The notes under the pieces were generated by a model. The model made no database searches. It saw nothing but the letters and a program-made list of their open reading frames with translations, and was not told the DNA's origin. The position numbers and the translations under genes were made by a program. A stretch of 64,000 bases of DNA from Collinsella aerofaciens (GTDB lineage: Bacteria; Actinomycetota; Coriobacteriia; Coriobacteriales; Coriobacteriaceae): positions 1 to 64,000 of the forward strand of contig NZ_JADNHZ010000003.1 in the NCBI RefSeq assembly GCF_015554145.1, written 5' to 3'. Positions 1-64,000 of the stretch are shown here, one piece after another (the stretch's first letter is position 1; each line of letters starts with the position of its first letter).

Positions 1-81
1 GTAAAGCCGTTTGTCTCCACCCGCATAGCGGGTGGTTTAAAGCTGGCCGCTGCGCGGCCAGCAGACTAAAGTCTTGAACAA
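1..81. repeat. Hairpin cluster at window edge, possible mobile-element end
   Basis: Two perfect hairpins lie side by side, at 17-35 (arms CCACCCGC/GCGGGTGG) and 42-62 (arms GCTGGCCGC/GCGGCCAGC), followed by the small palindrome AGACTAAAGTCT at 63-74. No coding frame is evident. Closely spaced subterminal hairpins resemble the ends of IS200/IS605-type elements or REP-like sequences, but the rest of any element would lie outside the window, so this is only a suggestion. Confidence 0.3.
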
Positions 82-107
82 AAAGGCCCCCGCAAAGCGG
101 AGGCCTT
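80..107 (-). terminator. Rho-independent terminator of nagB
   Basis: On the minus strand GGCCTCCGC and GCGGGGGCC form a GC-rich hairpin followed by TTTTTG. It lies 33 bases past the nagB stop codon. Confidence 0.8.
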
Positions 108-139
108 AGGCAAGGCTATGTCGAGGTGCAAGATTCGCG

Positions 140-868
140 CTACTCGCAGAGCGAAAGGGCGGCCTCGTCGGCAACGACAACGCAGTTGGTGTGCAGCTGC
201 AGGATCGAAGCCGGGCACTCGGGCGTAACCGGGCCATAGCACATGTCATGCACGGCCTGAGCCTTGGCCTCGCCGTTGGCGACGACCAGGATCATGCGGG
301 CATACATGATGGTCTGGGTACCCATGGTGTAGGCCTGACGGGGAACATCGTCGATGCTGTCGAACAGGCGGCTGTTGGCCTGAATGGTGCTCTCGGTGAG
401 GTCGACGCAGTGCGTGCCCTTGGAGAAGTGGTCATCGGGCTCGTTGAAGCCGATGTGGCCGTTGTTGCCAATGCCGAGCAGCTGCAGATCCGGGTAACCG
501 GCGGCGGCGACGATCTTGTCGTACTCAGAGCAGGCAGCGGCGGCGTCGGGGTTGGAACCGTCGGGCACATGCGTGTTGTTCAGGTCGATGTTGATGTGAT
601 CGAAGAAGTTCTCACGCATGAAGTAGTGATAGCTCTGGGGATCGTCGTGCGAAAGGCCGCGATACTCGTCCAGGTTGTAGGTGCTGACCTCGGCAAAGTC
701 GACGTCGCCCTTCTTGTACCAAGCAGCGAGCTGCTTGTAGGCACCGATCGGGGTGGAGCCGGTGGCAAGGCCCAGCACACAGTCGGGCTTGAGGATAACC
801 TGCGCCGAGATAATATTGGCGGCCTTGCGGCTCATATCCTCGTAGTCTTTAGCTTTAATAATCTTCAT
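140..868 (-). CDS. nagB: Glucosamine-6-phosphate deaminase
   Basis: Converts glucosamine 6-phosphate to fructose 6-phosphate and ammonia in the cytoplasm, feeding amino sugars into glycolysis. The 242-residue length is exactly typical of NagB. The protein opens MKIIKAKDYEDMS and carries the family segments LGLATGSTP (substrate phosphate loop), STYNLDEY and GIGNNGHIGFNEP. The start is set by a clear AAAGGA seven bases before the ATG at 868; longer readings run into an upstream region without family similarity. A stand-alone EIIA lies upstream and glmM beyond it, so breakdown and synthesis of amino sugars are encoded next to each other. Confidence 0.95.
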   Translation of the reverse strand: MKIIKAKDYEDMSRKAANIISAQVILKPDCVLGLATGSTPIGAYKQLAAWYKKGDVDFAEVSTYNLDEYRGLSHDDPQSYHYFMRENFFDHINIDLNNTHVPDGSNPDAAAACSEYDKIVAAAGYPDLQLLGIGNNGHIGFNEPDDHFSKGTHCVDLTESTIQANSRLFDSIDDVPRQAYTMGTQTIMYARMILVVANGEAKAQAVHDMCYGPVTPECPASILQLHTNCVVVADEAALSLCE

Positions 869-1065
869 TACGCGTCCTTTCTCGTACAAGAGAGGCAAGG
901 CTCCCTTACAAGCACTTGCCCGCGGCCCGCGTCGGCCGCAACCAACGTGTGCGGCCACCAGGGCGAGGTCGCGTAATGTATGTGTCTCGTGTCTAACCGC
1001 GTCGAGGCCCCTGCCCGTCCACGGTGACCCAAAGCTGTTTAGCTTCGGACAAATCCCATCTTGCC

Positions 1066-1099
1066 ACGGAGGGCGTCCTCTTTCAAGGGCACCCTCCGT
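1066..1099. other. Hairpin between EIIA gene and nagB
   Basis: ACGGAGGG and CCCTCCGT form a perfect 8-bp stem in the 271-base gap between the EIIA gene and nagB. No T-tract follows on either strand, so it is not a standard terminator. It could be an mRNA-processing or leader structure. Nothing else recognisable is seen in this gap. Confidence 0.35.
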
Positions 1100-1139
1100 A
1101 AACGTGTTTGAATTGTAGGCTAATGGCCACGTGCACTTG

Positions 1140-1637
1140 CTAGCGCTCGCGAGCAACGATGAGCTGGTCCATCTCTTCGACATGCACGCCAACGGAGCCC
1201 TTGATGCTCGAGAACTCAACGGAGTTGCACACCAAGATGGGAACCGTCACATCGTAGCCCTCGGCAGCAATTGCCTCGCGATCGAACTCAATGAGTACAT
1301 CGCCCTTATGGACGATGTCACCCACTTGCGCATGTACGGTAAAGTGCTTGCCCTCGAGCTGGACAGTGTCCAAACCAACGTGGATGAGCACGTCCAAGCC
1401 ATCGACCGTGTTAAGCGCAACGGCGTGTCCCGTGGGAAAAATGGCCTCGACCTTGGCATCAGCCGGTGCAATCACACGCGTTCCGGTGGGCTGAATCGCC
1501 ACGCCCTGGCCCAAAAGGCCGGTGGCAAACGTCTGGTCATTTACCTCGGAGAGCGGAATGACGTCGCCCGAGATGGGAGCATCCAGCGTAAGGACCCGAC
1601 CACGCATACCAAAAGACCTTAGGACTTTAGTGAACAT
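1140..1637 (-). CDS. Stand-alone PTS EIIA component, glucose family (Crr-like)
   Basis: Cytoplasmic phosphocarrier of the sugar phosphotransferase system; it passes phosphate from HPr to an EIIB domain. The 165-residue protein is a single EIIA-Glc domain. The two histidines of the active site are visible, His71 in PTGHAVAL and His86 in DVLIHVGLD. The start at MFTKVLRSFG is favoured over an ATG seven codons earlier because GAGGGGGAG stands just upstream of it. It is not fused to any EIIBC. The beta-glucoside EIIBC at 31664-33103 lacks its own EIIA domain, so this protein could serve it, or an N-acetylglucosamine EIIBC elsewhere; that pairing is inference. Confidence 0.9.
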   Translation of the reverse strand: MFTKVLRSFGMRGRVLTLDAPISGDVIPLSEVNDQTFATGLLGQGVAIQPTGTRVIAPADAKVEAIFPTGHAVALNTVDGLDVLIHVGLDTVQLEGKHFTVHAQVGDIVHKGDVLIEFDREAIAAEGYDVTVPILVCNSVEFSSIKGSVGVHVEEMDQLIVARER

Positions 1638-1708
1638 GCTCCCCCTCGGACATACCAATCAATCAAAATAACCTTAACAGTTTACCACTTGGCACCGGTT
1701 TATGACCA

Positions 1709-3046
1709 TTAGGGAAGTTCGCGCTTGACAACCTCGACGATGTCGTCGACGACGCGCTGGGTCAGCTCGTGCGTCTCGGCCTCGGCCATCACGCGGACCA
1801 GCGGCTCGGTACCGCTCGGGCGCACCAGAATGCGGCCGCGGCCGTCAAGCTCCTTCTCGGCAGCAGCGACGGCGTCCCAAATGGGCTGGCAATCGTCCAG
1901 ACCGGCCTTGTTGTCGGAATGCACGTTGACGAGTACCTGCGGGTACTTCTTCATGATGCCGGCAAGATCGGTGAGGGTGCGGCCGGTGCGCTTGAGCACG
2001 GCCAGAAGCTGCAGAGCCGTCACCAGGCCGTCGCCGGTGGTGTTGTGCTCCAGGAAGATGATGTGGCCGGACTGTTCGCCGCCGATGACGGCGCCGTCCG
2101 CGAGCATGCGCTCCAGAACGTAGCGGTCGCCCACGGCGGTCTGGACCATCTCGAAGCCCTGCTCCTTCATAGCGATAGAGAAGCCCAGGTTGCACATGAC
2201 GGTCGAGACAATCTCGGAGTTGGCGAGCTTGCCGCGAGCGGCGAGGTCAGAACCGCAGATAGCCAGGATGTAGTCACCATCGATCTCATTGCCCTCGCTG
2301 TCCACGAACAGTACGCGGTCGGCGTCGCCGTCGTGGGCCAGACCGATGTCAGCATGGGTGCGCAGCACGAGCTCGCGCAGGGGCTCAAGGTGAGTGGAGC
2401 CGCACTCAACGTTAATGTCCGTGCCGCAGTAATCGGTGTTGATAGCGTGCACCGTGGCGCCCAGGCGCTGCAGCGCGGCGGGCGTAGTCTGGCAGGAAGC
2501 ACCGTGACCGCAGTCAACGGCAACGACCAGGCCATCGAGCCTCAGGCCATCAAGCGTATCGATGGCGTGGTCGACATATGCCTTGCGGGCATCCTTCATC
2601 TTGATGATGTGGCCCACGCCGGCGCCGGTCGGCAGCGTATCGGCAGCCATGGCTTCCTCGGACATGACCCAGGCGCTGATCTCTTCCTCGACAGCATCGG
2701 GAAGCTTCATGCCCTTGCGGCTAAAGAACTTGATGCCATTGAACTCCGGCGGATTGTGCGAAGCAGAGATGACGATGCCGCCGTCGAGCTCGTTCTGAAC
2801 GGTGAGCAGCGCCACGGCAGGCGTGGGGATGACGCCACAGCAGTGCGGACGGCCGCCCTCGGCCATAATGCCGGCGGTCAGAGCGCTCTCGAGCATGGTG
2901 CCCGAAAGGCGCGTGTCGCGGCCGATGCAAATATCCGGACCAAGGAACTTGGTCGCCGCGCGGCCCAGGCGAAACGCGAGGTCGCACGAAAGATCGGCGT
3001 TGGCGACGCCACGGACGCCATCGGTACCGAAGATGTTCTGGGGCAT
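1709..3046 (-). CDS. glmM: Phosphoglucosamine mutase
   Basis: Interconverts glucosamine 6-phosphate and glucosamine 1-phosphate, the entry step to UDP-GlcNAc, peptidoglycan and teichoic acids. Length (445 residues) is the family norm. The N-terminus NIFGTDGVRG, the catalytic phosphoserine loop ISASHNPP (Ser96), the metal-binding DGDADR loop and the C-terminal phosphate-binding RPSGTEP are all present. A strong AAGGAG precedes the ATG. It follows rplM-rpsI in the same direction but is separated from them by a terminator. Confidence 0.97.
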   Translation of the reverse strand: MPQNIFGTDGVRGVANADLSCDLAFRLGRAATKFLGPDICIGRDTRLSGTMLESALTAGIMAEGGRPHCCGVIPTPAVALLTVQNELDGGIVISASHNPPEFNGIKFFSRKGMKLPDAVEEEISAWVMSEEAMAADTLPTGAGVGHIIKMKDARKAYVDHAIDTLDGLRLDGLVVAVDCGHGASCQTTPAALQRLGATVHAINTDYCGTDINVECGSTHLEPLRELVLRTHADIGLAHDGDADRVLFVDSEGNEIDGDYILAICGSDLAARGKLANSEIVSTVMCNLGFSIAMKEQGFEMVQTAVGDRYVLERMLADGAVIGGEQSGHIIFLEHNTTGDGLVTALQLLAVLKRTGRTLTDLAGIMKKYPQVLVNVHSDNKAGLDDCQPIWDAVAAAEKELDGRGRILVRPSGTEPLVRVMAEAETHELTQRVVDDIVEVVKRELP

Positions 3047-3095
3047 AGGATTGCTCCTTCCCTAGCAGGCGATATGCAACCGCCCACCCTAGTCG

Positions 3096-3139
3096 AAAAA
3101 GAAAAGCGGGACCCGCCGAGGAATCGGCAGGCCCCGCTT
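3096..3139 (-). terminator. Terminator of the rplM-rpsI operon
   Basis: On the minus strand AAGCGGGGCC pairs with GGTCCCGCTT, followed by a T-rich tail (TTTCTTTTTC). It ends the ribosomal-protein operon before glmM. Confidence 0.85.
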
Positions 3140-3169
3140 GTACATTGTATCTCGAAAGGAGATAAAACC

Positions 3170-3565
<396 letters not shown>

Positions 3566-3567
3566 CT

Positions 3568-4011
3568 TTAAGCCTCCAGCTCAATCTTCGTGGGGTTCTG
3601 GGCAGCATGCGGATGCTCGGTGCCAGCGTAGACCTTAAGCTTGGTCATCTGGGCACGGCCGAGGGTGGTCTTGGGCAGCATACCGCGAACGGCGCGCTCG
3701 ATGACCTTCTCCGGGTGCTTCTCCATAGCCTGGCGGAAGCTCTCAGCCTTGAGGCCGCCGTTGTAGCCGCTGTGGCGATAATAGGTCTTCGTGTCGGCCT
3801 TGTTACCGGTAAGCTGGACCTTATCGGCGTTGATGACGACAACGAAGTCGCCGCAGTCGCTGTTGGGCGTGAACTGGGGCTTGTTCTTACCGCGCAGGAT
3901 CATTGCGATCTGGGTGGCAAGACGGCCCAGGACAGCACCATCGGCGTCGACGAGAACCCAGTTGCGCTGGACCTCGCCCTGCTTGGCGTAGTGAGTCGAT
4001 TTCGAAATCAC
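3568..4011 (-). CDS. rplM: 50S ribosomal protein L13 (uL13)
   Basis: Early-assembly large-subunit protein. At 147 residues it is standard length, with [16 protein letters not shown], the [20 protein letters not shown] core, and [21 protein letters not shown] lies just before the ATG. It is first gene of the rplM-rpsI operon, and a good promoter is visible 67-94 bases upstream. Confidence 0.98.
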
Positions 4012-4077
4012 TTAGACTCCTCCATGTACAGTACGTGTTGTTACAGAGATTCACGGGGCTCTGCAAGTAACCCGTCC

Positions 4078-4105
4078 ATATTACCCCGCTCGCCGTACGA
4101 GTCAA
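4078..4105 (-). promoter_or_regulatory. Promoter of rplM-rpsI
   Basis: On the minus strand TTGACT (-35) and TAATAT (-10) are separated by 16 bases, a near-consensus vegetative promoter, with start expected about 60 bases before the rplM ATG. Confidence 0.7.
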
Positions 4106-4204
4106 CAGGTATTTTGGCTCCGACCAGAGTTTCTGCACATGTCATCCACGAGCCGTGATTTTCCAGCTCTTTAGCTGTTGTCATTTTTTGAGGGTTCGCC
4201 GTCG

Positions 4205-5083
4205 CTAGCGTTCAACGAACTCTTGGATTTCCGCGAGCAGGCGCTTTGCCTCCTGACGGCCCTGGATATACAGGTCCAAAAGCTTTGCCGGATCGTGCTC
4301 GACATGGCCGACCTCGACCGGCTTTTGCGGAGCAACGACCAACGCACGGCCCTCGCGCTCATACTTCCACAGGTGCATGCGCTGAATGTTGTAGCGGTCG
4401 TGGCGCGTCTCGATAGCCTCGAGCAGATAGGGGTAGTCGGCATAACGCGCACGCGCGGCCGGCATAAACTCGTAGGGCTTTTTCTCGTACGAGCGGTCCT
4501 GCGTGACAATGACAACTGCGCGATCGAAGCCCGCCTCCTCGAGCACATGCTCGATGGGGACCGAATCGGCTACGCCGCCGTCGACGTATTTGTGCCCGTC
4601 AATCTCGACCGGCGGCGTCACCAGCGGCAGCGACGTCGAGGCGCGAACAGCGTCGAGGTCAAGTACGGCGCTTTTGACCGGCAGGTACGTGGCGGTTCCA
4701 AAGAGCATGTCCGTCGCGACGGCGTACATCTCGATGGGGCTCGCGTCGAACGTCTCGTTGTCAAAGGGATCCAGGCGGTCTTGGACGTCGTTGAAGATGA
4801 AGTCGTAACCCACAATGGAACCCGTGGACGCAAACGATGCAGCGCCCATGAATCGGCTGTCGTTGCAGAAAGCCAGGTTGATGCGGTTGGCGCGGCCGAT
4901 CTGGTGCGACTTGTAGTTCACGCCGTTGAGGGCGCCGGCCGATACGCCATATACCGCCGGAATCTCGACGCCGGCCTCCATGAGAACGTCGAGCACGCCC
5001 GCGGTAAACTGCCCGCGAAAACTGCCACCCTCCAAGACGAGCGCGACCTTGCCGGCGTTCTTTGCCTTATCTTCTGCAGTCAT
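4205..5083 (-). CDS. Patatin-like phospholipase/acyl hydrolase
   Basis: Predicted cytoplasmic serine hydrolase of the patatin family (RssA-like). The family's three signatures are visible: the glycine-rich oxyanion loop EGGSFRGQF (residues 18-26), the nucleophile elbow GVSAG with Ser48, and the catalytic aspartate in DGG (Asp168). No signal peptide is present, so it probably acts on intracellular lipids or acyl esters; the substrate is unknown. The single domain covers all 292 residues. It stands alone between the rplM promoter region and the repeats downstream of tmRNA. Confidence 0.88.
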   Translation of the reverse strand: MTAEDKAKNAGKVALVLEGGSFRGQFTAGVLDVLMEAGVEIPAVYGVSAGALNGVNYKSHQIGRANRINLAFCNDSRFMGAASFASTGSIVGYDFIFNDVQDRLDPFDNETFDASPIEMYAVATDMLFGTATYLPVKSAVLDLDAVRASTSLPLVTPPVEIDGHKYVDGGVADSVPIEHVLEEAGFDRAVVIVTQDRSYEKKPYEFMPAARARYADYPYLLEAIETRHDRYNIQRMHLWKYEREGRALVVAPQKPVEVGHVEHDPAKLLDLYIQGRQEAKRLLAEIQEFVER

Positions 5084-5170
5084 ATTGACCTCCTGCGATT
5101 GCGTTTTGGCCTTCTTCTACCCAGTTTTGGGATGGCGAGCGCGCAGGTTTTTCGAGGCGGCAGGTGAAGC

Positions 5171-5311
5171 GGAAAGTGTGTCCCAGTTTGAGGCGAGATT
5201 CCGGGATGCGCTTTCCGCTTGCGGCGTCATCCGGAAACTGCGTCCCAGTCTGAGCGCGGATTCCGGGATGGACTTTCCGCCTGGGCTGCCATTGGGAAAG
5301 TACATCCCACT
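5171..5311. repeat. Three 62-bp-spaced imperfect direct repeats
   Basis: Copies begin at 5171, 5233 and 5295. Each opens GGAAA(G/C)T and continues TCCCA(G/C)T(T/C)TG; the first two also share GATTCCGGGATG and CTTTCCGC. Open frames on both strands cross the region, but none has a credible ribosome site, so I treat it as non-coding. The rest of the 555-base gap 5084-5638 is covered by this array and the tmRNA-like repeats. Confidence 0.7.
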
Positions 5312-5324
5312 CTGCGTCACTGAG

Positions 5325-5583
5325 GCGTTTTCTTAACGCCCGCGCCCTGTGTAGAGTTCGATTCTCCGCGGTTTGGGGAATCCGTTGATGGGTTGAGGCC
5401 GGGGCAAGACGCCCGATCGGCATCGCATCTATATCTAGCTGGGGCATTGCGCGGAGAATCCGCGTGTTCGCTTCGCGAACCCGCACCGGCTTCGGCCGCC
5501 TGCCGGCGTCCTCGCCCGCTCGCTACAAACGCTTCGCGTTTGCTTAACGCTCGCGCCCTGCGTAGAGTTCGATTCTCCGCGGT
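5325..5583. repeat. Pair of 48-bp direct repeats resembling the tmRNA 3' end
   Basis: Two copies, 5325-5372 and 5536-5583, differ at three positions. Both end with AGAGTTCGATTCTCCGCG, which matches the T-arm of the tmRNA encoded immediately upstream but in the opposite orientation. The interval between them is GC-rich, with no supported gene. Confidence 0.7.
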
Positions 5584-5596
5584 ATCTATATGTAAT

Positions 5597-5628
5597 AAAA
5601 AAGCAGGTAGAGACACTTCTCTACCTGC
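5597..5628 (-). terminator. Terminator of tmRNA
   Basis: On the minus strand GCAGGTAGAGA pairs with TCTCTACCTGC across a short loop and is followed by TTTTTTATT. It sits 11 bases after the mature tmRNA 3' end. Confidence 0.9.
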
Positions 5629-5638
5629 CTGTAACTAT

Positions 5639-6002
5639 TGGTGGAGGCGCGGAGAATCGAACTCCGGTCCACGAAAGCCCCCTGATTGGCATCTCCAAGC
5701 TCAGTCGCTGGTTTAGTCTCGGACGCTTTGCGCGCAGCGACACGCTCGCGGCGTCCTAACCGGTTCGGTCTTAGCCCGCGCCATACCGATTACGTGCGCG
5801 GGAGCATTCCCCTAACATGACGTCGCGCCGGTGTCGGGGAAATCACCGGGTTGACGCGCCGCTATAAACTAAGCAGCGAGAGCCATAGGCTCAAAAGAAG
5901 AGTTGTTGTCAATTCAATTTGACGGTACCCCTGTTTAACGAGGCGAGGAGACCTCGGCTTGCTTCCTCTCTCAGAGCTATCGTGTCGAAACCAGTCGCCC
6001 CC
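5639..6002 (-). ncRNA. ssrA: Transfer-messenger RNA
   Basis: Rescues stalled ribosomes. The 5' end GGGGGCGACTGG and 3' end CGCCTCCACCA form the tRNA-like acceptor stem (7 pairs, one G-U), with a T-arm GGAGTTCGATTCTCC. The encoded CCA is included. The tag frame reads (I)DNNSSFEPMALAA then TAG at 5869-5871; an in-frame TGA lies directly before the ATT codon, so translation must resume at ATT or GAC (5908-5913). The AxLAA-type end is what ClpXP recognises. Total 364 bases, typical of one-piece tmRNA. Confidence 0.95.
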
Positions 6003-6241
6003 GAATGTCGGGAAAGTCTGGATGGCATCGAGCGCGCTGGCACCCGATAGCCGTCGACTTTTCAAGGTACGCGCGAGGTGACCCCCGCTCGTGGATAGCT
6101 ATCTTACCACGTTCTAAAGGTAGACAGCTGCTCTATGCACGAGCTGTGAAGACCCTAATGTGCACCACACTTCGCACTTTTGCTACCGGTCGCGTCACGT
6201 ATATTTTCGCCAAGCAAAATTGACCCATCGAAAGGACCGTT

Positions 6242-6676
6242 ATGGACACCAAGCAGCAACTCGTCAATGCCCTCGCAGGCCTGGGCTCAACCATTACCGA
6301 AGCTATGGATGTCATCGAAGGCTTTGTCCCCTGCGGACATCCCGCCCTCACGGTATCGAACGCACTCGTCGCGCTGGACGCTGACGGTGATGCAGCTCTC
6401 GCCCAGCAGCTTGAGACCGTCGAGGGCTTTATCGACCACGTGAGTGAGAACCGCGGCGTGGCCGCCTACCACGGCATCGAGGTCGAGCTCGCGGGTCCCA
6501 AAGCCGATCTGTTCGCAGCAATCCGCGAGGTAGGCACCCTTATGCAGACCGCGGGCGTCAAGAACACCCAGGTCAACGAGTGGGTCTACCGCAGTCTGGC
6601 AGCACTCGACAGCTCCGACGAAAAGGCAGCCGGGCAGCTCACCGAAGTCCCCGCCATCAAAGCTGCACTTGCCTAA
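6242..6676 (+). CDS. Conserved-looking protein of unknown function, 144 residues
   Basis: I do not recognise a family. The protein is acidic and predicted mostly helical, with repeated alanine/leucine helices and no membrane segment, signal peptide or cysteine cluster (one CGH at about residues 31-33). AAAGGA stands nine bases before the ATG and codon use matches its neighbours, so it is likely a real gene. It lies between tmRNA (divergent) and the P-type ATPase (convergent), as a single-gene unit. No function is inferred. Confidence 0.75.
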   Translation: MDTKQQLVNALAGLGSTITEAMDVIEGFVPCGHPALTVSNALVALDADGDAALAQQLETVEGFIDHVSENRGVAAYHGIEVELAGPKADLFAAIREVGTLMQTAGVKNTQVNEWVYRSLAALDSSDEKAAGQLTEVPAIKAALA

Positions 6677-6722
6677 AAAGGCCTGCACCCTGGCGGCTGC
6701 GGTACCGCCCGAATGCAGGCCA
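6676..6722 (-). terminator. Terminator of the P-type ATPase gene
   Basis: GGCCTGCA and TGCAGGCC form the stem; on the minus strand it is followed by TTTTTA. The loop is itself GC-rich. It separates two convergent genes and could also slow plus-strand transcription. Confidence 0.75.
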
Positions 6723-6740
6723 TAAGCTCAATCGAAAACC

Positions 6741-8816
6741 CTAACGCAGGTATGCCTTCGCGTTGCTCAGGCTGTAGGCAATCGTCGAGCCATTGTGCAG
6801 CAGCGATGACGCTTGCGGGGTAATCGCGCCGGTAATGCCCAGTGCCAGGAGCGCCGAGTTGGTGAGCATCACCTTAGAATAGGAGCTCGTCAGACGGTCG
6901 ATAAGCCCCTGACTCATGCGGCGCAGGCGCACGATCGCGGCGAGATCCGTATCGGTCAGGATGATATCGGCGACCTCCTTGGCGATGTCGCTTCCGCCAC
7001 CCATCGCCAGGCCCACGTCGGCCAAACCGAGCGCCGGCGAATCGTTGACGCCGTCGCCCACCATGGCAACATGGCGCCCCCCGCTCTTAATGCGCTCCAC
7101 ATAGGCGTACTTGTCCTCGGGCAGCAGCTCGGCCTTAAACTCGTCAACACCCGCCTCGCGCGCGATGCGCTCGGCCGTGCGCTCGGAATCACCCGTGAGC
7201 ATAACGACATGCTTGACGCCCAGCGCATGCAGGTCGGCAATGGCCTCACGCACGCCGGGTTTGAGCGGGTCCTCGATGCCGAGCACGCCGACGACCGTGC
7301 CGTCGACCGCCAGATACAGCGGCGACAAGCCCTGCATCTGGGACTCGATTTGCTCCTTAATGTCGGCCTCGAGCTGCGCGCTCTCGTCCTCAAACACAAA
7401 GTGTGCCGAGCCGATAATCGCGCGACGCCCTTCGATGGACGAAGCGATGCCGTGCGCCACGATGTACTCGACGGCGGCATGGCGCTCGCGGTGCTCGAGC
7501 CCACGCTCGCGGGCGGCGTTGACCACGGCACGCGCCACCGGATGCGGGAAATGCTCCTCCAAGCAAGCAGAAAGGCGCAGAACCTCGTCCTCGCTCCAGC
7601 CATCGGTGGTGAGCACACAGGCAAGACGCGGTTGCGCCTCGGTGAGCGTGCCAGTCTTGTCAAACACAATGGTGTCGGCCTTGGCAAACGACTCAAAGTA
7701 CTTCGCGCCCTTGACCATAACACCCATCTTGGCAGCATCGCTCATGGCAGTCATGACGGCGACCGAACCCGTGAGCTTGAGTGCGCATGAGTAGTCGACC
7801 ATCAGCGCCGCTGAGGTCTTGATGAGGCTGCGGGTGGTAAGCGCAACCAGGCCCGCGAGCAGGAAGTTCCACGGGACGATCTTGTTGGCGAGGTCTTCCA
7901 TGTGCGACTGGCCCTCGGACTTGAGCGAGTCGGCCGTCTGCACGAGCGAAACGATCGAGCGCAGCTTAGTCTGAGCCGTATTGGCGCGCACGCGCACCAA
8001 GATGCCGCCGTCTTCCACGACGGTACCGGCGAACACGTCGTCGCCCACGCTGCGCTCGACGGCCAGCGGCTCGCCGGTCAGGGTTGCCTGGTTTACCATG
8101 GCGCTCCCCTGCTCGACAACACCGTCGATGCAAATGGACATACCGGTGCGCACGGCGACCAGATCGCCGGGCTCAAGCTCGGTGGCGGCAACGCTTACCT
8201 CGGTGTCGCCGACAACCTTTTGCGCCTTGTCGGGCACATCGAGCAGCGAGTTGATGAGCTCGTTTTCGCTCATGGCGCGGGTGTAGTCCTCGAGCAATTC
8301 GCCCACATTAAGCAGGAACATCGTCTGCCCCGCGGTGTCGACATCACGCTTGACGAACGAAATGCCGATGGCCGAAGCGTCGAGCACAGGAACGGTCAGG
8401 CGCGGCTGCGCCAGCTCATGAAGGGCAGCGCGCAAAAATGCCATGTAACCGGCCACGACAAACACCGCACGCAGAGGCGTCGGCAAGAACCAGCGGCGCG
8501 CGTAGTGGGCGCCGATAAGTGTGACAAGATCCATGACGAGCTTGTGCTTGCGTGGCTCAAGCTGCATCACGTAACCCGTCTTTGCGTCGGCAATGGCCTG
8601 AGCGTCGAGCGCACCGACGGCGGCCAGCACGGCATCGCGGCGCGGCTCGTCGTACTCGAGCGCCATCTGGCCGATGCGGCCGTAGACGCGCACCTTGCGC
8701 ACACCATCGATTTCGCCGCTGAGCTTTAGAAGCGCGTCGAGATCGCTCTCTGGCACAGGACCCGCCAACTGGAGGCGGGTCCTGCCGGGGATCTCGCTGA
8801 TAATCGAGAATCTCAT
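6741..8816 (-). CDS. Heavy-metal P1B-type ATPase
   Basis: Membrane pump for a transition metal. Residues 1-80 look like an HMA domain without the usual CXXC. The actuator TLTGEP (245-250), phosphorylation site DKTGT (Asp386), HP motif (HFPHPVARA) and GDGVNDSPAL hinge are all present. The ion-binding helix carries Ser-Cys-Ala (342-345, in DYSCALKL) rather than CPC, CPH or SPC, so the metal cannot be assigned from the standard classes; iron, manganese or zinc export are all possible. The gene lies 18 bases after a DUF6110-type small protein, an association I recall from gut Firmicutes. A terminator follows. Confidence 0.9.
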   Translation of the reverse strand: MRFSIISEIPGRTRLQLAGPVPESDLDALLKLSGEIDGVRKVRVYGRIGQMALEYDEPRRDAVLAAVGALDAQAIADAKTGYVMQLEPRKHKLVMDLVTLIGAHYARRWFLPTPLRAVFVVAGYMAFLRAALHELAQPRLTVPVLDASAIGISFVKRDVDTAGQTMFLLNVGELLEDYTRAMSENELINSLLDVPDKAQKVVGDTEVSVAATELEPGDLVAVRTGMSICIDGVVEQGSAMVNQATLTGEPLAVERSVGDDVFAGTVVEDGGILVRVRANTAQTKLRSIVSLVQTADSLKSEGQSHMEDLANKIVPWNFLLAGLVALTTRSLIKTSAALMVDYSCALKLTGSVAVMTAMSDAAKMGVMVKGAKYFESFAKADTIVFDKTGTLTEAQPRLACVLTTDGWSEDEVLRLSACLEEHFPHPVARAVVNAARERGLEHRERHAAVEYIVAHGIASSIEGRRAIIGSAHFVFEDESAQLEADIKEQIESQMQGLSPLYLAVDGTVVGVLGIEDPLKPGVREAIADLHALGVKHVVMLTGDSERTAERIAREAGVDEFKAELLPEDKYAYVERIKSGGRHVAMVGDGVNDSPALGLADVGLAMGGGSDIAKEVADIILTDTDLAAIVRLRRMSQGLIDRLTSSYSKVMLTNSALLALGITGAITPQASSLLHNGSTIAYSLSNAKAYLR

Positions 8817-8834
8817 AGTTTGTGCCTGGGAGCG

Positions 8835-9080
8835 CTACTCGGCTGCGTTGTCCGCGGCGGCCTCGCTCTGGGTGATGTAGGCCGCCTCGGCAACCATGTC
8901 GTCGACCTCGGCCTTGGCCTGCTCGACCATGTCCTGGTAGCCATTCTTGATGCGCATGCCGCACACAATGCCCTGCACGCAGGCATTCTTTACCGGAGCG
9001 CTGGTGAGCAGCTTGATGCCGGCCGTGCCAAGCAGAAAACCGCCACCGACAAGCAGGGTATTGAACGTCGACTTCTTCAT
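8835..9080 (-). CDS. DUF6110-type small protein
   Basis: 81 residues starting MKKSTFNTLLVGGGFLLGTAG: one N-terminal hydrophobic segment, then KLLTSAPVKN and a helical acidic tail. The arrangement (glycine-rich helix, KxxxSxxVKxxY-like turn) fits the DUF6110 family as I remember it. AGGGAG stands seven bases before this ATG; an upstream in-frame start lacks a ribosome site. It is first in a two-gene unit with the metal ATPase and probably assists or modulates it; that role is inference. Confidence 0.75.
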   Translation of the reverse strand: MKKSTFNTLLVGGGFLLGTAGIKLLTSAPVKNACVQGIVCGMRIKNGYQDMVEQAKAEVDDMVAEAAYITQSEAAADNAAE

Positions 9081-9188
9081 GTTGCTTCTCCCTTTTGCCG
9101 CATTGGACGCGGCATGGTGCTTCAGCACCCGAGTAAACAAGTTTGCTCGAGCACGCTTTTGAAATATCTCAATTTTATCTAACTATCT

Positions 9189-9208
9189 AGGTCAGCCATG
9201 GCTAACCT
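9189..9208. promoter_or_regulatory. Palindrome with DtxR/IdeR-like half-sites
   Basis: AGGTCAGCCATGGCTAACCT is a 20-bp palindrome with one G-T type asymmetry per arm. The arms AGGTCAG and CTAACCT equal DtxR/IdeR half-sites, but are six bases apart instead of one. It lies 109-128 bases upstream of the DUF6110-ATPase unit, so metal-dependent control is plausible. Confidence 0.45.
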
Positions 9209-9245
9209 TTTGAAAATTAGCGATGCGGAGTAACCGATTGTCAAT

Positions 9246-9270
9246 GTGACAAAGGGACTGTCCCTTTGCC
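9246..9270. repeat. Small palindrome at the 3' end of the ABC gene
   Basis: CAAAGGGAC and GTCCCTTTG form a perfect stem with almost no loop, followed by the ABC gene stop. No strong T-tract is visible. It may end the ABC transcript. Confidence 0.5.
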
Positions 9271-9275
9271 CCTTC

Positions 9276-11033
9276 TTACAACTGCCAGGTAGCTGCTTCC
9301 TTTTGCAGCGCCACCATGCGAGCGAATTCTCCGCCTGCCGCTTTGAGTTGTGCCGGAGTGCCTTGCTCGGCTACCACACCATCCTTGAGCACAACGATCT
9401 TATCGGCATTTTCTACCGTGCGCATACGGTGGGCAATAACGATAACCGTCTTACCTGCAAGCAGACGGGAGAGCGCCTGCTGAACCACGGTCTCGTTCTC
9501 CACATCCAAGCTCGCCGTCGCCTCGTCCAACAGCACGATAGGTGCGTCTTTGAGCAGCGCACGGGCGATAGAGATGCGCTGGCGCTCACCGCCGGACAGC
9601 TTGGAGCCGTTCTCGCCGATCATGGTGTCATAGCCCTGCGGCATGCGGCTCACAAACTCGTCGCAGTTGGCGGCACGCGCGGCAGCAAGCACTTCCTCAT
9701 CGGTGGCATCGCGACGACCAAGACGGATGTTTCCCATCACCGTGTCGTCAAAGAGCAGCACGTCTTGGAACACAATGGCGTAGTCGCGCAGCAGCACCTC
9801 GGGATCCACGCTCGCAACATCCACGCCGCCCACGGTGACCGTGCCCGCAGTGGCATCCCAAAAGCGCGCGGCCAGGCGGCTCACCGTGGACTTACCGGAG
9901 CCCGAAGGACCGACCAGTGCCGTGACCTCGCCTTCCTTGGCGGTAAAGCTCACATCGGTAAGAACTTTCTCGCCGGCGCGGCCGTCCTCGCCCGCACCAT
10001 AGCCAAATGCCACGTGATCGAACACCACATCGTGGCCTACGGGCTCAAACTGCTCGCTGCCCCGCGCCACGGGCTCTTCCATGATGGAACGCATGCGCTT
10101 GGCCGACGACTCGGCGGCAAACAGCTCGGACATCAGCATCAGCGCCTGATCAAAGGGCGCATAGATGCGGCTCACCATAAGCAGGAAGGCAAACATCACC
10201 AAAAAGTCGACCTGCCCGGAGGCGACCATCGCAGCGCCCGTGACCAACGTGGTGGCAATCCCCAGGCGCAGGATGGCAAAGGCGGAGTTGACCAAAAGCC
10301 CATTGGCGAGCTCGCCCTTGGTGGTCTCGCGCTCCTCGGCATCGATCACGGCGTTGAGCCCCTCAAGATAATGAGCCTCCTGGTTGGTGGCGCGGATCTC
10401 GCGCACGCAGTCGAGCGTCTCCTGGATCGCCTCGGTAACCTTGACCTTCTCGGCACGCACATGGTCGAACACCGGGGTCATGGGGCCGCGTGTCAGATAC
10501 AGCACGGCAAAGGCCACGGGCACGCTCCAAAACGCCGCGATCGCCAGCTGCCAGCAAAAGAACAGCGACGCCACGAACACAATGGCGCTTGCGATGATGG
10601 CACCCCAAAGCTCTCCCAGCACGTGGCTGTAGGCGTGCTCCATGGCCTGGACGTCGCCCATGATGGTCTCGGTTAAATCGGCCAGATCACGACGGCCAAA
10701 AAACGACAGCGGCAGCTTGCGCAAGCGCTCGGCAATCTCCATACGCTGCTTGCCGCACTCCTCGTAAAAGATGCAGTAGGTGTAGTAATACTGCTGCCAG
10801 TTAGAGGCAAAGAGCAACACGAAAAAGACCAGGAGGCCGCCCACAATCGGCAGGGCATCCGGCAGGTCGGCACCGGTGGCGAGATGTTCGACAAAACCGG
10901 CCATGACCAGGAACAATAAGCCCATGCCGGCCATGGTAATGAGATTGGTGAGCGCGGTCCAGAAAATGCCGCGTTTTACGCCGGCGACGCCTTTATCGGA
11001 TAGGAAATACTTCTTTTGGAATGAGGCGAACAT
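9276..11033 (-). CDS. ABC exporter half-transporter, second subunit
   Basis: A fused membrane/ATPase half-transporter of the type IV exporter class. About six membrane segments occupy residues 20-330, followed by an ATPase domain with Walker A GPSGSGKST (near 380), signature LSGGERQR and Walker B IVLLDEATAS. Its ATG directly abuts the stop codon of the preceding ABC gene, so the two are cotranslated and form a heterodimer. The divergent AraC regulator suggests inducible export or siderophore handling (compare YbtPQ or IrtAB arrangements); the substrate is unknown. Confidence 0.9.
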   Translation of the reverse strand: MFASFQKKYFLSDKGVAGVKRGIFWTALTNLITMAGMGLLFLVMAGFVEHLATGADLPDALPIVGGLLVFFVLLFASNWQQYYYTYCIFYEECGKQRMEIAERLRKLPLSFFGRRDLADLTETIMGDVQAMEHAYSHVLGELWGAIIASAIVFVASLFFCWQLAIAAFWSVPVAFAVLYLTRGPMTPVFDHVRAEKVKVTEAIQETLDCVREIRATNQEAHYLEGLNAVIDAEERETTKGELANGLLVNSAFAILRLGIATTLVTGAAMVASGQVDFLVMFAFLLMVSRIYAPFDQALMLMSELFAAESSAKRMRSIMEEPVARGSEQFEPVGHDVVFDHVAFGYGAGEDGRAGEKVLTDVSFTAKEGEVTALVGPSGSGKSTVSRLAARFWDATAGTVTVGGVDVASVDPEVLLRDYAIVFQDVLLFDDTVMGNIRLGRRDATDEEVLAAARAANCDEFVSRMPQGYDTMIGENGSKLSGGERQRISIARALLKDAPIVLLDEATASLDVENETVVQQALSRLLAGKTVIVIAHRMRTVENADKIVVLKDGVVAEQGTPAQLKAAGGEFARMVALQKEAATWQL

Positions 11034-12857
11034 TTAGGCCTCGCCTCCCTTCGTGACGGCGGCATCCGCGGCAGCAGTGATCTTCCAGCTCGCGGCCTGT
11101 TCGTATTCGGCCCACATCTTGGCGTATAGACCGTTTTGGGACAGCAGCTCGGCATGGGTGCCAGTCTCCTGCACGCTACCTTGGTTGAGCACCACGATCT
11201 TGTCGGCCCCCACCACGGTCGAAAGCCGGTGCGCGATCATAATGACTGTGCGACCCGCCGCCAGCTTGCTAAAGGCACGCTGGATGAGCGCCTCGTTCTC
11301 GGGGTCGGCAAACGCCGTGGCCTCATCGAGCACCACGATAGGCGCGTCTTTAAGGATCGCGCGGGCGAGTGCTACGCGCTGCACCTCGCCGCCCGAAAGA
11401 TATGCTCCGCCGGCACCGAGCATGGTATTGATACCCTGCGGGAGCTTGGCCACAATGTCGTCGCACTGAGCTGCGGAGAGGGCCGCACGCACTTCGTCGT
11501 CAGTGGCCGCGGGCTTGGAGGCACGCACGTTATCGGCAAGTGTTTGCCGGAACAGCTGGTTGGTCTGGAACACGAAGGCAACCTGGTCCATAAGCTCGTG
11601 CGGGTCCATGTCGCGAACGTCCACACCGCCTACAAGCACTCGACCCGAAGAAACATCCCAAAAACGCGGGATCAGGCTGGCGCAGGTTGACTTACCGCCG
11701 CCCGAGGGACCCACCAGGGCGAGGGTGCTACCAGCGGAAACGCTAAAGCTCACATGATCGACGGCAGGCGCTTCGGCACCCTCGTAGGTAAAGCTTACAT
11801 CCTCAAAGCGCACATCGCTGCCGATAGGGTGCTTGGGCTGGGCAGGCACGGAGAGCTGCTTGGAATCCATAACGCTTCGGATGCGCGCCAGCGAATCGGC
11901 ACTCATCTGAGACGCCTCGCCCACAAACATGAGCTTGGTCATGGCCGTCGGCACCACGGCCGAAAAGATCGCGTAAAACGTGAAGTTGACCATAAAGTGC
12001 GCGAAGTCCGTCTCGCCCGGCGCCAACAGCAACGCCACGGGCAAAAGAAATGCCACGAGGCCATTGAGCGCGGTAAGGTTGAGCACCTGCGGGCCTCGGC
12101 AGAACGTGCCCGCATAGCTTTGCGCCATGTCGGCGTATTCGGCGATCGCATCGTGAAACGCCTTAAAGGAGTAGACCGTCTGCTGGAAGACCTTGACCAC
12201 GGGGATGCCGCGCACGTATTCGGTGCCGGTCTTGTTCATCTTGACCAGCGCGCCCATGTAAGCCTTCATAAACTCGGCGCCCTTGCCGCTCATCATGGTG
12301 GCCATGGCGCAAAACGAAACGACGACCGAGATTAGGCATGCCGCACCCAAACGCCAATCGAGGGCGAAAAGCAGCACGAGCAGGCCCACGACCATGGCGG
12401 TGGCGCCGGCGATATCGGGCAGCATGTGTGCGAGCAACGTCTCGGTGGAGGCAGCGCATCCGTCTACGATACGGCGCAGCTCACCGGTGGCGTGCGTGTC
12501 AAAGTAGCCGAGCGGCAACTTGAGCAGATGCTCACTCGTGGTCTTGCGGATATTGGATGCGCAGCGAAACGCGGACAGGTGCGTGCACATGAGTCCCACA
12601 AAATAGACCACAATGCTCGCCAGGGCAAAGCCCACAGCCCACCAACCATACATCGCGATATTGGCGGCCTCGCTCCAGTTGGGCGCCACGGCGATAAGAT
12701 CTCGCGCAACAAGCCAGATGCACACGTACGGGCCAAAGCTCAGCAGCTGCGAGAGCGCCGAGAGGGCCATGCCCAAATACGTTAGGAATTTACGTTCACC
12801 GGCATATGCAAGCAGCTCGCCGATGCCGCCACCTTCCTTTTTTGATCCCTTTGCCAT
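11034..12857 (-). CDS. ABC exporter half-transporter, first subunit
   Basis: 607 residues starting MAKGSKKEGGG, chosen because AAGGA stands nine bases before it; the frame stays open further upstream across the divergent promoter region without similarity. Membrane domain first, then ATPase domain with Walker A GPSGGGKST (near 390), signature LSGGEVQR and Walker B IVVLDEATAF. In that last motif the residues after the catalytic glutamate read ATAFAD, differing from its partner (ATASLD). The two subunits are therefore distinct paralogues making a heterodimer. Directly followed by its partner gene with no gap. Confidence 0.9.
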   Translation of the reverse strand: MAKGSKKEGGGIGELLAYAGERKFLTYLGMALSALSQLLSFGPYVCIWLVARDLIAVAPNWSEAANIAMYGWWAVGFALASIVVYFVGLMCTHLSAFRCASNIRKTTSEHLLKLPLGYFDTHATGELRRIVDGCAASTETLLAHMLPDIAGATAMVVGLLVLLFALDWRLGAACLISVVVSFCAMATMMSGKGAEFMKAYMGALVKMNKTGTEYVRGIPVVKVFQQTVYSFKAFHDAIAEYADMAQSYAGTFCRGPQVLNLTALNGLVAFLLPVALLLAPGETDFAHFMVNFTFYAIFSAVVPTAMTKLMFVGEASQMSADSLARIRSVMDSKQLSVPAQPKHPIGSDVRFEDVSFTYEGAEAPAVDHVSFSVSAGSTLALVGPSGGGKSTCASLIPRFWDVSSGRVLVGGVDVRDMDPHELMDQVAFVFQTNQLFRQTLADNVRASKPAATDDEVRAALSAAQCDDIVAKLPQGINTMLGAGGAYLSGGEVQRVALARAILKDAPIVVLDEATAFADPENEALIQRAFSKLAAGRTVIMIAHRLSTVVGADKIVVLNQGSVQETGTHAELLSQNGLYAKMWAEYEQAASWKITAAADAAVTKGGEA

Positions 12858-12977
12858 GAGATTCCTTTCTAACGGCTTGAGAGTTAACCGTAAGAAACTT
12901 ATCATGGGCGTGTTAGCCAAGGCACACAATTGGGCCAGACGTGGACGTTTTCGCAAATGAAGGGGACGCTTTTGAAA

Positions 12978-13976
12978 ATGCGGCGGGCGGCAACCGATAT
13001 AACCGAGCTCTACGCACCGCAGTTTGAGCAGTTTGGCTTGGAGTTCTCCGGCAAGGGCGCCGTCTTTACCGGTGAGGTGGCAAACGATCGGGCGCACGGA
13101 CGCGCATGGATCATGCCCCTCTCCCCCACCTGCATCGTCATGGAGCATTTCATTACCCCGATGCACAACATGCACCTAGCCGAATACACGCCCGAACCGT
13201 ACGCGTGCGTGAGCGAGGTCAGCGCGCCCACGCTCATGTGTATGCCCGAGGCTGGCATAACGCCTGCAAACCTCAAGCCGCTGCATGGACCGTGGCCGAA
13301 CAGCGCGATCTGCAGCTTTGTCCAAGATAGCTGCGGTGAGGAGCTAAGCCCGCTGTTTGCAGGGCAGCTCTACCACTCGCGCTCGGTCCTCTTTTTGCCT
13401 GGATATTTTGACGAACTGGAGCACCGCTATCCCACCGAGTTCGCGGGGGTCTTTGAGGCGTTTGCCGAGTCATGGCACGAGGAGGCAGCGTCTGCCATCT
13501 GCCACACACTACACCGAATCAACGAGGACCGCGCTCGCGCCGTAGGCGGGCATGTCTATATGCGAGGCATCGTGGAGGCTATGGTCGCCGAACTCGCATG
13601 CTCACGCGCGGCCCACAGGCAAGCGCAGCAAGCGGCAGACACACGCGTCAGCATAACCATTGCCGAAGAAGCAACGGCAATGATTGAGCGCGCGCTCGAC
13701 AAAGGCAGGCGTGTGGGTATCAACGAGGTGGCCGAGAGGCTCTACACAAGCCGCTCCAAGCTATGCGCCACCTTTAAGGCCCAAACTGACGAGTCCCTGG
13801 GTGCCTACATTCGCAGACGCCGTATGGAGCGAGCACAGGACCTTTTGGCAGACAGCTCGCTCACGATAGCGCAGGTGGCAGAGCGTCTAGGCTACCCTCA
13901 GCAGGCCGCCTTCGCCCAAGCCTTCAAGCAACACACCGGCACCACCCCCACCACCTGGCGCTCCCAACATATATAA
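12978..13976 (+). CDS. AraC-family transcriptional regulator
   Basis: The C-terminal 100 residues hold the two helix-turn-helix units of AraC proteins (INEVAERLYTSRSKL; IAQVAERLGYPQQAAFAQAF). The N-terminal 200 residues have no clear sugar-cupin signature and probably sense a ligand. Three in-frame starts compete, at 12930, 12957 and 12978; the last has AGGGGA 11 bases upstream and is preferred. It is divergent from the ABC exporter pair and probably controls it. Confidence 0.85.
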   Translation: MRRAATDITELYAPQFEQFGLEFSGKGAVFTGEVANDRAHGRAWIMPLSPTCIVMEHFITPMHNMHLAEYTPEPYACVSEVSAPTLMCMPEAGITPANLKPLHGPWPNSAICSFVQDSCGEELSPLFAGQLYHSRSVLFLPGYFDELEHRYPTEFAGVFEAFAESWHEEAASAICHTLHRINEDRARAVGGHVYMRGIVEAMVAELACSRAAHRQAQQAADTRVSITIAEEATAMIERALDKGRRVGINEVAERLYTSRSKLCATFKAQTDESLGAYIRRRRMERAQDLLADSSLTIAQVAERLGYPQQAAFAQAFKQHTGTTPTTWRSQHI

Positions 13977-13977
13977 A

Positions 13978-14006
13978 GAATGAGGGCGCCATCGGCGCCC
14001 TCATTC
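13978..14006. terminator. Terminator-like hairpin after the AraC gene
   Basis: GAATGAGGGCGCC pairs perfectly with GGCGCCCTCATTC, four bases after the araC-type stop codon. The T-tract is weak. Confidence 0.7.
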
Positions 14007-14052
14007 ACCAAATTCAATCCAGCCCGCCTGACCCGAACGGCCGAGTCGTCAC

Positions 14053-14188
14053 GGAACCGAGGGGCCGGGCGCAGGGCCTTGCCTCTCAATGAGTTCCGCA
14101 CGAACAGGAGGCGCCAGTGGCGCCTCCGTCGTGAGTCAGGACTGTCCGAAATTGAGAGGCAAGGCCCTGCGCCCGGCCCCTCGGTTCC
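14053..14188. repeat. Perfect 38-bp inverted repeat with internal hairpin
   Basis: Arm 14053-14090 (beginning GGAACCGAGGGGCC) is the exact reverse complement of 14151-14188. The 60-base interior holds a second stem, GGAGGCGCC/GGCGCCTCC (14107-14127). It ends four bases before the gatB stop codon, between convergent genes. It encodes nothing recognisable; it could be a MITE-like element or a very strong bidirectional terminator. Confidence 0.9.
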
Positions 14189-14191
14189 CGT

Positions 14192-15868
14192 TTACGAGAG
14201 CGACGTTCTCAGCAACTCGTTGAAGAGCTTGGGATTACCCTTGCCGCGGCTCGCCTTCATACACTGGCCCACCAAAAAGCCGATGACCTTCTGGTTGCCG
14301 TCACGATACTGCTGCGCCTGATCGGCACAGTTTGCCAGCACCTCGTCCACGATCGGCTGCAGCGCGCCGGCATCGCTCACCTGACGCATACCGCGCTCGT
14401 CGACGATCTTGTTGGGATCGTCACCGGTCTGGGCCATGGCCTCAAAAACCTCGTGCGCCTGGTTGGAGCTGATGGCGTCGGTCGCCAGCAGCTTAGCCAG
14501 CGCTGCTACCTGAGCCGGCGCGATACCGGACTCGACGAGCGACACGCCTGCCCCCTTAAGGTAGGCGATCATCTCGTTGACCAGCAAGTTTGCGACCGTC
14601 TGGGCCTCCTTGCCAGCCATACCAGCGGCGGAGGCCTCAAAGAAATCGGCAAACTCGGGGTCGCCGGCGATCTGCTCAGCGTCGGCCGCCTTAATGCCAA
14701 AGTCGGCCTCAAAACGGGCGCGCTTGGCATCGGGCAGCTCGGGAATCTCACCTCGGCAGCGGTCGATGAACTCGTCGTCCAGATCGAACGGCGCCAGATC
14801 GGGGTCGGGGAACAGACGATAGTCGTCTGCCGTCTCCTTGACGCGCATGACCACGGTGCGCTTGCGGCTGGGCTCCCAGTGGCGGGTCTCCTGATAGATG
14901 ATGCCGCCCTCCTCGAGTACCTCGGCCTGACGGCAAATCTCGTAGGCAAGGCCGTCATGCAGGCTCTTAAACGAGTTGAGGTTCTTGAGCTCGGTCTTGG
15001 TGCCCAGCTTGGTCTCGCCGCGGCGGCGCAGGCTCACGTTGCCGTCGCAGCGCATGGAGCCCTTCTCCATGGAGCAGTCCGAAATGCCCAGCGTCACAAA
15101 GATGCGACGGAGCTTTTCCATAAACAGACGCGCTTCCTCAGGCGTGCGCAGATCGGGCTCGGTGACGAGCTCAATCAGCGGCGTGCCGCAGCGGTTGTAG
15201 TCGACGAGCGATTCGGCCGCGGCGGTAATGCGGCCCTCGGCACCGCCCACGTGGACCATCTTGGCGGCATCCTCCTCCATGTGGATGCGCAGGATGCGGA
15301 TAGGCACCGTGTAGGAACCGTCCTCGCGACGCTCGGGCATCTGCAGGTTGGACGCGTCATAGCTGGCCAGATGGCCGGCGTGCTGATTGCCCTCGCGCAT
15401 GGTCGACGTCATGGACGTGGACAGGCCCTCGGCGTTGGCCGAAGCGCTTGCCAGGCTCTGTGCCTCGGCCTCGCCAAACGCGCAGTCGGGGCGCTCGGCG
15501 GCACCACGACCGGTCACGTCCAGGTCCAGGTGGCCGTACATGGCAAAAGCGACCGGACCTTGCGTGGTCTGGAAGTTCTTGGCCATATCGGGATAGAAGT
15601 AGTGCTTGCGGTAGAACATCGAATGACGCTGGATCTCACAGTTGGTGGCGAGACCGGCCTTGACGATGCTCTCGATGGCGCGCTTGTTGGGCACCGGCAG
15701 GGCGCCGGGCAGGCCCAGGCACACCGGGCACACGTTGGCGTTGGGCTCGTCATCGTGGCTGAGCCTGCAGTTGCAGAACATCTTGGTATCGAGTGCGGTG
15801 AGCTCGGTATGGATCTCCAGGCCGATCACGGCCTCCCAATCCTGCAGGACCTCGGAAAGCTCCTTCAT
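14192..15868 (-). CDS. gatB: Asp-tRNA(Asn)/Glu-tRNA(Gln) amidotransferase subunit B
   Basis: Kinase/tRNA-binding subunit that activates misacylated Glu-tRNA(Gln) or Asp-tRNA(Asn). The start EAVIGLEIHTEL, a Cys-rich zinc region (FCNCRLSHDD...CPVC) and the C-terminal helical YqeY-like domain are present. At 558 residues it is longer than the usual 475-510; roughly residues 117-185 form an extra acidic/alanine-rich segment just before RILRIHMEEDAAK. Its ATG overlaps the gatA stop by one base, so it is the last gene of gatCAB. Confidence 0.95.
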   Translation of the reverse strand: MKELSEVLQDWEAVIGLEIHTELTALDTKMFCNCRLSHDDEPNANVCPVCLGLPGALPVPNKRAIESIVKAGLATNCEIQRHSMFYRKHYFYPDMAKNFQTTQGPVAFAMYGHLDLDVTGRGAAERPDCAFGEAEAQSLASASANAEGLSTSMTSTMREGNQHAGHLASYDASNLQMPERREDGSYTVPIRILRIHMEEDAAKMVHVGGAEGRITAAAESLVDYNRCGTPLIELVTEPDLRTPEEARLFMEKLRRIFVTLGISDCSMEKGSMRCDGNVSLRRRGETKLGTKTELKNLNSFKSLHDGLAYEICRQAEVLEEGGIIYQETRHWEPSRKRTVVMRVKETADDYRLFPDPDLAPFDLDDEFIDRCRGEIPELPDAKRARFEADFGIKAADAEQIAGDPEFADFFEASAAGMAGKEAQTVANLLVNEMIAYLKGAGVSLVESGIAPAQVAALAKLLATDAISSNQAHEVFEAMAQTGDDPNKIVDERGMRQVSDAGALQPIVDEVLANCADQAQQYRDGNQKVIGFLVGQCMKASRGKGNPKLFNELLRTSLS

Positions 15869-17382
15869 TACAGCTCGCCTCCCTTCCCGGCAAAATCGGG
15901 CGCGACGGAAAGCGCGGGCGCACCCGTGGCGGCATCGGCAAAGCCGCGCTCCAGGGCGCGGGCAAATGTGAGCAGCTGACGGTCCTTAAAGGCCGGACCA
16001 ACCAGCTGGGCTGAAACGGGCAGCTTGCTGTCCTCGCCCAAGCCCAGCGGCACCGAGATACCGCCGTTGCCGCAAATGTTGAGCGAAATGGTGTACAGGT
16101 CGGAGAGATACATCTGCGTGGGGTCGCTGATCTCGCCAAACTTAAAGGCCGTACGCGGCGAGGCGGGCATGAGGATGGTGTCCACCTTGGCATACGCGGC
16201 GTCGTAGTCCTGCGTGATGAGCGTGCGGGCCTTTTGCGCGGCATAGTAGTACTTGTCGTACACGCCCGAGCTCAGCAGGTAGGCGCCGAGCATCTGACGG
16301 CGCTTGGCCTCGGCGCCAAAGCCGTGGGCGCGCGAGAGCGAGCTCTGGTCGGAAAGGTTGGCGCAGCCCTCCTCCTGATAGCCGTAGCGAATGCCATCGA
16401 AACGGGCCAGGTTGGAAAACGCCTCGGCCGGACCGATGACATAGTAGGCGGCGATGGCGGCGTCCAGGTGCGGCAGGTCGACCTCGACCAGCTCGGCACC
16501 CTGGTTCTGCAGTTCCTGGGCGGCACGCTCAACAGCGGCCTTGACCTCCGGCGTCAGGCCCTCGGCCTCCATAAACGCGGGAATGATGCCCACGCGCTTG
16601 CCCTCGATGCTGTCGTTGAGATGCTCGGTAAAGTCGACGGCGCAATCCTGGCTGGTACAGTCATACGGATCGTGGCCCGCGCCGGTAAGAGCGTTCATGG
16701 CCAGCGCGACATCCTCGACCGTGCGGCCGAAGGGGCCAACCTGGTCGAGCGACGAGCCAAAGGCCACAACGCCGTAACGGCTCACGGCGCCATACGTGGG
16801 CTTAAAGCCCACCACGCCGCACAGCGATGCCGGCTGGCGAATGGAGCCGCCGGTGTCCGAGCCCAGCGAGAGCGCGACCTCGCCCGCGGCGACGGCTGCA
16901 GCGGAGCCGCCCGAAGAGCCGCCGGGCACGCGCTCGGTATCCCAGGGGTTGTTGGTGCGGTGGAACGCCGAGCTCTCGGTGGAGCTGCCAAAGGCAAACT
17001 CATCCATGTTGGCCTTGCCCATGGGCAGGCAGCCGGCATCGAGCATGCGCTGGACGCAGGTGGCGGTGTAGACGCTCTGGTAGTCCTCGAGCATACGGGA
17101 AGCGCAGGTGGTGCGCGTGCCCACAAGGTTCATGTTGTCCTTGATGGCCAGCGGCACGCCCGCGAGCGGGGGTAGGGCCTCGCCGGCAGCGCGACGGGCG
17201 TCGATTTTGGCAGCAGCCTCAAGCGCGAGCTCGGGCGCCACCTGCAGAAATGCTTGGACTCCGCCCTCGCGCGCCTCGATGGCCTCGAGCGAGGCCTGCG
17301 CGACCTCGGTAGCAGAGAAATCGCCGGCGGCAACGTGCTCGGCTAGCTGCGCGGCCGTGAATCGATCGAGATTGAGCTTCAT
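15868..17382 (-). CDS. gatA: Asp-tRNA(Asn)/Glu-tRNA(Gln) amidotransferase subunit A
   Basis: Glutaminase subunit producing the ammonia used by GatB. An amidase-signature protein of 504 residues with the Ser-cisSer-Lys triad visible: lysine in VPLAIKDNM, and the serines in GGSSGGSAAAVAAG and GSDTGGSIRQPAS. The gatC stop overlaps its ATG by one base. The organism presumably lacks GlnRS or AsnRS, or both, as is common in Actinobacteria. Confidence 0.97.
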   Translation of the reverse strand: MKLNLDRFTAAQLAEHVAAGDFSATEVAQASLEAIEAREGGVQAFLQVAPELALEAAAKIDARRAAGEALPPLAGVPLAIKDNMNLVGTRTTCASRMLEDYQSVYTATCVQRMLDAGCLPMGKANMDEFAFGSSTESSAFHRTNNPWDTERVPGGSSGGSAAAVAAGEVALSLGSDTGGSIRQPASLCGVVGFKPTYGAVSRYGVVAFGSSLDQVGPFGRTVEDVALAMNALTGAGHDPYDCTSQDCAVDFTEHLNDSIEGKRVGIIPAFMEAEGLTPEVKAAVERAAQELQNQGAELVEVDLPHLDAAIAAYYVIGPAEAFSNLARFDGIRYGYQEEGCANLSDQSSLSRAHGFGAEAKRRQMLGAYLLSSGVYDKYYYAAQKARTLITQDYDAAYAKVDTILMPASPRTAFKFGEISDPTQMYLSDLYTISLNICGNGGISVPLGLGEDSKLPVSAQLVGPAFKDRQLLTFARALERGFADAATGAPALSVAPDFAGKGGEL

Positions 17383-17693
17383 TACTCGCTCTCCCCCTCT
17401 CCCAAAATGGACGGCACGCGGAAGTAGCGGTCGCGCGCGCTGCCGGCGTTTTCGAGTGCAACGTCGAGCGGCAGATCGCGCTCGGGCTCGCGCAGGTCGT
17501 CGCCCATCACGTTGGACAGGCTTCCGATGGGATGGAACGTGGGCTCCACGTCGGGCAAGTCATATTGCAAGACGGGCTCGAGCATCTGGACGGCGTCGTT
17601 CATGTAGGACGTCATCTGGGTGAGCTCGTCATCGGTCAGTGCGATCTTTGCGTACTCGGCGATGCCGCGCACGTCTTTCTCGCTGAGTGCCAT
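17382..17693 (-). CDS. gatC: Asp-tRNA(Asn)/Glu-tRNA(Gln) amidotransferase subunit C
   Basis: Small belt-like subunit that holds GatA and GatB together. 103 residues starting MALSEKDVRGIAEYAKIAL, with the family features LTDDEL, MLEPVLQYD and the C-terminal YFRVPSIL. GGAAGGGAG stands six bases before this ATG; an earlier in-frame start is less well placed. It opens the gatCAB operon. Confidence 0.93.
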   Translation of the reverse strand: MALSEKDVRGIAEYAKIALTDDELTQMTSYMNDAVQMLEPVLQYDLPDVEPTFHPIGSLSNVMGDDLREPERDLPLDVALENAGSARDRYFRVPSILGEGESE

Positions 17694-17825
17694 AGGCGCT
17701 CCCTTCCGCATAACAGATAAACCGCTCTAGTATACAAGGCAACGCCACTTGGAGCAGGTGCTTTACCTAAATGCAGCGAAAACGTAACGAGGGCGGCGAA
17801 CTGGCAGGCGACGGGCTGGCGATTC

Positions 17826-17902
17826 TGCAGCGAAAACCGCGCCGTCCGTAGCGAAAACCGTACTGCCCGCAACGAAAACCGCGCCGCCCACAGCGATAAC
17901 CA
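17826..17902. repeat. Short tandem array upstream of gatC
   Basis: Units of 21-22 bases containing AGCGAAAACCG or a close variant follow one another four times; another CAGCGAAAACG lies at 17772. The gap 17694-18019 consists of this array, one family B palindrome and one family A palindrome. A gatC promoter is not clearly visible. Confidence 0.6.
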
Positions 17903-17960
17903 TCACAACATTCGACGCTTTTCGCCAAAATCGAGATTTCCATCGAATGTTGTGATGGTT
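17898..17960. repeat. Family B palindrome, copy 1
   Basis: Outer arms AACCATCACAACATTCGA and TCGAATGTTGTGATGGTT are perfect 18-bp complements around a 27-base centre. Other copies are at 28492, 37630 and 38871. Confidence 0.85.
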
Positions 17961-17971
17961 TGGAAGTCCCG

Positions 17972-18006
17972 ACCACCACAAAGGTGCCTGCCCCCTTTGT
18001 GGTGGT
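17972..18006. repeat. Family A palindrome, copy 1
   Basis: Arms ACCACCACAAAGG and CCTTTGTGGTGGT around TGCCTGCCC. It lies 14 bases beyond the sortase stop codon. Other copies are at 27465, 28426, 30011, 34325, 35047 and 48578, almost always at gene ends, which suggests a role in ending transcripts despite the missing T-tract. Confidence 0.85.
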
Positions 18007-18019
18007 TCTGGAGAATGTC

Positions 18020-18961
18020 TTATGCCGAGGCCTTGGCCTTGCGGCGCTTGCGGACCGCGTGGATCACGATATCCAGCAGCAACAGCACAATGGCTATGAC
18101 CACGATAAGCACGGCAAACTCGCGCTTGCCCCAGTGGCGGCCGGCCAGCGACTTTTGCTTGTCGACGTCCTTCTTGTTGTACTTGGTGCGCACGCAATGC
18201 ACCAGCAGGCGATGGTCGTTCACGCCGTAGGGCGTGCAGGTGACGAGCGTCACCTTGTCGGCGCCGGGCTCGATGGTTAGCGACTCCATCTCCTCGGGCA
18301 GTACCACCTCGGAATCCACCATCTTGTAGGCGAGCGTCTTGTTCATGGTGTGCAGCAGCACCAGGTCGCCGGGCTTCAGCGAATGGATGTCGTCGAACAT
18401 GCTCAGGTTACGCATGCCCGAGTGCGCGGTGAGCACGCAATGCGTCGAGGTGCCGCCCACCGGCAGGCTCGTGCCTTCCAGGTGGCCGACGCCGGCCATA
18501 AGGACTTCTTCGCTCGTGCCGTGGTAGATGGGCATGCTCACGTCGATGGAAGGGATCTCGACCCAGCTCATCATGGGGTCGCGGTCAAAGATGAGCTGCT
18601 GGGCGTAGGGCTCAATCTGGTCGGCGGGGAGCTCGGTGGCCTCGCCTGCCAGCTGCTCGTTAAAGGAGCGCGCCTGGAGCAGGATGAGCTCGCGCTCCTC
18701 GGCAGACAGCGCGTCCACGGTGCTGGACACCGTGCTGATCTGGTTGAACACGCCCGAGGCCTCGAGCCGGTCCAAGATCCACGGCCAGGTCATAAGGCCC
18801 ACGCCAATAAGGATGATGACGATAGTGATGAGCCGGTCGGCCCAGCGCGGCAGCCGCTTGCGGCGGCGCTTGGGCTTTGGTTGAGGTTTGGGCTGAGGGC
18901 TTGAGCCACCGTTGTCCGCGGCGTTATTGCCCTTCATATGTTTGGCGCCCTGCACCATCAC
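18020..18961 (-). CDS. Class C (pilus-assembly) sortase
   Basis: Membrane transpeptidase that polymerises pilins. A basic, proline-rich cytoplasmic N-terminus (SPQPKPQPKP) precedes a membrane helix at about 44-62; the catalytic domain holds His180 (LTAHSG), Cys242 (TLVTCTPYG) and Arg251 (NDHRLLV). A second membrane helix near 285-305 and a basic tail follow, the class C topology. DPM at 128-130 sits where these enzymes carry the DPx lid. The start may be GTG at 18961 or the adjoining ATG at 18958; GAGGAG precedes both. It lies downstream of three pilin genes, beyond a terminator and the duplicated toxin-like unit, so it may have its own promoter. Confidence 0.93.
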   Translation of the reverse strand: MMVQGAKHMKGNNAADNGGSSPQPKPQPKPKRRRKRLPRWADRLITIVIILIGVGLMTWPWILDRLEASGVFNQISTVSSTVDALSAEERELILLQARSFNEQLAGEATELPADQIEPYAQQLIFDRDPMMSWVEIPSIDVSMPIYHGTSEEVLMAGVGHLEGTSLPVGGTSTHCVLTAHSGMRNLSMFDDIHSLKPGDLVLLHTMNKTLAYKMVDSEVVLPEEMESLTIEPGADKVTLVTCTPYGVNDHRLLVHCVRTKYNKKDVDKQKSLAGRHWGKREFAVLIVVIAIVLLLLDIVIHAVRKRRKAKASA

Positions 18962-19131
18962 CGGTCACTCCTCTACAACTCAAGTTGTCTAAACAAATAA
19001 TAGCCGATTAGCGAGCTTCCGCACCGGACAACGCAGTCTGGCAGCATTGCGCAGCGCGAGTTGGGCGCGAGTTGGGTCAGCATTTGGGTTTTCAAAATGT
19101 CCCGGATCGGCGGAGCGATTCGGGATACAAT

Positions 19132-19236
19132 GTCTGTAGGAAACGACGCACCCCGCGTAAGTGATCGAAAGCGCGGGCGACCAGTTTCCGGTGTTGTTAA
19201 ATGCCCGGGCCTCTAACCCCGGGCATTCTTATTTGC
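19132..19236 (+). ncRNA. Predicted antisense RNA, copy 1
   Basis: TACAAT at 19126-19131 could start a short transcript ending at the hairpin ATGCCCGGG/CCCGGGCAT followed by TCTTATTT (19200-19236). The 3' end overlaps the end of the minus-strand small reading frame. No protein is encoded. The layout matches the antitoxin RNAs of convergent type I toxin-antitoxin modules; expression is not shown. Confidence 0.45.
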
Positions 19237-19378
19237 GCTTGCGGCGCAACTGCCTTCTACCGTCCGCACCGCGCGTGCGCCTACGGACCTTAAACCGAAC
19301 CTCATACGAGTCAAGAAACGCGATGACGAACGAGCCCACCGCCGCGAGGGCGGCGAGCGCGTTAAGGAATTTCAGCAT
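19229..19378 (-). CDS. Small hydrophobic, basic-tailed protein; type I toxin candidate
   Basis: 49 residues: an N-terminal hydrophobic helix (FLNALAALAAVGSFVIAFLD) and a strongly basic tail ending RRQLRRKRK. GGAGGT stands six bases before the ATG, a better ribosome site than most genes here. TAAAAT upstream (about 19434-19439) lies next to the inverted repeat CTGCGA/TCGCAG. Size, topology and convergent overlap with a predicted RNA resemble TxpA/BsrG or Fst-type toxins. I cannot assign it to a named family; a phage holin-like or orphan membrane peptide is the alternative. Confidence 0.6.
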   Translation of the reverse strand: MLKFLNALAALAAVGSFVIAFLDSYEVRFKVRRRTRGADGRRQLRRKRK

Positions 19379-19609
19379 TTGGGGACCTCCGATCGAGTCG
19401 TCGGCCGCCCGCGCACAGGATGCGTCGCAAAGCCATTTTACTGCGAGCGCATGCATTCGCAGCTGGTAAACGCGATTTTGACAAACATTTGTTCGATAGT
19501 TACAAACACGATTCCTCGTCCAGCAGAGCCTGGCCGCATTGTCCGGGTTTGCCCGACGTGTTTGCGTTTTCAAAATATCCCGGATCGGCGGGGTGATTCG
19601 GGATACAAT

Positions 19610-19716
19610 CTCAATAGAAAACGACGCACCCCGCGTAAATGTTTGGGAGCGCGGGCGGCCTAGTTTTCAGTTTTTGTTAAATGCCCGGGATCCGACCCCC
19701 GGGCATTCTTATTTGC
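19610..19716 (+). ncRNA. Predicted antisense RNA, copy 2
   Basis: Second copy of the predicted RNA, with TACAAT at 19604-19609 and the terminator hairpin at 19680-19716. Both the -10 box and the stem are conserved relative to copy 1, although the facing toxin frame is broken. Confidence 0.4.
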
Positions 19717-19840
19717 GCTTTCGGCGCAAATGCCGTCCACCGTCCGCACCGCGCGTGCGCCTACGGACCTTAAACCGAACCTCATACGAGTCAAGAAACG
19801 CGATGACGAGCGTGCCCGCATCGGACGATGGAGGCTGACT
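19709..19840 (-). pseudogene. Truncated second copy of the small toxin-like gene
   Basis: The frame still encodes VIAFLDSYEVRFKVRRRTRG and the basic tail (RHLRRKRK), as in copy 1. Its N-terminal half is replaced by unrelated sequence with an in-frame TAA and no start codon or ribosome site. It looks like a decayed duplicate. Confidence 0.6.
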
Positions 19841-19850
19841 GCGTTATCCC

Positions 19851-19888
19851 AAAAAGAACGGGGCAGACTCCAGTGCGGAATCTGCCCC
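19851..19888 (-). terminator. Terminator of the pilin genes
   Basis: On the minus strand GGGGCAGA and TCTGCCCC form the stem, followed by GTTCTTTTT. It ends the pilin transcript before the toxin-like unit and the sortase gene. Confidence 0.8.
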
Positions 19889-19989
19889 GAAAAGAGAATG
19901 GCAAAGCAAGAACGTCGATGGACGAGAAAAGTGTCCGCAAGTCTCATGGCCATCACATCCCACCCGCCAAAGGAATGGATGAGCGAGCG

Positions 19990-21810
19990 TTACTCCTGCT
20001 CGGACTCCTCGGCCTGCTTACGGCTGCGGATGAGGTGCGCCACGCCGATGCACAGCACCGCGCCACCAGCGATCCAAGTAAAGGTCACGCCGTTAAGGCC
20101 GGTGAGGGGAAGGCCGACAGATTTGGTGTTGCCGACGGTGATGGTGACCAAACCGGTGGCACCATCGATGCCGTTTTTAGTTCCGGTCAGCTTGTTGTCA
20201 CCGGCAGAGTTGTCAAGCTCGCCAACGGCAATATCAGTGCGGCCCGTTTCGGAAACCGTCGCCGCAAGATTCTTCACCTTCATGCTCGTTTTGTCATACA
20301 TCGGGCTGATGGTGAAGGTGAAGGGGTCGGCCGTGGTTGGGTACTTGGCATGGTCGGGGGTCTCGATCTCGGTCACCTTGTAGGAACCGGCGTCGAGGCC
20401 GGAGACGGAGATCTTGCCGCCTTTGTCGGACGTGAACTTCACACACTCGGGAAGGTTTTTAGTATCGGTGACGGTCACGAGCTGACCCTCGACGACACTG
20501 ACGCCATCAACAGTACCCTCCGTCGAGGCAATATACTGGTTTTCGGTATTCGTGTCCGCGGACTGGATGGTGAAGACGGCGTTCTCAAGGCCCTGCTCGG
20601 TGCCCTGGTCGACCTTCTTGAGGTTGAGCTTGAATGCGAAGTCGGCAACGGTGTCCTCGATCGTCTCGCCCGTGCCATCGCCATACGGGTTGTTGGAGTA
20701 CTCAAGCTTAACGGTGTTGGGGTTGCCGCCCTTCTGAGTATTCTCAGTAGTGTTACCAATCACGGCATTGCCGTTGAGCACCGCCTTGTAGAAGACGACT
20801 ATCTGAGTACTGGCGTCTACCTTTGAAATCTCCTTGAGATACTTACCGTTCTCTCCCGCATTAACTTTAATAGCCAAGGTGGTAGTTCCATCATCATTGG
20901 CGGTTGGCTGCACAGTAAAGTTCTCTGTAATGTCGGTATATTGATCATTGTTGTTCGAATCTTTGTTTACAGCAAAAACTTGAGTTTGGCCATCAACATA
21001 GCTGAGTCCCTTGGAAAGGGTGTCAGTGAACATATAGGTATAGCTGTCGTAAGTAGCGTAGTTGCTGGCGATCGTGCCGGTAAGCTTATAGTTAACCTCC
21101 TGGCCGATCTGCGAATCGGCGACGACATCCCAATCTCCAACAGGCACGGTCGTGAGGCCTTCCATCGCCTTGTTATCATCAAGAATCTTCTTTTCAACCG
21201 TGGGGACGCTCTTCTTAGGGGTAATTTTCACAGTTGTGCTCGTACCGTCAATAACAGCGTACACCGGAGCTGAATAAGCATCGGTCGACTTGTCCCCGGG
21301 CTTCACCGTCGTATTAGTGAGGAACAGCCAGTAGCCGGCGTCAAGATTGGAAAGAGACGGCTGTGCGGCAGACGTCTTCTGCCACGTTGCATTGTCCTTC
21401 AGATTGTCGGCGATCATGCTCAGAACATTATCGCTTGCGACCTGAGAAGTGTTCCCAGTCACGCCTGACTTCTCGTTCAGCCAATCAGCGGCATCCTGGG
21501 CAGTCGTTTTGTTGTAGGTAGGCTCTATTTTCTGAATTGCACGAACAACTGCGTCCTTAATTGCCTTTTGCTCCGTCTCGTTTGCGCCCGCCCACTGAAT
21601 GTTCTTTACAGTGGAGCCATTTACGTCAGCAGCGAAGATTTGAATGCCCTTATAAGTCGTTGATCCAGCGTAGTCACCGTAATCGAACGTAACGGTCGTG
21701 TTGCCCTCAGCAAACGCCATGGTCACCGGGGCCATGACTCCGCCGAAGCTCAGCGCCGCCGTGAGGCCGGCGGTTACTGCCAGGCGTGCGATGTTCTTGC
21801 TCATGCTCAT
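19990..21810 (-). CDS. Major (backbone) pilin with LPLTG sorting signal
   Basis: Secreted shaft subunit polymerised by the class C sortase. Starts MSMSKNIARLA with a signal peptide through about residue 35 (cleavage near AFAEG). An isopeptide-type fimbrial N-terminal domain contains TVKITPKKSVPTVEKKI, the likely lysine donor site. SpaA-like domains follow, with an E-box-like YKVTEIETPDHAKYP. The C-terminus is LPLTG, hydrophobic segment, basic tail. GAGG precedes the start; an ATG 22 codons upstream lacks a site. GC content is lower than in the neighbouring minor pilin. Confidence 0.92.
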   Translation of the reverse strand: MSMSKNIARLAVTAGLTAALSFGGVMAPVTMAFAEGNTTVTFDYGDYAGSTTYKGIQIFAADVNGSTVKNIQWAGANETEQKAIKDAVVRAIQKIEPTYNKTTAQDAADWLNEKSGVTGNTSQVASDNVLSMIADNLKDNATWQKTSAAQPSLSNLDAGYWLFLTNTTVKPGDKSTDAYSAPVYAVIDGTSTTVKITPKKSVPTVEKKILDDNKAMEGLTTVPVGDWDVVADSQIGQEVNYKLTGTIASNYATYDSYTYMFTDTLSKGLSYVDGQTQVFAVNKDSNNNDQYTDITENFTVQPTANDDGTTTLAIKVNAGENGKYLKEISKVDASTQIVVFYKAVLNGNAVIGNTTENTQKGGNPNTVKLEYSNNPYGDGTGETIEDTVADFAFKLNLKKVDQGTEQGLENAVFTIQSADTNTENQYIASTEGTVDGVSVVEGQLVTVTDTKNLPECVKFTSDKGGKISVSGLDAGSYKVTEIETPDHAKYPTTADPFTFTISPMYDKTSMKVKNLAATVSETGRTDIAVGELDNSAGDNKLTGTKNGIDGATGLVTITVGNTKSVGLPLTGLNGVTFTWIAGGAVLCIGVAHLIRSRKQAEESEQE

Positions 21811-21918
21811 CTTCTTTTCCTCTGCTTTCTGCTTGAAGTCCGTTTGATCTAAATCCATCTGTCTGTGTCTTAGCATCTACTTCGCTACGTCTCGCCCCGC
21901 TCTCGGTGGGGCTGCCAG

Positions 21919-23589
21919 CTACTTTTTATGGTTGCCACCTCCCCGCTTGACCAGGAGCGCGACCACGATGAGCGCGGCTCCAGCGACCGCTGCGGCGGCC
22001 GCGGCGTACATTGCCATATCGCCAGTCGAGGGCATAAAGCCTCCGGTGGTAATGCTAGGGGGTGTGCCGGTGGGCGTGTTGATGAGCGACGCCTCCAGGC
22101 TGCCCGTCGACCCGTCCGCGCTGTCGGCACGCAGGGGCGACTCGGCCGTGATGGTGAGTTTGGGCTTGGCGGCGGCCACCTGGTCGACGTCCAGGCCCTC
22201 GGCCTTGACCGTCACGGAGCGCGTGCCCTCAAAGGCGGTGTAGCCCTTGGGCGCCTTGAGCTCGCGGACCTCCAGCTTGCCCGAGTCCACGCCCGAGACG
22301 GTCACGCGGCCGTCCTCGCCCGTGGTGACGGTGGCCTTGCCCTCCGCATCCCACGTGCCATCGGCCGCCAGTGTGCGGCCGCGGTCGTCGGCGATGCTCA
22401 GGACCGCCCCGGCAAGCGGCTTGTCGCCGTCGCTGCCGCGCTTGGTGAGCGCGAGATCCCAGGTGTAGGCGCACGCATCGTCGCTCGGCGTGCGGGTGAA
22501 GCCCGCGTCGCCGGACTGGTCGGCAAAGGGAGAGCGCGGGTAGCGCAGGTAGACCTCGTTGGGGTTGCCCTTCGCGATGCCGTGGTTGCACGCGCTGTTG
22601 AGCGGTGCGTTGTACACGGCGACCACGCGGACGCCCGCGGTGAAGGCGTCGGCCCCGCCGAGCGCGGCGATCAGGTCGCCGGTGCGCACGGTGAAGGTCT
22701 TGCCGTCGGCCGCTACCTTGGTGGCGCACTGGGCCGTGATGTCGGTCCAGCCCTTCGCGGGCTCGGTGCCGACGCGGCCGTCCTTGTCGGCCGAGACGGC
22801 GTCAAAGCCGCCGTCCGCGCCCGTCGCCACGTACACGCGCATGCTCGCGGTCACCTTGGAGGGGTCGAGCCCCGCGCTCATGGTGTCGACGAACCGCACC
22901 GTATAGGTGTCGTAGGCAGCAAGGCCCGCCGGGACCGTGGCAGAGAGGCGCCAGTACAGGTCGTCGGCGACCGTGGCGTCGGCGGCCTTCTGCCATGCGG
23001 CGGTGCTGTCCTCCAGCACGTGCTTGGCGACCTTGGGCGTCGCCGCCTTGGGCTTGACGGTGACGGCGCTGCCGCCCACCAGGGCCATGATCGGCGCGGT
23101 GCCGGCCTCGCCCTGGGCGATGGCGTCGTCGTCGGCGACGATGAGCCAGTAGCCGCAGGGCAGCTCGGCCGTCGTGCCCGCGTTAAGGGCCACGGACACG
23201 GCGCCAGAGCTCTGGAGGGAACGAGCGAGCTGTGCGCTCAGCGCGCTCGTAAGGTGGGAATCGGAGTTGAGCCACTCGGCAGCTTCCTGCGCGGTGGTCT
23301 GGGAATTGGGCATGCCGGCGCTGTGCAGCACGGGCAGCGCGGCGTCGCGCACGGCGTCGCTTGCCCAGGCGAGGTCGGTGGCGATCTTGGCGTCGCCGTC
23401 GCCGTCGACGACGTTGGCGCTAAAGATCTGGTAGGCGTCGTAGCTGCGCGCTACGTTGCCGCTCACCGTGATGGAACCGGTCGAGGTCGGCGCGGCCTGC
23501 GCGGAAGCGGGGAACACAACCGCGCAGGTGCCGATCAGGAGGGCAAGCAGCGCAAACAAGATCGGGAAGGAGCAAACTTTCTTATTCAC
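21919..23589 (-). CDS. Minor/basal pilin with MPSTG sorting signal
   Basis: 556 residues from a GTG start at 23589 that overlaps the end of the tip gene by eight bases. AAGGGAGG eight bases upstream decides this over the ATG at 23610. A signal peptide ends around ASAQA; two or three pilin domains follow, including AVTVKPKAATPKVAKHVL (possible lysine site) and a SpaA-like domain (LEVRELKAPKGYTAF). The C-terminus is FMPSTGD, membrane helix and KRGGGNHKK. The sorting motif departs from LPxTG, which suggests use by the housekeeping sortase to anchor the pilus base. Strongly GC-rich compared with the genes on either side. Confidence 0.9.
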   Translation of the reverse strand: MNKKVCSFPILFALLALLIGTCAVVFPASAQAAPTSTGSITVSGNVARSYDAYQIFSANVVDGDGDAKIATDLAWASDAVRDAALPVLHSAGMPNSQTTAQEAAEWLNSDSHLTSALSAQLARSLQSSGAVSVALNAGTTAELPCGYWLIVADDDAIAQGEAGTAPIMALVGGSAVTVKPKAATPKVAKHVLEDSTAAWQKAADATVADDLYWRLSATVPAGLAAYDTYTVRFVDTMSAGLDPSKVTASMRVYVATGADGGFDAVSADKDGRVGTEPAKGWTDITAQCATKVAADGKTFTVRTGDLIAALGGADAFTAGVRVVAVYNAPLNSACNHGIAKGNPNEVYLRYPRSPFADQSGDAGFTRTPSDDACAYTWDLALTKRGSDGDKPLAGAVLSIADDRGRTLAADGTWDAEGKATVTTGEDGRVTVSGVDSGKLEVRELKAPKGYTAFEGTRSVTVKAEGLDVDQVAAAKPKLTITAESPLRADSADGSTGSLEASLINTPTGTPPSITTGGFMPSTGDMAMYAAAAAAVAGAALIVVALLVKRGGGNHKK

Positions 23590-26500
23590 GACGCTCGCCT
23601 CCCTTCGCATTCGCCTTGCGACGAATGTGCATCCAGGCCGCAGCAGCGCAAAGCACCGCCGCGCCGGCAAGGTAGGTCAGCGTGATGCCCGACATACCGG
23701 AAAGGGGCAAAGAAGTGGAGTAGGTGTTGGTGAAGGTGGGGGTGTCAGTGTCGGTGAGCTCGTGGTCGGCGCCATCAGCATCTTTCCACTTGCCATCGGA
23801 GCCAACGGTTCCCTTCCTGTAGGTCACCTTACGGTTGATGGTTCCTTTGGTATTGTCCGTTGCAACAACCGTAAGCTTGTAGACCGACTTGTCGAACTTG
23901 TAGTGCGAGAAAAGCGAACTCTCATCCTTCTCGCGCACATAGTACGTGAAGGTCTTGGAAGCGCCACGGCCGGTGGTGCCCCCGCCCTCGAGCTGTTTCA
24001 ACTCATAGTTGACTGCTTCAAACGGTAGCGTCTGAGTCTTGTCACCATCAATCTGAGTCTTTACCGTCTTGGCTTTCTCGAAGGCCAGATTATCCGCAAA
24101 CTCGAGCGTAAACTCCTTCATCTCGCCACCCTTAACGACCTTAGTCGCCTTGGGAGTCCAGGAGCCGCTGGAGGTGTACGGAGTGTACTTGTTGGTGAAG
24201 GTCTTTCCCGCGTTGGAGTCGATAATCGAATAATAGCCTTCGCTGTCTCTTTCCATAGTGCCCAGCGCTTTTGTTGTATCTCCGGAGCGCCCGGTCGCAC
24301 TCACGCTTGTAATCGTATAGTTATGGACGTAAAGCGGAACGTTCTGACTTGAATCATCCTTCTTCGGCACATTCATGAGCAAAGTTTCGTTGTCCGTGAG
24401 CTGCACCTCGATCTCGTACACAGTGTGGTCGTACTCAATGTCAGAGTCTCCACCGGTCTGTTCGACCAAGTAGTATGTAATCTTGTTAGCCACAACAGTC
24501 TTATCTACGAACTGTTCACCAAGGTCAAACGTAATGTTACCTTCAGCGTCATTCTTGGCAGACCCGACTAAGGTGCAGTCACCATCGCTGAAAGAGTCAT
24601 TTTTCCAAGAAGGCGCCGTCGCAGTATCCGAATCCTTGCGATAAACCGCGAAAGAAAACTGATCTTTTGTGAGCATTTCTTCTTTTTCGGTTTGCTTATT
24701 TTTCAGCGCCTTTGACGCCTTTAGCTTAAGGCTTGGGTAGACGTACGTATCCGCAGGCACGCCTAGGTACAGGTCGCCGTTCGACATGATGCCGCCGCCA
24801 TGGTCCCAGGAATAGTTGCCCGTGATGAAGGTTGTAGCAGCCGCCTGTGCATTATTTGCTTCAGCGTCGCCAACATGAACATCCGAAGTCAATCCGATAC
24901 TCCGATAAATCTGCACGCCGCCATCGGCAGGAATTTTTATAGCTTCATTGAGCTCTTTGCTTCCCAAATACTTGGCGTCTCCGCCGCCGAGCATCTTGCC
25001 GATTATTGCCGCAAGCGGTTCCTTATGGCCATCCTTTGCCGCAAGGAAGAAATCGGCATGGCCGTTCTTGCGGAACTTCTCCGAGTTGTATGCATCTTGA
25101 TCTTGATTCTTTTCGCTACCGCCACTTGAAAGATGGGGCTTGCCTTCATTACCACTGTTAGTTGCCGGATCGTAACCGTTGGCATTCTGCTCATCGCCAT
25201 CAGCATTTTGCTCATCGCCAGCAGATATATTGCCAAAGATTGCAGTGCCGTCAGTGTTCGTCACCAGCGTCTTGCCCGTCGGGCAGACTGCAACGCCACC
25301 ACCATAGCCACCGGCGGTATTGCTGCTAATGTACGAGTTGTATACAAATAATCTACCAGCAGTATATTCCTTACCCGCATTCGAGTTTCCCTGGACGAAG
25401 ATACCGCCACCGCCCCAGTCAAAGCGAGACATGCAGTGATTGTTTGTGATGTAGACTTTACTCTCTTCAGTGCCGTTAATCATCGCGTCAACCATCTGGC
25501 CCACTCGAATGCCGGCACCTTCAGATCGGTAGCTCACGTTAGAGGCAATAATTCCTCCCGTGATATTCAGCCACGCCATTCCTAAGCGAGACGCTTGGTC
25601 ATTCCGTTCGACATCGGTAACGTAAACGCCACCACCAGCTTCTTCAGAATAATTGCCAGTAATCTGGCCACCGGAAATGGTGACATGGGCGCCGTTATTG
25701 GCAGCAAGCCCAGCGCCGCCATGGTCACCCCAGCCATCGTGGCCGCAGAACTGAACCATTCTATTATTCGTGATATAGCCACCAGAAACGGTCACGATGC
25801 CGCCCTTGGCCATAATGCCGCCACCGAGTCCCGCGTTGAGTGTGCTATTACCGGAGATTATGCCATTAGTTATGGTGACCTCGGAATAACGGGCATACAC
25901 ACCACCGCCACTATAAGCGCTGTTGCCGGCAATTACGCCGCCAGTCAGTTTAAGGGTCGAGGCGACGCCCTTCTCGTTGGATACCATAATGCCCGCGCCG
26001 TCACCCGAACCGGAAGCGCCGCAAACGTATCCGCCGCTCATGTTGACAGTAGAGCCGTTCTCGGCATAGATGAGGTTGCCGATTTGGCCATCTTTCTTTT
26101 GCGTGAGCACTCCGCTTTCAAAATTAAAGTGGCCGCCATTGAAAAGGTTGACGAGCCTTAACCCAGGAGCTTTGGTATCACTGCAAGCCACAATGGCACC
26201 CTTGATACCAGCCTCATACGCTTTAAGAGTTTCGTTTGTAACGGTTCCGCTTGCGACCGATTCGGTTACGTAATAGGTAAGCTTGGTCGGGATGTTAGAA
26301 TCGCCGTACTCCATTGAAGCGAGATTGCCACATTTGTTTTCTTGATTAGCCTGGATCTCTTTTGCGGCAGCTTGCTGGCCGTCCTTGACGGTCAGCGTCG
26401 CACCGCCGGTGATATTGAACAGAGGCTGATTTGAACTCGTATGCTTAATCTTATGGCCGTTTAGATCCAGCGTGATTTTGCTGCCGTCCTTGCTAAGCGT

Positions 26501-27007
26501 GATTGTCTCGCCGGTCTCGACATCATTCATAAGCTTGAAGCTAGCAACACCGCTTGCATTCGCCAACTTGGTTTTTAAATCGTCAACGTTTTTTATCTCG
26601 TCGGGCGCCGCTTCGGTTTGCTCGCCTTCCGTGGCCGCCATCACAGCGTTACCATCTGCCGGCTCGTTATCTTCGACCTGCAGCGTACCCTCAGGTTGAT
26701 CCTCAGCCTGATTCTGCTCAACGTCATTTGAAGAGCCAGTCTCATCGGCCTCGGCGTCGTCACTATTCTGGTTTTCGGTATCCCCGTTGTTGGTGTTTTC
26801 TACATCAGTAGACTCACTTGAGGAACCCCCCCCCATCACAGTTTCCTCGGTAGGAGCTGCCTGGGCATCGTTGGCAATGGCCTGCGAGATCGGGGGCATG
26901 ACGAGCGACAGTACCAGGCTCAGCACGGATGCTCCGCACAAAACGCCTGCCAGTACACGGCGCGTCGCTTTTTTACTCTGCTTAGATTTGTCTGAATTCG
27001 CTTTCAT
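23582..27007 (-). CDS. Large pilus-tip adhesin with beta-helix region and LPLSG signal
   Basis: 1141 residues. Signal peptide to about residue 50, then a low-complexity acidic spacer rich in Ser, Asn, Glu and Gln (55-115). A right-handed beta-helix region of GGG/SGN-type repeats (roughly 300-620) follows. Two or three SpaA/Cna-B-like domains end in LPLSG, a membrane helix and RRKANAKGG. A run of nine G residues in the coding strand (26826-26834) sits early in the frame. GGGGAGGAG precedes the ATG. First gene of the pilus operon; presumably binds host glycans or proteins. Confidence 0.9.
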   Translation of the reverse strand: MKANSDKSKQSKKATRRVLAGVLCGASVLSLVLSLVMPPISQAIANDAQAAPTEETVMGGGSSSESTDVENTNNGDTENQNSDDAEADETGSSNDVEQNQAEDQPEGTLQVEDNEPADGNAVMAATEGEQTEAAPDEIKNVDDLKTKLANASGVASFKLMNDVETGETITLSKDGSKITLDLNGHKIKHTSSNQPLFNITGGATLTVKDGQQAAAKEIQANQENKCGNLASMEYGDSNIPTKLTYYVTESVASGTVTNETLKAYEAGIKGAIVACSDTKAPGLRLVNLFNGGHFNFESGVLTQKKDGQIGNLIYAENGSTVNMSGGYVCGASGSGDGAGIMVSNEKGVASTLKLTGGVIAGNSAYSGGGVYARYSEVTITNGIISGNSTLNAGLGGGIMAKGGIVTVSGGYITNNRMVQFCGHDGWGDHGGAGLAANNGAHVTISGGQITGNYSEEAGGGVYVTDVERNDQASRLGMAWLNITGGIIASNVSYRSEGAGIRVGQMVDAMINGTEESKVYITNNHCMSRFDWGGGGIFVQGNSNAGKEYTAGRLFVYNSYISSNTAGGYGGGVAVCPTGKTLVTNTDGTAIFGNISAGDEQNADGDEQNANGYDPATNSGNEGKPHLSSGGSEKNQDQDAYNSEKFRKNGHADFFLAAKDGHKEPLAAIIGKMLGGGDAKYLGSKELNEAIKIPADGGVQIYRSIGLTSDVHVGDAEANNAQAAATTFITGNYSWDHGGGIMSNGDLYLGVPADTYVYPSLKLKASKALKNKQTEKEEMLTKDQFSFAVYRKDSDTATAPSWKNDSFSDGDCTLVGSAKNDAEGNITFDLGEQFVDKTVVANKITYYLVEQTGGDSDIEYDHTVYEIEVQLTDNETLLMNVPKKDDSSQNVPLYVHNYTITSVSATGRSGDTTKALGTMERDSEGYYSIIDSNAGKTFTNKYTPYTSSGSWTPKATKVVKGGEMKEFTLEFADNLAFEKAKTVKTQIDGDKTQTLPFEAVNYELKQLEGGGTTGRGASKTFTYYVREKDESSLFSHYKFDKSVYKLTVVATDNTKGTINRKVTYRKGTVGSDGKWKDADGADHELTDTDTPTFTNTYSTSLPLSGMSGITLTYLAGAAVLCAAAAWMHIRRKANAKGGERRE

Positions 27008-27096
27008 CGATGTCTCCTCCCCAAGAGACCGCGATCTTGCTCTTTCACCATCAAACGTATCTGCGCAATCTGTAATTGCGCTCGTTTAGTAATGCG

Positions 27097-27126
27097 ATTA
27101 TAACGATTGTTTAAACATCTGAGCAA
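27097..27126 (-). promoter_or_regulatory. Promoter of the pilus operon
   Basis: TTGCTC and a perfect TATAAT are 18 bases apart on the minus strand, about 90 bases before the tip adhesin ATG. A hairpin, GCGCAAT/ATTGCGC (27063-27081), lies in the expected leader, and GTTTAAAC sits between the promoter boxes. Confidence 0.6.
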
Positions 27127-27464
27127 CAAAACCGACATTTTTGTAGCGAGTTCTCAATTCTCTTGACATTTGCTCAGATTTACCTTCGTTTATTCGCTAT
27201 CTATTTTTTGTTTCTGCTGGTAATTTAGTTGCCTATTATTTTTTAATGGCATTAGATTTATTTGCACAACATTTTGCTCAAGAGCAAACATCCTGTGAAC
27301 GGTCGAAAATCGACCGTGAGCGGTAGGTCATTAACCGGGATGAATATCCTACCAAATTGATGAGAATATCTTTAACCCATCGGTGATTAGAAGCGTAATG
27401 TTCATACAACCAAATTTGAATTTGCGCGCAGTTTTTAGGTATCAATTCGCCCAAATCGCCTGAG
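27127..27464. other. AT-rich non-coding region upstream of the pilus operon
   Basis: Markedly more AT-rich than the rest of the window. It contains the small palindrome CGGTCGAAAATCGACCG near 27300 and no supported reading frame. It could hold further control sites or mark the edge of an acquired segment. Confidence 0.5.
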
Positions 27465-27499
27465 GCCGCCACAAAGGTGCCTATTCCCTTTGTGGTGGC
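27465..27499. repeat. Family A palindrome, copy 2
   Basis: Diverged copy with outer arms GCCGCCACAAAGG and CCCTTTGTGGTGGC, 13 bases beyond the stop codon of the HAD phosphatase gene. Confidence 0.75.
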
Positions 27500-27511
27500 T
27501 CTCCCCCGGCG

Positions 27512-28333
27512 CTACAGCAGATGTTCCTCGATAAAGATCGCGATGCCGTCTTCGTCGTTGCTCGCGGTTACAAAATCGGCGGCGGAGCGGGTGGCATCGC
27601 TGCCGTTTGCCATGGCCACGCCCACGCCGGCGTCGGCCACCATGCAGGTGTCGTTATCGGCATCGCCAAACACGCAGATCTCCTGGAGCTCCATGTCGTT
27701 GAGCTCCGCCACGCGCACAAGGCCGCGCGTCTTGGACACGCGCGGATCCATGAACTCGTAGAGCCGCTGCGTGGTTTGCAGAGCCGCCGCCTTAACAGTG
27801 TTATCGGCAAACGTCGATGCTCGCTCAATCACCCGCGGCATTACCTCGGGCGCCATGGTAAACATCACCTTGGGCTGCGGCTCGCGCAAAAACTCGGCAA
27901 AATCGACCACCTGGTAGGGCACACCGTCGACGCGCGACAGGTGCTCGACGCACGCGTTGCTCTCGGGCACGTAGAACACGCCGTCTCGGGGGCAGACGGG
28001 TGTTGCCGGAAGGTCCGCCATGTGCTTGCAGATGCGTGCGATGGTCTCGCCCGGCAGCGGATAGCTCAGCTCGTTGATGTCGTGCGCGCGGTCGATGACC
28101 TCGGCGCCACCGCAGCCCACGAGCAGGTCCACCAGGCCTTCGATACCCCAGAGCTCGTACATGGCCTCGGTCGCGTGGGCGTCGCGCCCGGTGCACAGGC
28201 CAAAGAGCACGCCACGCTCGCGCAGGGCGCGGATCGCCGCCACGGTGCGCGGGGACACCGTGTGCTGGCTCGCGAGCAGCGTGCCATCGATATCGCAGAA
28301 CACGGCTTTGATGTGGCTGAAGGTGGTGTCCAT
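27512..28333 (-). CDS. HAD-superfamily phosphatase, Cof/YbiV type
   Basis: Cytoplasmic sugar-phosphate-type phosphatase of 273 residues. Motif I is CDIDGTLLAS, motif II a serine/threonine near LCTGRDA, and motif IV FGDADNDTCMV, which together mark the Cof (IIB cap) subfamily. Start MDTTFSHIKAVF is preferred because AAAGG stands eight bases upstream. A single-gene unit; family A and B palindromes follow on both sides of the intergenic space. The substrate cannot be told from sequence. Confidence 0.9.
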   Translation of the reverse strand: MDTTFSHIKAVFCDIDGTLLASQHTVSPRTVAAIRALRERGVLFGLCTGRDAHATEAMYELWGIEGLVDLLVGCGGAEVIDRAHDINELSYPLPGETIARICKHMADLPATPVCPRDGVFYVPESNACVEHLSRVDGVPYQVVDFAEFLREPQPKVMFTMAPEVMPRVIERASTFADNTVKAAALQTTQRLYEFMDPRVSKTRGLVRVAELNDMELQEICVFGDADNDTCMVADAGVGVAMANGSDATRSAADFVTASNDEDGIAIFIEEHLL

Positions 28334-28425
28334 GGGGGCCTTTCTGGGTTGTGCGGTGGTGTGGGGTGTATTCGCAAACGGCGTACATGGTATACCAAGG
28401 CGCAGGCGCGGCCCGTCAAAGCAAA

Positions 28426-28459
28426 ACCACCACAAAGGTGCCTGTCCTCTTTGTGGTGG
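28426..28459. repeat. Family A palindrome, copy 3
   Basis: Arms ACCACCACAAAGG and CTTTGTGGTGG around TGCCTGTCCT. It stands beside family B copy 2, repeating the A/B pairing seen at 17.9-18.0 kb. Confidence 0.85.
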
Positions 28460-28491
28460 CCGGACCCGAAGGGTGGCCTGGCCCGAGGCGC

Positions 28492-28556
28492 AAACCATCA
28501 CAACATTCGATGTTTTTCGGCAAAATCGCGATTTTCATCGAATGTTGTGATGGTTT
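28492..28556. repeat. Family B palindrome, copy 2
   Basis: Outer arms AAACCATCACAACATTCGAT and its reverse complement; two bases beyond it is the MFS gene stop codon. Confidence 0.85.
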
Positions 28557-28557
28557 C

Positions 28558-29838
28558 TTACCGCTTTACGGCACGTTCCAAATGATTGCGTCCAAACAGC
28601 AGCAACGCCGCGGGAACCGCCGTCACGACCATGCCCGCCCCTACGAGCGTCTGCTGCACGCCAAATGTCGCCGCCAGCCACGGGGCAATCGCCAGCGGCG
28701 CCACGCCGGCGAACATATTGCCAAAGCCCATGACCGAATTGACGCGACCGAGCTGCTCGAGCGGCGCCGTCGTTTGCACGATGGTGTTGTGGAGCGGGTT
28801 GACGACACCCCAAGCTACGCCCAGGGCAATCTGGCCGACAAGGGCTACGCCCACGTACGGTGTCCCCACATAGAGCAGACTTCCCAGGCCCACGGACATA
28901 AGCGCCACGAGCAGTGTTTTAAGGTTGACCAGGTGCGGCGGCAAGCGAAGCGCGAGCACGGCACCCAGCACCGCGCCCACGCCCGAGGCCGACGAGAGCC
29001 AGCCCATCCACTCAACGCCGACGTGCAGGACATCGCGATAGAAGAACGACTCGAGCGGATCGAAGGCTCCGTAGCCAAAGTTCGAAAGAAAGATAATGCA
29101 GAACAGTAGGGCGAGAACGCTATTGGTAAAGACCGTCTTGATGCTGGCTGCGAAGGTGGCGCGGGCGGACGTGCTGGGGTCGGGGCTTCGTCCCGCGCGC
29201 TCCCCTTCCTCTGTCGAATCGGCATCCGCATGCCCGGCGACATGGCCGGTCTGCGGCCTAAAGCCCCCGCCAGCGATGAGTGCCAGCACGGTAAAAAGCA
29301 TCATGAGCACAAACACCGCGCGCGACGACGCAGCCGCCGCGACAAAGCCACCCAACGTGGGGCCAACGATAATACTCACGTTTGAGAACATGGCGATGGC
29401 GGAGTTGATGTCTTTGAGCTCGACGGGGTCGTTGGTGAGGTAGGCCGGATAGGACGTGGAGATGGGCTGGGCGAATCCCATCACAAAGCCCAGAAACACC
29501 GCGCCGAGCAGGACGACGCCGGTCGCGCTACCAAAGGCGATGATTGCCGTGCCAGTTGCGAGAGCGCCAACAATGCTCAGCAAGAAATGGCGGCGCGGAC
29601 CCCATGCGTCAAGCGCAGCGCCGCCCGCAAAGGATCCCAGGATCACAAAAACGTTCATAAACAGAACGGCCAGCGATGTCGCGACGACCGAAGCATCGTC
29701 CGCATAGGTGAGCGTTCCGATGACGCCGATAAAGTAGCTGGTCTGAAAACCGGTGTAGATGAGAAAGCGCATCGCCACCAGGCGCTTGGCCTGCACGGAC
29801 AGCGATGATTGAGGCTTTGAGAAAAGAGAGGCGAGCAT
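28558..29838 (-). CDS. MFS transporter, probable exporter
   Basis: 426 residues with about twelve membrane segments and a charged central loop near residues 195-225 (HAGHADADSTEEGERAG). It resembles the MFS_3/enterobactin-exporter-like group in overall pattern. The conserved A-loop GSFAGGAALDAWGPRR sits between segments 2 and 3. Start MLASLFSKPQ has AAGGAG seven bases upstream. No neighbour indicates a substrate; drug or metabolite efflux is the usual role. Confidence 0.85.
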   Translation of the reverse strand: MLASLFSKPQSSLSVQAKRLVAMRFLIYTGFQTSYFIGVIGTLTYADDASVVATSLAVLFMNVFVILGSFAGGAALDAWGPRRHFLLSIVGALATGTAIIAFGSATGVVLLGAVFLGFVMGFAQPISTSYPAYLTNDPVELKDINSAIAMFSNVSIIVGPTLGGFVAAAASSRAVFVLMMLFTVLALIAGGGFRPQTGHVAGHADADSTEEGERAGRSPDPSTSARATFAASIKTVFTNSVLALLFCIIFLSNFGYGAFDPLESFFYRDVLHVGVEWMGWLSSASGVGAVLGAVLALRLPPHLVNLKTLLVALMSVGLGSLLYVGTPYVGVALVGQIALGVAWGVVNPLHNTIVQTTAPLEQLGRVNSVMGFGNMFAGVAPLAIAPWLAATFGVQQTLVGAGMVVTAVPAALLLFGRNHLERAVKR

Positions 29839-30010
29839 GGAGACTCCTTGTTTCATACGAATGCGGACGGTGGGCATTCGCCACCGTCTATCGAATCAAT
29901 CTATCCGCTTGAAACATTAAGGACGCATCAAGCCCCTTCTCTCCGTTTTTCGCCCGTCATGAACTACTCGGTAGATTGTAAGGCATGTCCCAACCATCTA
30001 CCAAAGCAAA

Positions 30011-30047
30011 AACCACCACAAAGGTGCCTGGCCCCTTTGTGGTGGTT
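30011..30047. repeat. Family A palindrome, copy 4
   Basis: Arms AACCACCACAAAGG and CCTTTGTGGTGGTT, 28 bases beyond the GH1 gene stop codon. Confidence 0.85.
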
Positions 30048-30074
30048 GCGGCGTTTACGCTGGTTGAGACTTGG

Positions 30075-33103
<3,029 letters not shown>

Positions 33104-33132
33104 GATCTGTCCTCTCTTTTCCAAATTTCGAC

Positions 33133-33180
33133 AAAAATATCCCCTACCGCGAGCCGGTACCTTGCCCGCAGCTAGAAACC
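33133..33180 (-). promoter_or_regulatory. RAT-like antiterminator and terminator in the bglP leader
   Basis: On the minus strand, 33180-33156 reads GGTTTCTAGCTG followed by CGGGCAAGGTACC, close to ribonucleic antiterminator (RAT) sites bound by BglG/LicT proteins. The short stem TACCG/CGGTA (33145-33159) and a T-rich ATATTTTT follow, overlapping the RAT as a terminator would. This fits control by the adjacent antiterminator gene. Confidence 0.5.
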
Positions 33181-33221
33181 AAAAAGAATTGTTGCGATTG
33201 CCGCCGGGCTGGCGACTTTAC

Positions 33222-34067
33222 TCATTCGGTCTGCGAAGCCGATCGCAGACGGTTGATATGCATCATCAGATACAAGAGCTCCTCGTCCGAGCAGCTCTGC
33301 TTAAACTCTTTCTCGAACACGCGGTTGATGGCATACGCGCACTGGTATGCCTCGGGAAAATCGCGGGCGGCCTGCATAAACAGCGAGGAGTTCTCGGTCT
33401 GCATGCACTTACCCTTGCAGAGGCGGCGAACCAAAAAGCGCAGGTGCGCAAGAAAGCGAATGTAGCAGTACGACGCCGTGTCGAGCGAGCAGCCGAGCTG
33501 CTTTTCCACGGAATGGGTTACCTCGTCAAGCACGCGGGTGCTCTTCATGATGAAGTCCATGTCCTTGGCGCGGCCCATGCCGTCGACCTCGGCGTTAACG
33601 ATGTGGAGCGCGATGCTCGTGGCCTCGTTCTGACCCAGCTTGGCGCCAGTGTGCTTTTGCACGATGGCGAGCGCGGCCTGACCGATCTCGAGCTCACGCG
33701 GGTAGATGAAAGCCACCTCATGCTCGAGCGGGTTGGGGGCGCTGAGTTGGTCATCGTCGCGCTGGACGGCAAACTGCAGGTGATCTGCCAGGATAAAGGG
33801 CAGGCCACCGGATAGTTTGCAGCCAAGCTGCTGGGACGCAAAACAGGCAATGTCGCTTGCCGCGAGCAGAACGTCGTCGGGAAGTGTGCCGACCATATCC
33901 TGCAGGCTCTCGGGAACGTTATAGAATTTGCGCTGGATGAGAGACTCATCGGCAAGCTCGTAGGGCATCTCGTGGAAACCGATGCCCTTGCCAAAGACAA
34001 CAACCTCTCGGCCGTCATCGCTGGCGGCAAGAGCAACGTTATTGTTGATCTTCTTTAAAATGAGAAT
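33222..34067 (-). CDS. licT: BglG/LicT-family transcriptional antiterminator, apparent AUU start
   Basis: An RNA-binding antiterminator controlled by PTS phosphorylation. The first ATG in frame (33968) would remove most of the RNA-binding domain. Reading upstream gives ILKKINNNVALAASDDG and FGKGIGFHEMPYEL, a complete co-antiterminator domain. The frame is open only to ATT at 34065-34067, which has GAGGAG seven bases before it; an in-frame TAG lies beyond, with no ATG, GTG or TTG between. From ATT the length is 281 residues, normal for the family. Two PRD domains (about 65-170 and 175-280) follow. The Shine-Dalgarno lies inside a predicted terminator. Confidence 0.85.
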   Translation of the reverse strand: MLILKKINNNVALAASDDGREVVVFGKGIGFHEMPYELADESLIQRKFYNVPESLQDMVGTLPDDVLLAASDIACFASQQLGCKLSGGLPFILADHLQFAVQRDDDQLSAPNPLEHEVAFIYPRELEIGQAALAIVQKHTGAKLGQNEATSIALHIVNAEVDGMGRAKDMDFIMKSTRVLDEVTHSVEKQLGCSLDTASYCYIRFLAHLRFLVRRLCKGKCMQTENSSLFMQAARDFPEAYQCAYAINRVFEKEFKQSCSDEELLYLMMHINRLRSASQTE

Positions 34068-34068
34068 G

Positions 34069-34162
34069 AAAAAACTCCTCGGACATCGGCGCTAGACGAC
34101 GGGGCGATATTCCTCGTCTTCTATTATGCGCAAGTGATGCCTCCCGAGGAGTAACAAACTTG
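34069..34162 (-). promoter_or_regulatory. RAT/terminator switch overlapping the licT ribosome site
   Basis: On the minus strand AGTTTGTTACTCCTCGGG and AGGCATC (34160-34134) resemble a RAT. Its ACTCCTCGG (34152-34144) can instead pair with CCGAGGAGT (34082-34074), directly followed by TTTTTT (34074-34069), forming an intrinsic terminator. An inner hairpin lies between the arms. The 3' arm contains GAGGAG, the licT Shine-Dalgarno. Confidence 0.5.
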
Positions 34163-34263
34163 TGAGCACGTGGGCGATTGTAGGATGAAACTTGCATGCG
34201 GCGTAAGCCCCATTGGCGCGAAAGTCCGCCGAACGGTAGGAAATCGCCCGCGAACGGTACCTA

Positions 34264-34311
34264 CCAAAAAGGGACTGGTTTAATTTGGCAGGTTTTATCT
34301 GGGCAAATGCC
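34264..34311. repeat. Family D inverted element, left copy
   Basis: Begins CCAAAAAGGGACTGG and ends GGCAGGTTTTATCTGGGCAA. An inverted, similar copy is at 35084-35137, on the other side of the histidine phosphatase gene. Confidence 0.7.
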
Positions 34312-34324
34312 GAGGGCAAGGCCA

Positions 34325-34365
34325 AAAACCACCACAAAGGTGCCTGGCCCCTCTGTGGTGGTTTT
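34325..34365. repeat. Family A palindrome, copy 5
   Basis: Arms AAAACCACCACA and TGTGGTGGTTTT (one internal mismatch, CCCCTCTGTGG), 17 bases beyond the phosphatase gene stop codon. Confidence 0.8.
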
Positions 34366-34381
34366 AGCTGATGCCCCGATG

Positions 34382-34966
34382 TCACTCGCGCGGAGTGCCG
34401 TAGGGGTTGTACAAATCTGCGAGAGCAAATGTGCTGGTGGCGGGATTAAAGTCAAGCTCGAGCACGCAGCAGTTGCCGATGCGGTTCTTCATCTTGAGCG
34501 GCTCCACGCCCACGCCGCGCATGACCTGAGCCGCCGCGGCGCCATGGCTCACACACAACACGCTCTCATGCCCAGGGCGCTGCATGAGCTCGGTGATGGT
34601 CGCCATCATGCGTTCGCGAAACTCGTCTTCGCCCTCGCCGTCATACTGCTTGTAAAAATCGCCGTACGGCAGGCGCGGATTCAAATCCTCGCTCGCACCC
34701 TCAAACTTGCCAAAGTTCCACTCCTTAAGGCCCTTGACACGCTCGTAAGGCTGACCGGGAAACGCAAGCTCAAGCGTGTCGCACGCACGCTCGGACGTCG
34801 AACTGTACGCATGGTCAAACGTAAGGCCACGCCCTCGCAGGGTCGCACCGACAGTTTTAGCCTGCTCGATTCCCAGCTCGGTAAGCGGCGAGTCACACCA
34901 ACCTTGCTTGCGACGAAGCAAGTTAAAGAGCGTTTGACCGTGACGCATAAAGTACAGTTTTGGCAT
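34382..34966 (-). CDS. Histidine phosphatase-family protein (phosphoglycerate mutase-like)
   Basis: Cytoplasmic phosphatase of 194 residues. The phosphohistidine motif is MRHGQT (Arg8-His9-Gly10), and the second histidine lies in VLCVSHGAAAAQ. An acid-phosphatase-like rather than glycolytic mutase role is likely because of its short length. TGGAGG stands seven bases before the ATG. The gene stands alone, bracketed by family A and family D elements on both sides. Confidence 0.88.
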   Translation of the reverse strand: MPKLYFMRHGQTLFNLLRRKQGWCDSPLTELGIEQAKTVGATLRGRGLTFDHAYSSTSERACDTLELAFPGQPYERVKGLKEWNFGKFEGASEDLNPRLPYGDFYKQYDGEGEDEFRERMMATITELMQRPGHESVLCVSHGAAAAQVMRGVGVEPLKMKNRIGNCCVLELDFNPATSTFALADLYNPYGTPRE

Positions 34967-35046
34967 GAGACCTCCATAATCGCAATCGTTTGTCAGCGAT
35001 TATTACACCTCGAGGTAGGTTTAAGTCAAAGCCTCTTTGGCCAAAA

Positions 35047-35079
35047 CCACCACAAAGGTGCCTGGCCCCTTTGTGGTGG
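35047..35079. repeat. Family A palindrome, copy 6
   Basis: Arms CCACCACAAAGG and CCTTTGTGGTGG around TGCCTGGCC, upstream of the histidine phosphatase gene. Confidence 0.85.
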
Positions 35080-35083
35080 AAAT

Positions 35084-35137
35084 GGCGTTTGCCCAGATAA
35101 AACCTGCCAAAACAAACCTGTCCCTTTTTGGCAGGTT
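35084..35137. repeat. Family D inverted element, right copy
   Basis: Contains GCGTTTGCCCAGATAAAACC, the reverse complement of the left copy's end, and TGTCCCTTTTTGGCAGG. It overlaps the 3' end of the moaC-mobB transcript; GCCAAAAAGGGACAG and its neighbours could form a terminator. Confidence 0.65.
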
Positions 35138-36436
35138 TTAGGCCAGATGATCTTGGATAAGGTCGCAGATGGCTCGGGCATCGTTGATGTTGATGGCTCG
35201 GGTCGCAAAGCCGGCGTCGAAGGCCTGGCGCGCCAGGGCCTCGTTGCAGGCAAGGGCCAGCGTGTGACCGTCGACCAGGTCGAGCGAGCTCTTGCCGCGC
35301 AGGCGATCAACGCCCGATCGCGCGACCACGATGTTGTCGAAGCCCTCGGTCTTGTAGCCCTCGATGATCACCACGTCGACATCGTTGTAGCGCGACAGCA
35401 GCTCGCGCGCGGGCATCTCGTCCTCCTCGCGCGTGTCAGCGTACTCCGCCCAGCGCGTGGCGCAGATGAGCCCCACATGCTTGGAGCCGGCCTGGTGATG
35501 GCGCCACGTATCCTTGGCGGGTACATCGATATCAAAGCCGTGATGCCCATGATGCTTGAGCGAACCCACGCGCAGGCCGCGGCGGGTGAGCTCGGCGATA
35601 ACCTTCTCGACGAGCGTGGTCTTGCCCGAATTTTGGTAGCCGATAAACGCGATTGCGGGGACGGCCGGCGCCGGAGCTGCGGGTGCGACGGCGACGGGTA
35701 CGCTCGCGAGCGTGGCACCGTCAGCGGCCACGGCCTCAACAGCAGCGGCCTGACGCTCTGAACGATCCCACACGCCCGAGCGGCCACCTTCCTTGTGCAA
35801 CAGGCGCACGTCGACAATCTCCATGCCGCGATCGACGGCCTTGCACATGTCATAGATGGTCAGACACGCGGCACTCGCGCCGGTCAACGCCTCCATCTCA
35901 ATACCCGTCTTACCCGTCACGCCCGCCGTGACCAGCACGTGAAAGCCGACCTGTCCGTCCGCGCGTGGCGGCGCCCAGCCCTCGGGCACGTCCTCGGCCG
36001 GCGTCCCCGCCGGAACGATGGGCGCAATGTCGCACTTACTCTTGGTAATGAGCAACGGATGGCACATGGGGATGATGTCGCTCGTGCGCTTGATGGCCAT
36101 GATGCCCGCCACGCGCGCGCAGGCAAGCACGTCGCCCTTTTTGGCGCGGTCCTGCAGCACCATGGCTTGCGTCTCGGGATGCATGAGGATGGCGCCCTCG
36201 GCGATGGCGATGCGATGTGTCTCGGCCTTGTCGGACACGTCGACCATGCGAACCTCGCCCTTGGCGTCCACGTGCGTCAGCTCGTCACGACGGGCGTCAC
36301 GAGTGGGCTCGGCTGCAGCGCTGGAAGTCGGCTGTGCGGCAGTGACAGCATCGCCAGCCGCAGCCGTGACTTTGCGGGCAGACATCGCGGCCCCGCGAGC
36401 GGCCTTGGTGGCATCGGCGTACCTGCTCTTGGCCAT
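35138..36436 (-). CDS. MoaC-MobB fusion, molybdenum cofactor synthesis
   Basis: 432 residues. Residues about 45-225 are MoaC (cyclic pyranopterin monophosphate synthase), with MCHPLLI, GKTGIEMEALTGAS and DMCKAVDRGM. An Ala/Pro linker (PVAVAPAAPAPAVPA) leads to MobB (about 260-430), a GTP-binding factor with Walker A GYQNSGKTT and the KHHGHHGFDID segment. A variable alanine-rich N-terminus precedes MoaC. GGAGGAT stands seven bases before the start MAKSRYADA. It lies four bases after moaA, as one operon. Confidence 0.92.
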   Translation of the reverse strand: MAKSRYADATKAARGAAMSARKVTAAAGDAVTAAQPTSSAAAEPTRDARRDELTHVDAKGEVRMVDVSDKAETHRIAIAEGAILMHPETQAMVLQDRAKKGDVLACARVAGIMAIKRTSDIIPMCHPLLITKSKCDIAPIVPAGTPAEDVPEGWAPPRADGQVGFHVLVTAGVTGKTGIEMEALTGASAACLTIYDMCKAVDRGMEIVDVRLLHKEGGRSGVWDRSERQAAAVEAVAADGATLASVPVAVAPAAPAPAVPAIAFIGYQNSGKTTLVEKVIAELTRRGLRVGSLKHHGHHGFDIDVPAKDTWRHHQAGSKHVGLICATRWAEYADTREEDEMPARELLSRYNDVDVVIIEGYKTEGFDNIVVARSGVDRLRGKSSLDLVDGHTLALACNEALARQAFDAGFATRAININDARAICDLIQDHLA

Positions 36437-36440
36437 ATAA

Positions 36441-37496
36441 TCATCCTCCGATTTGGGACATAAATCGTTGCGTGCCCTCAATTATCGCGTGTTCCTGCGG
36501 TTTGTGGGCCACGGCATCGCGCCAAATCGAAAGCACCTGCATATCATCACCACGGCGCAGCGCCTCACGCACCGAATACTCGGCATCGCTGAACAGGCAC
36601 GGACGCACGTTGCCATCGGCCGTCAGGCGCAGACGGTTGCAATTCGCACAAAAATGGTTGGACATGGCGCTGATAAAGCCGACCGTTCCCGCCGCGCCCG
36701 GAAAGTGCCAATAGCGCGCAGGGCCCGCGCCGGCAGGAGCGTCGTTGATGTCGAGCGGCTCGAGCTCGCCCAGCCCCGTCGCGGCGGCCCCAGCATTGAT
36801 GCGCGCCCGCAGCTCGTCGCTCGGCACGGTATCGCTCGCGTCCCACAGCTCGGGATTGAGCGCGGGCGCATGCGGGTCCACAGCGCAATGCGAGCTCGTG
36901 TGTTCGTCGCCGATGGGCATGTATTCGATAAAGCGCAGGTGGATGGGGCGGTCGAGCGTGAGCCGCGCGAGGGCCGCCACATCCTGGTTGAGCCGGCGCA
37001 CAACAACACAGTTGACCTTAACCGGCTCAAAGCCCCAAGCCAGCGCCGCGTCGATGCCAGCCATGGTCTGCTCGAGCCGACCCAGGCGCGTGATCTTTCC
37101 AAACAGCGTAGGGTCGAGCGTATCGAGCGAGATGTTGACGCGGCTAAGCCCGGCATCTTTGAGCTGCGGTGCCAGCTTAGGCAGCAGAGCGCCGTTGGTG
37201 GTGAGCGAGATGTCCTCGATCTGCGGAATCGCGCGGATGTCGCGAATGAGCGGAATGATACGGCGGCTGACCAGCGGCTCGCCACCCGTCAGGCGCACGC
37301 GGCGAATGCCCTCCCCCGCCACCAAGCGCACAAAGCGGGCGATTTCCTCGGCGCTGAGTAGCTCGTCGTGTGCACGGGGCGCCACGCCATCGGCCGGCAT
37401 GCAGTAAATGCAGCGGAAATTGCACTTGTCGGTAACGGCAATGCGCAGGTAGTTGATATCGCGGCCAAAGCCGTCATGTTGCACGTGCCCGTCCAC
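36441..37496 (-). CDS. moaA: GTP 3',8-cyclase
   Basis: Radical-SAM enzyme that begins molybdopterin synthesis. The N-terminal cluster is CNFRCIYC (Cys25, 29, 32); the C-terminal cluster is FCANCNRLRL with a third cysteine in RPCLF. 351 residues from a GTG start at 37496 with GGGGAGGG upstream. Further moco genes (moaE, moeA, mog) are not in the window. Presence implies at least one molybdoenzyme in the organism. Confidence 0.95.
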   Translation of the reverse strand: MDGHVQHDGFGRDINYLRIAVTDKCNFRCIYCMPADGVAPRAHDELLSAEEIARFVRLVAGEGIRRVRLTGGEPLVSRRIIPLIRDIRAIPQIEDISLTTNGALLPKLAPQLKDAGLSRVNISLDTLDPTLFGKITRLGRLEQTMAGIDAALAWGFEPVKVNCVVVRRLNQDVAALARLTLDRPIHLRFIEYMPIGDEHTSSHCAVDPHAPALNPELWDASDTVPSDELRARINAGAAATGLGELEPLDINDAPAGAGPARYWHFPGAAGTVGFISAMSNHFCANCNRLRLTADGNVRPCLFSDAEYSVREALRRGDDMQVLSIWRDAVAHKPQEHAIIEGTQRFMSQIGG

Positions 37497-37629
37497 GCAG
37501 CCCTCCCCTCACGCGGCGTTTTATTCTTCGGAAAACATAATACCCCCCGAGAGAATCATGCCGACACCCGTACGACAGGACAGGTCGCTTCGAGCAAAAC
37601 GGACTTCCCAAGCCCATCCTCAACACACA

Positions 37630-37690
37630 GACCATCACAACATTCGATGCTTTTCCCGTTTTTGGCAAAAAACGTCGAATGTTGTGATGG
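37630..37690. repeat. Family B palindrome, copy 3
   Basis: Arms ACCATCACAACATTCGA and TCGAATGTTGTGATGGT around a centre with TTTTGGCAAAAAAC. It lies in the gap between the nuclease-like gene and moaA. Confidence 0.85.
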
Positions 37691-37731
37691 TTTGTCTGCC
37701 CGCGGCACCCCGTAGAAGGACCAAAGCGCCC

Positions 37732-38769
37732 CTAAATGTCGCCGTCCCAGTGCCGAATCACGAATTCTCGCAGGTCGTTCTGCCGCTTTTGGAATGCTTC
37801 GCTTCGGTCGCACTTGAGGCCCATAGCGAGTGCGATGGCGTTCATCGCCCGGTGCAATTGCAGCTGATGGGCAAACTGAGTCCCGGTGAGGACGATCATC
37901 CTAAAGCCCAGCGCGCTCAGCACGGTCATACGCTCCGCATCCGACGCGCAGCGCTGTTTATCAAGATGGTCCGAGCCGTTATATTCAATCCCCGTACCGC
38001 TCGCAGGCGCATATACGTCGATTTCGAAATACCCGGCCTTTGCGAGATACTTGAACTCGTTGGGAACATCGACCCGATGGTTAAGCTCGATCTTGACGTA
38101 TCCCAGCCCGCCCTGGGAACGTTTTGCTACGACCATGATTGCGGTGGCCGTCTCCATGGGCGATCGCGCGCCATCGTGCACGCGCTTGAGCACGGCGGCC
38201 GCGCGTACAGCCCCCTGACGAGATCGGTTCTCATTGCAATAAGCAATCAAATCGGCAACGGTATGCCTCTGCCCCATCTCGATATAATCGCCTGTCGACA
38301 GATGATTCAAATGGTATCGGGCACAGATTTCGTAGCCATATTCCAGCTGCTCGGGTTCGCTCATCCACGAACCTGCCTGGACAAAACACATGACCTCATC
38401 AACCACCAGAAGGCCCTCTACCACCTCGATAAGATGGCCTGGAGGTACCGGCGCCCCAAACACGTGGCACCTAAATCCAGCCGGCGTCGAGCGCTCAAAA
38501 TCAAAGTTGACGAGCGTGTCGATATGATCGAGCTCTTCTCGTGGAATACCAAGCGCAACCAGATAGTCGGCAACGATCCCAACTGCCGTTGAAGCCCTCA
38601 GCCCCTTGGCATCGAGTCCCAATTTGGGCAGGCTCGCGGTCGGCTCCGCCTCGTTAGCAAGCGAGTCCTCATCGTATAGGCTGCTTGCCCGCGAGAGCGG
38701 CTCGGACGGGCGCGCCACGTTGTGGTACAGCCAGGCAGTCTTATGGGACAGGACGATCGGCAGGTCCAT
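37732..38769 (-). CDS. Nuclease-like protein (DUF559/AbiEi-type C-terminus)
   Basis: 345 residues, no signal or membrane segment. The N-terminal two thirds are not recognised. The C-terminal part contains FEIDVYAPASGTGIEYNGSDH, which resembles the PD-(D/E)XK core of DUF559/Vsr-like nucleases (Asp, then Glu-Tyr-(D/N)-Gly...His). A basic stretch follows. GGAGG stands six bases before the ATG. Between two family B palindromes, as a single-gene unit; function unknown, defence or DNA repair is possible. Confidence 0.65.
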   Translation of the reverse strand: MDLPIVLSHKTAWLYHNVARPSEPLSRASSLYDEDSLANEAEPTASLPKLGLDAKGLRASTAVGIVADYLVALGIPREELDHIDTLVNFDFERSTPAGFRCHVFGAPVPPGHLIEVVEGLLVVDEVMCFVQAGSWMSEPEQLEYGYEICARYHLNHLSTGDYIEMGQRHTVADLIAYCNENRSRQGAVRAAAVLKRVHDGARSPMETATAIMVVAKRSQGGLGYVKIELNHRVDVPNEFKYLAKAGYFEIDVYAPASGTGIEYNGSDHLDKQRCASDAERMTVLSALGFRMIVLTGTQFAHQLQLHRAMNAIALAMGLKCDRSEAFQKRQNDLREFVIRHWDGDI

Positions 38770-38870
38770 GAGCCCTCCAATGGAGTCGGATAACCAACCT
38801 TATTCCCCTGCCCCCGGGTCCGCACACCTTCGTGCGCAAGAAAGCGATTCCACCCGGTCGAGTGGTAGAA

Positions 38871-38935
38871 AAACCATCACAACATTCGATGCTTTTCCCG
38901 ATTTTGGCAAAAAACGCCGAATGTTGTGATGGTTT
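38871..38935. repeat. Family B palindrome, copy 4
   Basis: Arms AAACCATCACAACATTCG and CGAATGTTGTGATGGTTT, with a centre nearly identical to copy 3. It lies between the second ABC pair and the nuclease-like gene. Confidence 0.85.
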
Positions 38936-38984
38936 GAGGCGAGGTGAGGAGCATGGAGGGGTCAAAGCATCGTGCTCGAACGGG

Positions 38985-40883
38985 TTAATCCAACTCTTTT
39001 AAGCCATGTGCCAGCTGCCAGTACTCGCCGTGCTGAGCGAGCAGCTCTTCGTGCGTGCCGCGCTCGATGATGCGGCCGTGTTCGAGGACCATGATGGCGT
39101 CGGCGTCGCGAACGGTGGACAGGCGGTGCGCGATCATAAACGTGGTGCGTCCGCGCATGATGCGGTCCATGCCGCGCTCGATGAGCTTTTCGGTGCGCGT
39201 GTCGATAGAGCTCGTGGCCTCGTCCAAGATGAGCACCGGCGGATCGGCCACGGCCACGCGCGCGATGGCGAGCAGCTGGCGCTGGCCCTGCGACAAGTTG
39301 GCGCCGTCGGCCGTGACCGGTGTGTCGTACCCTCTAGGCAGGCGGCGGATAAACGAGTCGGCGCAGGCGGCCTCGGCAGCGGCGCGCACCTCCTCGTCGG
39401 TCGCATCGAGCTTGCCAAAGCGGATGTTCTGCGCAATGGTGCCGCTAAACAGGTGCGTGTCCTGCAGCACAATGCCGAGCGACCCGCGCAGGCTGGCCTT
39501 GGCAATGTGCTTGACGTCAATGCCGTCGTACGTGATCTCGCCGTCATCGACCTCGTAGAAGCGGTTGATGAGGTTGGTGATGGTCGTCTTTCCGGCGCCC
39601 GTCGAGCCCACAAACGCGATCTTTTGCCCCGGCTTGGCAAACAGGTTGAGGTCCGTGAGCACACGGGTGCCCGGCACGTAGGAAAAGTCCACGGCATGGA
39701 AGCGCACGTCGCCGGCAAGCGGGACCAAGCCGCACGTGAGCTCGGTACCGTCGGCGGCCACCGCGCGGCCCGACTCATCAACGGCAGCCACATCATGCAG
39801 GTGCCCGTACGAGCCCACGCCCTGGCCCTCGGGAATCTTCCATGCCCACGCGGCGTCGCCCGTCTGCACCAGCTCCACGCAGCCCTCGTCAACCTCGGGC
39901 TTAAGGTCCATGGCGGCAAACAGGCGCTCGGCACCGGCCAGCGCGTTGAGCAAAAAGTTGCCCAGCTGCGTAAACTGGTTGATGGGCATGGCGGCCTGAC
40001 GCACAAAGACCAGGTAGCTTGCAAGCGCACCTACGTCGGCGAGTCCCTTGATGCAGAGCATGCCGCCCGCCACGGCAACGATGGCGTAGTTGGCATAGCC
40101 GATCACGACGGTCATGGGCACCATGGAGTTGGCATAGCTCACGGCGGCGGTGCCGGTGCGGCGAAGCTCGTCGTTGCGGCAGGTGAAGCCGGCAACATTC
40201 GCTGCCTCGCGGTTAAAGACCTTGATGACCTTTTGGCCCGAGACCATCTCTTCGATATATCCGTCCAGGTCGCCAAGCGATGCCTGCTGGGCGGCAAAGA
40301 AGCGCTTAGAGCGCGCGCCCGAGTAGCGCGCATACAGCGCAATGGCCGCATCGCACACGAGCGTGATAATCGTGAGCTGCCAGTTAAGGATGATGAGCAT
40401 GGCCGTGGTGCCCACAACCTGAATGGCGGCCTGAATCACGTTGGCAAAGCTGTTGTTGAGCGCCTCGGAGACGGTGTCGACGTCGTTGGTAAAAAAGCTC
40501 ATGATGTCGCCCGAGCGCGTGCTGTCAAAATAACTGAGCGGCAGCGTCTGGATGTGCGCGAACAGGTCGCGGCGAATATCGGACACCACGCGTTGGGCCG
40601 CGCGCACCATGATCTGTGAGTAGCCCAGGGCCGAGAGCACGCCCGCAGCGTAGATGATCGCCGTCAGGATGACCTGCTTGGCGAGCAGTTCCTCCCCGCC
40701 CGTGGCCAAACCGTTAACGATGGGGCGCACCATGTAGGTGCCGACGAGGCTCGCGATGGCGGCGACGGAGGCGAGCACGCCCACCGCGAGCAACGAGAAC
40801 TTGGCATGCCCCATGTAGGAGAGCAGGCGGCGCATAGTGCGCTTGAGGTCGGCCGGGCGTGCTTGGGCTGCGGTCTTAGGCAT
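38985..40883 (-). CDS. ABC multidrug-type half-transporter, second subunit
   Basis: 632 residues starting MPKTAAQARPADL; GGAAGGGGGTGAG lies just upstream, and the frame's extension beyond it is the antisense shadow of the next gene. Six membrane segments are followed by an extra region at about 340-390, then an ATPase domain with GSTGAGKTT (Walker A), LSQGQRQL (signature) and LILDEATSSID. The start overlaps the partner's end by eight bases, so the two are translationally coupled. LmrCD/BmrCD-like heterodimer. Confidence 0.9.
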   Translation of the reverse strand: MPKTAAQARPADLKRTMRRLLSYMGHAKFSLLAVGVLASVAAIASLVGTYMVRPIVNGLATGGEELLAKQVILTAIIYAAGVLSALGYSQIMVRAAQRVVSDIRRDLFAHIQTLPLSYFDSTRSGDIMSFFTNDVDTVSEALNNSFANVIQAAIQVVGTTAMLIILNWQLTIITLVCDAAIALYARYSGARSKRFFAAQQASLGDLDGYIEEMVSGQKVIKVFNREAANVAGFTCRNDELRRTGTAAVSYANSMVPMTVVIGYANYAIVAVAGGMLCIKGLADVGALASYLVFVRQAAMPINQFTQLGNFLLNALAGAERLFAAMDLKPEVDEGCVELVQTGDAAWAWKIPEGQGVGSYGHLHDVAAVDESGRAVAADGTELTCGLVPLAGDVRFHAVDFSYVPGTRVLTDLNLFAKPGQKIAFVGSTGAGKTTITNLINRFYEVDDGEITYDGIDVKHIAKASLRGSLGIVLQDTHLFSGTIAQNIRFGKLDATDEEVRAAAEAACADSFIRRLPRGYDTPVTADGANLSQGQRQLLAIARVAVADPPVLILDEATSSIDTRTEKLIERGMDRIMRGRTTFMIAHRLSTVRDADAIMVLEHGRIIERGTHEELLAQHGEYWQLAHGLKELD

Positions 40884-42705
40884 GGCGCTCACCCCCTTCC
40901 AAGGGCGATTCGCTGGGGACGGAGAAAAACGGATTGTTCGCGCAGCCATCTTCGCCGCCGTCCGCGACGCCCGCATCCCCCGCGAACTCCATCTGCGAGG
41001 CGTAAATCTCCTGGTATATGTTGTCGCCCGCCAGCAGTTCCTCGTGCGTGCCCACGCCGTGGACACGACCGTCGTCCAACACCACAATGCGATCGGCATC
41101 CATGACGCTCGCGATGCGCTGGGCGATGATGAGCACGGTCGTATTGGGAATCCGAGCGATGTGCTCGCGAATCTTAGCGTCGGTCGCCATATCGACCGCG
41201 CTGGTGGAGTCATCAAAAATGAGCACGCGCGGATGCTTGAGCAGCGTGCGCGCGATGCACAGGCGTTGCTTCTGGCCACCCGAAACACCGGCGCCGCCTT
41301 GGCCCAACTCGCCGTCCAGCCCGCCGATGCGATCAAGGAACTCGTCCACGCACGCCGCGCGGCAAGCCGCGAGGAGCTCATCGTCCGACGCCTGCGGATT
41401 GCCCCACTGCAGGTTCTCGCGCACGGTGCCCGTAAACAGCACGTTCTTTTGCAGCACGATGCCCACGGCGTCGCGCAAGGTAGCCAGGTCGTAGTCACGC
41501 ACGTCGTGTCCGCCCACAAGCACGGCGCCCTCGGTGGCGTCGTACAGGCGCGCGATTAGCTGCACAAGCGAACTCTTGCCCGAGCCCGTGCCGCCGAGGA
41601 TGCCCACCGTGGAGCCGCTCTCGATGCGAAGGTCGATATGCTCGAGCACATCCTCGACTGCATCCGCGCGGTATTTAAAGGAAACGTCGCGAAACTCGAT
41701 ACTGCCGTCCGCTGGCGCCGCAGTCGCGAGGCCTCCCGCAGGATTGGCGATAAAGGGCTCCTCATCGAGCACCTCTGCGATACGGCCCACACTCGTGAGA
41801 GCGCGCGTGAGCAGCAAAAACACATTGGAAATCATCATGAGCGAGTTCATGATCAGCAGCACATAGCTCATAAAGCCCGTGAGCGAGCCCACGCCCAAGC
41901 GACCTTCGATGATCATGCAGCCGCCAATCCACAAGATCGAGAGCGCAGCCACGTACATCGAGAGTTGGAACACCGGCAGGTTGAACACGGCGGTGCCGAA
42001 GGTCTTGGTCGCCGTGCCGGCGAGCTCGGTATTGACGGTGTCGAACTTGTCGCACTCGTGCTCGGCTCGCACGTACGCCTTCACGGCGCGCACGGCGGTA
42101 AGGTCCTCTTGTACCACGCCGTTGAGGTGGTCCATCGAGGTCTGGAGTTGGCGGTAGAGCGGGCTCACGCGCACGGTAATGATACCGAGCACGATGGCGA
42201 GCATCGGCAGAATGACGGCAAAGACCGCCGCGAGCTCGCGCGAGAGCGCGAAAGCGTAGACGAGGCCCATGACCAGATTTACCGGCCCGCGCACCATGGG
42301 GCGGAAACCGTTACCTACGGCGTTTTGAATCACGGTGATGTCGGTGGTCATGCGAGTGACAAGCGAGCTGGCGTCGTAGTTGTCCAGATTGCCAAAAGCG
42401 AGCGTCTGGATCTTGCGATACTCCGCCTCGCGCAGGTTAGCGCCCAGCCCCGAGGCGACGCGAGCAGACGTGCGTGCATAGCCCAAGCCAAGTACCAGCG
42501 AACATGCAGCGCATACCAACATATACGTGCCCTGCAACAGCATGTAGTTGATGTCCCCCGCGGGCACGCCCACATCGATGATATTTGCCATGATGACCGG
42601 GATAAACAGCTCGAGCGCCGTCTCGGCCGTCACAAAGAGCACGCCGAGTATGGCATCGCGGCGGTATGTCCCCAGATAGGAAAACAGAATCTTGAGATTG
42701 CGCAC
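40876..42705 (-). CDS. ABC multidrug-type half-transporter, first subunit
   Basis: 609 residues. Membrane domain of about six helices, then Walker A GGTGSGKSS, signature VSGGQKQR and Walker B LIFDDSTSAVD. The residue after Walker B is aspartate rather than the catalytic glutamate, so this subunit carries the degenerate site of a heterodimeric exporter. Its partner has the normal LDEATSS, as in BmrCD and LmrCD. Confidence 0.9.
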   Translation of the reverse strand: MRNLKILFSYLGTYRRDAILGVLFVTAETALELFIPVIMANIIDVGVPAGDINYMLLQGTYMLVCAACSLVLGLGYARTSARVASGLGANLREAEYRKIQTLAFGNLDNYDASSLVTRMTTDITVIQNAVGNGFRPMVRGPVNLVMGLVYAFALSRELAAVFAVILPMLAIVLGIITVRVSPLYRQLQTSMDHLNGVVQEDLTAVRAVKAYVRAEHECDKFDTVNTELAGTATKTFGTAVFNLPVFQLSMYVAALSILWIGGCMIIEGRLGVGSLTGFMSYVLLIMNSLMMISNVFLLLTRALTSVGRIAEVLDEEPFIANPAGGLATAAPADGSIEFRDVSFKYRADAVEDVLEHIDLRIESGSTVGILGGTGSGKSSLVQLIARLYDATEGAVLVGGHDVRDYDLATLRDAVGIVLQKNVLFTGTVRENLQWGNPQASDDELLAACRAACVDEFLDRIGGLDGELGQGGAGVSGGQKQRLCIARTLLKHPRVLIFDDSTSAVDMATDAKIREHIARIPNTTVLIIAQRIASVMDADRIVVLDDGRVHGVGTHEELLAGDNIYQEIYASQMEFAGDAGVADGGEDGCANNPFFSVPSESPLEGGERHA

Positions 42706-42966
42706 GCAGGTTCATCCCCCATCAAACGTTGTTCGCAAACCCACGTATTATGGCGCGCCGTGCGGCGGTGTCAAGTGATGCGAAATCGATTTCTGCAAGG
42801 CTAGTACAGGCGCCATGCTCACAAGGTGCAACTCTGTATTCAATTAGAAATAAACGCGAGCGTGACTTTTTCGCCCTGCTGCCAATACAAACCTTGACTC
42901 TACAATCGTTATAGGGTTTTCACTACACTGGTACTTAAACGATCCAAGCCAGAAAGTGCCCCGCCC

Positions 42967-44313
42967 ATGGAACACGACCTCACACGCGGCAATGTCCTCA
43001 AGACCATCGCGGTCTTTGCCCTGCCCTATATGCTCTCGTACTTTTTGCAGATGCTCTACGGCATGGCCGACCTGTACATGATGGGACAGTTTAGCGGCGC
43101 CGCCGGCATCACCGCCGTGGGCAACGGCGCACAGACGCTCTATATCATTACCGTGACACTCGTTGGTCTGGCCATGGGAACGACGGTCATCGTCGGCCAC
43201 GCCGTGGGCTCGCGCCGCTTCGATCGCGCCGAGACCGCCATCGGCAATACCATCACGCTCTTTATGGGTGTCTCGGTGGTACTGGCCGCTGTCCTGCTCG
43301 CGCTTTGCCCGCAGATCGTGGCGCTCATTGGCACTCCCGCCGAAGCCGTCGAAGGCACTGCCGCCTACCTGCGTATCTGCTTTATCGGCATTCCCTTTAT
43401 CGCCGCGTACAACATCCTCTCGGCCATCTTTCGCGGGCTGGGCGATTCGCGCTCGCCCATGTACGTAATTGGCGTGGCATGCATCATCAACATCGCGCTC
43501 GATTTTCTGTTTATCGGCCACATGGGGCTCGGCCCCGTGGGCGCAGCGCTCGGCACGGTAACCGCCCAGACGGCAAGCGTTGCCCTCGCGCTCGTGTGGC
43601 TCAAGAGCCGTCGCACAAACATCCACGTTAAGCGCAGCGACCTGCGCCCCCAGCCCGAGGTGCTCGGCAGCATTCTTAAAATCGGCGTGCCCGTGGCTGT
43701 GCAGGACGGCTGCATCCAGGTGGCGTTTATGTTTATCACCGTCATCGCCAACCACCGCGGTCTGGTCGACGCCGCCGCCGTGGGCCTGGTCGAGAAGATG
43801 ATCAGCTTTTTGTTCATTGTGCCGAGTTCCATGGGTGCCACCGTCAGCGCGCTCACGGCACAAAACGCCGGCGCGGGCAAGGGCGACCGCGCGCGTCAGG
43901 TGCTCAAGGATGCCATGACCATCTCGGTGGTGTACGGCTGCCTGATTACAGCGCTGATGTGGCTGGTGGCGCCGGCGTTTATTGGCTTTTTTGCCAAGGA
44001 CGCCGCGGTGGTCGCGGCCGGTACCGGCTATATGCACAGTTATATTTTCGATGCAATCTTTGCCGGCATCCACATTTGCTTTAGCGGCTTTTTCGCTGCG
44101 TATGGCAAGAGCTACATCGGCTTTGCGCACAACGTGCTGGCTGTGGCACTCATTCGCGTGCCGGGCGCGTGGCTGCTGTCGAACGCCTATTCCGATACGT
44201 TGTTTCCCATGGGCATCGCCTCGCCGTGCGGCTCGATTCTGTCGGCAATCATCTGCGTGATTGCATTTACCGTGCTCAACCGGCGCAGGGCTTTTGACAG
44301 GTTGGTGGCGTAG
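42967..44313 (+). CDS. MATE-family multidrug/cation antiporter
   Basis: 448 residues with twelve membrane segments in two homologous halves (MEHDLTRGNVLKTIAVFALP and LRPQPEVLGSILKIGVPVAVQDG start each bundle), the MATE layout of the NorM/DinF group. Cation-coupled efflux of drugs or metabolites. Opposite to the ABC pair and ligA on both sides; the ribosome site is weak. A remnant of another gene lies immediately after its stop. Confidence 0.92.
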   Translation: MEHDLTRGNVLKTIAVFALPYMLSYFLQMLYGMADLYMMGQFSGAAGITAVGNGAQTLYIITVTLVGLAMGTTVIVGHAVGSRRFDRAETAIGNTITLFMGVSVVLAAVLLALCPQIVALIGTPAEAVEGTAAYLRICFIGIPFIAAYNILSAIFRGLGDSRSPMYVIGVACIINIALDFLFIGHMGLGPVGAALGTVTAQTASVALALVWLKSRRTNIHVKRSDLRPQPEVLGSILKIGVPVAVQDGCIQVAFMFITVIANHRGLVDAAAVGLVEKMISFLFIVPSSMGATVSALTAQNAGAGKGDRARQVLKDAMTISVVYGCLITALMWLVAPAFIGFFAKDAAVVAAGTGYMHSYIFDAIFAGIHICFSGFFAAYGKSYIGFAHNVLAVALIRVPGAWLLSNAYSDTLFPMGIASPCGSILSAIICVIAFTVLNRRRAFDRLVA

Positions 44314-44411
44314 CGGGGCAACGCGAAATCGCCCTCATCGACGGTATCATCAGCCACGACCCCACAACCTACGTGACGCAGGTCACGGTGCCGGTTGCCC
44401 CAGCAAAGTAA
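44314..44411 (+). pseudogene. C-terminal gene remnant after the MATE gene
   Basis: A short frame reads REIALIDGIISHDPTTYVTQ and then VTVPVAPAK before a TAA. It has codon use like a real gene but no start, and it begins inside or just after the MATE stop region. Probably a leftover of a deleted gene; the family is not recognised. Confidence 0.3.
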
Positions 44412-44449
44412 GAACCGCCCGGAAGGCATCGTGCTTCCGGGCGGTTCTT
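44410..44449. terminator. Bidirectional terminator between MATE gene and ligA
   Basis: AAGAACCGCCCGGAAG and CTTCCGGGCGGTTCTT form a perfect 16-bp stem, with T-runs available on both strands. Suits the convergent MATE and ligA genes. Confidence 0.85.
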
Positions 44450-44468
44450 CAATTTGACTATTGATGCA

Positions 44469-46745
<2,277 letters not shown>

Positions 46746-46880
46746 TCACCATGACGCCGAATAACCCTTTCGAACCGCACCGAATCGGCAGCCGCCAGAC
46801 TGGGGTGGATCGCGCGATTAAACCATGCCCTTGCCGTTTCTAAATGATCCGTTTTCCTCCGTCTCCAAGGGATCATCGCG

Positions 46881-46919
46881 AAAAGAGGGGCTGTCCCGCG
46901 CTGGCGGAACAGCCCCTCT
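46881..46919 (-). terminator. Terminator of the HtrA gene
   Basis: AGAGGGGCTGT and ACAGCCCCTCT form the stem, followed by TTTTCGCG on the minus strand. Confidence 0.8.
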
Positions 46920-46945
46920 GGCTTCGGCATGTGCGAAACGGCTCG

Positions 46946-48406
46946 TTAGAAACCCTGACCGTTGCCCTGACCCTGACCTTGCTGGCCCAGCAGCTCCTCC
47001 AGGTACTGGCGCAGCTGCTCGTCGGTAATACCGCCGTTGCCGGTGTCGGTCGAACTGTCGTCCTGCTGCTGGTTCTGCAGCTCCTCGTCGGAGCCCAGCT
47101 CGACGGTGACCTTCTTCTCGTCCTTGCCGCGCATGAGCGTGATCTCGACCTTCTCGCCCACCTCGTGGCTGCGCAGCGCGATGATCAGGCCGTCGGCGCT
47201 CGTGATCTCGTCGTCGCCCAGCTTGGTAATGACATCGCCCTCCTGGATGCCGGCCTTGGCAGCGGGTCCGTCCTCAACGACGCTTGCCACGTACGCGCCG
47301 CTATCGGTGCTCAGCTTGTTGGTGCGGGCGTTGAGCGCGTTGACGCTCGAAAGCGTGGCTCCCAGGTACGGGTGCACCGGCGTCTTACCGCCGATGATCT
47401 GGTCGGCAATGTTCTTGGCGTAGTTAACGGGAATAGCAAAGCCCACGCCCGAGCTGGAGCCCGAGTAGCTCTCGATGAGCGAGTTGATACCCACGAGCTC
47501 GCCGTTGTCGTTGACGAGCGCGCCACCGGAGTTGCCCGGGTTGATGGCGGCATCGGTCTGGATCATGTTGGCATAGATGGTGTTACCGTTGGTAGAGCTC
47601 ATGGCCGTTGAGCGATACAGCGCCGACACAATGCCCGTGGAGACAGACTGCTCGTTGCCAAACGGCGAACCGATCGCCATGACCCACTCGCCCACGTTGA
47701 GCTTGGAGGAGTCGCCGATCTCAATCGGGGTGAGCTTGGAGGCATCGGCGTCCTTGAGCTTGATGACGGCTAGGTCGCTCGAGGCATCGTTGCCCACGAA
47801 CTCGGCCTCGTAGGTGGTGCCGTCGTCCATGGTCACCACGTACTGGTCATAGCCATCGACCACGTGGTTGTTGGTGAGGATGTGGCCCTCGGTATCGAGC
47901 ACCACGCCCGAACCGACGCTGCCCGAGTTGTCCGACTCGTCGGCAGACTGCGAAAGCGAGCCATTCTGGCCGCCGCTCGAAGTGGCGGTAATGGAAACCA
48001 CGGAGGGCAGGGCCTTGGCAGAAACGGCCTCGGCCAGCGTGGTGTCCTCGGAATCAATCGTAATCTTTTGCGTCGATGAACCCGAAGCACCCGCCGTCAC
48101 GGCATTCTTGCCGCCGCCAATGTTGAGCGTGCCACTCATAATGAGTGCAATGACCAGCAGGGCTCCGCAGGCACAACCGGCGAGTGCCGTAATAAAGATC
48201 GGCAGCTTTTTGGTCTTAGTCTTGACCACCGTGTGCTTGTTTACAACCTGCTGGCTGCCCAGCGGCTTTCCGGTCTGCGTGTCGTAGGCCTGCACGTAGG
48301 GAATGTTGCCGTCGGCAGGCGTCGACTCCACCTGCACGCGCGGCTGCTGCTGGGTCTCGCCGGCGTTGCCCGCATCCTGGAGACGCTGGGAATCGTTGTC
48401 GCTCAT
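46946..48406 (-). CDS. HtrA/DegP-like membrane-anchored serine protease
   Basis: Quality-control protease facing outside. A cytoplasmic N-terminus (1-67), one membrane helix at about 69-92, then a trypsin-like domain with the triad His181 (LTNNHVVDG), Asp211 (SSDLAVIKL) and Ser293 (GNSGGAL), and one PDZ domain (about 375-455). The tail is rich in Gln and Gly. AAAGGA precedes the start MSDNDSQRL. A hairpin (GGCCCGCCA/TGGCGGGCC, 48437-48459) lies in the leader. Single-gene unit. Confidence 0.94.
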   Translation of the reverse strand: MSDNDSQRLQDAGNAGETQQQPRVQVESTPADGNIPYVQAYDTQTGKPLGSQQVVNKHTVVKTKTKKLPIFITALAGCACGALLVIALIMSGTLNIGGGKNAVTAGASGSSTQKITIDSEDTTLAEAVSAKALPSVVSITATSSGGQNGSLSQSADESDNSGSVGSGVVLDTEGHILTNNHVVDGYDQYVVTMDDGTTYEAEFVGNDASSDLAVIKLKDADASKLTPIEIGDSSKLNVGEWVMAIGSPFGNEQSVSTGIVSALYRSTAMSSTNGNTIYANMIQTDAAINPGNSGGALVNDNGELVGINSLIESYSGSSSGVGFAIPVNYAKNIADQIIGGKTPVHPYLGATLSSVNALNARTNKLSTDSGAYVASVVEDGPAAKAGIQEGDVITKLGDDEITSADGLIIALRSHEVGEKVEITLMRGKDEKKVTVELGSDEELQNQQQDDSSTDTGNGGITDEQLRQYLEELLGQQGQGQGNGQGF

Positions 48407-48577
48407 AGCTGCGATCCTTTCGTCAAATAACCAAAGGCCCGCCAAACATGTGGCGGGCCATCATTGTTCACGTTGAGTTGTACCCCAATATGCGGGCGTA
48501 CGTGTACGAGAACGCAATCTTTTAGGAAGGCTTAAGTTCTGTTGCAGATTCGAGAGGGACCCGCACCTGCGTCAAAA

Positions 48578-48610
48578 CCACCACAAAGGTGCCTGTCCCC
48601 TTTGTGGTGG
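48578..48610. repeat. Family A palindrome, copy 7
   Basis: Arms CCACCACAAAGG and CCTTTGTGGTGG around TGCCTGTCC, four bases beyond the GlnR-like gene stop codon. Confidence 0.85.
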
Positions 48611-48614
48611 AAAT

Positions 48615-49277
48615 CTAGTCCTTAAACAGATAGCCCACGCCGCGGACGGTGGTGATGTGTGCCGCGATCTGCGGGCCCACCTTGGAGCGGATGCGTCGAA
48701 TGTGCACGTCGACGGTACGCGTGCCGCCGCAGTACTCAAAGCCCCACACGCGGTGCAGCAGCACCTCGCGGCTGTAGGCGCGGTTGGGGTGCGTCGCCAA
48801 AAAGCTCAGCAGCGAGTACTCCATCAGCGTCAGGTCGATGGGCTCGTTATCGAGCGTCACCTGGTAGGTAGCCAGATTAATCTCGAGGTTATCGATGTTG
48901 AGCACATCGTCGGCGGTGACGGTCTCCTCCTCGCCCATCAGGCGCTGCGCGCGAGCCTTGAGCTCATTGGGCGTCGCCGTGGGGCACACAAAGTCGGCAT
49001 GCGCGTGATTCGGCAGGCGCAGGGTACCGAGCGCCTCGTCGTCAACGATCACCAGCATGGGAACGCCACCGCGATCGTCAAGCCACTTGGCAATCTGATC
49101 GATGCGGTCGCTGCGGATGCCATCGGAGTCGAGAATCAGCAGGTCAAAGTCGTGCGCCGCAGTCGGCGAATCGGGGGTTGCCAGGCTCACCTCGACACCC
49201 AGGGTGGTCGTCAAGCTGCGGGCAAACTCGTGGAAGCGCGTCGTGCGCGCCATGAACAGGGCACTCTTATCGGACAT
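48615..49277 (-). CDS. OmpR-type regulator, GlnR-like
   Basis: 220 residues. The N-terminal 105 residues form a receiver-like domain in which FDLLILDSDG gives the usual aspartate position, but the acidic N-terminal pair of true receivers is absent, as in actinobacterial GlnR. The C-terminal winged helix (EYSLLSFLATHPNRAYSREVLL; TVDVHIRRIRSKVG) is typical of OmpR/PhoB. No histidine kinase is adjacent. It lies 50 bases downstream of glnA on the same strand, which supports a nitrogen-control role. GGAGG sets the start MSDKSALF. Confidence 0.85.
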   Translation of the reverse strand: MSDKSALFMARTTRFHEFARSLTTTLGVEVSLATPDSPTAAHDFDLLILDSDGIRSDRIDQIAKWLDDRGGVPMLVIVDDEALGTLRLPNHAHADFVCPTATPNELKARAQRLMGEEETVTADDVLNIDNLEINLATYQVTLDNEPIDLTLMEYSLLSFLATHPNRAYSREVLLHRVWGFEYCGGTRTVDVHIRRIRSKVGPQIAAHITTVRGVGYLFKD

Positions 49278-49327
49278 ATCGGCCTCCAAAGAAATGAGCT
49301 CAATCGTACTGAAACAAGCCAGCGCGA

Positions 49328-50665
49328 TTAGGAGTTCGCCAGGTAGTGCTTGATCTCCCACTCGGTGATCGTAGACTCAAACTTATGCCACTCGTCGCGC
49401 TTCTTTTTGAGGAAGAAGCTGTGGATGTGCTCGCCGAGGGCATCCTTCATAAACTGCGAGTCCTCAAACACGTCGAGCGCCTCTTTGAGCGAGCGCGGCA
49501 GCGGCGCGTAGCCGGCCTCGACCATCTGACGGTCGGTAAGCTTGAGCGTCTCGGCCGTGGCCTCGGGCGGGAGCTCCAGCTTGCGCTCGATGCCGTCCAG
49601 ACCAGCCGCCAGCGTGACGGCGTTGACCAGATACGGGTTGGCCATGGGATCGGGACTGCGCAGCTCGATGCGCGTGGACAGCTGCTTGCCGGGCTTGTAG
49701 ACCGGGATGCGGACCATACTCGCGCGGTTGCGCAGGCCCCACGTGGCGTACTGCGGCACGGAGTCGCCGCCCGTGGTGATGCGCTTGTACGAATTGACCG
49801 TGGGGTTGGTGATGGCGCTGATCTCGCGCGCGTGCGCCAAGATGCCGGCCATGTAGTGCTTGGCGATTTCGGAGAGGTGATACTTCTCGTCGTCCTCGCC
49901 CCAAAAGACGTTGTTGCCGTCATGGTCGAACAGCGACTGATGCAAAAACATGGCGCTGCCGTCCTCGCCCGCCAACGGCTTGGGCATAAAGGAGGCGTGG
50001 CAACCGCTCTCGTAGGCCTGCTGCTTAATGATGAGTTTGGCCGTGGTGATAGCGTCGGACATGCTCAGGGCCTCGGCGTGACGCAGGCTCATGCCATGCT
50101 GCGAGCGACCGGCGGCGTGGAAGGTGTACTCCACGGGCACGGACATCTTCTCGAGCGTGAGGACCGTGTTGCGACGCAGGTCGCGGGCAGCATCACTCAC
50201 CGAAAGATCGAAGTAGCCCACGTTGTCGAGCGGCTCGGGGGTGTGCTCGTCGGGGAAGTAGTAATACTCCAGCTCGGCGCCCACGTTGAGCAGATAGCCG
50301 GCCTTCTCGGCCTTGCGGAACATGCGGCGCAGGGCATCGCGCGGGTCGCCGGCGAACGGTTTGCGATCGGGAGTGCACACATCGCAGAAAACGCGTGCAA
50401 CGCCGTTATGGCTCGGGCGCCACGGCAGGATCTGGAAGGTCGAAGCATCGGGAAACGCCAGCATGTCGGCTTCCTCGGGCGTGGCAAAACCCTCGATGGC
50501 GGAGCCGTCAAAGCCAATACCCTCCTCAAAAGCGACCTCGAGGTCCTCGGGGCTAATGGCAAAGTTCTTGAGGCGGCCGAGAATGTCGACAAACCACAGA
50601 CGCACAAAGCGGATGTCACGCTGCTCTACGGAGCGGAGTACGTAATCGATGTTCTGCTGGTTCAT
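49328..50665 (-). CDS. glnA: Glutamine synthetase, type I
   Basis: Makes glutamine from glutamate, ammonia and ATP. 445 residues with the beta-grasp opening VRLWFVDILGR, FDGSAIEGF, the active-site region AMFLHQSLFDHDGN and ELRSPDPMANPYL. The size and lack of an obvious adenylylation loop suggest the GSI-alpha form, controlled by feedback and transcription. AAAGGGGAG precedes the ATG. Followed by the GlnR-like gene in the same orientation. Confidence 0.96.
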   Translation of the reverse strand: MNQQNIDYVLRSVEQRDIRFVRLWFVDILGRLKNFAISPEDLEVAFEEGIGFDGSAIEGFATPEEADMLAFPDASTFQILPWRPSHNGVARVFCDVCTPDRKPFAGDPRDALRRMFRKAEKAGYLLNVGAELEYYYFPDEHTPEPLDNVGYFDLSVSDAARDLRRNTVLTLEKMSVPVEYTFHAAGRSQHGMSLRHAEALSMSDAITTAKLIIKQQAYESGCHASFMPKPLAGEDGSAMFLHQSLFDHDGNNVFWGEDDEKYHLSEIAKHYMAGILAHAREISAITNPTVNSYKRITTGGDSVPQYATWGLRNRASMVRIPVYKPGKQLSTRIELRSPDPMANPYLVNAVTLAAGLDGIERKLELPPEATAETLKLTDRQMVEAGYAPLPRSLKEALDVFEDSQFMKDALGEHIHSFFLKKKRDEWHKFESTITEWEIKHYLANS

Positions 50666-50799
50666 GTCGCTCCCCTTTCTTTCGGGCGGGTTTCGACTGG
50701 TCTATATCGCAGATACTATCGCAGAAAAATGTTTCCGCAGGGTTAAAGCGTATCAAGCGCTCAAAAAACGTGCGCGAACAGGCAGTTGCGAACGAGTGG

Positions 50800-51171
50800 C
50801 TAGCGTTCAGATTCGGAGACAATTTGTCTACAAGCTCGTTCCAGCGTAGGGAACTCCATCGTCACTGCATCCCATACAACCGAGCGGTCGACATTGCCGT
50901 AATCATGCGCAAGATAATTTCTCATGCCGATAATTCCACGCCATTCGATTTCGGGATGAAGCCGCTGCGAGCGTTCCGACAACTTACCCGCTTCTTCCGT
51001 CACTCTAAGCGCACACATCAAAAGGGAGTCCGCCAACGCCCTCGTCCGCACGTCATTCGCATGCAGAAACTGGTCCTCGGTGATATCAAAAGCCCTGATG
51101 CGCTCGTTCGTTTCAGAGATGGCTTCCAAAACCTCTTGAGCGCGAAGGCCGTCTGACTTACGCGCGATCAT
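50800..51171 (-). CDS. hepT: HepT-like toxin (HEPN, DUF86)
   Basis: 123 residues, all helical. The RX4HXY ribonuclease motif is Arg84-NYLA-His89-Asp-Tyr91 in RNYLAHDYG. HepT cleaves RNA unless it is modified by MntA. It overlaps the mntA-like gene by 14 bases, so both are translated together. Type VII toxin-antitoxin. Confidence 0.9.
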   Translation of the reverse strand: MIARKSDGLRAQEVLEAISETNERIRAFDITEDQFLHANDVRTRALADSLLMCALRVTEEAGKLSERSQRLHPEIEWRGIIGMRNYLAHDYGNVDRSVVWDAVTMEFPTLERACRQIVSESER

Positions 51172-51652
51172 AAAGGATCACTCCTTCGCGCTCGATTACC
51201 GCGGCAAGATCGCCATCAAGATGGTCGCTCGAGACGAGGTCAACCTGCCTCCCAGTTTCTTTGCGCACCGCCTCGCCGAATGCCGACAACGCGAAAAGAC
51301 CAAAGCCCTGCTCTCGATCGACTTCGAGACGCAAGTCAATATCACTATCGGCACGTGCCTCGCCACGGGCATACGAGCCAAAAAGAATCACGGTTTTGAT
51401 GGCAGGAATCGAGCTGGCCGCCTCACGGACGGCTGACTCAATCTGAGCAGTATCCAAAATGCCCGCCGCGGCGCTTTCGCTCGCAGAGTTTTTGCCAAGT
51501 GAAGGAACAAACGGCAGCGAGCGCTCGCGCAGCATCTGCCTCATAAACATATTGACCGCTACAGACGAAGTCATGCCGAGTTCTTCGCATAGCTCGGCAA
51601 ATGAATCTTTAATTGACGAGTCCACTCGTACACTCAGTACAGACGCAGCCAT
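51158..51652 (-). CDS. mntA: MntA-like antitoxin nucleotidyltransferase with RelB/DinJ-type N-terminus
   Basis: 164 residues. An N-terminal ribbon-helix-helix region (SVRVDSSIKDSFAEL, then AVNMFMRQML; about 1-45) resembles RelB/DinJ. The C-terminal domain (about 70-164) is a minimal nucleotidyltransferase with GS-X10-DXD: Gly92-Ser93 and Asp104/Asp106 in LFGSYARGEARADSDIDL. It would AMPylate HepT to neutralise it, and the added DNA-binding domain could let it repress its own promoter. AGGAGG precedes the ATG. Confidence 0.85.
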   Translation of the reverse strand: MAASVLSVRVDSSIKDSFAELCEELGMTSSVAVNMFMRQMLRERSLPFVPSLGKNSASESAAAGILDTAQIESAVREAASSIPAIKTVILFGSYARGEARADSDIDLRLEVDREQGFGLFALSAFGEAVRKETGRQVDLVSSDHLDGDLAAVIEREGVILYDRA

Positions 51653-51694
51653 GGATACCTCCTGTATGACATTGTCTATATATTATCACACAGA

Positions 51695-52717
51695 CTAGCG
51701 CGAGGTCGAAGCGCGGTGTTCGATGTGGCCGGGGACCTCGATGCGCTTGGGGGCGAGCTTTGCGGCATCGCCCACCGTGGTGGTAACGACGTCGATGCGC
51801 TCGGACAGGCGCTCGACTACGCGCTCGGCAATGGTGAGGGTGTCTTGCGCGGCCGTGGTGACGCCGCCAAAGAGCACGTGGTTCCAGGGGTAATCGTCAA
51901 ACGTCGCAATCTTGAGGCCAGCCGGCAACGAGGGTCCCAACTGTGCCAGTGCCTCGGTCAGACGCAGAAAGACCAGGCCGTTGACGGCAATGAGGCCGAG
52001 CTTTTTACCCGCATAGCCGCGGATGGTCTCGTCCAGGCGACTGACACCTGTGGCGCCACCGTCGGCCAGGGTGACGACCTCGCCCGCAAGACCGCGGCGC
52101 GAAAGCTCGTCGGCAAAGGACTCGGCGCGCTCGCGACGCACGGGGCTGTCATCGCTTGCCTCGGTGAGCAGGCACAGGCGCTCGCTGCCCGCGACAGCCA
52201 AGGCGTCTACCAGGCCGGCGACCAGCTCACGGTTGTTGGAGGTCACCAGATCGATGCCACCGTCGGCAATATCGCGGTCGAGCAGCACGACGGGCAGGCG
52301 CCCCGCAGCCGCGGCAATCGCCTCGTCATTGCCGCCACAGGTGTTGACGACCAGGCCGTCCACGCCGGCATCGATAAGTCTGGTGAGCGACTCCGCTTCC
52401 TTAGCGGGGTCGTTGCCGCTAATGGCCGTCATGAGCGAGCAGCCGCGCGCGGCGGCGCTGGCGGAAAGGCCCTCGAGCATGGCGCTCGAGAACGGGTTGG
52501 CGATGTCAGCCAGAATCACACCGATGAGGTTCGTACGCGAGCTGCGCAGATTGCGCGCGGCGGCACGTGGGCGATAGCCGGTGCGCTCGATAACTGCCGC
52601 GATGCGAGCACGGGTCTCCTCGGTCATTTGCCCGGGGCGGTTGTTGAGATAGCGCGAGACCGTGGCCGGGCTCACGCCCGCCTCGGCGGCAATGTCCTTG
52701 ATTCTCATCTGCGCCAT
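51695..52717 (-). CDS. LacI-family regulator of uronate genes (KdgR-like)
   Basis: 340 residues. The N-terminal helix-turn-helix is IKDIAAEAGVSPATVSRYLN, followed by a periplasmic-binding-like sensor domain (NLIGVILADIANPFSSAMLEG). Divergent from kdgK, so it most probably binds the GAAACCGATTTC-type operators at 52819 and 56196 and senses KDG or KDPG. Start at MAQMRIKD, or three codons later. Named by context. Confidence 0.88.
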   Translation of the reverse strand: MAQMRIKDIAAEAGVSPATVSRYLNNRPGQMTEETRARIAAVIERTGYRPRAAARNLRSSRTNLIGVILADIANPFSSAMLEGLSASAAARGCSLMTAISGNDPAKEAESLTRLIDAGVDGLVVNTCGGNDEAIAAAAGRLPVVLLDRDIADGGIDLVTSNNRELVAGLVDALAVAGSERLCLLTEASDDSPVRRERAESFADELSRRGLAGEVVTLADGGATGVSRLDETIRGYAGKKLGLIAVNGLVFLRLTEALAQLGPSLPAGLKIATFDDYPWNHVLFGGVTTAAQDTLTIAERVVERLSERIDVVTTTVGDAAKLAPKRIEVPGHIEHRASTSR

Positions 52718-52780
52718 AGCGCACCCCGTTTCCCAATGTCGGCAGTCTGAGCCATTTTAGGCATTTTTTAAAAATCTCGG

Positions 52781-52845
52781 TTGCAAAACGCTGTAGGTGA
52801 GTATACTACAACTCGAAACGAAACCGATTTCGTAAATCGATTTCG
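52781..52845 (+). promoter_or_regulatory. kdgK promoter with LacI-type operators
   Basis: TTGCAA (52781) and TATACT (52802-52807) are 15 bases apart. Directly after, CGAAACCGATTTCG (52819-52832) is a LacI-type palindrome with a central CG, and AAATCGATTT (52834-52843) is a second, partly overlapping palindrome. Repressor there would block the start of transcription. Confidence 0.65.
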
Positions 52846-52849
52846 GCAA

Positions 52850-52907
52850 GCGTTGGCACGCAGGTGCAAAGACGCACCCTACCGTCTTGGCACCTGCGTG
52901 CCAACGC
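52850..52907 (+). ncRNA. Leader element 1, copy 1 (upstream of kdgK)
   Basis: Perfect 18-bp stem: 52850-52867 (GCGTTGGCACGCAGGTGC) pairs with 52890-52907. The apex holds AAGAC-GCACCCTACC-GTCTT, an inner stem with a ten-base loop. The same loop recurs at 56232-56253 on a stem with different sequence. It starts a few bases after the operator, so it would lie at the 5' end of the mRNA. Candidate regulatory RNA; not a named class to my knowledge. Confidence 0.6.
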
Positions 52908-52949
52908 TATATCAAAGGTGTACGCACGAGTAAAAGGAGCTGCGCGACC

Positions 52950-53984
52950 ATGGGTAAAACGGTTCTTACCTTCGGCGAGATCATGATGAGGCTCTCGCCC
53001 AAAGATCATCTGCGCATTGAGCAGGCAACCGAGTTTGACGTCCGCTACGGTGGCGCCGAGGCCAACACCGCTCTTTCTCTCGCCTACCAGGGCGACAAGG
53101 CCGCTTACGTCTCCGTTGTCCCGGCCAACCGTCTGGGCGAGTGCGCCCTGCGTTCGCTGAAGGCCTACGGCGTCGACACCACGCGCGTCGTGCGTCAGGG
53201 CGACCGTCTTGGCTCCTACGTCTTTGAGGTCGGTGCCTCGCAGCGCGGCAACGGCTGCGTCTACGACCGCAAGTACTCTGCCATCAACATGGCCAAGCGC
53301 GATATTTTTGACTGGGACGAGATCCTCAAGGGCATCGATGTCTTCTACTTCTCCGGCGTGACGCCCGCCGTCTCCGATGAGATGGCCGCTGCCTGCAAGG
53401 ATGCGCTCGCCGCCTGCCGCGCCAAGGGCATCACCACCGTGTGCGACGTGAACTATCGCGGCAAGATGTGGTCGCCCGAGAAGTCGCAGGCCACCATGAA
53501 GGAACTCCTGCCGCTCGTCGACATCTGCATCGCCAACGACGAGGATGCGCCCGCCGGCCTCGGCATGACCTGCGTCTCTGGTTCCCTTGCCCATGGCATC
53601 GAGGAGCGCGACACCTATGTCGAGATGGCCCGTCAGATCTGCGCCGAATACGGCTGCGAAAAGGTTGCCTCGGTCGTTCGCAACATCTCCTGCGTCGAGC
53701 GCTCCATCTGGATGGGCATGCTCTTTGACGCCGAGAGCGGCGAGCACTGGTTCTCCCCTGCTCACGACGTACACGTGCTCGAGGGTGTTGCCGCCGGCGA
53801 CGCTTTCAACGCCGGCCTCGTCCATGCCCTCATCAACGACTTTGACCCGCAGGACGCCGTCAACTACGCGATTGCAGCCTCGATCCTCAAACTCACCATC
53901 AAGGGCGATTCCAACTTGGTGACCGCAGGCGAGATTGCAGCCGTGGCATCCGCCGCCGACGGTGGCACCCGCGTCGCGCGCTAG
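52950..53984 (+). CDS. kdgK: 2-keto-3-deoxygluconate kinase
   Basis: Phosphorylates KDG to KDPG in the lower Entner-Doudoroff/uronate route. PfkB-family, 344 residues, with KTVLTFGEIMMRLSP at the start, the substrate region RYGGAEANTALSLA, and the C-terminal catalytic GVAAGDAFNAG (aspartate as base). AAAGGAG stands eleven bases before this ATG; longer starts overlap the leader. Followed by leader element 2 and eda. Confidence 0.93.
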   Translation: MGKTVLTFGEIMMRLSPKDHLRIEQATEFDVRYGGAEANTALSLAYQGDKAAYVSVVPANRLGECALRSLKAYGVDTTRVVRQGDRLGSYVFEVGASQRGNGCVYDRKYSAINMAKRDIFDWDEILKGIDVFYFSGVTPAVSDEMAAACKDALAACRAKGITTVCDVNYRGKMWSPEKSQATMKELLPLVDICIANDEDAPAGLGMTCVSGSLAHGIEERDTYVEMARQICAEYGCEKVASVVRNISCVERSIWMGMLFDAESGEHWFSPAHDVHVLEGVAAGDAFNAGLVHALINDFDPQDAVNYAIAASILKLTIKGDSNLVTAGEIAAVASAADGGTRVAR

Positions 53985-54054
53985 TCCGTCTCCATTCCGC
54001 GGGCCGCAGCCTTCCAATCCCATACCCCTGCGGCACGCTCCCCGATTCCTCCGG

Positions 54055-54185
54055 CCGGGCAAAACCACCAGTCCCATTCCGGTTTTGCCTGGCATTCCCT
54101 ACACGACTGGTCGCGTAGCCGGTTTTGGAATTGCTTGAACCCCAAGCAGTGCCTCCGATAACCAATCCAAAATCGGCTCCTGACC
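54055..54185 (+). ncRNA. Leader element 2, copy 1 (upstream of eda)
   Basis: Three stems: GGCAAAACC/GGTTTTGCC (54058-54088) enclosing AGTCCCATTCC; AGCCGGTTTTGGA pairing with TCCAAAATCGGCT (54117-54178); and TGCTTG/CAAGCA inside it. Invariant with copy 2 are AGTCCCATTCCGG, ACGACTG and the 18-base GCAGTGCCTCCGATAACC (54146-54163). CAGTC can pair with GACTG as a pseudoknot. It ends 50 bases before the eda start. The rest of the kdgK-eda gap (53985-54054) has a GGCCGCAG/CTGCGGC hairpin. Confidence 0.65.
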
Positions 54186-54237
54186 AGCACATTTGGCAAT
54201 CACGCGCCCATGCGCGCCACACATCGAAAGGAACATC

Positions 54238-54879
54238 ATGTTCGATCAGTTCTACACCACGCTTGAGTCCCTGGGCATCGTGCCGGTCGTTGTGCTCGAC
54301 AAGGTCGAGGACGCCGCTCCGCTCGCCCACGCCCTTATGGCAGCTGGCATGAAGTCCGCCGAGGTCACCTTCCGCACCGCCTGCGCCGCCGAGTGCATCG
54401 CCGCTATGGCCGAGGCCGAGCCCGAAATGTGCGTTGGCGCCGGCACTGTCCTGACCGTCGAGCAGGTTGAGCAGGCCCGCGCCGCCGGTGCCAAGTTCAT
54501 CGTCTCCCCGGGTTACAACGAGGACGTCGTGAAGCACTGCATCGACATCGACCTGCCCGTCCTTCCCGGCACCGTGACCCCCTCCGAGGTCACCGCAGCC
54601 GAGAACCTGGGCCTCAAGGTCACCAAGTTCTTCCCCGCGTCCCAGTATGGCGGCCTGAACACCATCAAGGCCCTCGCCGCTCCGTTTGTCGGTCACCGCT
54701 TTATGCCTACCGGCGGCGTGAGCACCGCCAACGTCGAGGAGTACCTGAGCTCCTCCGCCATCATCGCCTGCGGTGGCACCTGGATGGTCAAGCCGGCCCT
54801 GTTTGCCGACGGCGACTTCTCCAAGGTCGAGCAGATCGCCCACGAGGCCATGGACGTCGTCAAGAAGGTCCGCGGCTAG
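54238..54879 (+). CDS. eda: 2-dehydro-3-deoxyphosphogluconate aldolase
   Basis: Splits KDPG to pyruvate and glyceraldehyde 3-phosphate. 213 residues, TIM barrel; the Schiff-base lysine is in KVTKFFPAS and the catalytic glutamate in SAEVTFRT. GAAAGGA precedes MFDQFYTTLE. With kdgK it finishes uronate breakdown. Long structured leader directly upstream; a strong terminator follows. Confidence 0.95.
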   Translation: MFDQFYTTLESLGIVPVVVLDKVEDAAPLAHALMAAGMKSAEVTFRTACAAECIAAMAEAEPEMCVGAGTVLTVEQVEQARAAGAKFIVSPGYNEDVVKHCIDIDLPVLPGTVTPSEVTAAENLGLKVTKFFPASQYGGLNTIKALAAPFVGHRFMPTGGVSTANVEEYLSSSAIIACGGTWMVKPALFADGDFSKVEQIAHEAMDVVKKVRG

Positions 54880-54896
54880 GTTTAGCTCTCTATCGT

Positions 54897-54934
54897 GAAA
54901 GGGGGCGTGCCCTAAACCTCGCCCCCTTTCTTTT
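54897..54934 (+). terminator. Terminator of the kdgK-eda unit
   Basis: GAAAGGGGGCG and CGCCCCCTTTC pair and are followed by TTTTAAA. Confidence 0.85.
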
Positions 54935-54935
54935 A

Positions 54936-55034
54936 AAGCGGCTCGGAAGCGCGCCGTTTCCGTCACGAACAAGAACCAAAACCGTCTTGTATGCTGATAG
55001 AACGTGACGGAAGCGACACGCCCCCGAGCCGCTT
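54936..55034. other. 99-base nested palindrome downstream of eda
   Basis: Outer arms AAGCGGCTCGG/CCGAGCCGCTT (54936-54946, 55024-55034), inner arms TTCCGTCACG/CGTGACGGAA (54958-54967, 55003-55012) and apical ACAAGA/TCTTGT (54969-54990) are all perfect. Nothing coding is apparent. The gap 54880-55270 is filled by this, a second palindrome and a family C element. Confidence 0.6.
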
Positions 55035-55097
55035 TGCCTACTCGGCTGGCAACCGCGCCCAGTTGAGCCACATCGACAAAAACCGAGCCATCAAAAC

Positions 55098-55164
55098 AGC
55101 TGCGGCGCCGTCTGGAGGAATGGACCCTTGCTTCCGGTCTTTTCCTCCAAGCGGCACCGCAGCT
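55098..55164. other. Second long palindrome downstream of eda
   Basis: AGCTGCGG/CCGCAGCT (55098-55105, 55157-55164), GCC/GGC and TGGAGGAA/TTCCTCCA (55113-55149) form a long interrupted stem. Terminator-like or part of an RNA structure. Confidence 0.55.
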
Positions 55165-55190
55165 TTGTGCCCCGGTTACGCCCCAACGCA

Positions 55191-55255
55191 GTTGCGGTGA
55201 AATAGGGACTGTTTGCGCCACCTAGGCCGCAAAACAGTCCCTATTTCACCGCAAC
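55191..55255. repeat. Family C palindrome, copy 1
   Basis: Arms GTTGCGGTGAAATAGGGACT and AGTCCCTATTTCACCGCAAC are perfect complements. It lies 15 bases beyond the GntR gene stop codon. Other copies at 56037, 59877 and 62790. Confidence 0.85.
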
Positions 55256-55270
55256 TTATATGGGGATTGA

Positions 55271-55963
55271 TTAGATGAACGAGTCTTTGGACAGCTCAAA
55301 ATAGTCGGGATGCAAGGCGATAACCGGACCTTGCTCTTCGGGCATCAGGTGCAGGTGTGTCTCTGCCAGATAGCTCGCCGCGTCGGTATCGCCCCTCTTA
55401 ATGGCCTCGAGAATCCGGCGATGCTGCCGACGAATCGGCTCCCAATCCAAATCCTGCGACACCATACGCAACCAGTTATATCGCTCAAAATGCGTGTTGA
55501 TGCTCTTCATCCAATCCCACAACATGTGACGACCGGCAATCTCAAAACATGTCTCATGGAACAGGTTATCCAGGTCAAAGAAACGGCGAGTTTCGCCATG
55601 GTCGAGCGACTCGGACTCGGTAAGAATCTGCTCGAGCCGCTGCTTTTGCTCGGGCGAGGCGGCCGAACAGCATTTAATAAGCACGCTTCTCTCGAGCTTC
55701 TCGCGCAAGAAACAAGCATTCTCGGCGCGTTCCATGCTGATCTTAGAAACGTAGGTGCCGCTTTTGGGACGCGTTTCCACCAGCTCCTGCTCGCGCAGGC
55801 GCACAAAGGACTCGCGAATGGGCGTGCGCCCGATTCCCGTCTCCTTTTCCAGACCAATCGCCGAAAGGCGCGTGCCGGGCTTGAGCTCGGCATAGATAAT
55901 CTTGGAGCGTAATGCGTTGTATGCCTGATCTTGCAGGCTCTGATAATGCTGGTGCTGTTCCAT
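55271..55963 (-). CDS. GntR-family (FadR/FCD subgroup) regulator
   Basis: 230 residues starting MEQHQHYQSL, with GAGGG four bases before this ATG. Winged helix: LKPGTRLSAIGLEKETGIGR, then PIRESFVRLREQELVE. The C-terminal helical FCD domain has the metal/ligand histidines in DLDNLFHETCFE and RRQHRRILEAI. These regulators often sense uronates or related acids. Flanked on both sides by family C palindromes. It may bind the GTGAACGTTCAC sites at 56126 and 58899; that is inference. Confidence 0.88.
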   Translation of the reverse strand: MEQHQHYQSLQDQAYNALRSKIIYAELKPGTRLSAIGLEKETGIGRTPIRESFVRLREQELVETRPKSGTYVSKISMERAENACFLREKLERSVLIKCCSAASPEQKQRLEQILTESESLDHGETRRFFDLDNLFHETCFEIAGRHMLWDWMKSINTHFERYNWLRMVSQDLDWEPIRRQHRRILEAIKRGDTDAASYLAETHLHLMPEEQGPVIALHPDYFELSKDSFI

Positions 55964-56036
55964 AAAGCCCTCGGATAAACCCTCGGTTAGTCGAATACCA
56001 CCATGCAATACTATCGCATCCCCCGCCCCCTCATAA

Positions 56037-56101
56037 GTTGCGGTGGAATAGTTCCTGTTCAAGGCCTTCAGCAGCAAAAACAGGAACTATTCCACCGCAA
56101 C
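56037..56101. repeat. Family C palindrome, copy 2
   Basis: Arms GTTGCGGTGGAATAGTTCCT and AGGAACTATTCCACCGCAAC match each other but differ from copy 1 at paired positions, so the stem is conserved by compensating changes. Confidence 0.85.
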
Positions 56102-56125
56102 TACAGCCAACGAGTTGTTGCGATT

Positions 56126-56141
56126 AGGTGAACGTTCACCT
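56126..56141. promoter_or_regulatory. Perfect 16-bp operator-like palindrome, copy 1
   Basis: AGGTGAACGTTCACCT. The core GTGAACGTTCAC recurs at 58899-58910 upstream of the dhuD-like gene. Between the GntR gene and the YczE-like gene, about 40 bases upstream of the latter's promoter. Confidence 0.65.
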
Positions 56142-56157
56142 TTTTATTGTTTTTCTC

Positions 56158-56209
56158 TTCGCAAATAAAATCCCGTGCGTATACTTAGGCTCAAACGAAA
56201 CCGATTTCG
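56158..56209 (+). promoter_or_regulatory. Promoter and LacI-type operator of the YczE-like gene
   Basis: TTCGCA (56158-56163) and TATACT (56180-56185) 16 bases apart, followed by the operator CGAAACCGATTTCG (56196-56209), identical to the one before kdgK. Confidence 0.65.
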
Positions 56210-56213
56210 TTGA

Positions 56214-56271
56214 GCGTGGGCAATAGGATGCTAAGACGCACCCTACCATCTTGGCATCTTATCGCCCACGC
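56214..56271 (+). ncRNA. Leader element 1, copy 2
   Basis: Arms GCGTGGGCAATAGGATGC (56214-56231) and GCATCTTATCGCCCACGC (56254-56271): 16 Watson-Crick pairs, one G-U, one mismatch. The apex TAAGACGCACCCTACC-ATCTTG is almost the same as copy 1 although the stem sequence is different. It lies five bases after the operator. Confidence 0.6.
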
Positions 56272-56291
56272 AATACCATTTGCTTTCTTCC

Positions 56292-56417
56292 CGTCTCGTT
56301 GGACCTTTAGTCCCATTCCGGCACAGCGAGACACTTCCTAGACGACTGACCGTGGGGCCGGCTTTTCTGCTTTTGCAGCAGTGCCTCCGATAACCCTCTT
56401 TTGCCGGCCCGGGTCAG
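56292..56417 (+). ncRNA. Leader element 2, copy 2
   Basis: GTCTCGTTG/CAGCGAGAC (56293-56332) encloses AGTCCCATTCCGG; GGGCCGGC/GCCGGCCC (about 56355-56410) encloses CTGC/GCAG and then the invariant GCAGTGCCTCCGATAACC (56378-56395). All three stems have new sequence but the same layout as at 54055. AGTC can again pair with GACT. It lies 33 bases before the YczE-like start. Confidence 0.65.
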
Positions 56418-56450
56418 CTTTTTCACACAACCGAAAGGACGGGTAGCAAC

Positions 56451-57131
56451 ATGCGACCGCTCATCATCATGCATGGCGAGAACATCGACTGGTGCCATAC
56501 CGTCATCAGAATGCTGATGTATCTTGTGGGCGTTGCAGTACTGGCACTCGGTATGAGTCTCCAGACGGCATCCGGCCTGGGCGTCGCCGCGCTCACGTGC
56601 TTTGCCACAACCCTATCCATGCTCACTGGCAAGACGCTCGGCTTTTGGATCACCGCAACCTACGTCGCCTACATCGTGGCGCAATTAGCCATCTTGCGAA
56701 GCGAGTTCCAGCCGCGCATCCTGCTCGAGTTGTTCTTCTCAACGCTGATTGGCGGCTTGACCGACCTCTTCATGGCGGTCAACCCACTGCATCCCACGGC
56801 ACTCCCCACACAGATTGCGACCATGCTGCTCTCCCTCGCTGTCACCGCATTTGGCGTAAGTCTCGTCGTCAACATGGGCGTTGTCCCCAACGCGCCCGAC
56901 GGCTTGGTGCAAGTCATTGCCGAAAAGCTTAAACGCCGCTTTGGTGACGTAAAAGTCGTGTTTGACTGCTCACATGTCGCCGCCTCGCTCGCGTTGTCGC
57001 TGATCTTTATGTACAACCTGGGCGGCTTTTGCGTCACGACCGCCATCTCGGCACTGTTCCTGGGCCATGTCATCAACGTCGCCAACAAGCTGTTCGCCCA
57101 GCGCTTTATCCGCGCGGCATTCGGAAAATAG
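56451..57131 (+). CDS. YczE/YyaS/YitT-like integral membrane protein
   Basis: 226 residues with five or six membrane segments (VIRMLMYLVGVAVLALGMSL; ILLELFFSTLIGGLTDLFMA; IATMLLSLAVTAFGVSLVVN). The opening GMSLQTASGLGV and the middle VPNAPDGLVQVIAEKL are typical of the YczE/DUF6198 group. Function of the family is unclear. Controlled by the same operator and leader elements as kdgK/eda, so it may be a uronate transporter component or accessory protein; inference. AAAGGACG precedes the ATG. Confidence 0.8.
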   Translation: MRPLIIMHGENIDWCHTVIRMLMYLVGVAVLALGMSLQTASGLGVAALTCFATTLSMLTGKTLGFWITATYVAYIVAQLAILRSEFQPRILLELFFSTLIGGLTDLFMAVNPLHPTALPTQIATMLLSLAVTAFGVSLVVNMGVVPNAPDGLVQVIAEKLKRRFGDVKVVFDCSHVAASLALSLIFMYNLGGFCVTTAISALFLGHVINVANKLFAQRFIRAAFGK

Positions 57132-57164
57132 CACCACCGTAAGAACCCGCGAACAGCGCTATAC

Positions 57165-57249
57165 GTTGCTATATCTCACTATACTTTGCTATATCTTGCT
57201 ATACTTTGCTATATCTTGCTATACTTTGCTATATCTTGCTATATCTTGA
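57165..57249. repeat. 20-bp tandem repeats just before the ATPase gene
   Basis: ACTTTGCTATATCTTGCTAT is repeated three times (about 57182-57241), with degenerate half-units on both sides. All units contain TATA-like boxes. The array ends 16 bases before the ATG of the ATPase. Confidence 0.85.
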
Positions 57250-57264
57250 GCAAAGGTGGCTCAC

Positions 57265-58356
57265 ATGCAAACAAACCCTTTTAAGCCCACAGCAGGTAAA
57301 ACACCTCCCACGATTATCGGCCGCGAAGATGTGCTCGAAGAATTCAATGAGGGCCTCGTCAACGGGCCTGGTGCCCCGGGGCGCCTAATGCGCATAGCCG
57401 GCGTCCGTGGAACGGGCAAGACGGTCCTCCTTGACGAGTGCTCACGTTTGGCGCAAAGCCGTGGCTGGACGGTCATAAAAGAGGTCGCAACCGAGGGACT
57501 TTGCCAACGCATTCTCGAACAGCTGCAGCCCAAATTCCAGGCCAAACACGCCAGATTTGAGCCCACCGTAGCTGGCATATCCATCGGCAGCATAGACATT
57601 GAGCGAATCGGTCCATCGCTACGCGACGCCATGAGACAGACAATATCCAAGAATGAAAATGGCCTGCTCATCACTCTCGACGAGGTTCAAGACGCAGAGC
57701 TCGATGAGGTCCGAACGCTCTCCATTGCGATTCAGCAGGTTATCGGCGAAGACCTTGATATCGCCTTTGTTTTTGCTGGGCTGCCTTCGATGATTGAAAG
57801 CATCATCAACGGAAAGACACTTACGTTTTTGCGCCGTGCCCTCCCCTTTGATCTGAAGGCTGTGGCAGTAACCGAAGTGTCGTACTCCCTCGAGGAAACC
57901 ATTGAAGCGTCTGGCATGGAGTTGCAGCCAGGTATTGCCGGCCAACTTGCCGAGGCAACGCAAGGCTATCCTTTCATGATCCAACTCGTTGGATACTACG
58001 CATGGCAGTTGGCAAGACGTGCACATACAGCGATTATTGGAGAAGAAGAAGCCGAGCGTGGCATTGCAACGGCACGCGAACGCTTCTGCGCCATGGTGAT
58101 TGAGCCCGCGCTGCGGCGCATTCCGCCCACGTGCATCGCTTATCTGCTGAGCATGGCGTCTTTGGGGCAGACGAGCTCGACCAGCATGGTTGCCGATGCC
58201 CTAAACAAAACGCCTCAACAGGTGAGCTCCGTCCGCAGCCGCCTGTTAAGAGAATCGATTATCGAGGCTCCCTCGTACGGCAAGGTCTCATTTGCCATCC
58301 CCTACATGCGCGACTACCTCTACGAGCACAAAGCCGAACTGGAAGTTGAACTGTAG
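57265..58356 (+). CDS. AAA-type ATPase, ORC/Cdc6-like or AAA_16
   Basis: 363 residues. Walker A is GVRGTGKT (near 48-55), Walker B LLITLDEVQD, and a C-terminal winged-helix-like region (SSTSMVADALNKTPQQVSSVRSRLLRES). This layout is shared by archaeal-type ATPases and some regulators or defence proteins. ATG at 57265 has AAAGGTGG five bases upstream; a GTG three codons earlier is less likely. Not obviously tied to the neighbouring uronate genes; expression may depend on the tandem repeat upstream. Confidence 0.8.
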   Translation: MQTNPFKPTAGKTPPTIIGREDVLEEFNEGLVNGPGAPGRLMRIAGVRGTGKTVLLDECSRLAQSRGWTVIKEVATEGLCQRILEQLQPKFQAKHARFEPTVAGISIGSIDIERIGPSLRDAMRQTISKNENGLLITLDEVQDAELDEVRTLSIAIQQVIGEDLDIAFVFAGLPSMIESIINGKTLTFLRRALPFDLKAVAVTEVSYSLEETIEASGMELQPGIAGQLAEATQGYPFMIQLVGYYAWQLARRAHTAIIGEEEAERGIATARERFCAMVIEPALRRIPPTCIAYLLSMASLGQTSSTSMVADALNKTPQQVSSVRSRLLRESIIEAPSYGKVSFAIPYMRDYLYEHKAELEVEL

Positions 58357-58375
58357 AAACGGCAACTGCCCTGCA

Positions 58376-58510
58376 AGACGAAAACCGTTTTCGTACGGAT
58401 TTAAAGCAGACGTAAACGATTTTCGTCTTGATTTGCGTACGGAATTAAGACGTAAATTGCGCTTTCGTACGCTTATTACCAGACGCAAATTGTTTTCGTC
58501 CGGCTATGCG
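58376..58510. repeat. Array of four AGACG...TTTCGT units
   Basis: Units of about 30-40 bases begin AGACG(A/T/C)AAA and contain TTTCGT. The first holds the palindrome CGAAAACCGTTTTCG. The gap 58357-59015 contains this array, a terminator, a broken gene and an operator-like palindrome. Confidence 0.6.
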
Positions 58511-58530
58511 TCCCCAATCCAGACGAGAAA

Positions 58531-58562
58531 GGCCCCGAGCTCGTGTGAGCTCGGGGCTCTTT
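58531..58562 (+). terminator. Terminator after the ATPase gene
   Basis: GGCCCCGAGCTC and GAGCTCGGGGCTC pair across GTGT, followed by TTT. Confidence 0.8.
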
Positions 58563-58615
58563 GTGCCGCACATCTATGAGAGGGAATCGATGCGCATGGG
58601 CGCTACTCCACGTAG

Positions 58616-58855
58616 CCGCCCTGGGATGGCGGCAACCTCGTCGTTCCCCGCCTGATGGGCGTGCTCAAGGCATCCGTCCCCCTCTTTATCGAGGTGACCG
58701 GCAAAAAGCTCGTCGAGGAAACTATCCGCACGCACCGCGATGTGGCCGACGCCATCGCCTCGCGCAATCCCACCGCCGCGCACGACGCGATGTATCTGCA
58801 CCTGGTGTATAACCGCAACATGATCGCAGAGGGCACGCAGGAACAGAGCGAATAA
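58616..58855 (+). pseudogene. C-terminal remnant of a GntR/FCD regulator
   Basis: An in-frame TAG at 58613 is followed by 79 codons reading LVVPRLMGVLKASVPLFIE, then KKLVEETIRTHRDVADAI and DAMYLHLVYNRNMI. This is the C-terminal half of an FCD domain with its histidine pair spacing. No start, no DNA-binding domain. It probably once controlled the adjacent dhuD-like gene. Confidence 0.65.
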
Positions 58856-58898
58856 ACGTCCGCGCGACAAGGGCGAGATCACCGTTTACCTTTTAAAA

Positions 58899-58910
58899 GT
58901 GAACGTTCAC
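58899..58910. promoter_or_regulatory. Operator-like palindrome, copy 2
   Basis: GTGAACGTTCAC, same core as at 56126-56141, 106 bases before the dhuD-like ATG. An AGGAGAA/TTCTCCT inverted repeat (58918-58950) and TATACT (58952-58957) follow, so the promoter is probably here. Confidence 0.6.
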
Positions 58911-59015
58911 CTGATTTTAGGAGAATCTGATTTTTAAATCCTTCTCTTCTCCTATACTGACCTTGTATGAAAAGCAAGACTTATATAGATGAACGTTTCT
59001 TTTGAAAGGATCGCT

Positions 59016-59825
59016 ATGTCTGATCTTATGGACAGCTTCCGTCTGGACGGCAAGGTCGCACTGGTAACCGGCGCCACCTATGGCATTGGCATGGCTATCG
59101 CCGAGGCGCTCGGAGAGGCTGGCGCCAAGATCGCCTTTAACGCGCGTCACGCCGACAAGGTAGCCGAGGCCGAGAAGCACTACCGCGAGCTGGGCTTTGA
59201 GGCTCATGGTTACGTGGCAGACGTCACCGACGAGGCCGTCGTTGCCGAGCTCATCGCCAAGATCGAGGCCGACTTTGGCACCACGCCCGACATCCTGGTC
59301 AACAACGCCGGCGTTATCCAGCGCACCCCGATGCTCGACATGAGCGCCGAGGACTTCCGCCGCGTCGTCGATATTGACCTCAACGCACCGTTTATCGTGT
59401 CCAAGGCCTGCCTGCCCGGCATGATCGCCAAGGGCCACGGCAAGATCATCAACATCTGCTCGATGATGAGCGAGCTGGGTCGCGAGACCATCGCCGGCTA
59501 TGCCGCCGCCAAGGGCGGACTCAAGATGCTCACCAAGAACATCTGCTCGGAGTTTGGCGAGGCCAATATCCAGTGCAACGGCATTGGACCCGGCTACATC
59601 GCCACGCCGCAAACCGCACCCCTGCGCGAGACGCAGCCCGACGGCAGCCGCCACCCGTTTGACCAGTTCATCATTGCCAAGACGCCGGCCGCCCGTTGGG
59701 GCACGCCCGAGGATCTGAAGGGTCCCGCCGTGTTCTTGGCTTCCGATGCATCGAACTTCGTCAACGGCCACATCCTCTATGTCGACGGCGGAATCCTCGC
59801 ATACATTGGAAAGCAGCCTCAATAA
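59016..59825 (+). CDS. SDR oxidoreductase, DhuD/KduD-like or gluconate 5-dehydrogenase
   Basis: 269 residues. Rossmann motif TGATYGIG, NNAG, and the catalytic Ser-Tyr-Lys in ICSMMSELGRETIAGYAAAK. The family includes gluconate 5-dehydrogenase, KduD and the streptococcal DhuD that reduces 3-deoxy-D-glycero-2,5-hexodiulosonate to KDG. The RpiB-type isomerase next door and kdgK/eda nearby favour the DhuD role. AAAGGA before MSDLMDSF. Confidence 0.85.
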   Translation: MSDLMDSFRLDGKVALVTGATYGIGMAIAEALGEAGAKIAFNARHADKVAEAEKHYRELGFEAHGYVADVTDEAVVAELIAKIEADFGTTPDILVNNAGVIQRTPMLDMSAEDFRRVVDIDLNAPFIVSKACLPGMIAKGHGKIINICSMMSELGRETIAGYAAAKGGLKMLTKNICSEFGEANIQCNGIGPGYIATPQTAPLRETQPDGSRHPFDQFIIAKTPAARWGTPEDLKGPAVFLASDASNFVNGHILYVDGGILAYIGKQPQ

Positions 59826-59876
59826 GCGTCGCCGCAACTGCCCACATCAGGTTTCATCCACTCGTTTTTCATTTGA

Positions 59877-59943
59877 GTTGCGGTGAGATAAGGATTGGCT
59901 TTGGCTTCTATCAGGCAAAACAGTCCGTATTTCACCGCAAGTT
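59877..59943. repeat. Family C palindrome, copy 3 (degenerate)
   Basis: Arms GTTGCGGTGAGATAAGGA and a partly matching ACAGTCCGTATTTCACCGCAAG. It sits between the dhuD-like and dhuI-like genes, so both may be on one transcript passing through it. Confidence 0.75.
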
Positions 59944-59965
59944 AGAAATAGAAAGGTAATTCGCA

Positions 59966-60607
59966 ATGAAGATCGCTCTGATCAATGAGAACTCTCAGAA
60001 CTCCAAGAACCCTATGATCGAGGCTGCGCTTAAGAAGGTCGTCGAGCCCATGGGGCACACCGTCTTTAACTATGGTATGTATGCCGACGCCGACTCCACG
60101 CCCCTCACCTACGTGCAGAACGGCATCCTTGCCGCCGTGCTGCTGAACTCCGGTGCTGCCGACTACGTCGTAACCGGCTGTGGCACCGGCGAGGGCGCCA
60201 TGCTCGCCTGTAACTCCTTCCCCGGCGTGCTGTGCGGCCACGTTGCCGACCCGCTCGACGCCTACACCTTTGCCCAGGTCAACGATGGCAACGCCGTCGC
60301 CATGCCCTTCGCCCTCAAGAACGGCTGGGGCCAGGAGCTCAACCTCGAGTACACCTTCGAGAAGCTCTTTGGCTTTGGTTCGGGCAACGGCTATCCTGCC
60401 GAGCGCGTTGAGCCCGAGCAGCGCAACAAGAAGATCCTCGACGGCGTGCGCGCTGTGACCATGCGTCCACTCGTCGACGTCCTGGGCGAGATCAATCAGG
60501 ACCTGGTGAAGGGCGCACTTGCCGGCGAGCACTTCCAGGAGTACTTCTTTGCCAACGCCACCGACGAGGCCATCATCGCCAAGGTCAAGGAGATCCTGGG
60601 GCTCTAA
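59966..60607 (+). CDS. RpiB/LacA/LacB-family isomerase, DhuI-like
   Basis: 213 residues; longer than RpiB (about 150) because of a C-terminal extension. The active-site loop is TGCGTGEGAML with the cysteine of this family. In streptococci a protein of this type (DhuI) isomerises the unsaturated-uronate product DHU ahead of DhuD. Gene order dhuD-dhuI supports this. AGAAAGG precedes the ATG. Confidence 0.82.
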   Translation: MKIALINENSQNSKNPMIEAALKKVVEPMGHTVFNYGMYADADSTPLTYVQNGILAAVLLNSGAADYVVTGCGTGEGAMLACNSFPGVLCGHVADPLDAYTFAQVNDGNAVAMPFALKNGWGQELNLEYTFEKLFGFGSGNGYPAERVEPEQRNKKILDGVRAVTMRPLVDVLGEINQDLVKGALAGEHFQEYFFANATDEAIIAKVKEILGL

Positions 60608-60632
60608 TCGCACGACTCATTGCAGCTAACGC

Positions 60633-60674
60633 AAGCGACGGCCGTCCCACGTACGGGACGGCCGTCGCTTTTTG
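60633..60674 (+). terminator. Terminator after the dhuI-like gene
   Basis: AAGCGACGGCCGTCCC and GGGACGGCCGTCGCTT form a perfect 16-bp stem followed by TTT. Confidence 0.9.
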
Positions 60675-60724
60675 CTATTTACCGACCGGTGCCGCGGGGT
60701 CAGCCCCATGCACCAAGGGGTTGA

Positions 60725-62674
60725 CTAGAGCTCGCAGGCAACCTTATAGCCATCGCCGATGGCGTCGCGGATGTTGCCACACTTCTGGGCATCGCCCAGC
60801 ACGTGGGTGGCAACGCCGGCAGCGGCAAGGTCATCGGCCAGCTTGGTATTGGGACGATAGCCCATGGCAAGCACCAGCGTATCGGCACCGGTGATGGTGT
60901 GGACCTCGCCGTCCTTTTCGTAGCTGATAGCGTCCTCGGTGATCTCGGTCACCTTGGCCTCGGTCAGCACGTGAACGCCCTTGGAGAGCATACGCGTGAT
61001 GAGCACTGCGCGACCGGCACCGCCCTCGTTGGCAGCGAGCGTCTTGGTCATCTCGATGACGGTGACGTCGCGGTTGGCGGGCGACAGGTCGTTGACCAGC
61101 GGGGCCAGGTAGTCGGCCGTCTCGCAACCGACGGTGCCGCCGCCGACGATGACAATCTTCTTGCCCGGGAAAGCCTTGCCACCCAGCAGGTCGTCAGCCG
61201 TCATAACCTGCTTAAAGCCCTGCATGAAGGCCGGGGCAATGGGCTCGGCGCCATAAGCCAGGACGACCTCGTAGCCCGCGTAGTCACGCTGAATGTCCTC
61301 GGCAGTAAGCTCGGTGCCAAATACGCACTTCACGCCCGATTCGGCCAGACGACGATACTGATACTTGATCACGCGGGTGAGTTCCTGCTTTGCCGGCGGA
61401 ACGGCTGCGATGCGCATCTCGCCGCCCGGCTCGTCCTGCTTATCCACGAGCACCACGTTGTGGCCGCGCTTGGCGGCAATGTAGGCTGCCTCCATGCCCG
61501 CGGGACCGGCGCCCACAACCAGTACGTTCTTGGCCTCGGCGGCAGGCTCGTAGCCGGCCTCGTCGCGCTCCACATCGGGATTGACGGTGCAGGAGATGCG
61601 CTTGCCAAACATAATGCCGTTCAGGCAGCGCAGGCAGCCGATGCAGGGGCGGATGTCGTCGGCGTTGCCGGCAGCGGCCTTATTGCAGAACTCGGCATCG
61701 CACAGATTGGCGCGGCCCATCATGCAGATGTCGGCAGCGCCGTCCTCGATCAGCTCCTCGGCGATCCAGGCCTCGTTAATGCGGCCGACCGTGGCAACGG
61801 GAATGTTCACGTGCTTCTTAATCTCACGCGAGCAGGCGGCGTGCGAGGCCTGCTGCGTGCCGGCAGCGGGAATGGCGGAGCCGCGCTTGATGGTGGTGCC
61901 GCCCGACACGTGGATCATGTCGACGCCGGCCTTCTCCAGGCGACGCGAGACGTAGATCATGTCATTGAGGGTCAGACCACCATCGGTGTACTCGTCGCCC
62001 GAGATACGGACGTCGATGATGAAGTCCTTGCCGCAGCGCTCGCGAATCTCGGCGATGACCTCGAGCAAGAAGCGCATGCGGGCGTCGAGCGAGCCGCCGT
62101 ACTCATCGGTACGCTTGTTATAGAGCGGGGTCAAAAAGCCGCCGAGCATGCCGTGGGCGTGTGCCGCATGGACCTCGACGCCATCGACACCGGCCTTCTG
62201 CATGCGCACGGCAGCGTCGCCAAACTGATGCGTGAGCTCGTGAATCTCATCGACCGTGATGGGGCGCGGTGCCTCGCGGGCGTAAGACGGGCCCACAAAG
62301 GACGGAGCGATCAGGCGAGGCGTGCCCGGAATGTTAAAGGCCATGTAGGCGGGGTGGAAGAGCTGCGGCATGATCTTGCAGCCATACTCGTGGACGGCCG
62401 CGGCAAGCTTTTCCCAGCCGGGGATAAACGTGTCGTCGTAGCAGCACATGTCACCCGGCAGATAGGTATAGGTGGGCTCGACCGTCACGACCTCGGTGAT
62501 GATGAGGCCCACGCCGCCCTTGGCGCGGGCACGGTAATGATCGACCAAGTCATCGGTCACATAGCCATGATCGGCCAGGTTGGTGGACACCGGCGGCATA
62601 AAGACGCGGTTCTTGACCTCGGTCATACCGACCTTGATCGGGCTAAAGAGCATTGGATAGGCAGAGGACTCCAT
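60725..62674 (-). CDS. OYE-type NADH:flavin oxidoreductase with FeS and FAD domains
   Basis: 649 residues, three parts: an Old Yellow Enzyme barrel (FMN; 1-330), a 4Fe-4S site CIGCLRCLNG...C (near 335-355) and a FAD/NAD(P)H domain (VVGAGPAGMEAAYIAAKRG and IVGGGTVGCETADYLA). The same layout as 2,4-dienoyl-CoA reductase, trimethylamine dehydrogenase and BaiCD/BaiH. Substrate unknown: an enoate, enoyl-CoA or steroid/bile-acid double bond. AAAGGA before the ATG. Confidence 0.9.
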   Translation of the reverse strand: MESSAYPMLFSPIKVGMTEVKNRVFMPPVSTNLADHGYVTDDLVDHYRARAKGGVGLIITEVVTVEPTYTYLPGDMCCYDDTFIPGWEKLAAAVHEYGCKIMPQLFHPAYMAFNIPGTPRLIAPSFVGPSYAREAPRPITVDEIHELTHQFGDAAVRMQKAGVDGVEVHAAHAHGMLGGFLTPLYNKRTDEYGGSLDARMRFLLEVIAEIRERCGKDFIIDVRISGDEYTDGGLTLNDMIYVSRRLEKAGVDMIHVSGGTTIKRGSAIPAAGTQQASHAACSREIKKHVNIPVATVGRINEAWIAEELIEDGAADICMMGRANLCDAEFCNKAAAGNADDIRPCIGCLRCLNGIMFGKRISCTVNPDVERDEAGYEPAAEAKNVLVVGAGPAGMEAAYIAAKRGHNVVLVDKQDEPGGEMRIAAVPPAKQELTRVIKYQYRRLAESGVKCVFGTELTAEDIQRDYAGYEVVLAYGAEPIAPAFMQGFKQVMTADDLLGGKAFPGKKIVIVGGGTVGCETADYLAPLVNDLSPANRDVTVIEMTKTLAANEGGAGRAVLITRMLSKGVHVLTEAKVTEITEDAISYEKDGEVHTITGADTLVLAMGYRPNTKLADDLAAAGVATHVLGDAQKCGNIRDAIGDGYKVACEL

Positions 62675-62789
62675 ATAGGGTTCCTTTCATTTGAGCCGCT
62701 CGGCGGCAGTTGCTGACGTATCTATTGTACCAGCAACCGCGCAGAACCCGACCGTGCGCGCTCCCCCAGCCTCTGCTCAACCCCAAAAA

Positions 62790-62854
62790 GTTGCGGTGAA
62801 ATACGGGGCAGCCGAGGCTTTTCACAGCCAAAACAGTCCGTATTTCACCGCAAC
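62790..62854. repeat. Family C palindrome, copy 4
   Basis: Arms GTTGCGGTGAAATACGG and CCGTATTTCACCGCAAC. Between the two flavin oxidoreductase genes, 16 bases beyond the stop of the second. Confidence 0.85.
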
Positions 62855-62870
62855 TAATGGATGGAATGTG

Positions 62871-64000
62871 TTAGAGGCCCAGGTAGCTGGTCATGCCTTC
62901 GACGGCGAGCTTGGCGCCGGCTACGGCGTGGACCACGGTGAGCGGGCCGTTGACCACGTCGCCGGCGGCAAAGACGCCAGGCACGGTGGTCATGCCGCGC
63001 TCGTCGACCGAAAGCAGGCCGCGATGGTCGGTCTCCAGACCGCCCGTTGTAAGCACGAGCTTGTCCTTGGGCACCTGAGACGCCGCAATCACAACCGTGT
63101 CGGCGGACACGTGGTCGAGCTCTTCCTCGTAGCCCACCACGTTGTTGTCCTCGTCAAAGATAGCCGTCTCGAACACCGGACCGTTATCATCGATGGCGCA
63201 GATCGCCTTGCCGCGCACAATCTCGGCACCATCGAGCTCGGTCAGCTCCACCTCGTCATCGATGGCAGAGATATGGCGCGATCGGGCATACACAGTGACC
63301 TTGCGGGCACCCGAGCGCAGGGCCGTGCGGGCAACATCCATGGCCACATTGCCGGCGCCGATAACCGCCACGTTCTGCCCGATTGCCACGCTCGTGGGAT
63401 CGACCAGATAATCGATACCAAACAGCACGTTGCCGCGCGACTCGCCGGGAATACCCAGCTTTCGAGCTCGCCAGGTACCAGTACCGACAAAGACCGCATC
63501 GTAGCCGTCGCGCAGCAGGTCGTCGATATGCAGCGCGCCACCAATGGTGGTCGAGGGGCGCACGCGCACGCCAAGCGAGCACATCACGTGACGGTACTTT
63601 TGCACGAGCGCACGGGGCAGGCGGAACTCGGGGATACCGTATTCCAGCACACCGCCGATCTCGGGGCGCTGTTCAAATACCGTGACGGCACAGCCCAGCT
63701 GGGCCATCTTAATGGCCACGGTAATACCGGCGGGACCGGAACCGACCACAGCAACCTGTTTGCCGCACGACGGCGCGGGCGTCCACTCCTTACGATCTAA
63801 ATACGCTGTGGAGATGTAGTGCTCGATGCTCGAAAAATGCACGGGTGTACCCTTGCGGCCCTGGATGCAAGCACCCTCGCACTGGCCCGAATGGTTGCAC
63901 ACCATAGAGCAGACCGCGCTCATGGGATTGTTCTGGAACAGCAGCTCGCCCGCCTCTTCTAGACGGCGCTGTTTGAACAAGTCGATGACCTGCGGAATAG
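62871..64000 (-). CDS. GltD-like FAD/NAD(P)-dependent oxidoreductase, 5' part outside the window
   Basis: 376 residues visible; the frame is open to the window edge, and IPQVIDLFKQRRLEEAGELL shows the N-terminus lies beyond it. A cysteine region CSMVCNHSGQCEGAC binds two FeS clusters as in glutamate synthase small subunit. FAD site VVGSGPAGITVAIKMA and NADPH site VIGAGNVAMDVARTAL follow. Electron-transfer flavoprotein; could be GltD or a related subunit (NfnL or SudA-like). The true start is not visible. Confidence 0.88.
   Translation of the reverse strand, partial: IPQVIDLFKQRRLEEAGELLFQNNPMSAVCSMVCNHSGQCEGACIQGRKGTPVHFSSIEHYISTAYLDRKEWTPAPSCGKQVAVVGSGPAGITVAIKMAQLGCAVTVFEQRPEIGGVLEYGIPEFRLPRALVQKYRHVMCSLGVRVRPSTTIGGALHIDDLLRDGYDAVFVGTGTWRARKLGIPGESRGNVLFGIDYLVDPTSVAIGQNVAVIGAGNVAMDVARTALRSGARKVTVYARSRHISAIDDEVELTELDGAEIVRGKAICAIDDNGPVFETAIFDEDNNVVGYEEELDHVSADTVVIAASQVPKDKLVLTTGGLETDHRGLLSVDERGMTTVPGVFAAGDVVNGPLTVVHAVAGAKLAVEGMTSYLGL

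Follow-up and report, generated by a model that had tools for sequence, protein, structure and literature searches.

Gene context of the two E2 copies

The DNA analysed here, a 64,000-nucleotide stretch of Collinsella aerofaciens hereafter called the window, carries two copies of a structured element of about 130 bases that we term E2. The first copy (E2-A; positions 54051..54187, + strand) lies between a gene for a PfkB-type sugar-acid kinase resembling kdgK (52950..53984, +; PF00294) and eda (54238..54879, +), which encodes a KHG/KDPG aldolase (TIGR01182 above cut-off, and PF01081). The second copy (E2-B; 56290..56417, +) is located in the leader of a gene for a YczE-like membrane protein (DUF6198; 56451..57131, +) that scores above the cut-off of PF19700 and below that of the NCBIfam YczE model. 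The best NCBIfam models for the kinase are KDG-kinase types, also below cut-off, and a gene for a LacI-family regulator (PF00356) is encoded beside kdgK on the other strand (51695..52717, -).

The transcription units of kdgK and yczE both begin with a CGAAACCGATTTCG operator-like site that is followed by a second element, termed E1. This element is an 18-19-bp hairpin whose loop is of a conserved AAGAYGYACCCTACC type and whose stem exhibits compensatory changes. One E1 copy resides in the kdgK leader (52849..52908, +) and is present in 17 of 17 genomes with E2-A, and the other is located directly 5′ of E2-B (56214..56273, +) and is present in 8 of 8 genomes with E2-B. An additional match to the E1 core, found elsewhere with one mismatch, was rejected because it reads as a portion of a protein-coding frame and no hairpin was seen. 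The order of parts is therefore operator-E1-kdgK-E2-eda in one unit and operator-E1-E2-yczE in the other; from this compressed order, yczE would seem to be under both of the signals that act on the kdgK-eda operon.

Like the KHG/KDPG aldolase, a gluconate 5-dehydrogenase-type SDR scores above its curated cut-off, and in one relative a GntP gluconate symporter gene sits between gntR and yczE. As judged from sequence, the assignment of the eda and yczE units to one operator-linked sugar-acid regulon is supported. The initial annotation had linked E2 to a uronate/Entner-Doudoroff pathway; gene content bears out sugar-acid catabolism but does not establish uronate specifically.

A separate hairpin with a C-rich loop (CCAATCCCATACCC type) occupies the spacer just 5′ of E2-A (53999-54040). 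It is conserved in genomes carrying E2-A and exhibits some compensatory changes; in the window, its stem contains a mismatch.

Conserved sequences and secondary structure of E2

The two copies share several sequence blocks in the same order, located exactly as the initial annotation had claimed. Specifically, AGTCCCATTCCGG starts at 54070 and 56309, ACGACTG is located at 54103 in E2-A and 56342 in E2-B, and GCAGTGCCTCCGATAACC, an 18-mer, ends at 54163 and 56395, respectively. The only exact matches to the 15-mer GTGCCTCCGATAACC in the 2.45-Mb genome are at the E2-A and E2-B sites. The element had previously been bounded at 54055-54185 and 56292-56417; both places hold, but the true extents are those given above. 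A covariance model termed R1 matches E2-A with 158.8 bits (E 9e-36) and E2-B with 116.9 bits, scores that come from a model itself built from both copies.

E2 begins with hairpin P1, which has a 14-15-nt loop, and continues through a 13-column linker and the sequence GACT into stem P2, which is arranged around P3, which in turn is arranged around P4. In E2-A, P1 spans 54054..54093 (+; 54054-54066 / 54081-54093), and its loop carries the invariant AGTCCCATTCC at 54070-54080. P2 spans 54107..54187 (+; 54107-54112 / 54182-54187) with compensatory changes at two pairs, and P3 spans 54117..54178 (+; 54117-54129 / 54166-54178) with compensatory changes at four pairs. The P4 hairpin spans 54131..54149 (+; 54131-54137 / 54143-54149). 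In E2-B, the corresponding features are P1 at 56293..56332 (+; 56293-56301 / 56324-56332), with AGTCCCATTCC in its loop at 56309-56319; P2 at 56346..56417 (+; 56346-56351 / 56412-56417), which is overlapped by GACT at 56344-56347; and a P3 from fold prediction at 56355..56410 (+; 56355-56362 / 56403-56410). The P2 sequences of the two copies are CTGGTC/GACCAG versus CTGACC/GGTCAG.

Within P3, the P4 hairpin is followed by the almost invariant AGTGCCTCCGATAACC, which forms a mostly unpaired 3′ bulge (54148..54163, +, in E2-A). The equivalent segment in E2-B is located at 56380..56395 (+).

The minimum-energy fold of E2-A consists of P1, P2, P3 and P4, and that of E2-B has the same stem order with shorter P3 and P4. 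Three stems had been named initially, and these (P1, P3 and P4) are real according to the minimum-energy fold, but the fourth stem, P2, had been overlooked. Folding z-scores on the + strand are -6.7 for E2-A and -2.8 for E2-B, and those on the - strand (-1.8 and -1.6, respectively) are far less unusual. Ensemble predictions give stems of very high stability and leave the conserved segments unpaired.

Covariation and a candidate pseudoknot

As a caveat, of two alignments, A3 was fitted to the covariance model and A2 was not. With 20 distinct sequences aligned, pairing is kept in 93.0% of cells, and two-sided changes are seen at 15 of the 39 pairs, compared with 1-4 in slid controls. Random re-pairing of the same columns gave a mean of 2.5 and a maximum of 8 such pairs in 5,000, and the value of 15 was never reached. 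A set of 12 distinct sequences yielded 13 two-sided pairs versus at most 4 in slid controls. When E2-A is compared with E2-B, pairing is kept in 10 of the 12 pairs altered on both sides, and random re-pairing for this comparison gave a mean of 1.0 and a maximum of 5 in 5,000. The covariation signal stems partly from this single A/B split. Sub-groups within A carry further compensatory changes, at P2 pair 63-135 and at P3 pairs 77-122 and 78-121. The proposal that the stems differ in sequence yet remain paired is supported by shuffled and slid pair-count controls, which were used in place of R-scape.

The unpaired segments vary much less than the stems. Among the same 20 sequences, 13 of the 16 bulge columns and 11 of the 15 P1-loop columns are invariant, versus only 25 of the 78 stem columns.

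The AGTC in the P1 loop (54070-54073) and the GACT that overlaps P2 (54105..54108, +, in E2-A) are candidate pseudoknot partners that are conserved and do not covary. Three of the five pairs are invariant, one exhibits a U-G/C-G swap and one is broken in one group. Because these columns are nearly invariant, covariation argues neither for nor against the pairing. The helix shares two bases with P2, or three when a flanking Y-G pair is counted, and so could coexist with P2 only if the latter is shortened. Formation of an AGTC/GACT pseudoknot in E2 is possible on these grounds.

Distribution of E2

Searches with R1 identified E2 in 17 of 45 Collinsella genomes, all from the C. aerofaciens group; a lack of further homologues, which would have refuted the initial annotation, was therefore not observed. 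E2 was found in none of approximately 770 other genomes run through the model. The search sets comprised 400 genomes of the class, 397 genomes of the phylum and 40 relatives for which laxer filters were used. Neither the remaining genomes of the class set nor the 397 phylum genomes gave a match, under strict filters that could miss distant forms, and the 40 relatives gave nothing above chance level (best E = 0.16). An exact-pattern scan of GTDB contigs from 84,980 species recovered the element from Collinsella only.

E2-A accompanies every eda orthologue of at least 96% identity (17/17), and E2-B occurs exactly where there is a yczE orthologue of at least 89% identity (8/8). A genome carries at most two copies, at fixed places, and each is always in the same sense as, and immediately 5′ of, eda (17/17) or yczE (8/8). 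In more distant relatives, R1 found no match at either the eda or the yczE locus. Where kdgK and eda are paired in those relatives, a LacI-type gene and a similar operator-like sequence are present but E2 is not (spacers read by eye), which indicates that E2 is an addition in one lineage.

Several weaker candidates were rejected. Matches to the 15-mer in IMG/VR lack the rest of the element, and two flagged sites fit the upstream block only with up to 3 mismatches. Low-score matches at two further loci (L155 and L156) look like chance. In one genome (G003, locus L111), eda is broken by an in-frame stop/frameshift and E2-A is still present.

Comparison with known RNAs

When the whole window was searched with Rfam 15, only tmRNA reached its gathering score. 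Permissive scans of E2 (to E = 10) returned chance-level matches only, and E2 thus matches no family in that collection; a hit to a known family, another outcome that would have refuted the initial annotation, was not obtained. Collinsella-1 (RF01700), the relative suggested initially, is a structured RNA whose first description came from Collinsella and the human gut and which was not judged to be cis-regulatory (PMC2864571). The comparison was made, and E2 was rejected as a member since RF01700 has no match at E2 up to E = 10. The sole RF01700 match in this genome is elsewhere in the window (19535-19704) and is sub-threshold at 24.4 bits (cut-off 35); by sequence, it is possibly a diverged Collinsella-1 member. 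A study of human-microbiome candidate structured RNAs mentions one Collinsella motif of 51 bp, located 5′ of ribosomal protein L7/L12, which represents the same kind of predicted leader as E2 but has a different downstream gene (PMC8040213).

A riboswitch that responds to KDG, KDPG or a related sugar acid is not known to us, and none emerged from a limited search of the literature, which likewise yielded none linked to KDPG aldolase or gluconate.

The P1 loop recurs between ygeY and ygeW

The loop sequence AGTCCCATTCC also caps an 11-12-bp hairpin whose stem is unrelated to P1 and which is located between ygeY and ygeW, where it overlaps the stop codon of ygeY (L206:3030-3280, on contig C17 of the same genome). 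This hairpin is found in genomes of the C. aerofaciens group, some of them without E2. The AGTCCCATTCC word count revealed no enrichment. The chance that one of the approximately two non-E2 matches would lie in such a hairpin is about one in a thousand, a post hoc estimate based on hairpin frequency in the window. The shared loop may therefore serve for docking and not as a sensor specific to one pathway, and the fact that it recurs in a catabolic operon unrelated to eda and yczE hints at an RNA-recognition system common to such sites in Collinsella. An Rfam search of the hairpins in the ygeY-ygeW region gave no match.

Another AGTCCCATTCC site (C22) was rejected, as the sequence in which it lies looks like the conserved 3′ end of a reading frame. 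Further down locus L206 is a second hairpin with the loop TCTCCCATGCTT, which is conserved with differing stems in several other Collinsella (L223, L227-L230 and L235).

Possible functions of E2

The evidence for covarying structure, restricted distribution and constant placement leaves us highly confident that E2 is a genuine, new, lineage-restricted, cis-acting structured leader RNA. That it functions as a small-molecule riboswitch is a reading we hold tentatively. E2 displays features by which riboswitches are recognised, namely a conserved, covarying secondary structure in the transcribed sense and a position 5′ of genes from one pathway in the same orientation. Its covariation is well above that of slid and re-paired controls, its unpaired cores are nearly frozen while the stems drift, and both units share the operator-like site and a sugar-acid pathway. 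In this respect E2 resembles riboswitches with loop-linker pseudoknots, which likewise have covarying stems and a conserved unpaired core 5′ of metabolic genes from one pathway. Unlike those RNAs, however, E2 has no recognisable expression platform, is restricted to one species group and has no Rfam 15 match.

Of the metabolite-sensing riboswitch proposed initially, the covarying RNA in the sense of the downstream genes stands, but the expected signs of switching were not found. There is no intrinsic terminator after E2, and no conserved sequestration of the ribosome site was found. The pairing predicted for that site differs little between species and does not shift consistently when the bases of the pseudoknot are kept from pairing in P2. 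Also counting against a riboswitch are the pseudoknot, which does not covary and has a pair broken in one branch, and the presence of the same loop atop the unrelated ygeY-ygeW hairpin. Furthermore, most riboswitches are not confined to one species group, and outgroup kdgK-eda operons work without E2. The combination of very stable stems and free conserved segments gives E2 the appearance of a pre-formed receptor and not of a thermodynamic switch in secondary structure. This leaves either an aptamer whose output is hidden from these tools, or a site at which a protein or small RNA docks; the loop shared with the ygeY-ygeW hairpin favours the latter.

If E2 is an aptamer, it would be a pre-folded leader RNA that tunes eda and the YczE-like gene downstream of common LacI-type transcriptional control. 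The invariant P1 loop and P3 bulge would create a receptor core that binds a small molecule and is probably closed by the AGUC/GACU loop-linker pseudoknot. Since this pseudoknot competes with the base of P2, ligand binding would lengthen or shorten P2 and thereby change the output of the downstream gene, most likely at the level of translation or mRNA given that no terminator was found. Any ligand would be a metabolite of the sugar-acid pathway such as KDG, KDPG, a ketogluconate or gluconate. The more specific proposal that E2 founds a new sugar-acid (ketodeoxygluconate / Entner-Doudoroff) riboswitch class, in tandem with E1 in the yczE leader, is unlikely; if true, a single yczE transcript would read two signals. 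E2 is an orphan structured RNA from an abundant human gut genus, and its two paralogous copies in one regulon and its frozen unpaired core make it a compact target for the discovery of a ligand or partner.

Somewhat more doubtful than an aptamer is a docking site for a trans-acting RNA-binding protein or small RNA, in which the stems would display C-rich loops (AGUCCCAUUCC, UGCCUCCGAUAACC) to a partner that controls how the eda and yczE mRNAs are translated or degraded. The seemingly constitutive fold, with loops unpaired in the ensemble, fits this explanation, as does the identical 11-nt loop on the ygeY-ygeW hairpin. C-rich loops are also present in E1 (ACGCACCCTACC) and in the spacer hairpin before E2-A (ATCCCATACCC). 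In contrast, genomic complements of the 15-nt bulge core (up to 2 mismatches) are not above chance, although short seeds would escape such a search, and the pathway-specific choice of genes and the long asymmetric bulge suit an aptamer at least equally.

It is improbable that E2 serves in mRNA processing or stability, as a ribozyme-like or RNase-guided element that parts kdgK from eda and shields the mRNA downstream without sensing anything. In favour of this reading, E2-A is intercistronic, and no promoter-like site was found between kdgK and eda. However, E2-B resides in a 5′ leader where there is no upstream gene to separate, and the frozen long bulges exceed the needs of a simple barrier hairpin. 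In pistol ribozymes, a hairpin loop pairs with a linker before a long stem with an internal loop. E2 loosely recalls this arrangement, a similarity of topology only, but the large P3 bulge and P4 are absent from pistol, and the ribozyme models of Rfam gave no match to E2 up to E = 10.

Although the window is rich in dispersed hairpin repeats, it is very improbable that E2 is a DNA-level feature (an operator pair or selfish palindromic repeat) and not a functional RNA, given that only two copies occur per genome, both at fixed places, that stem sequences are free to change while pairing and unpaired strands are kept, and that both the G-U pairs and the folding energy point to the + strand.

Other hairpins in the window

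Two hairpins of 24-25 bp that start with AGTTGCGGTG(A/G)AATAG are located on either side of gntR (55190-55256 and 56036-56102), and related sequence occurs before rpiB, near 59875-59940. A REP-like palindrome, CCACCACAAAGG-TGCCTGNCC-CCTTTGTGGTGG, is present in at least 7 copies in the window (17971, 27464, 28427, 30011, 34325, 35047 and 48578).
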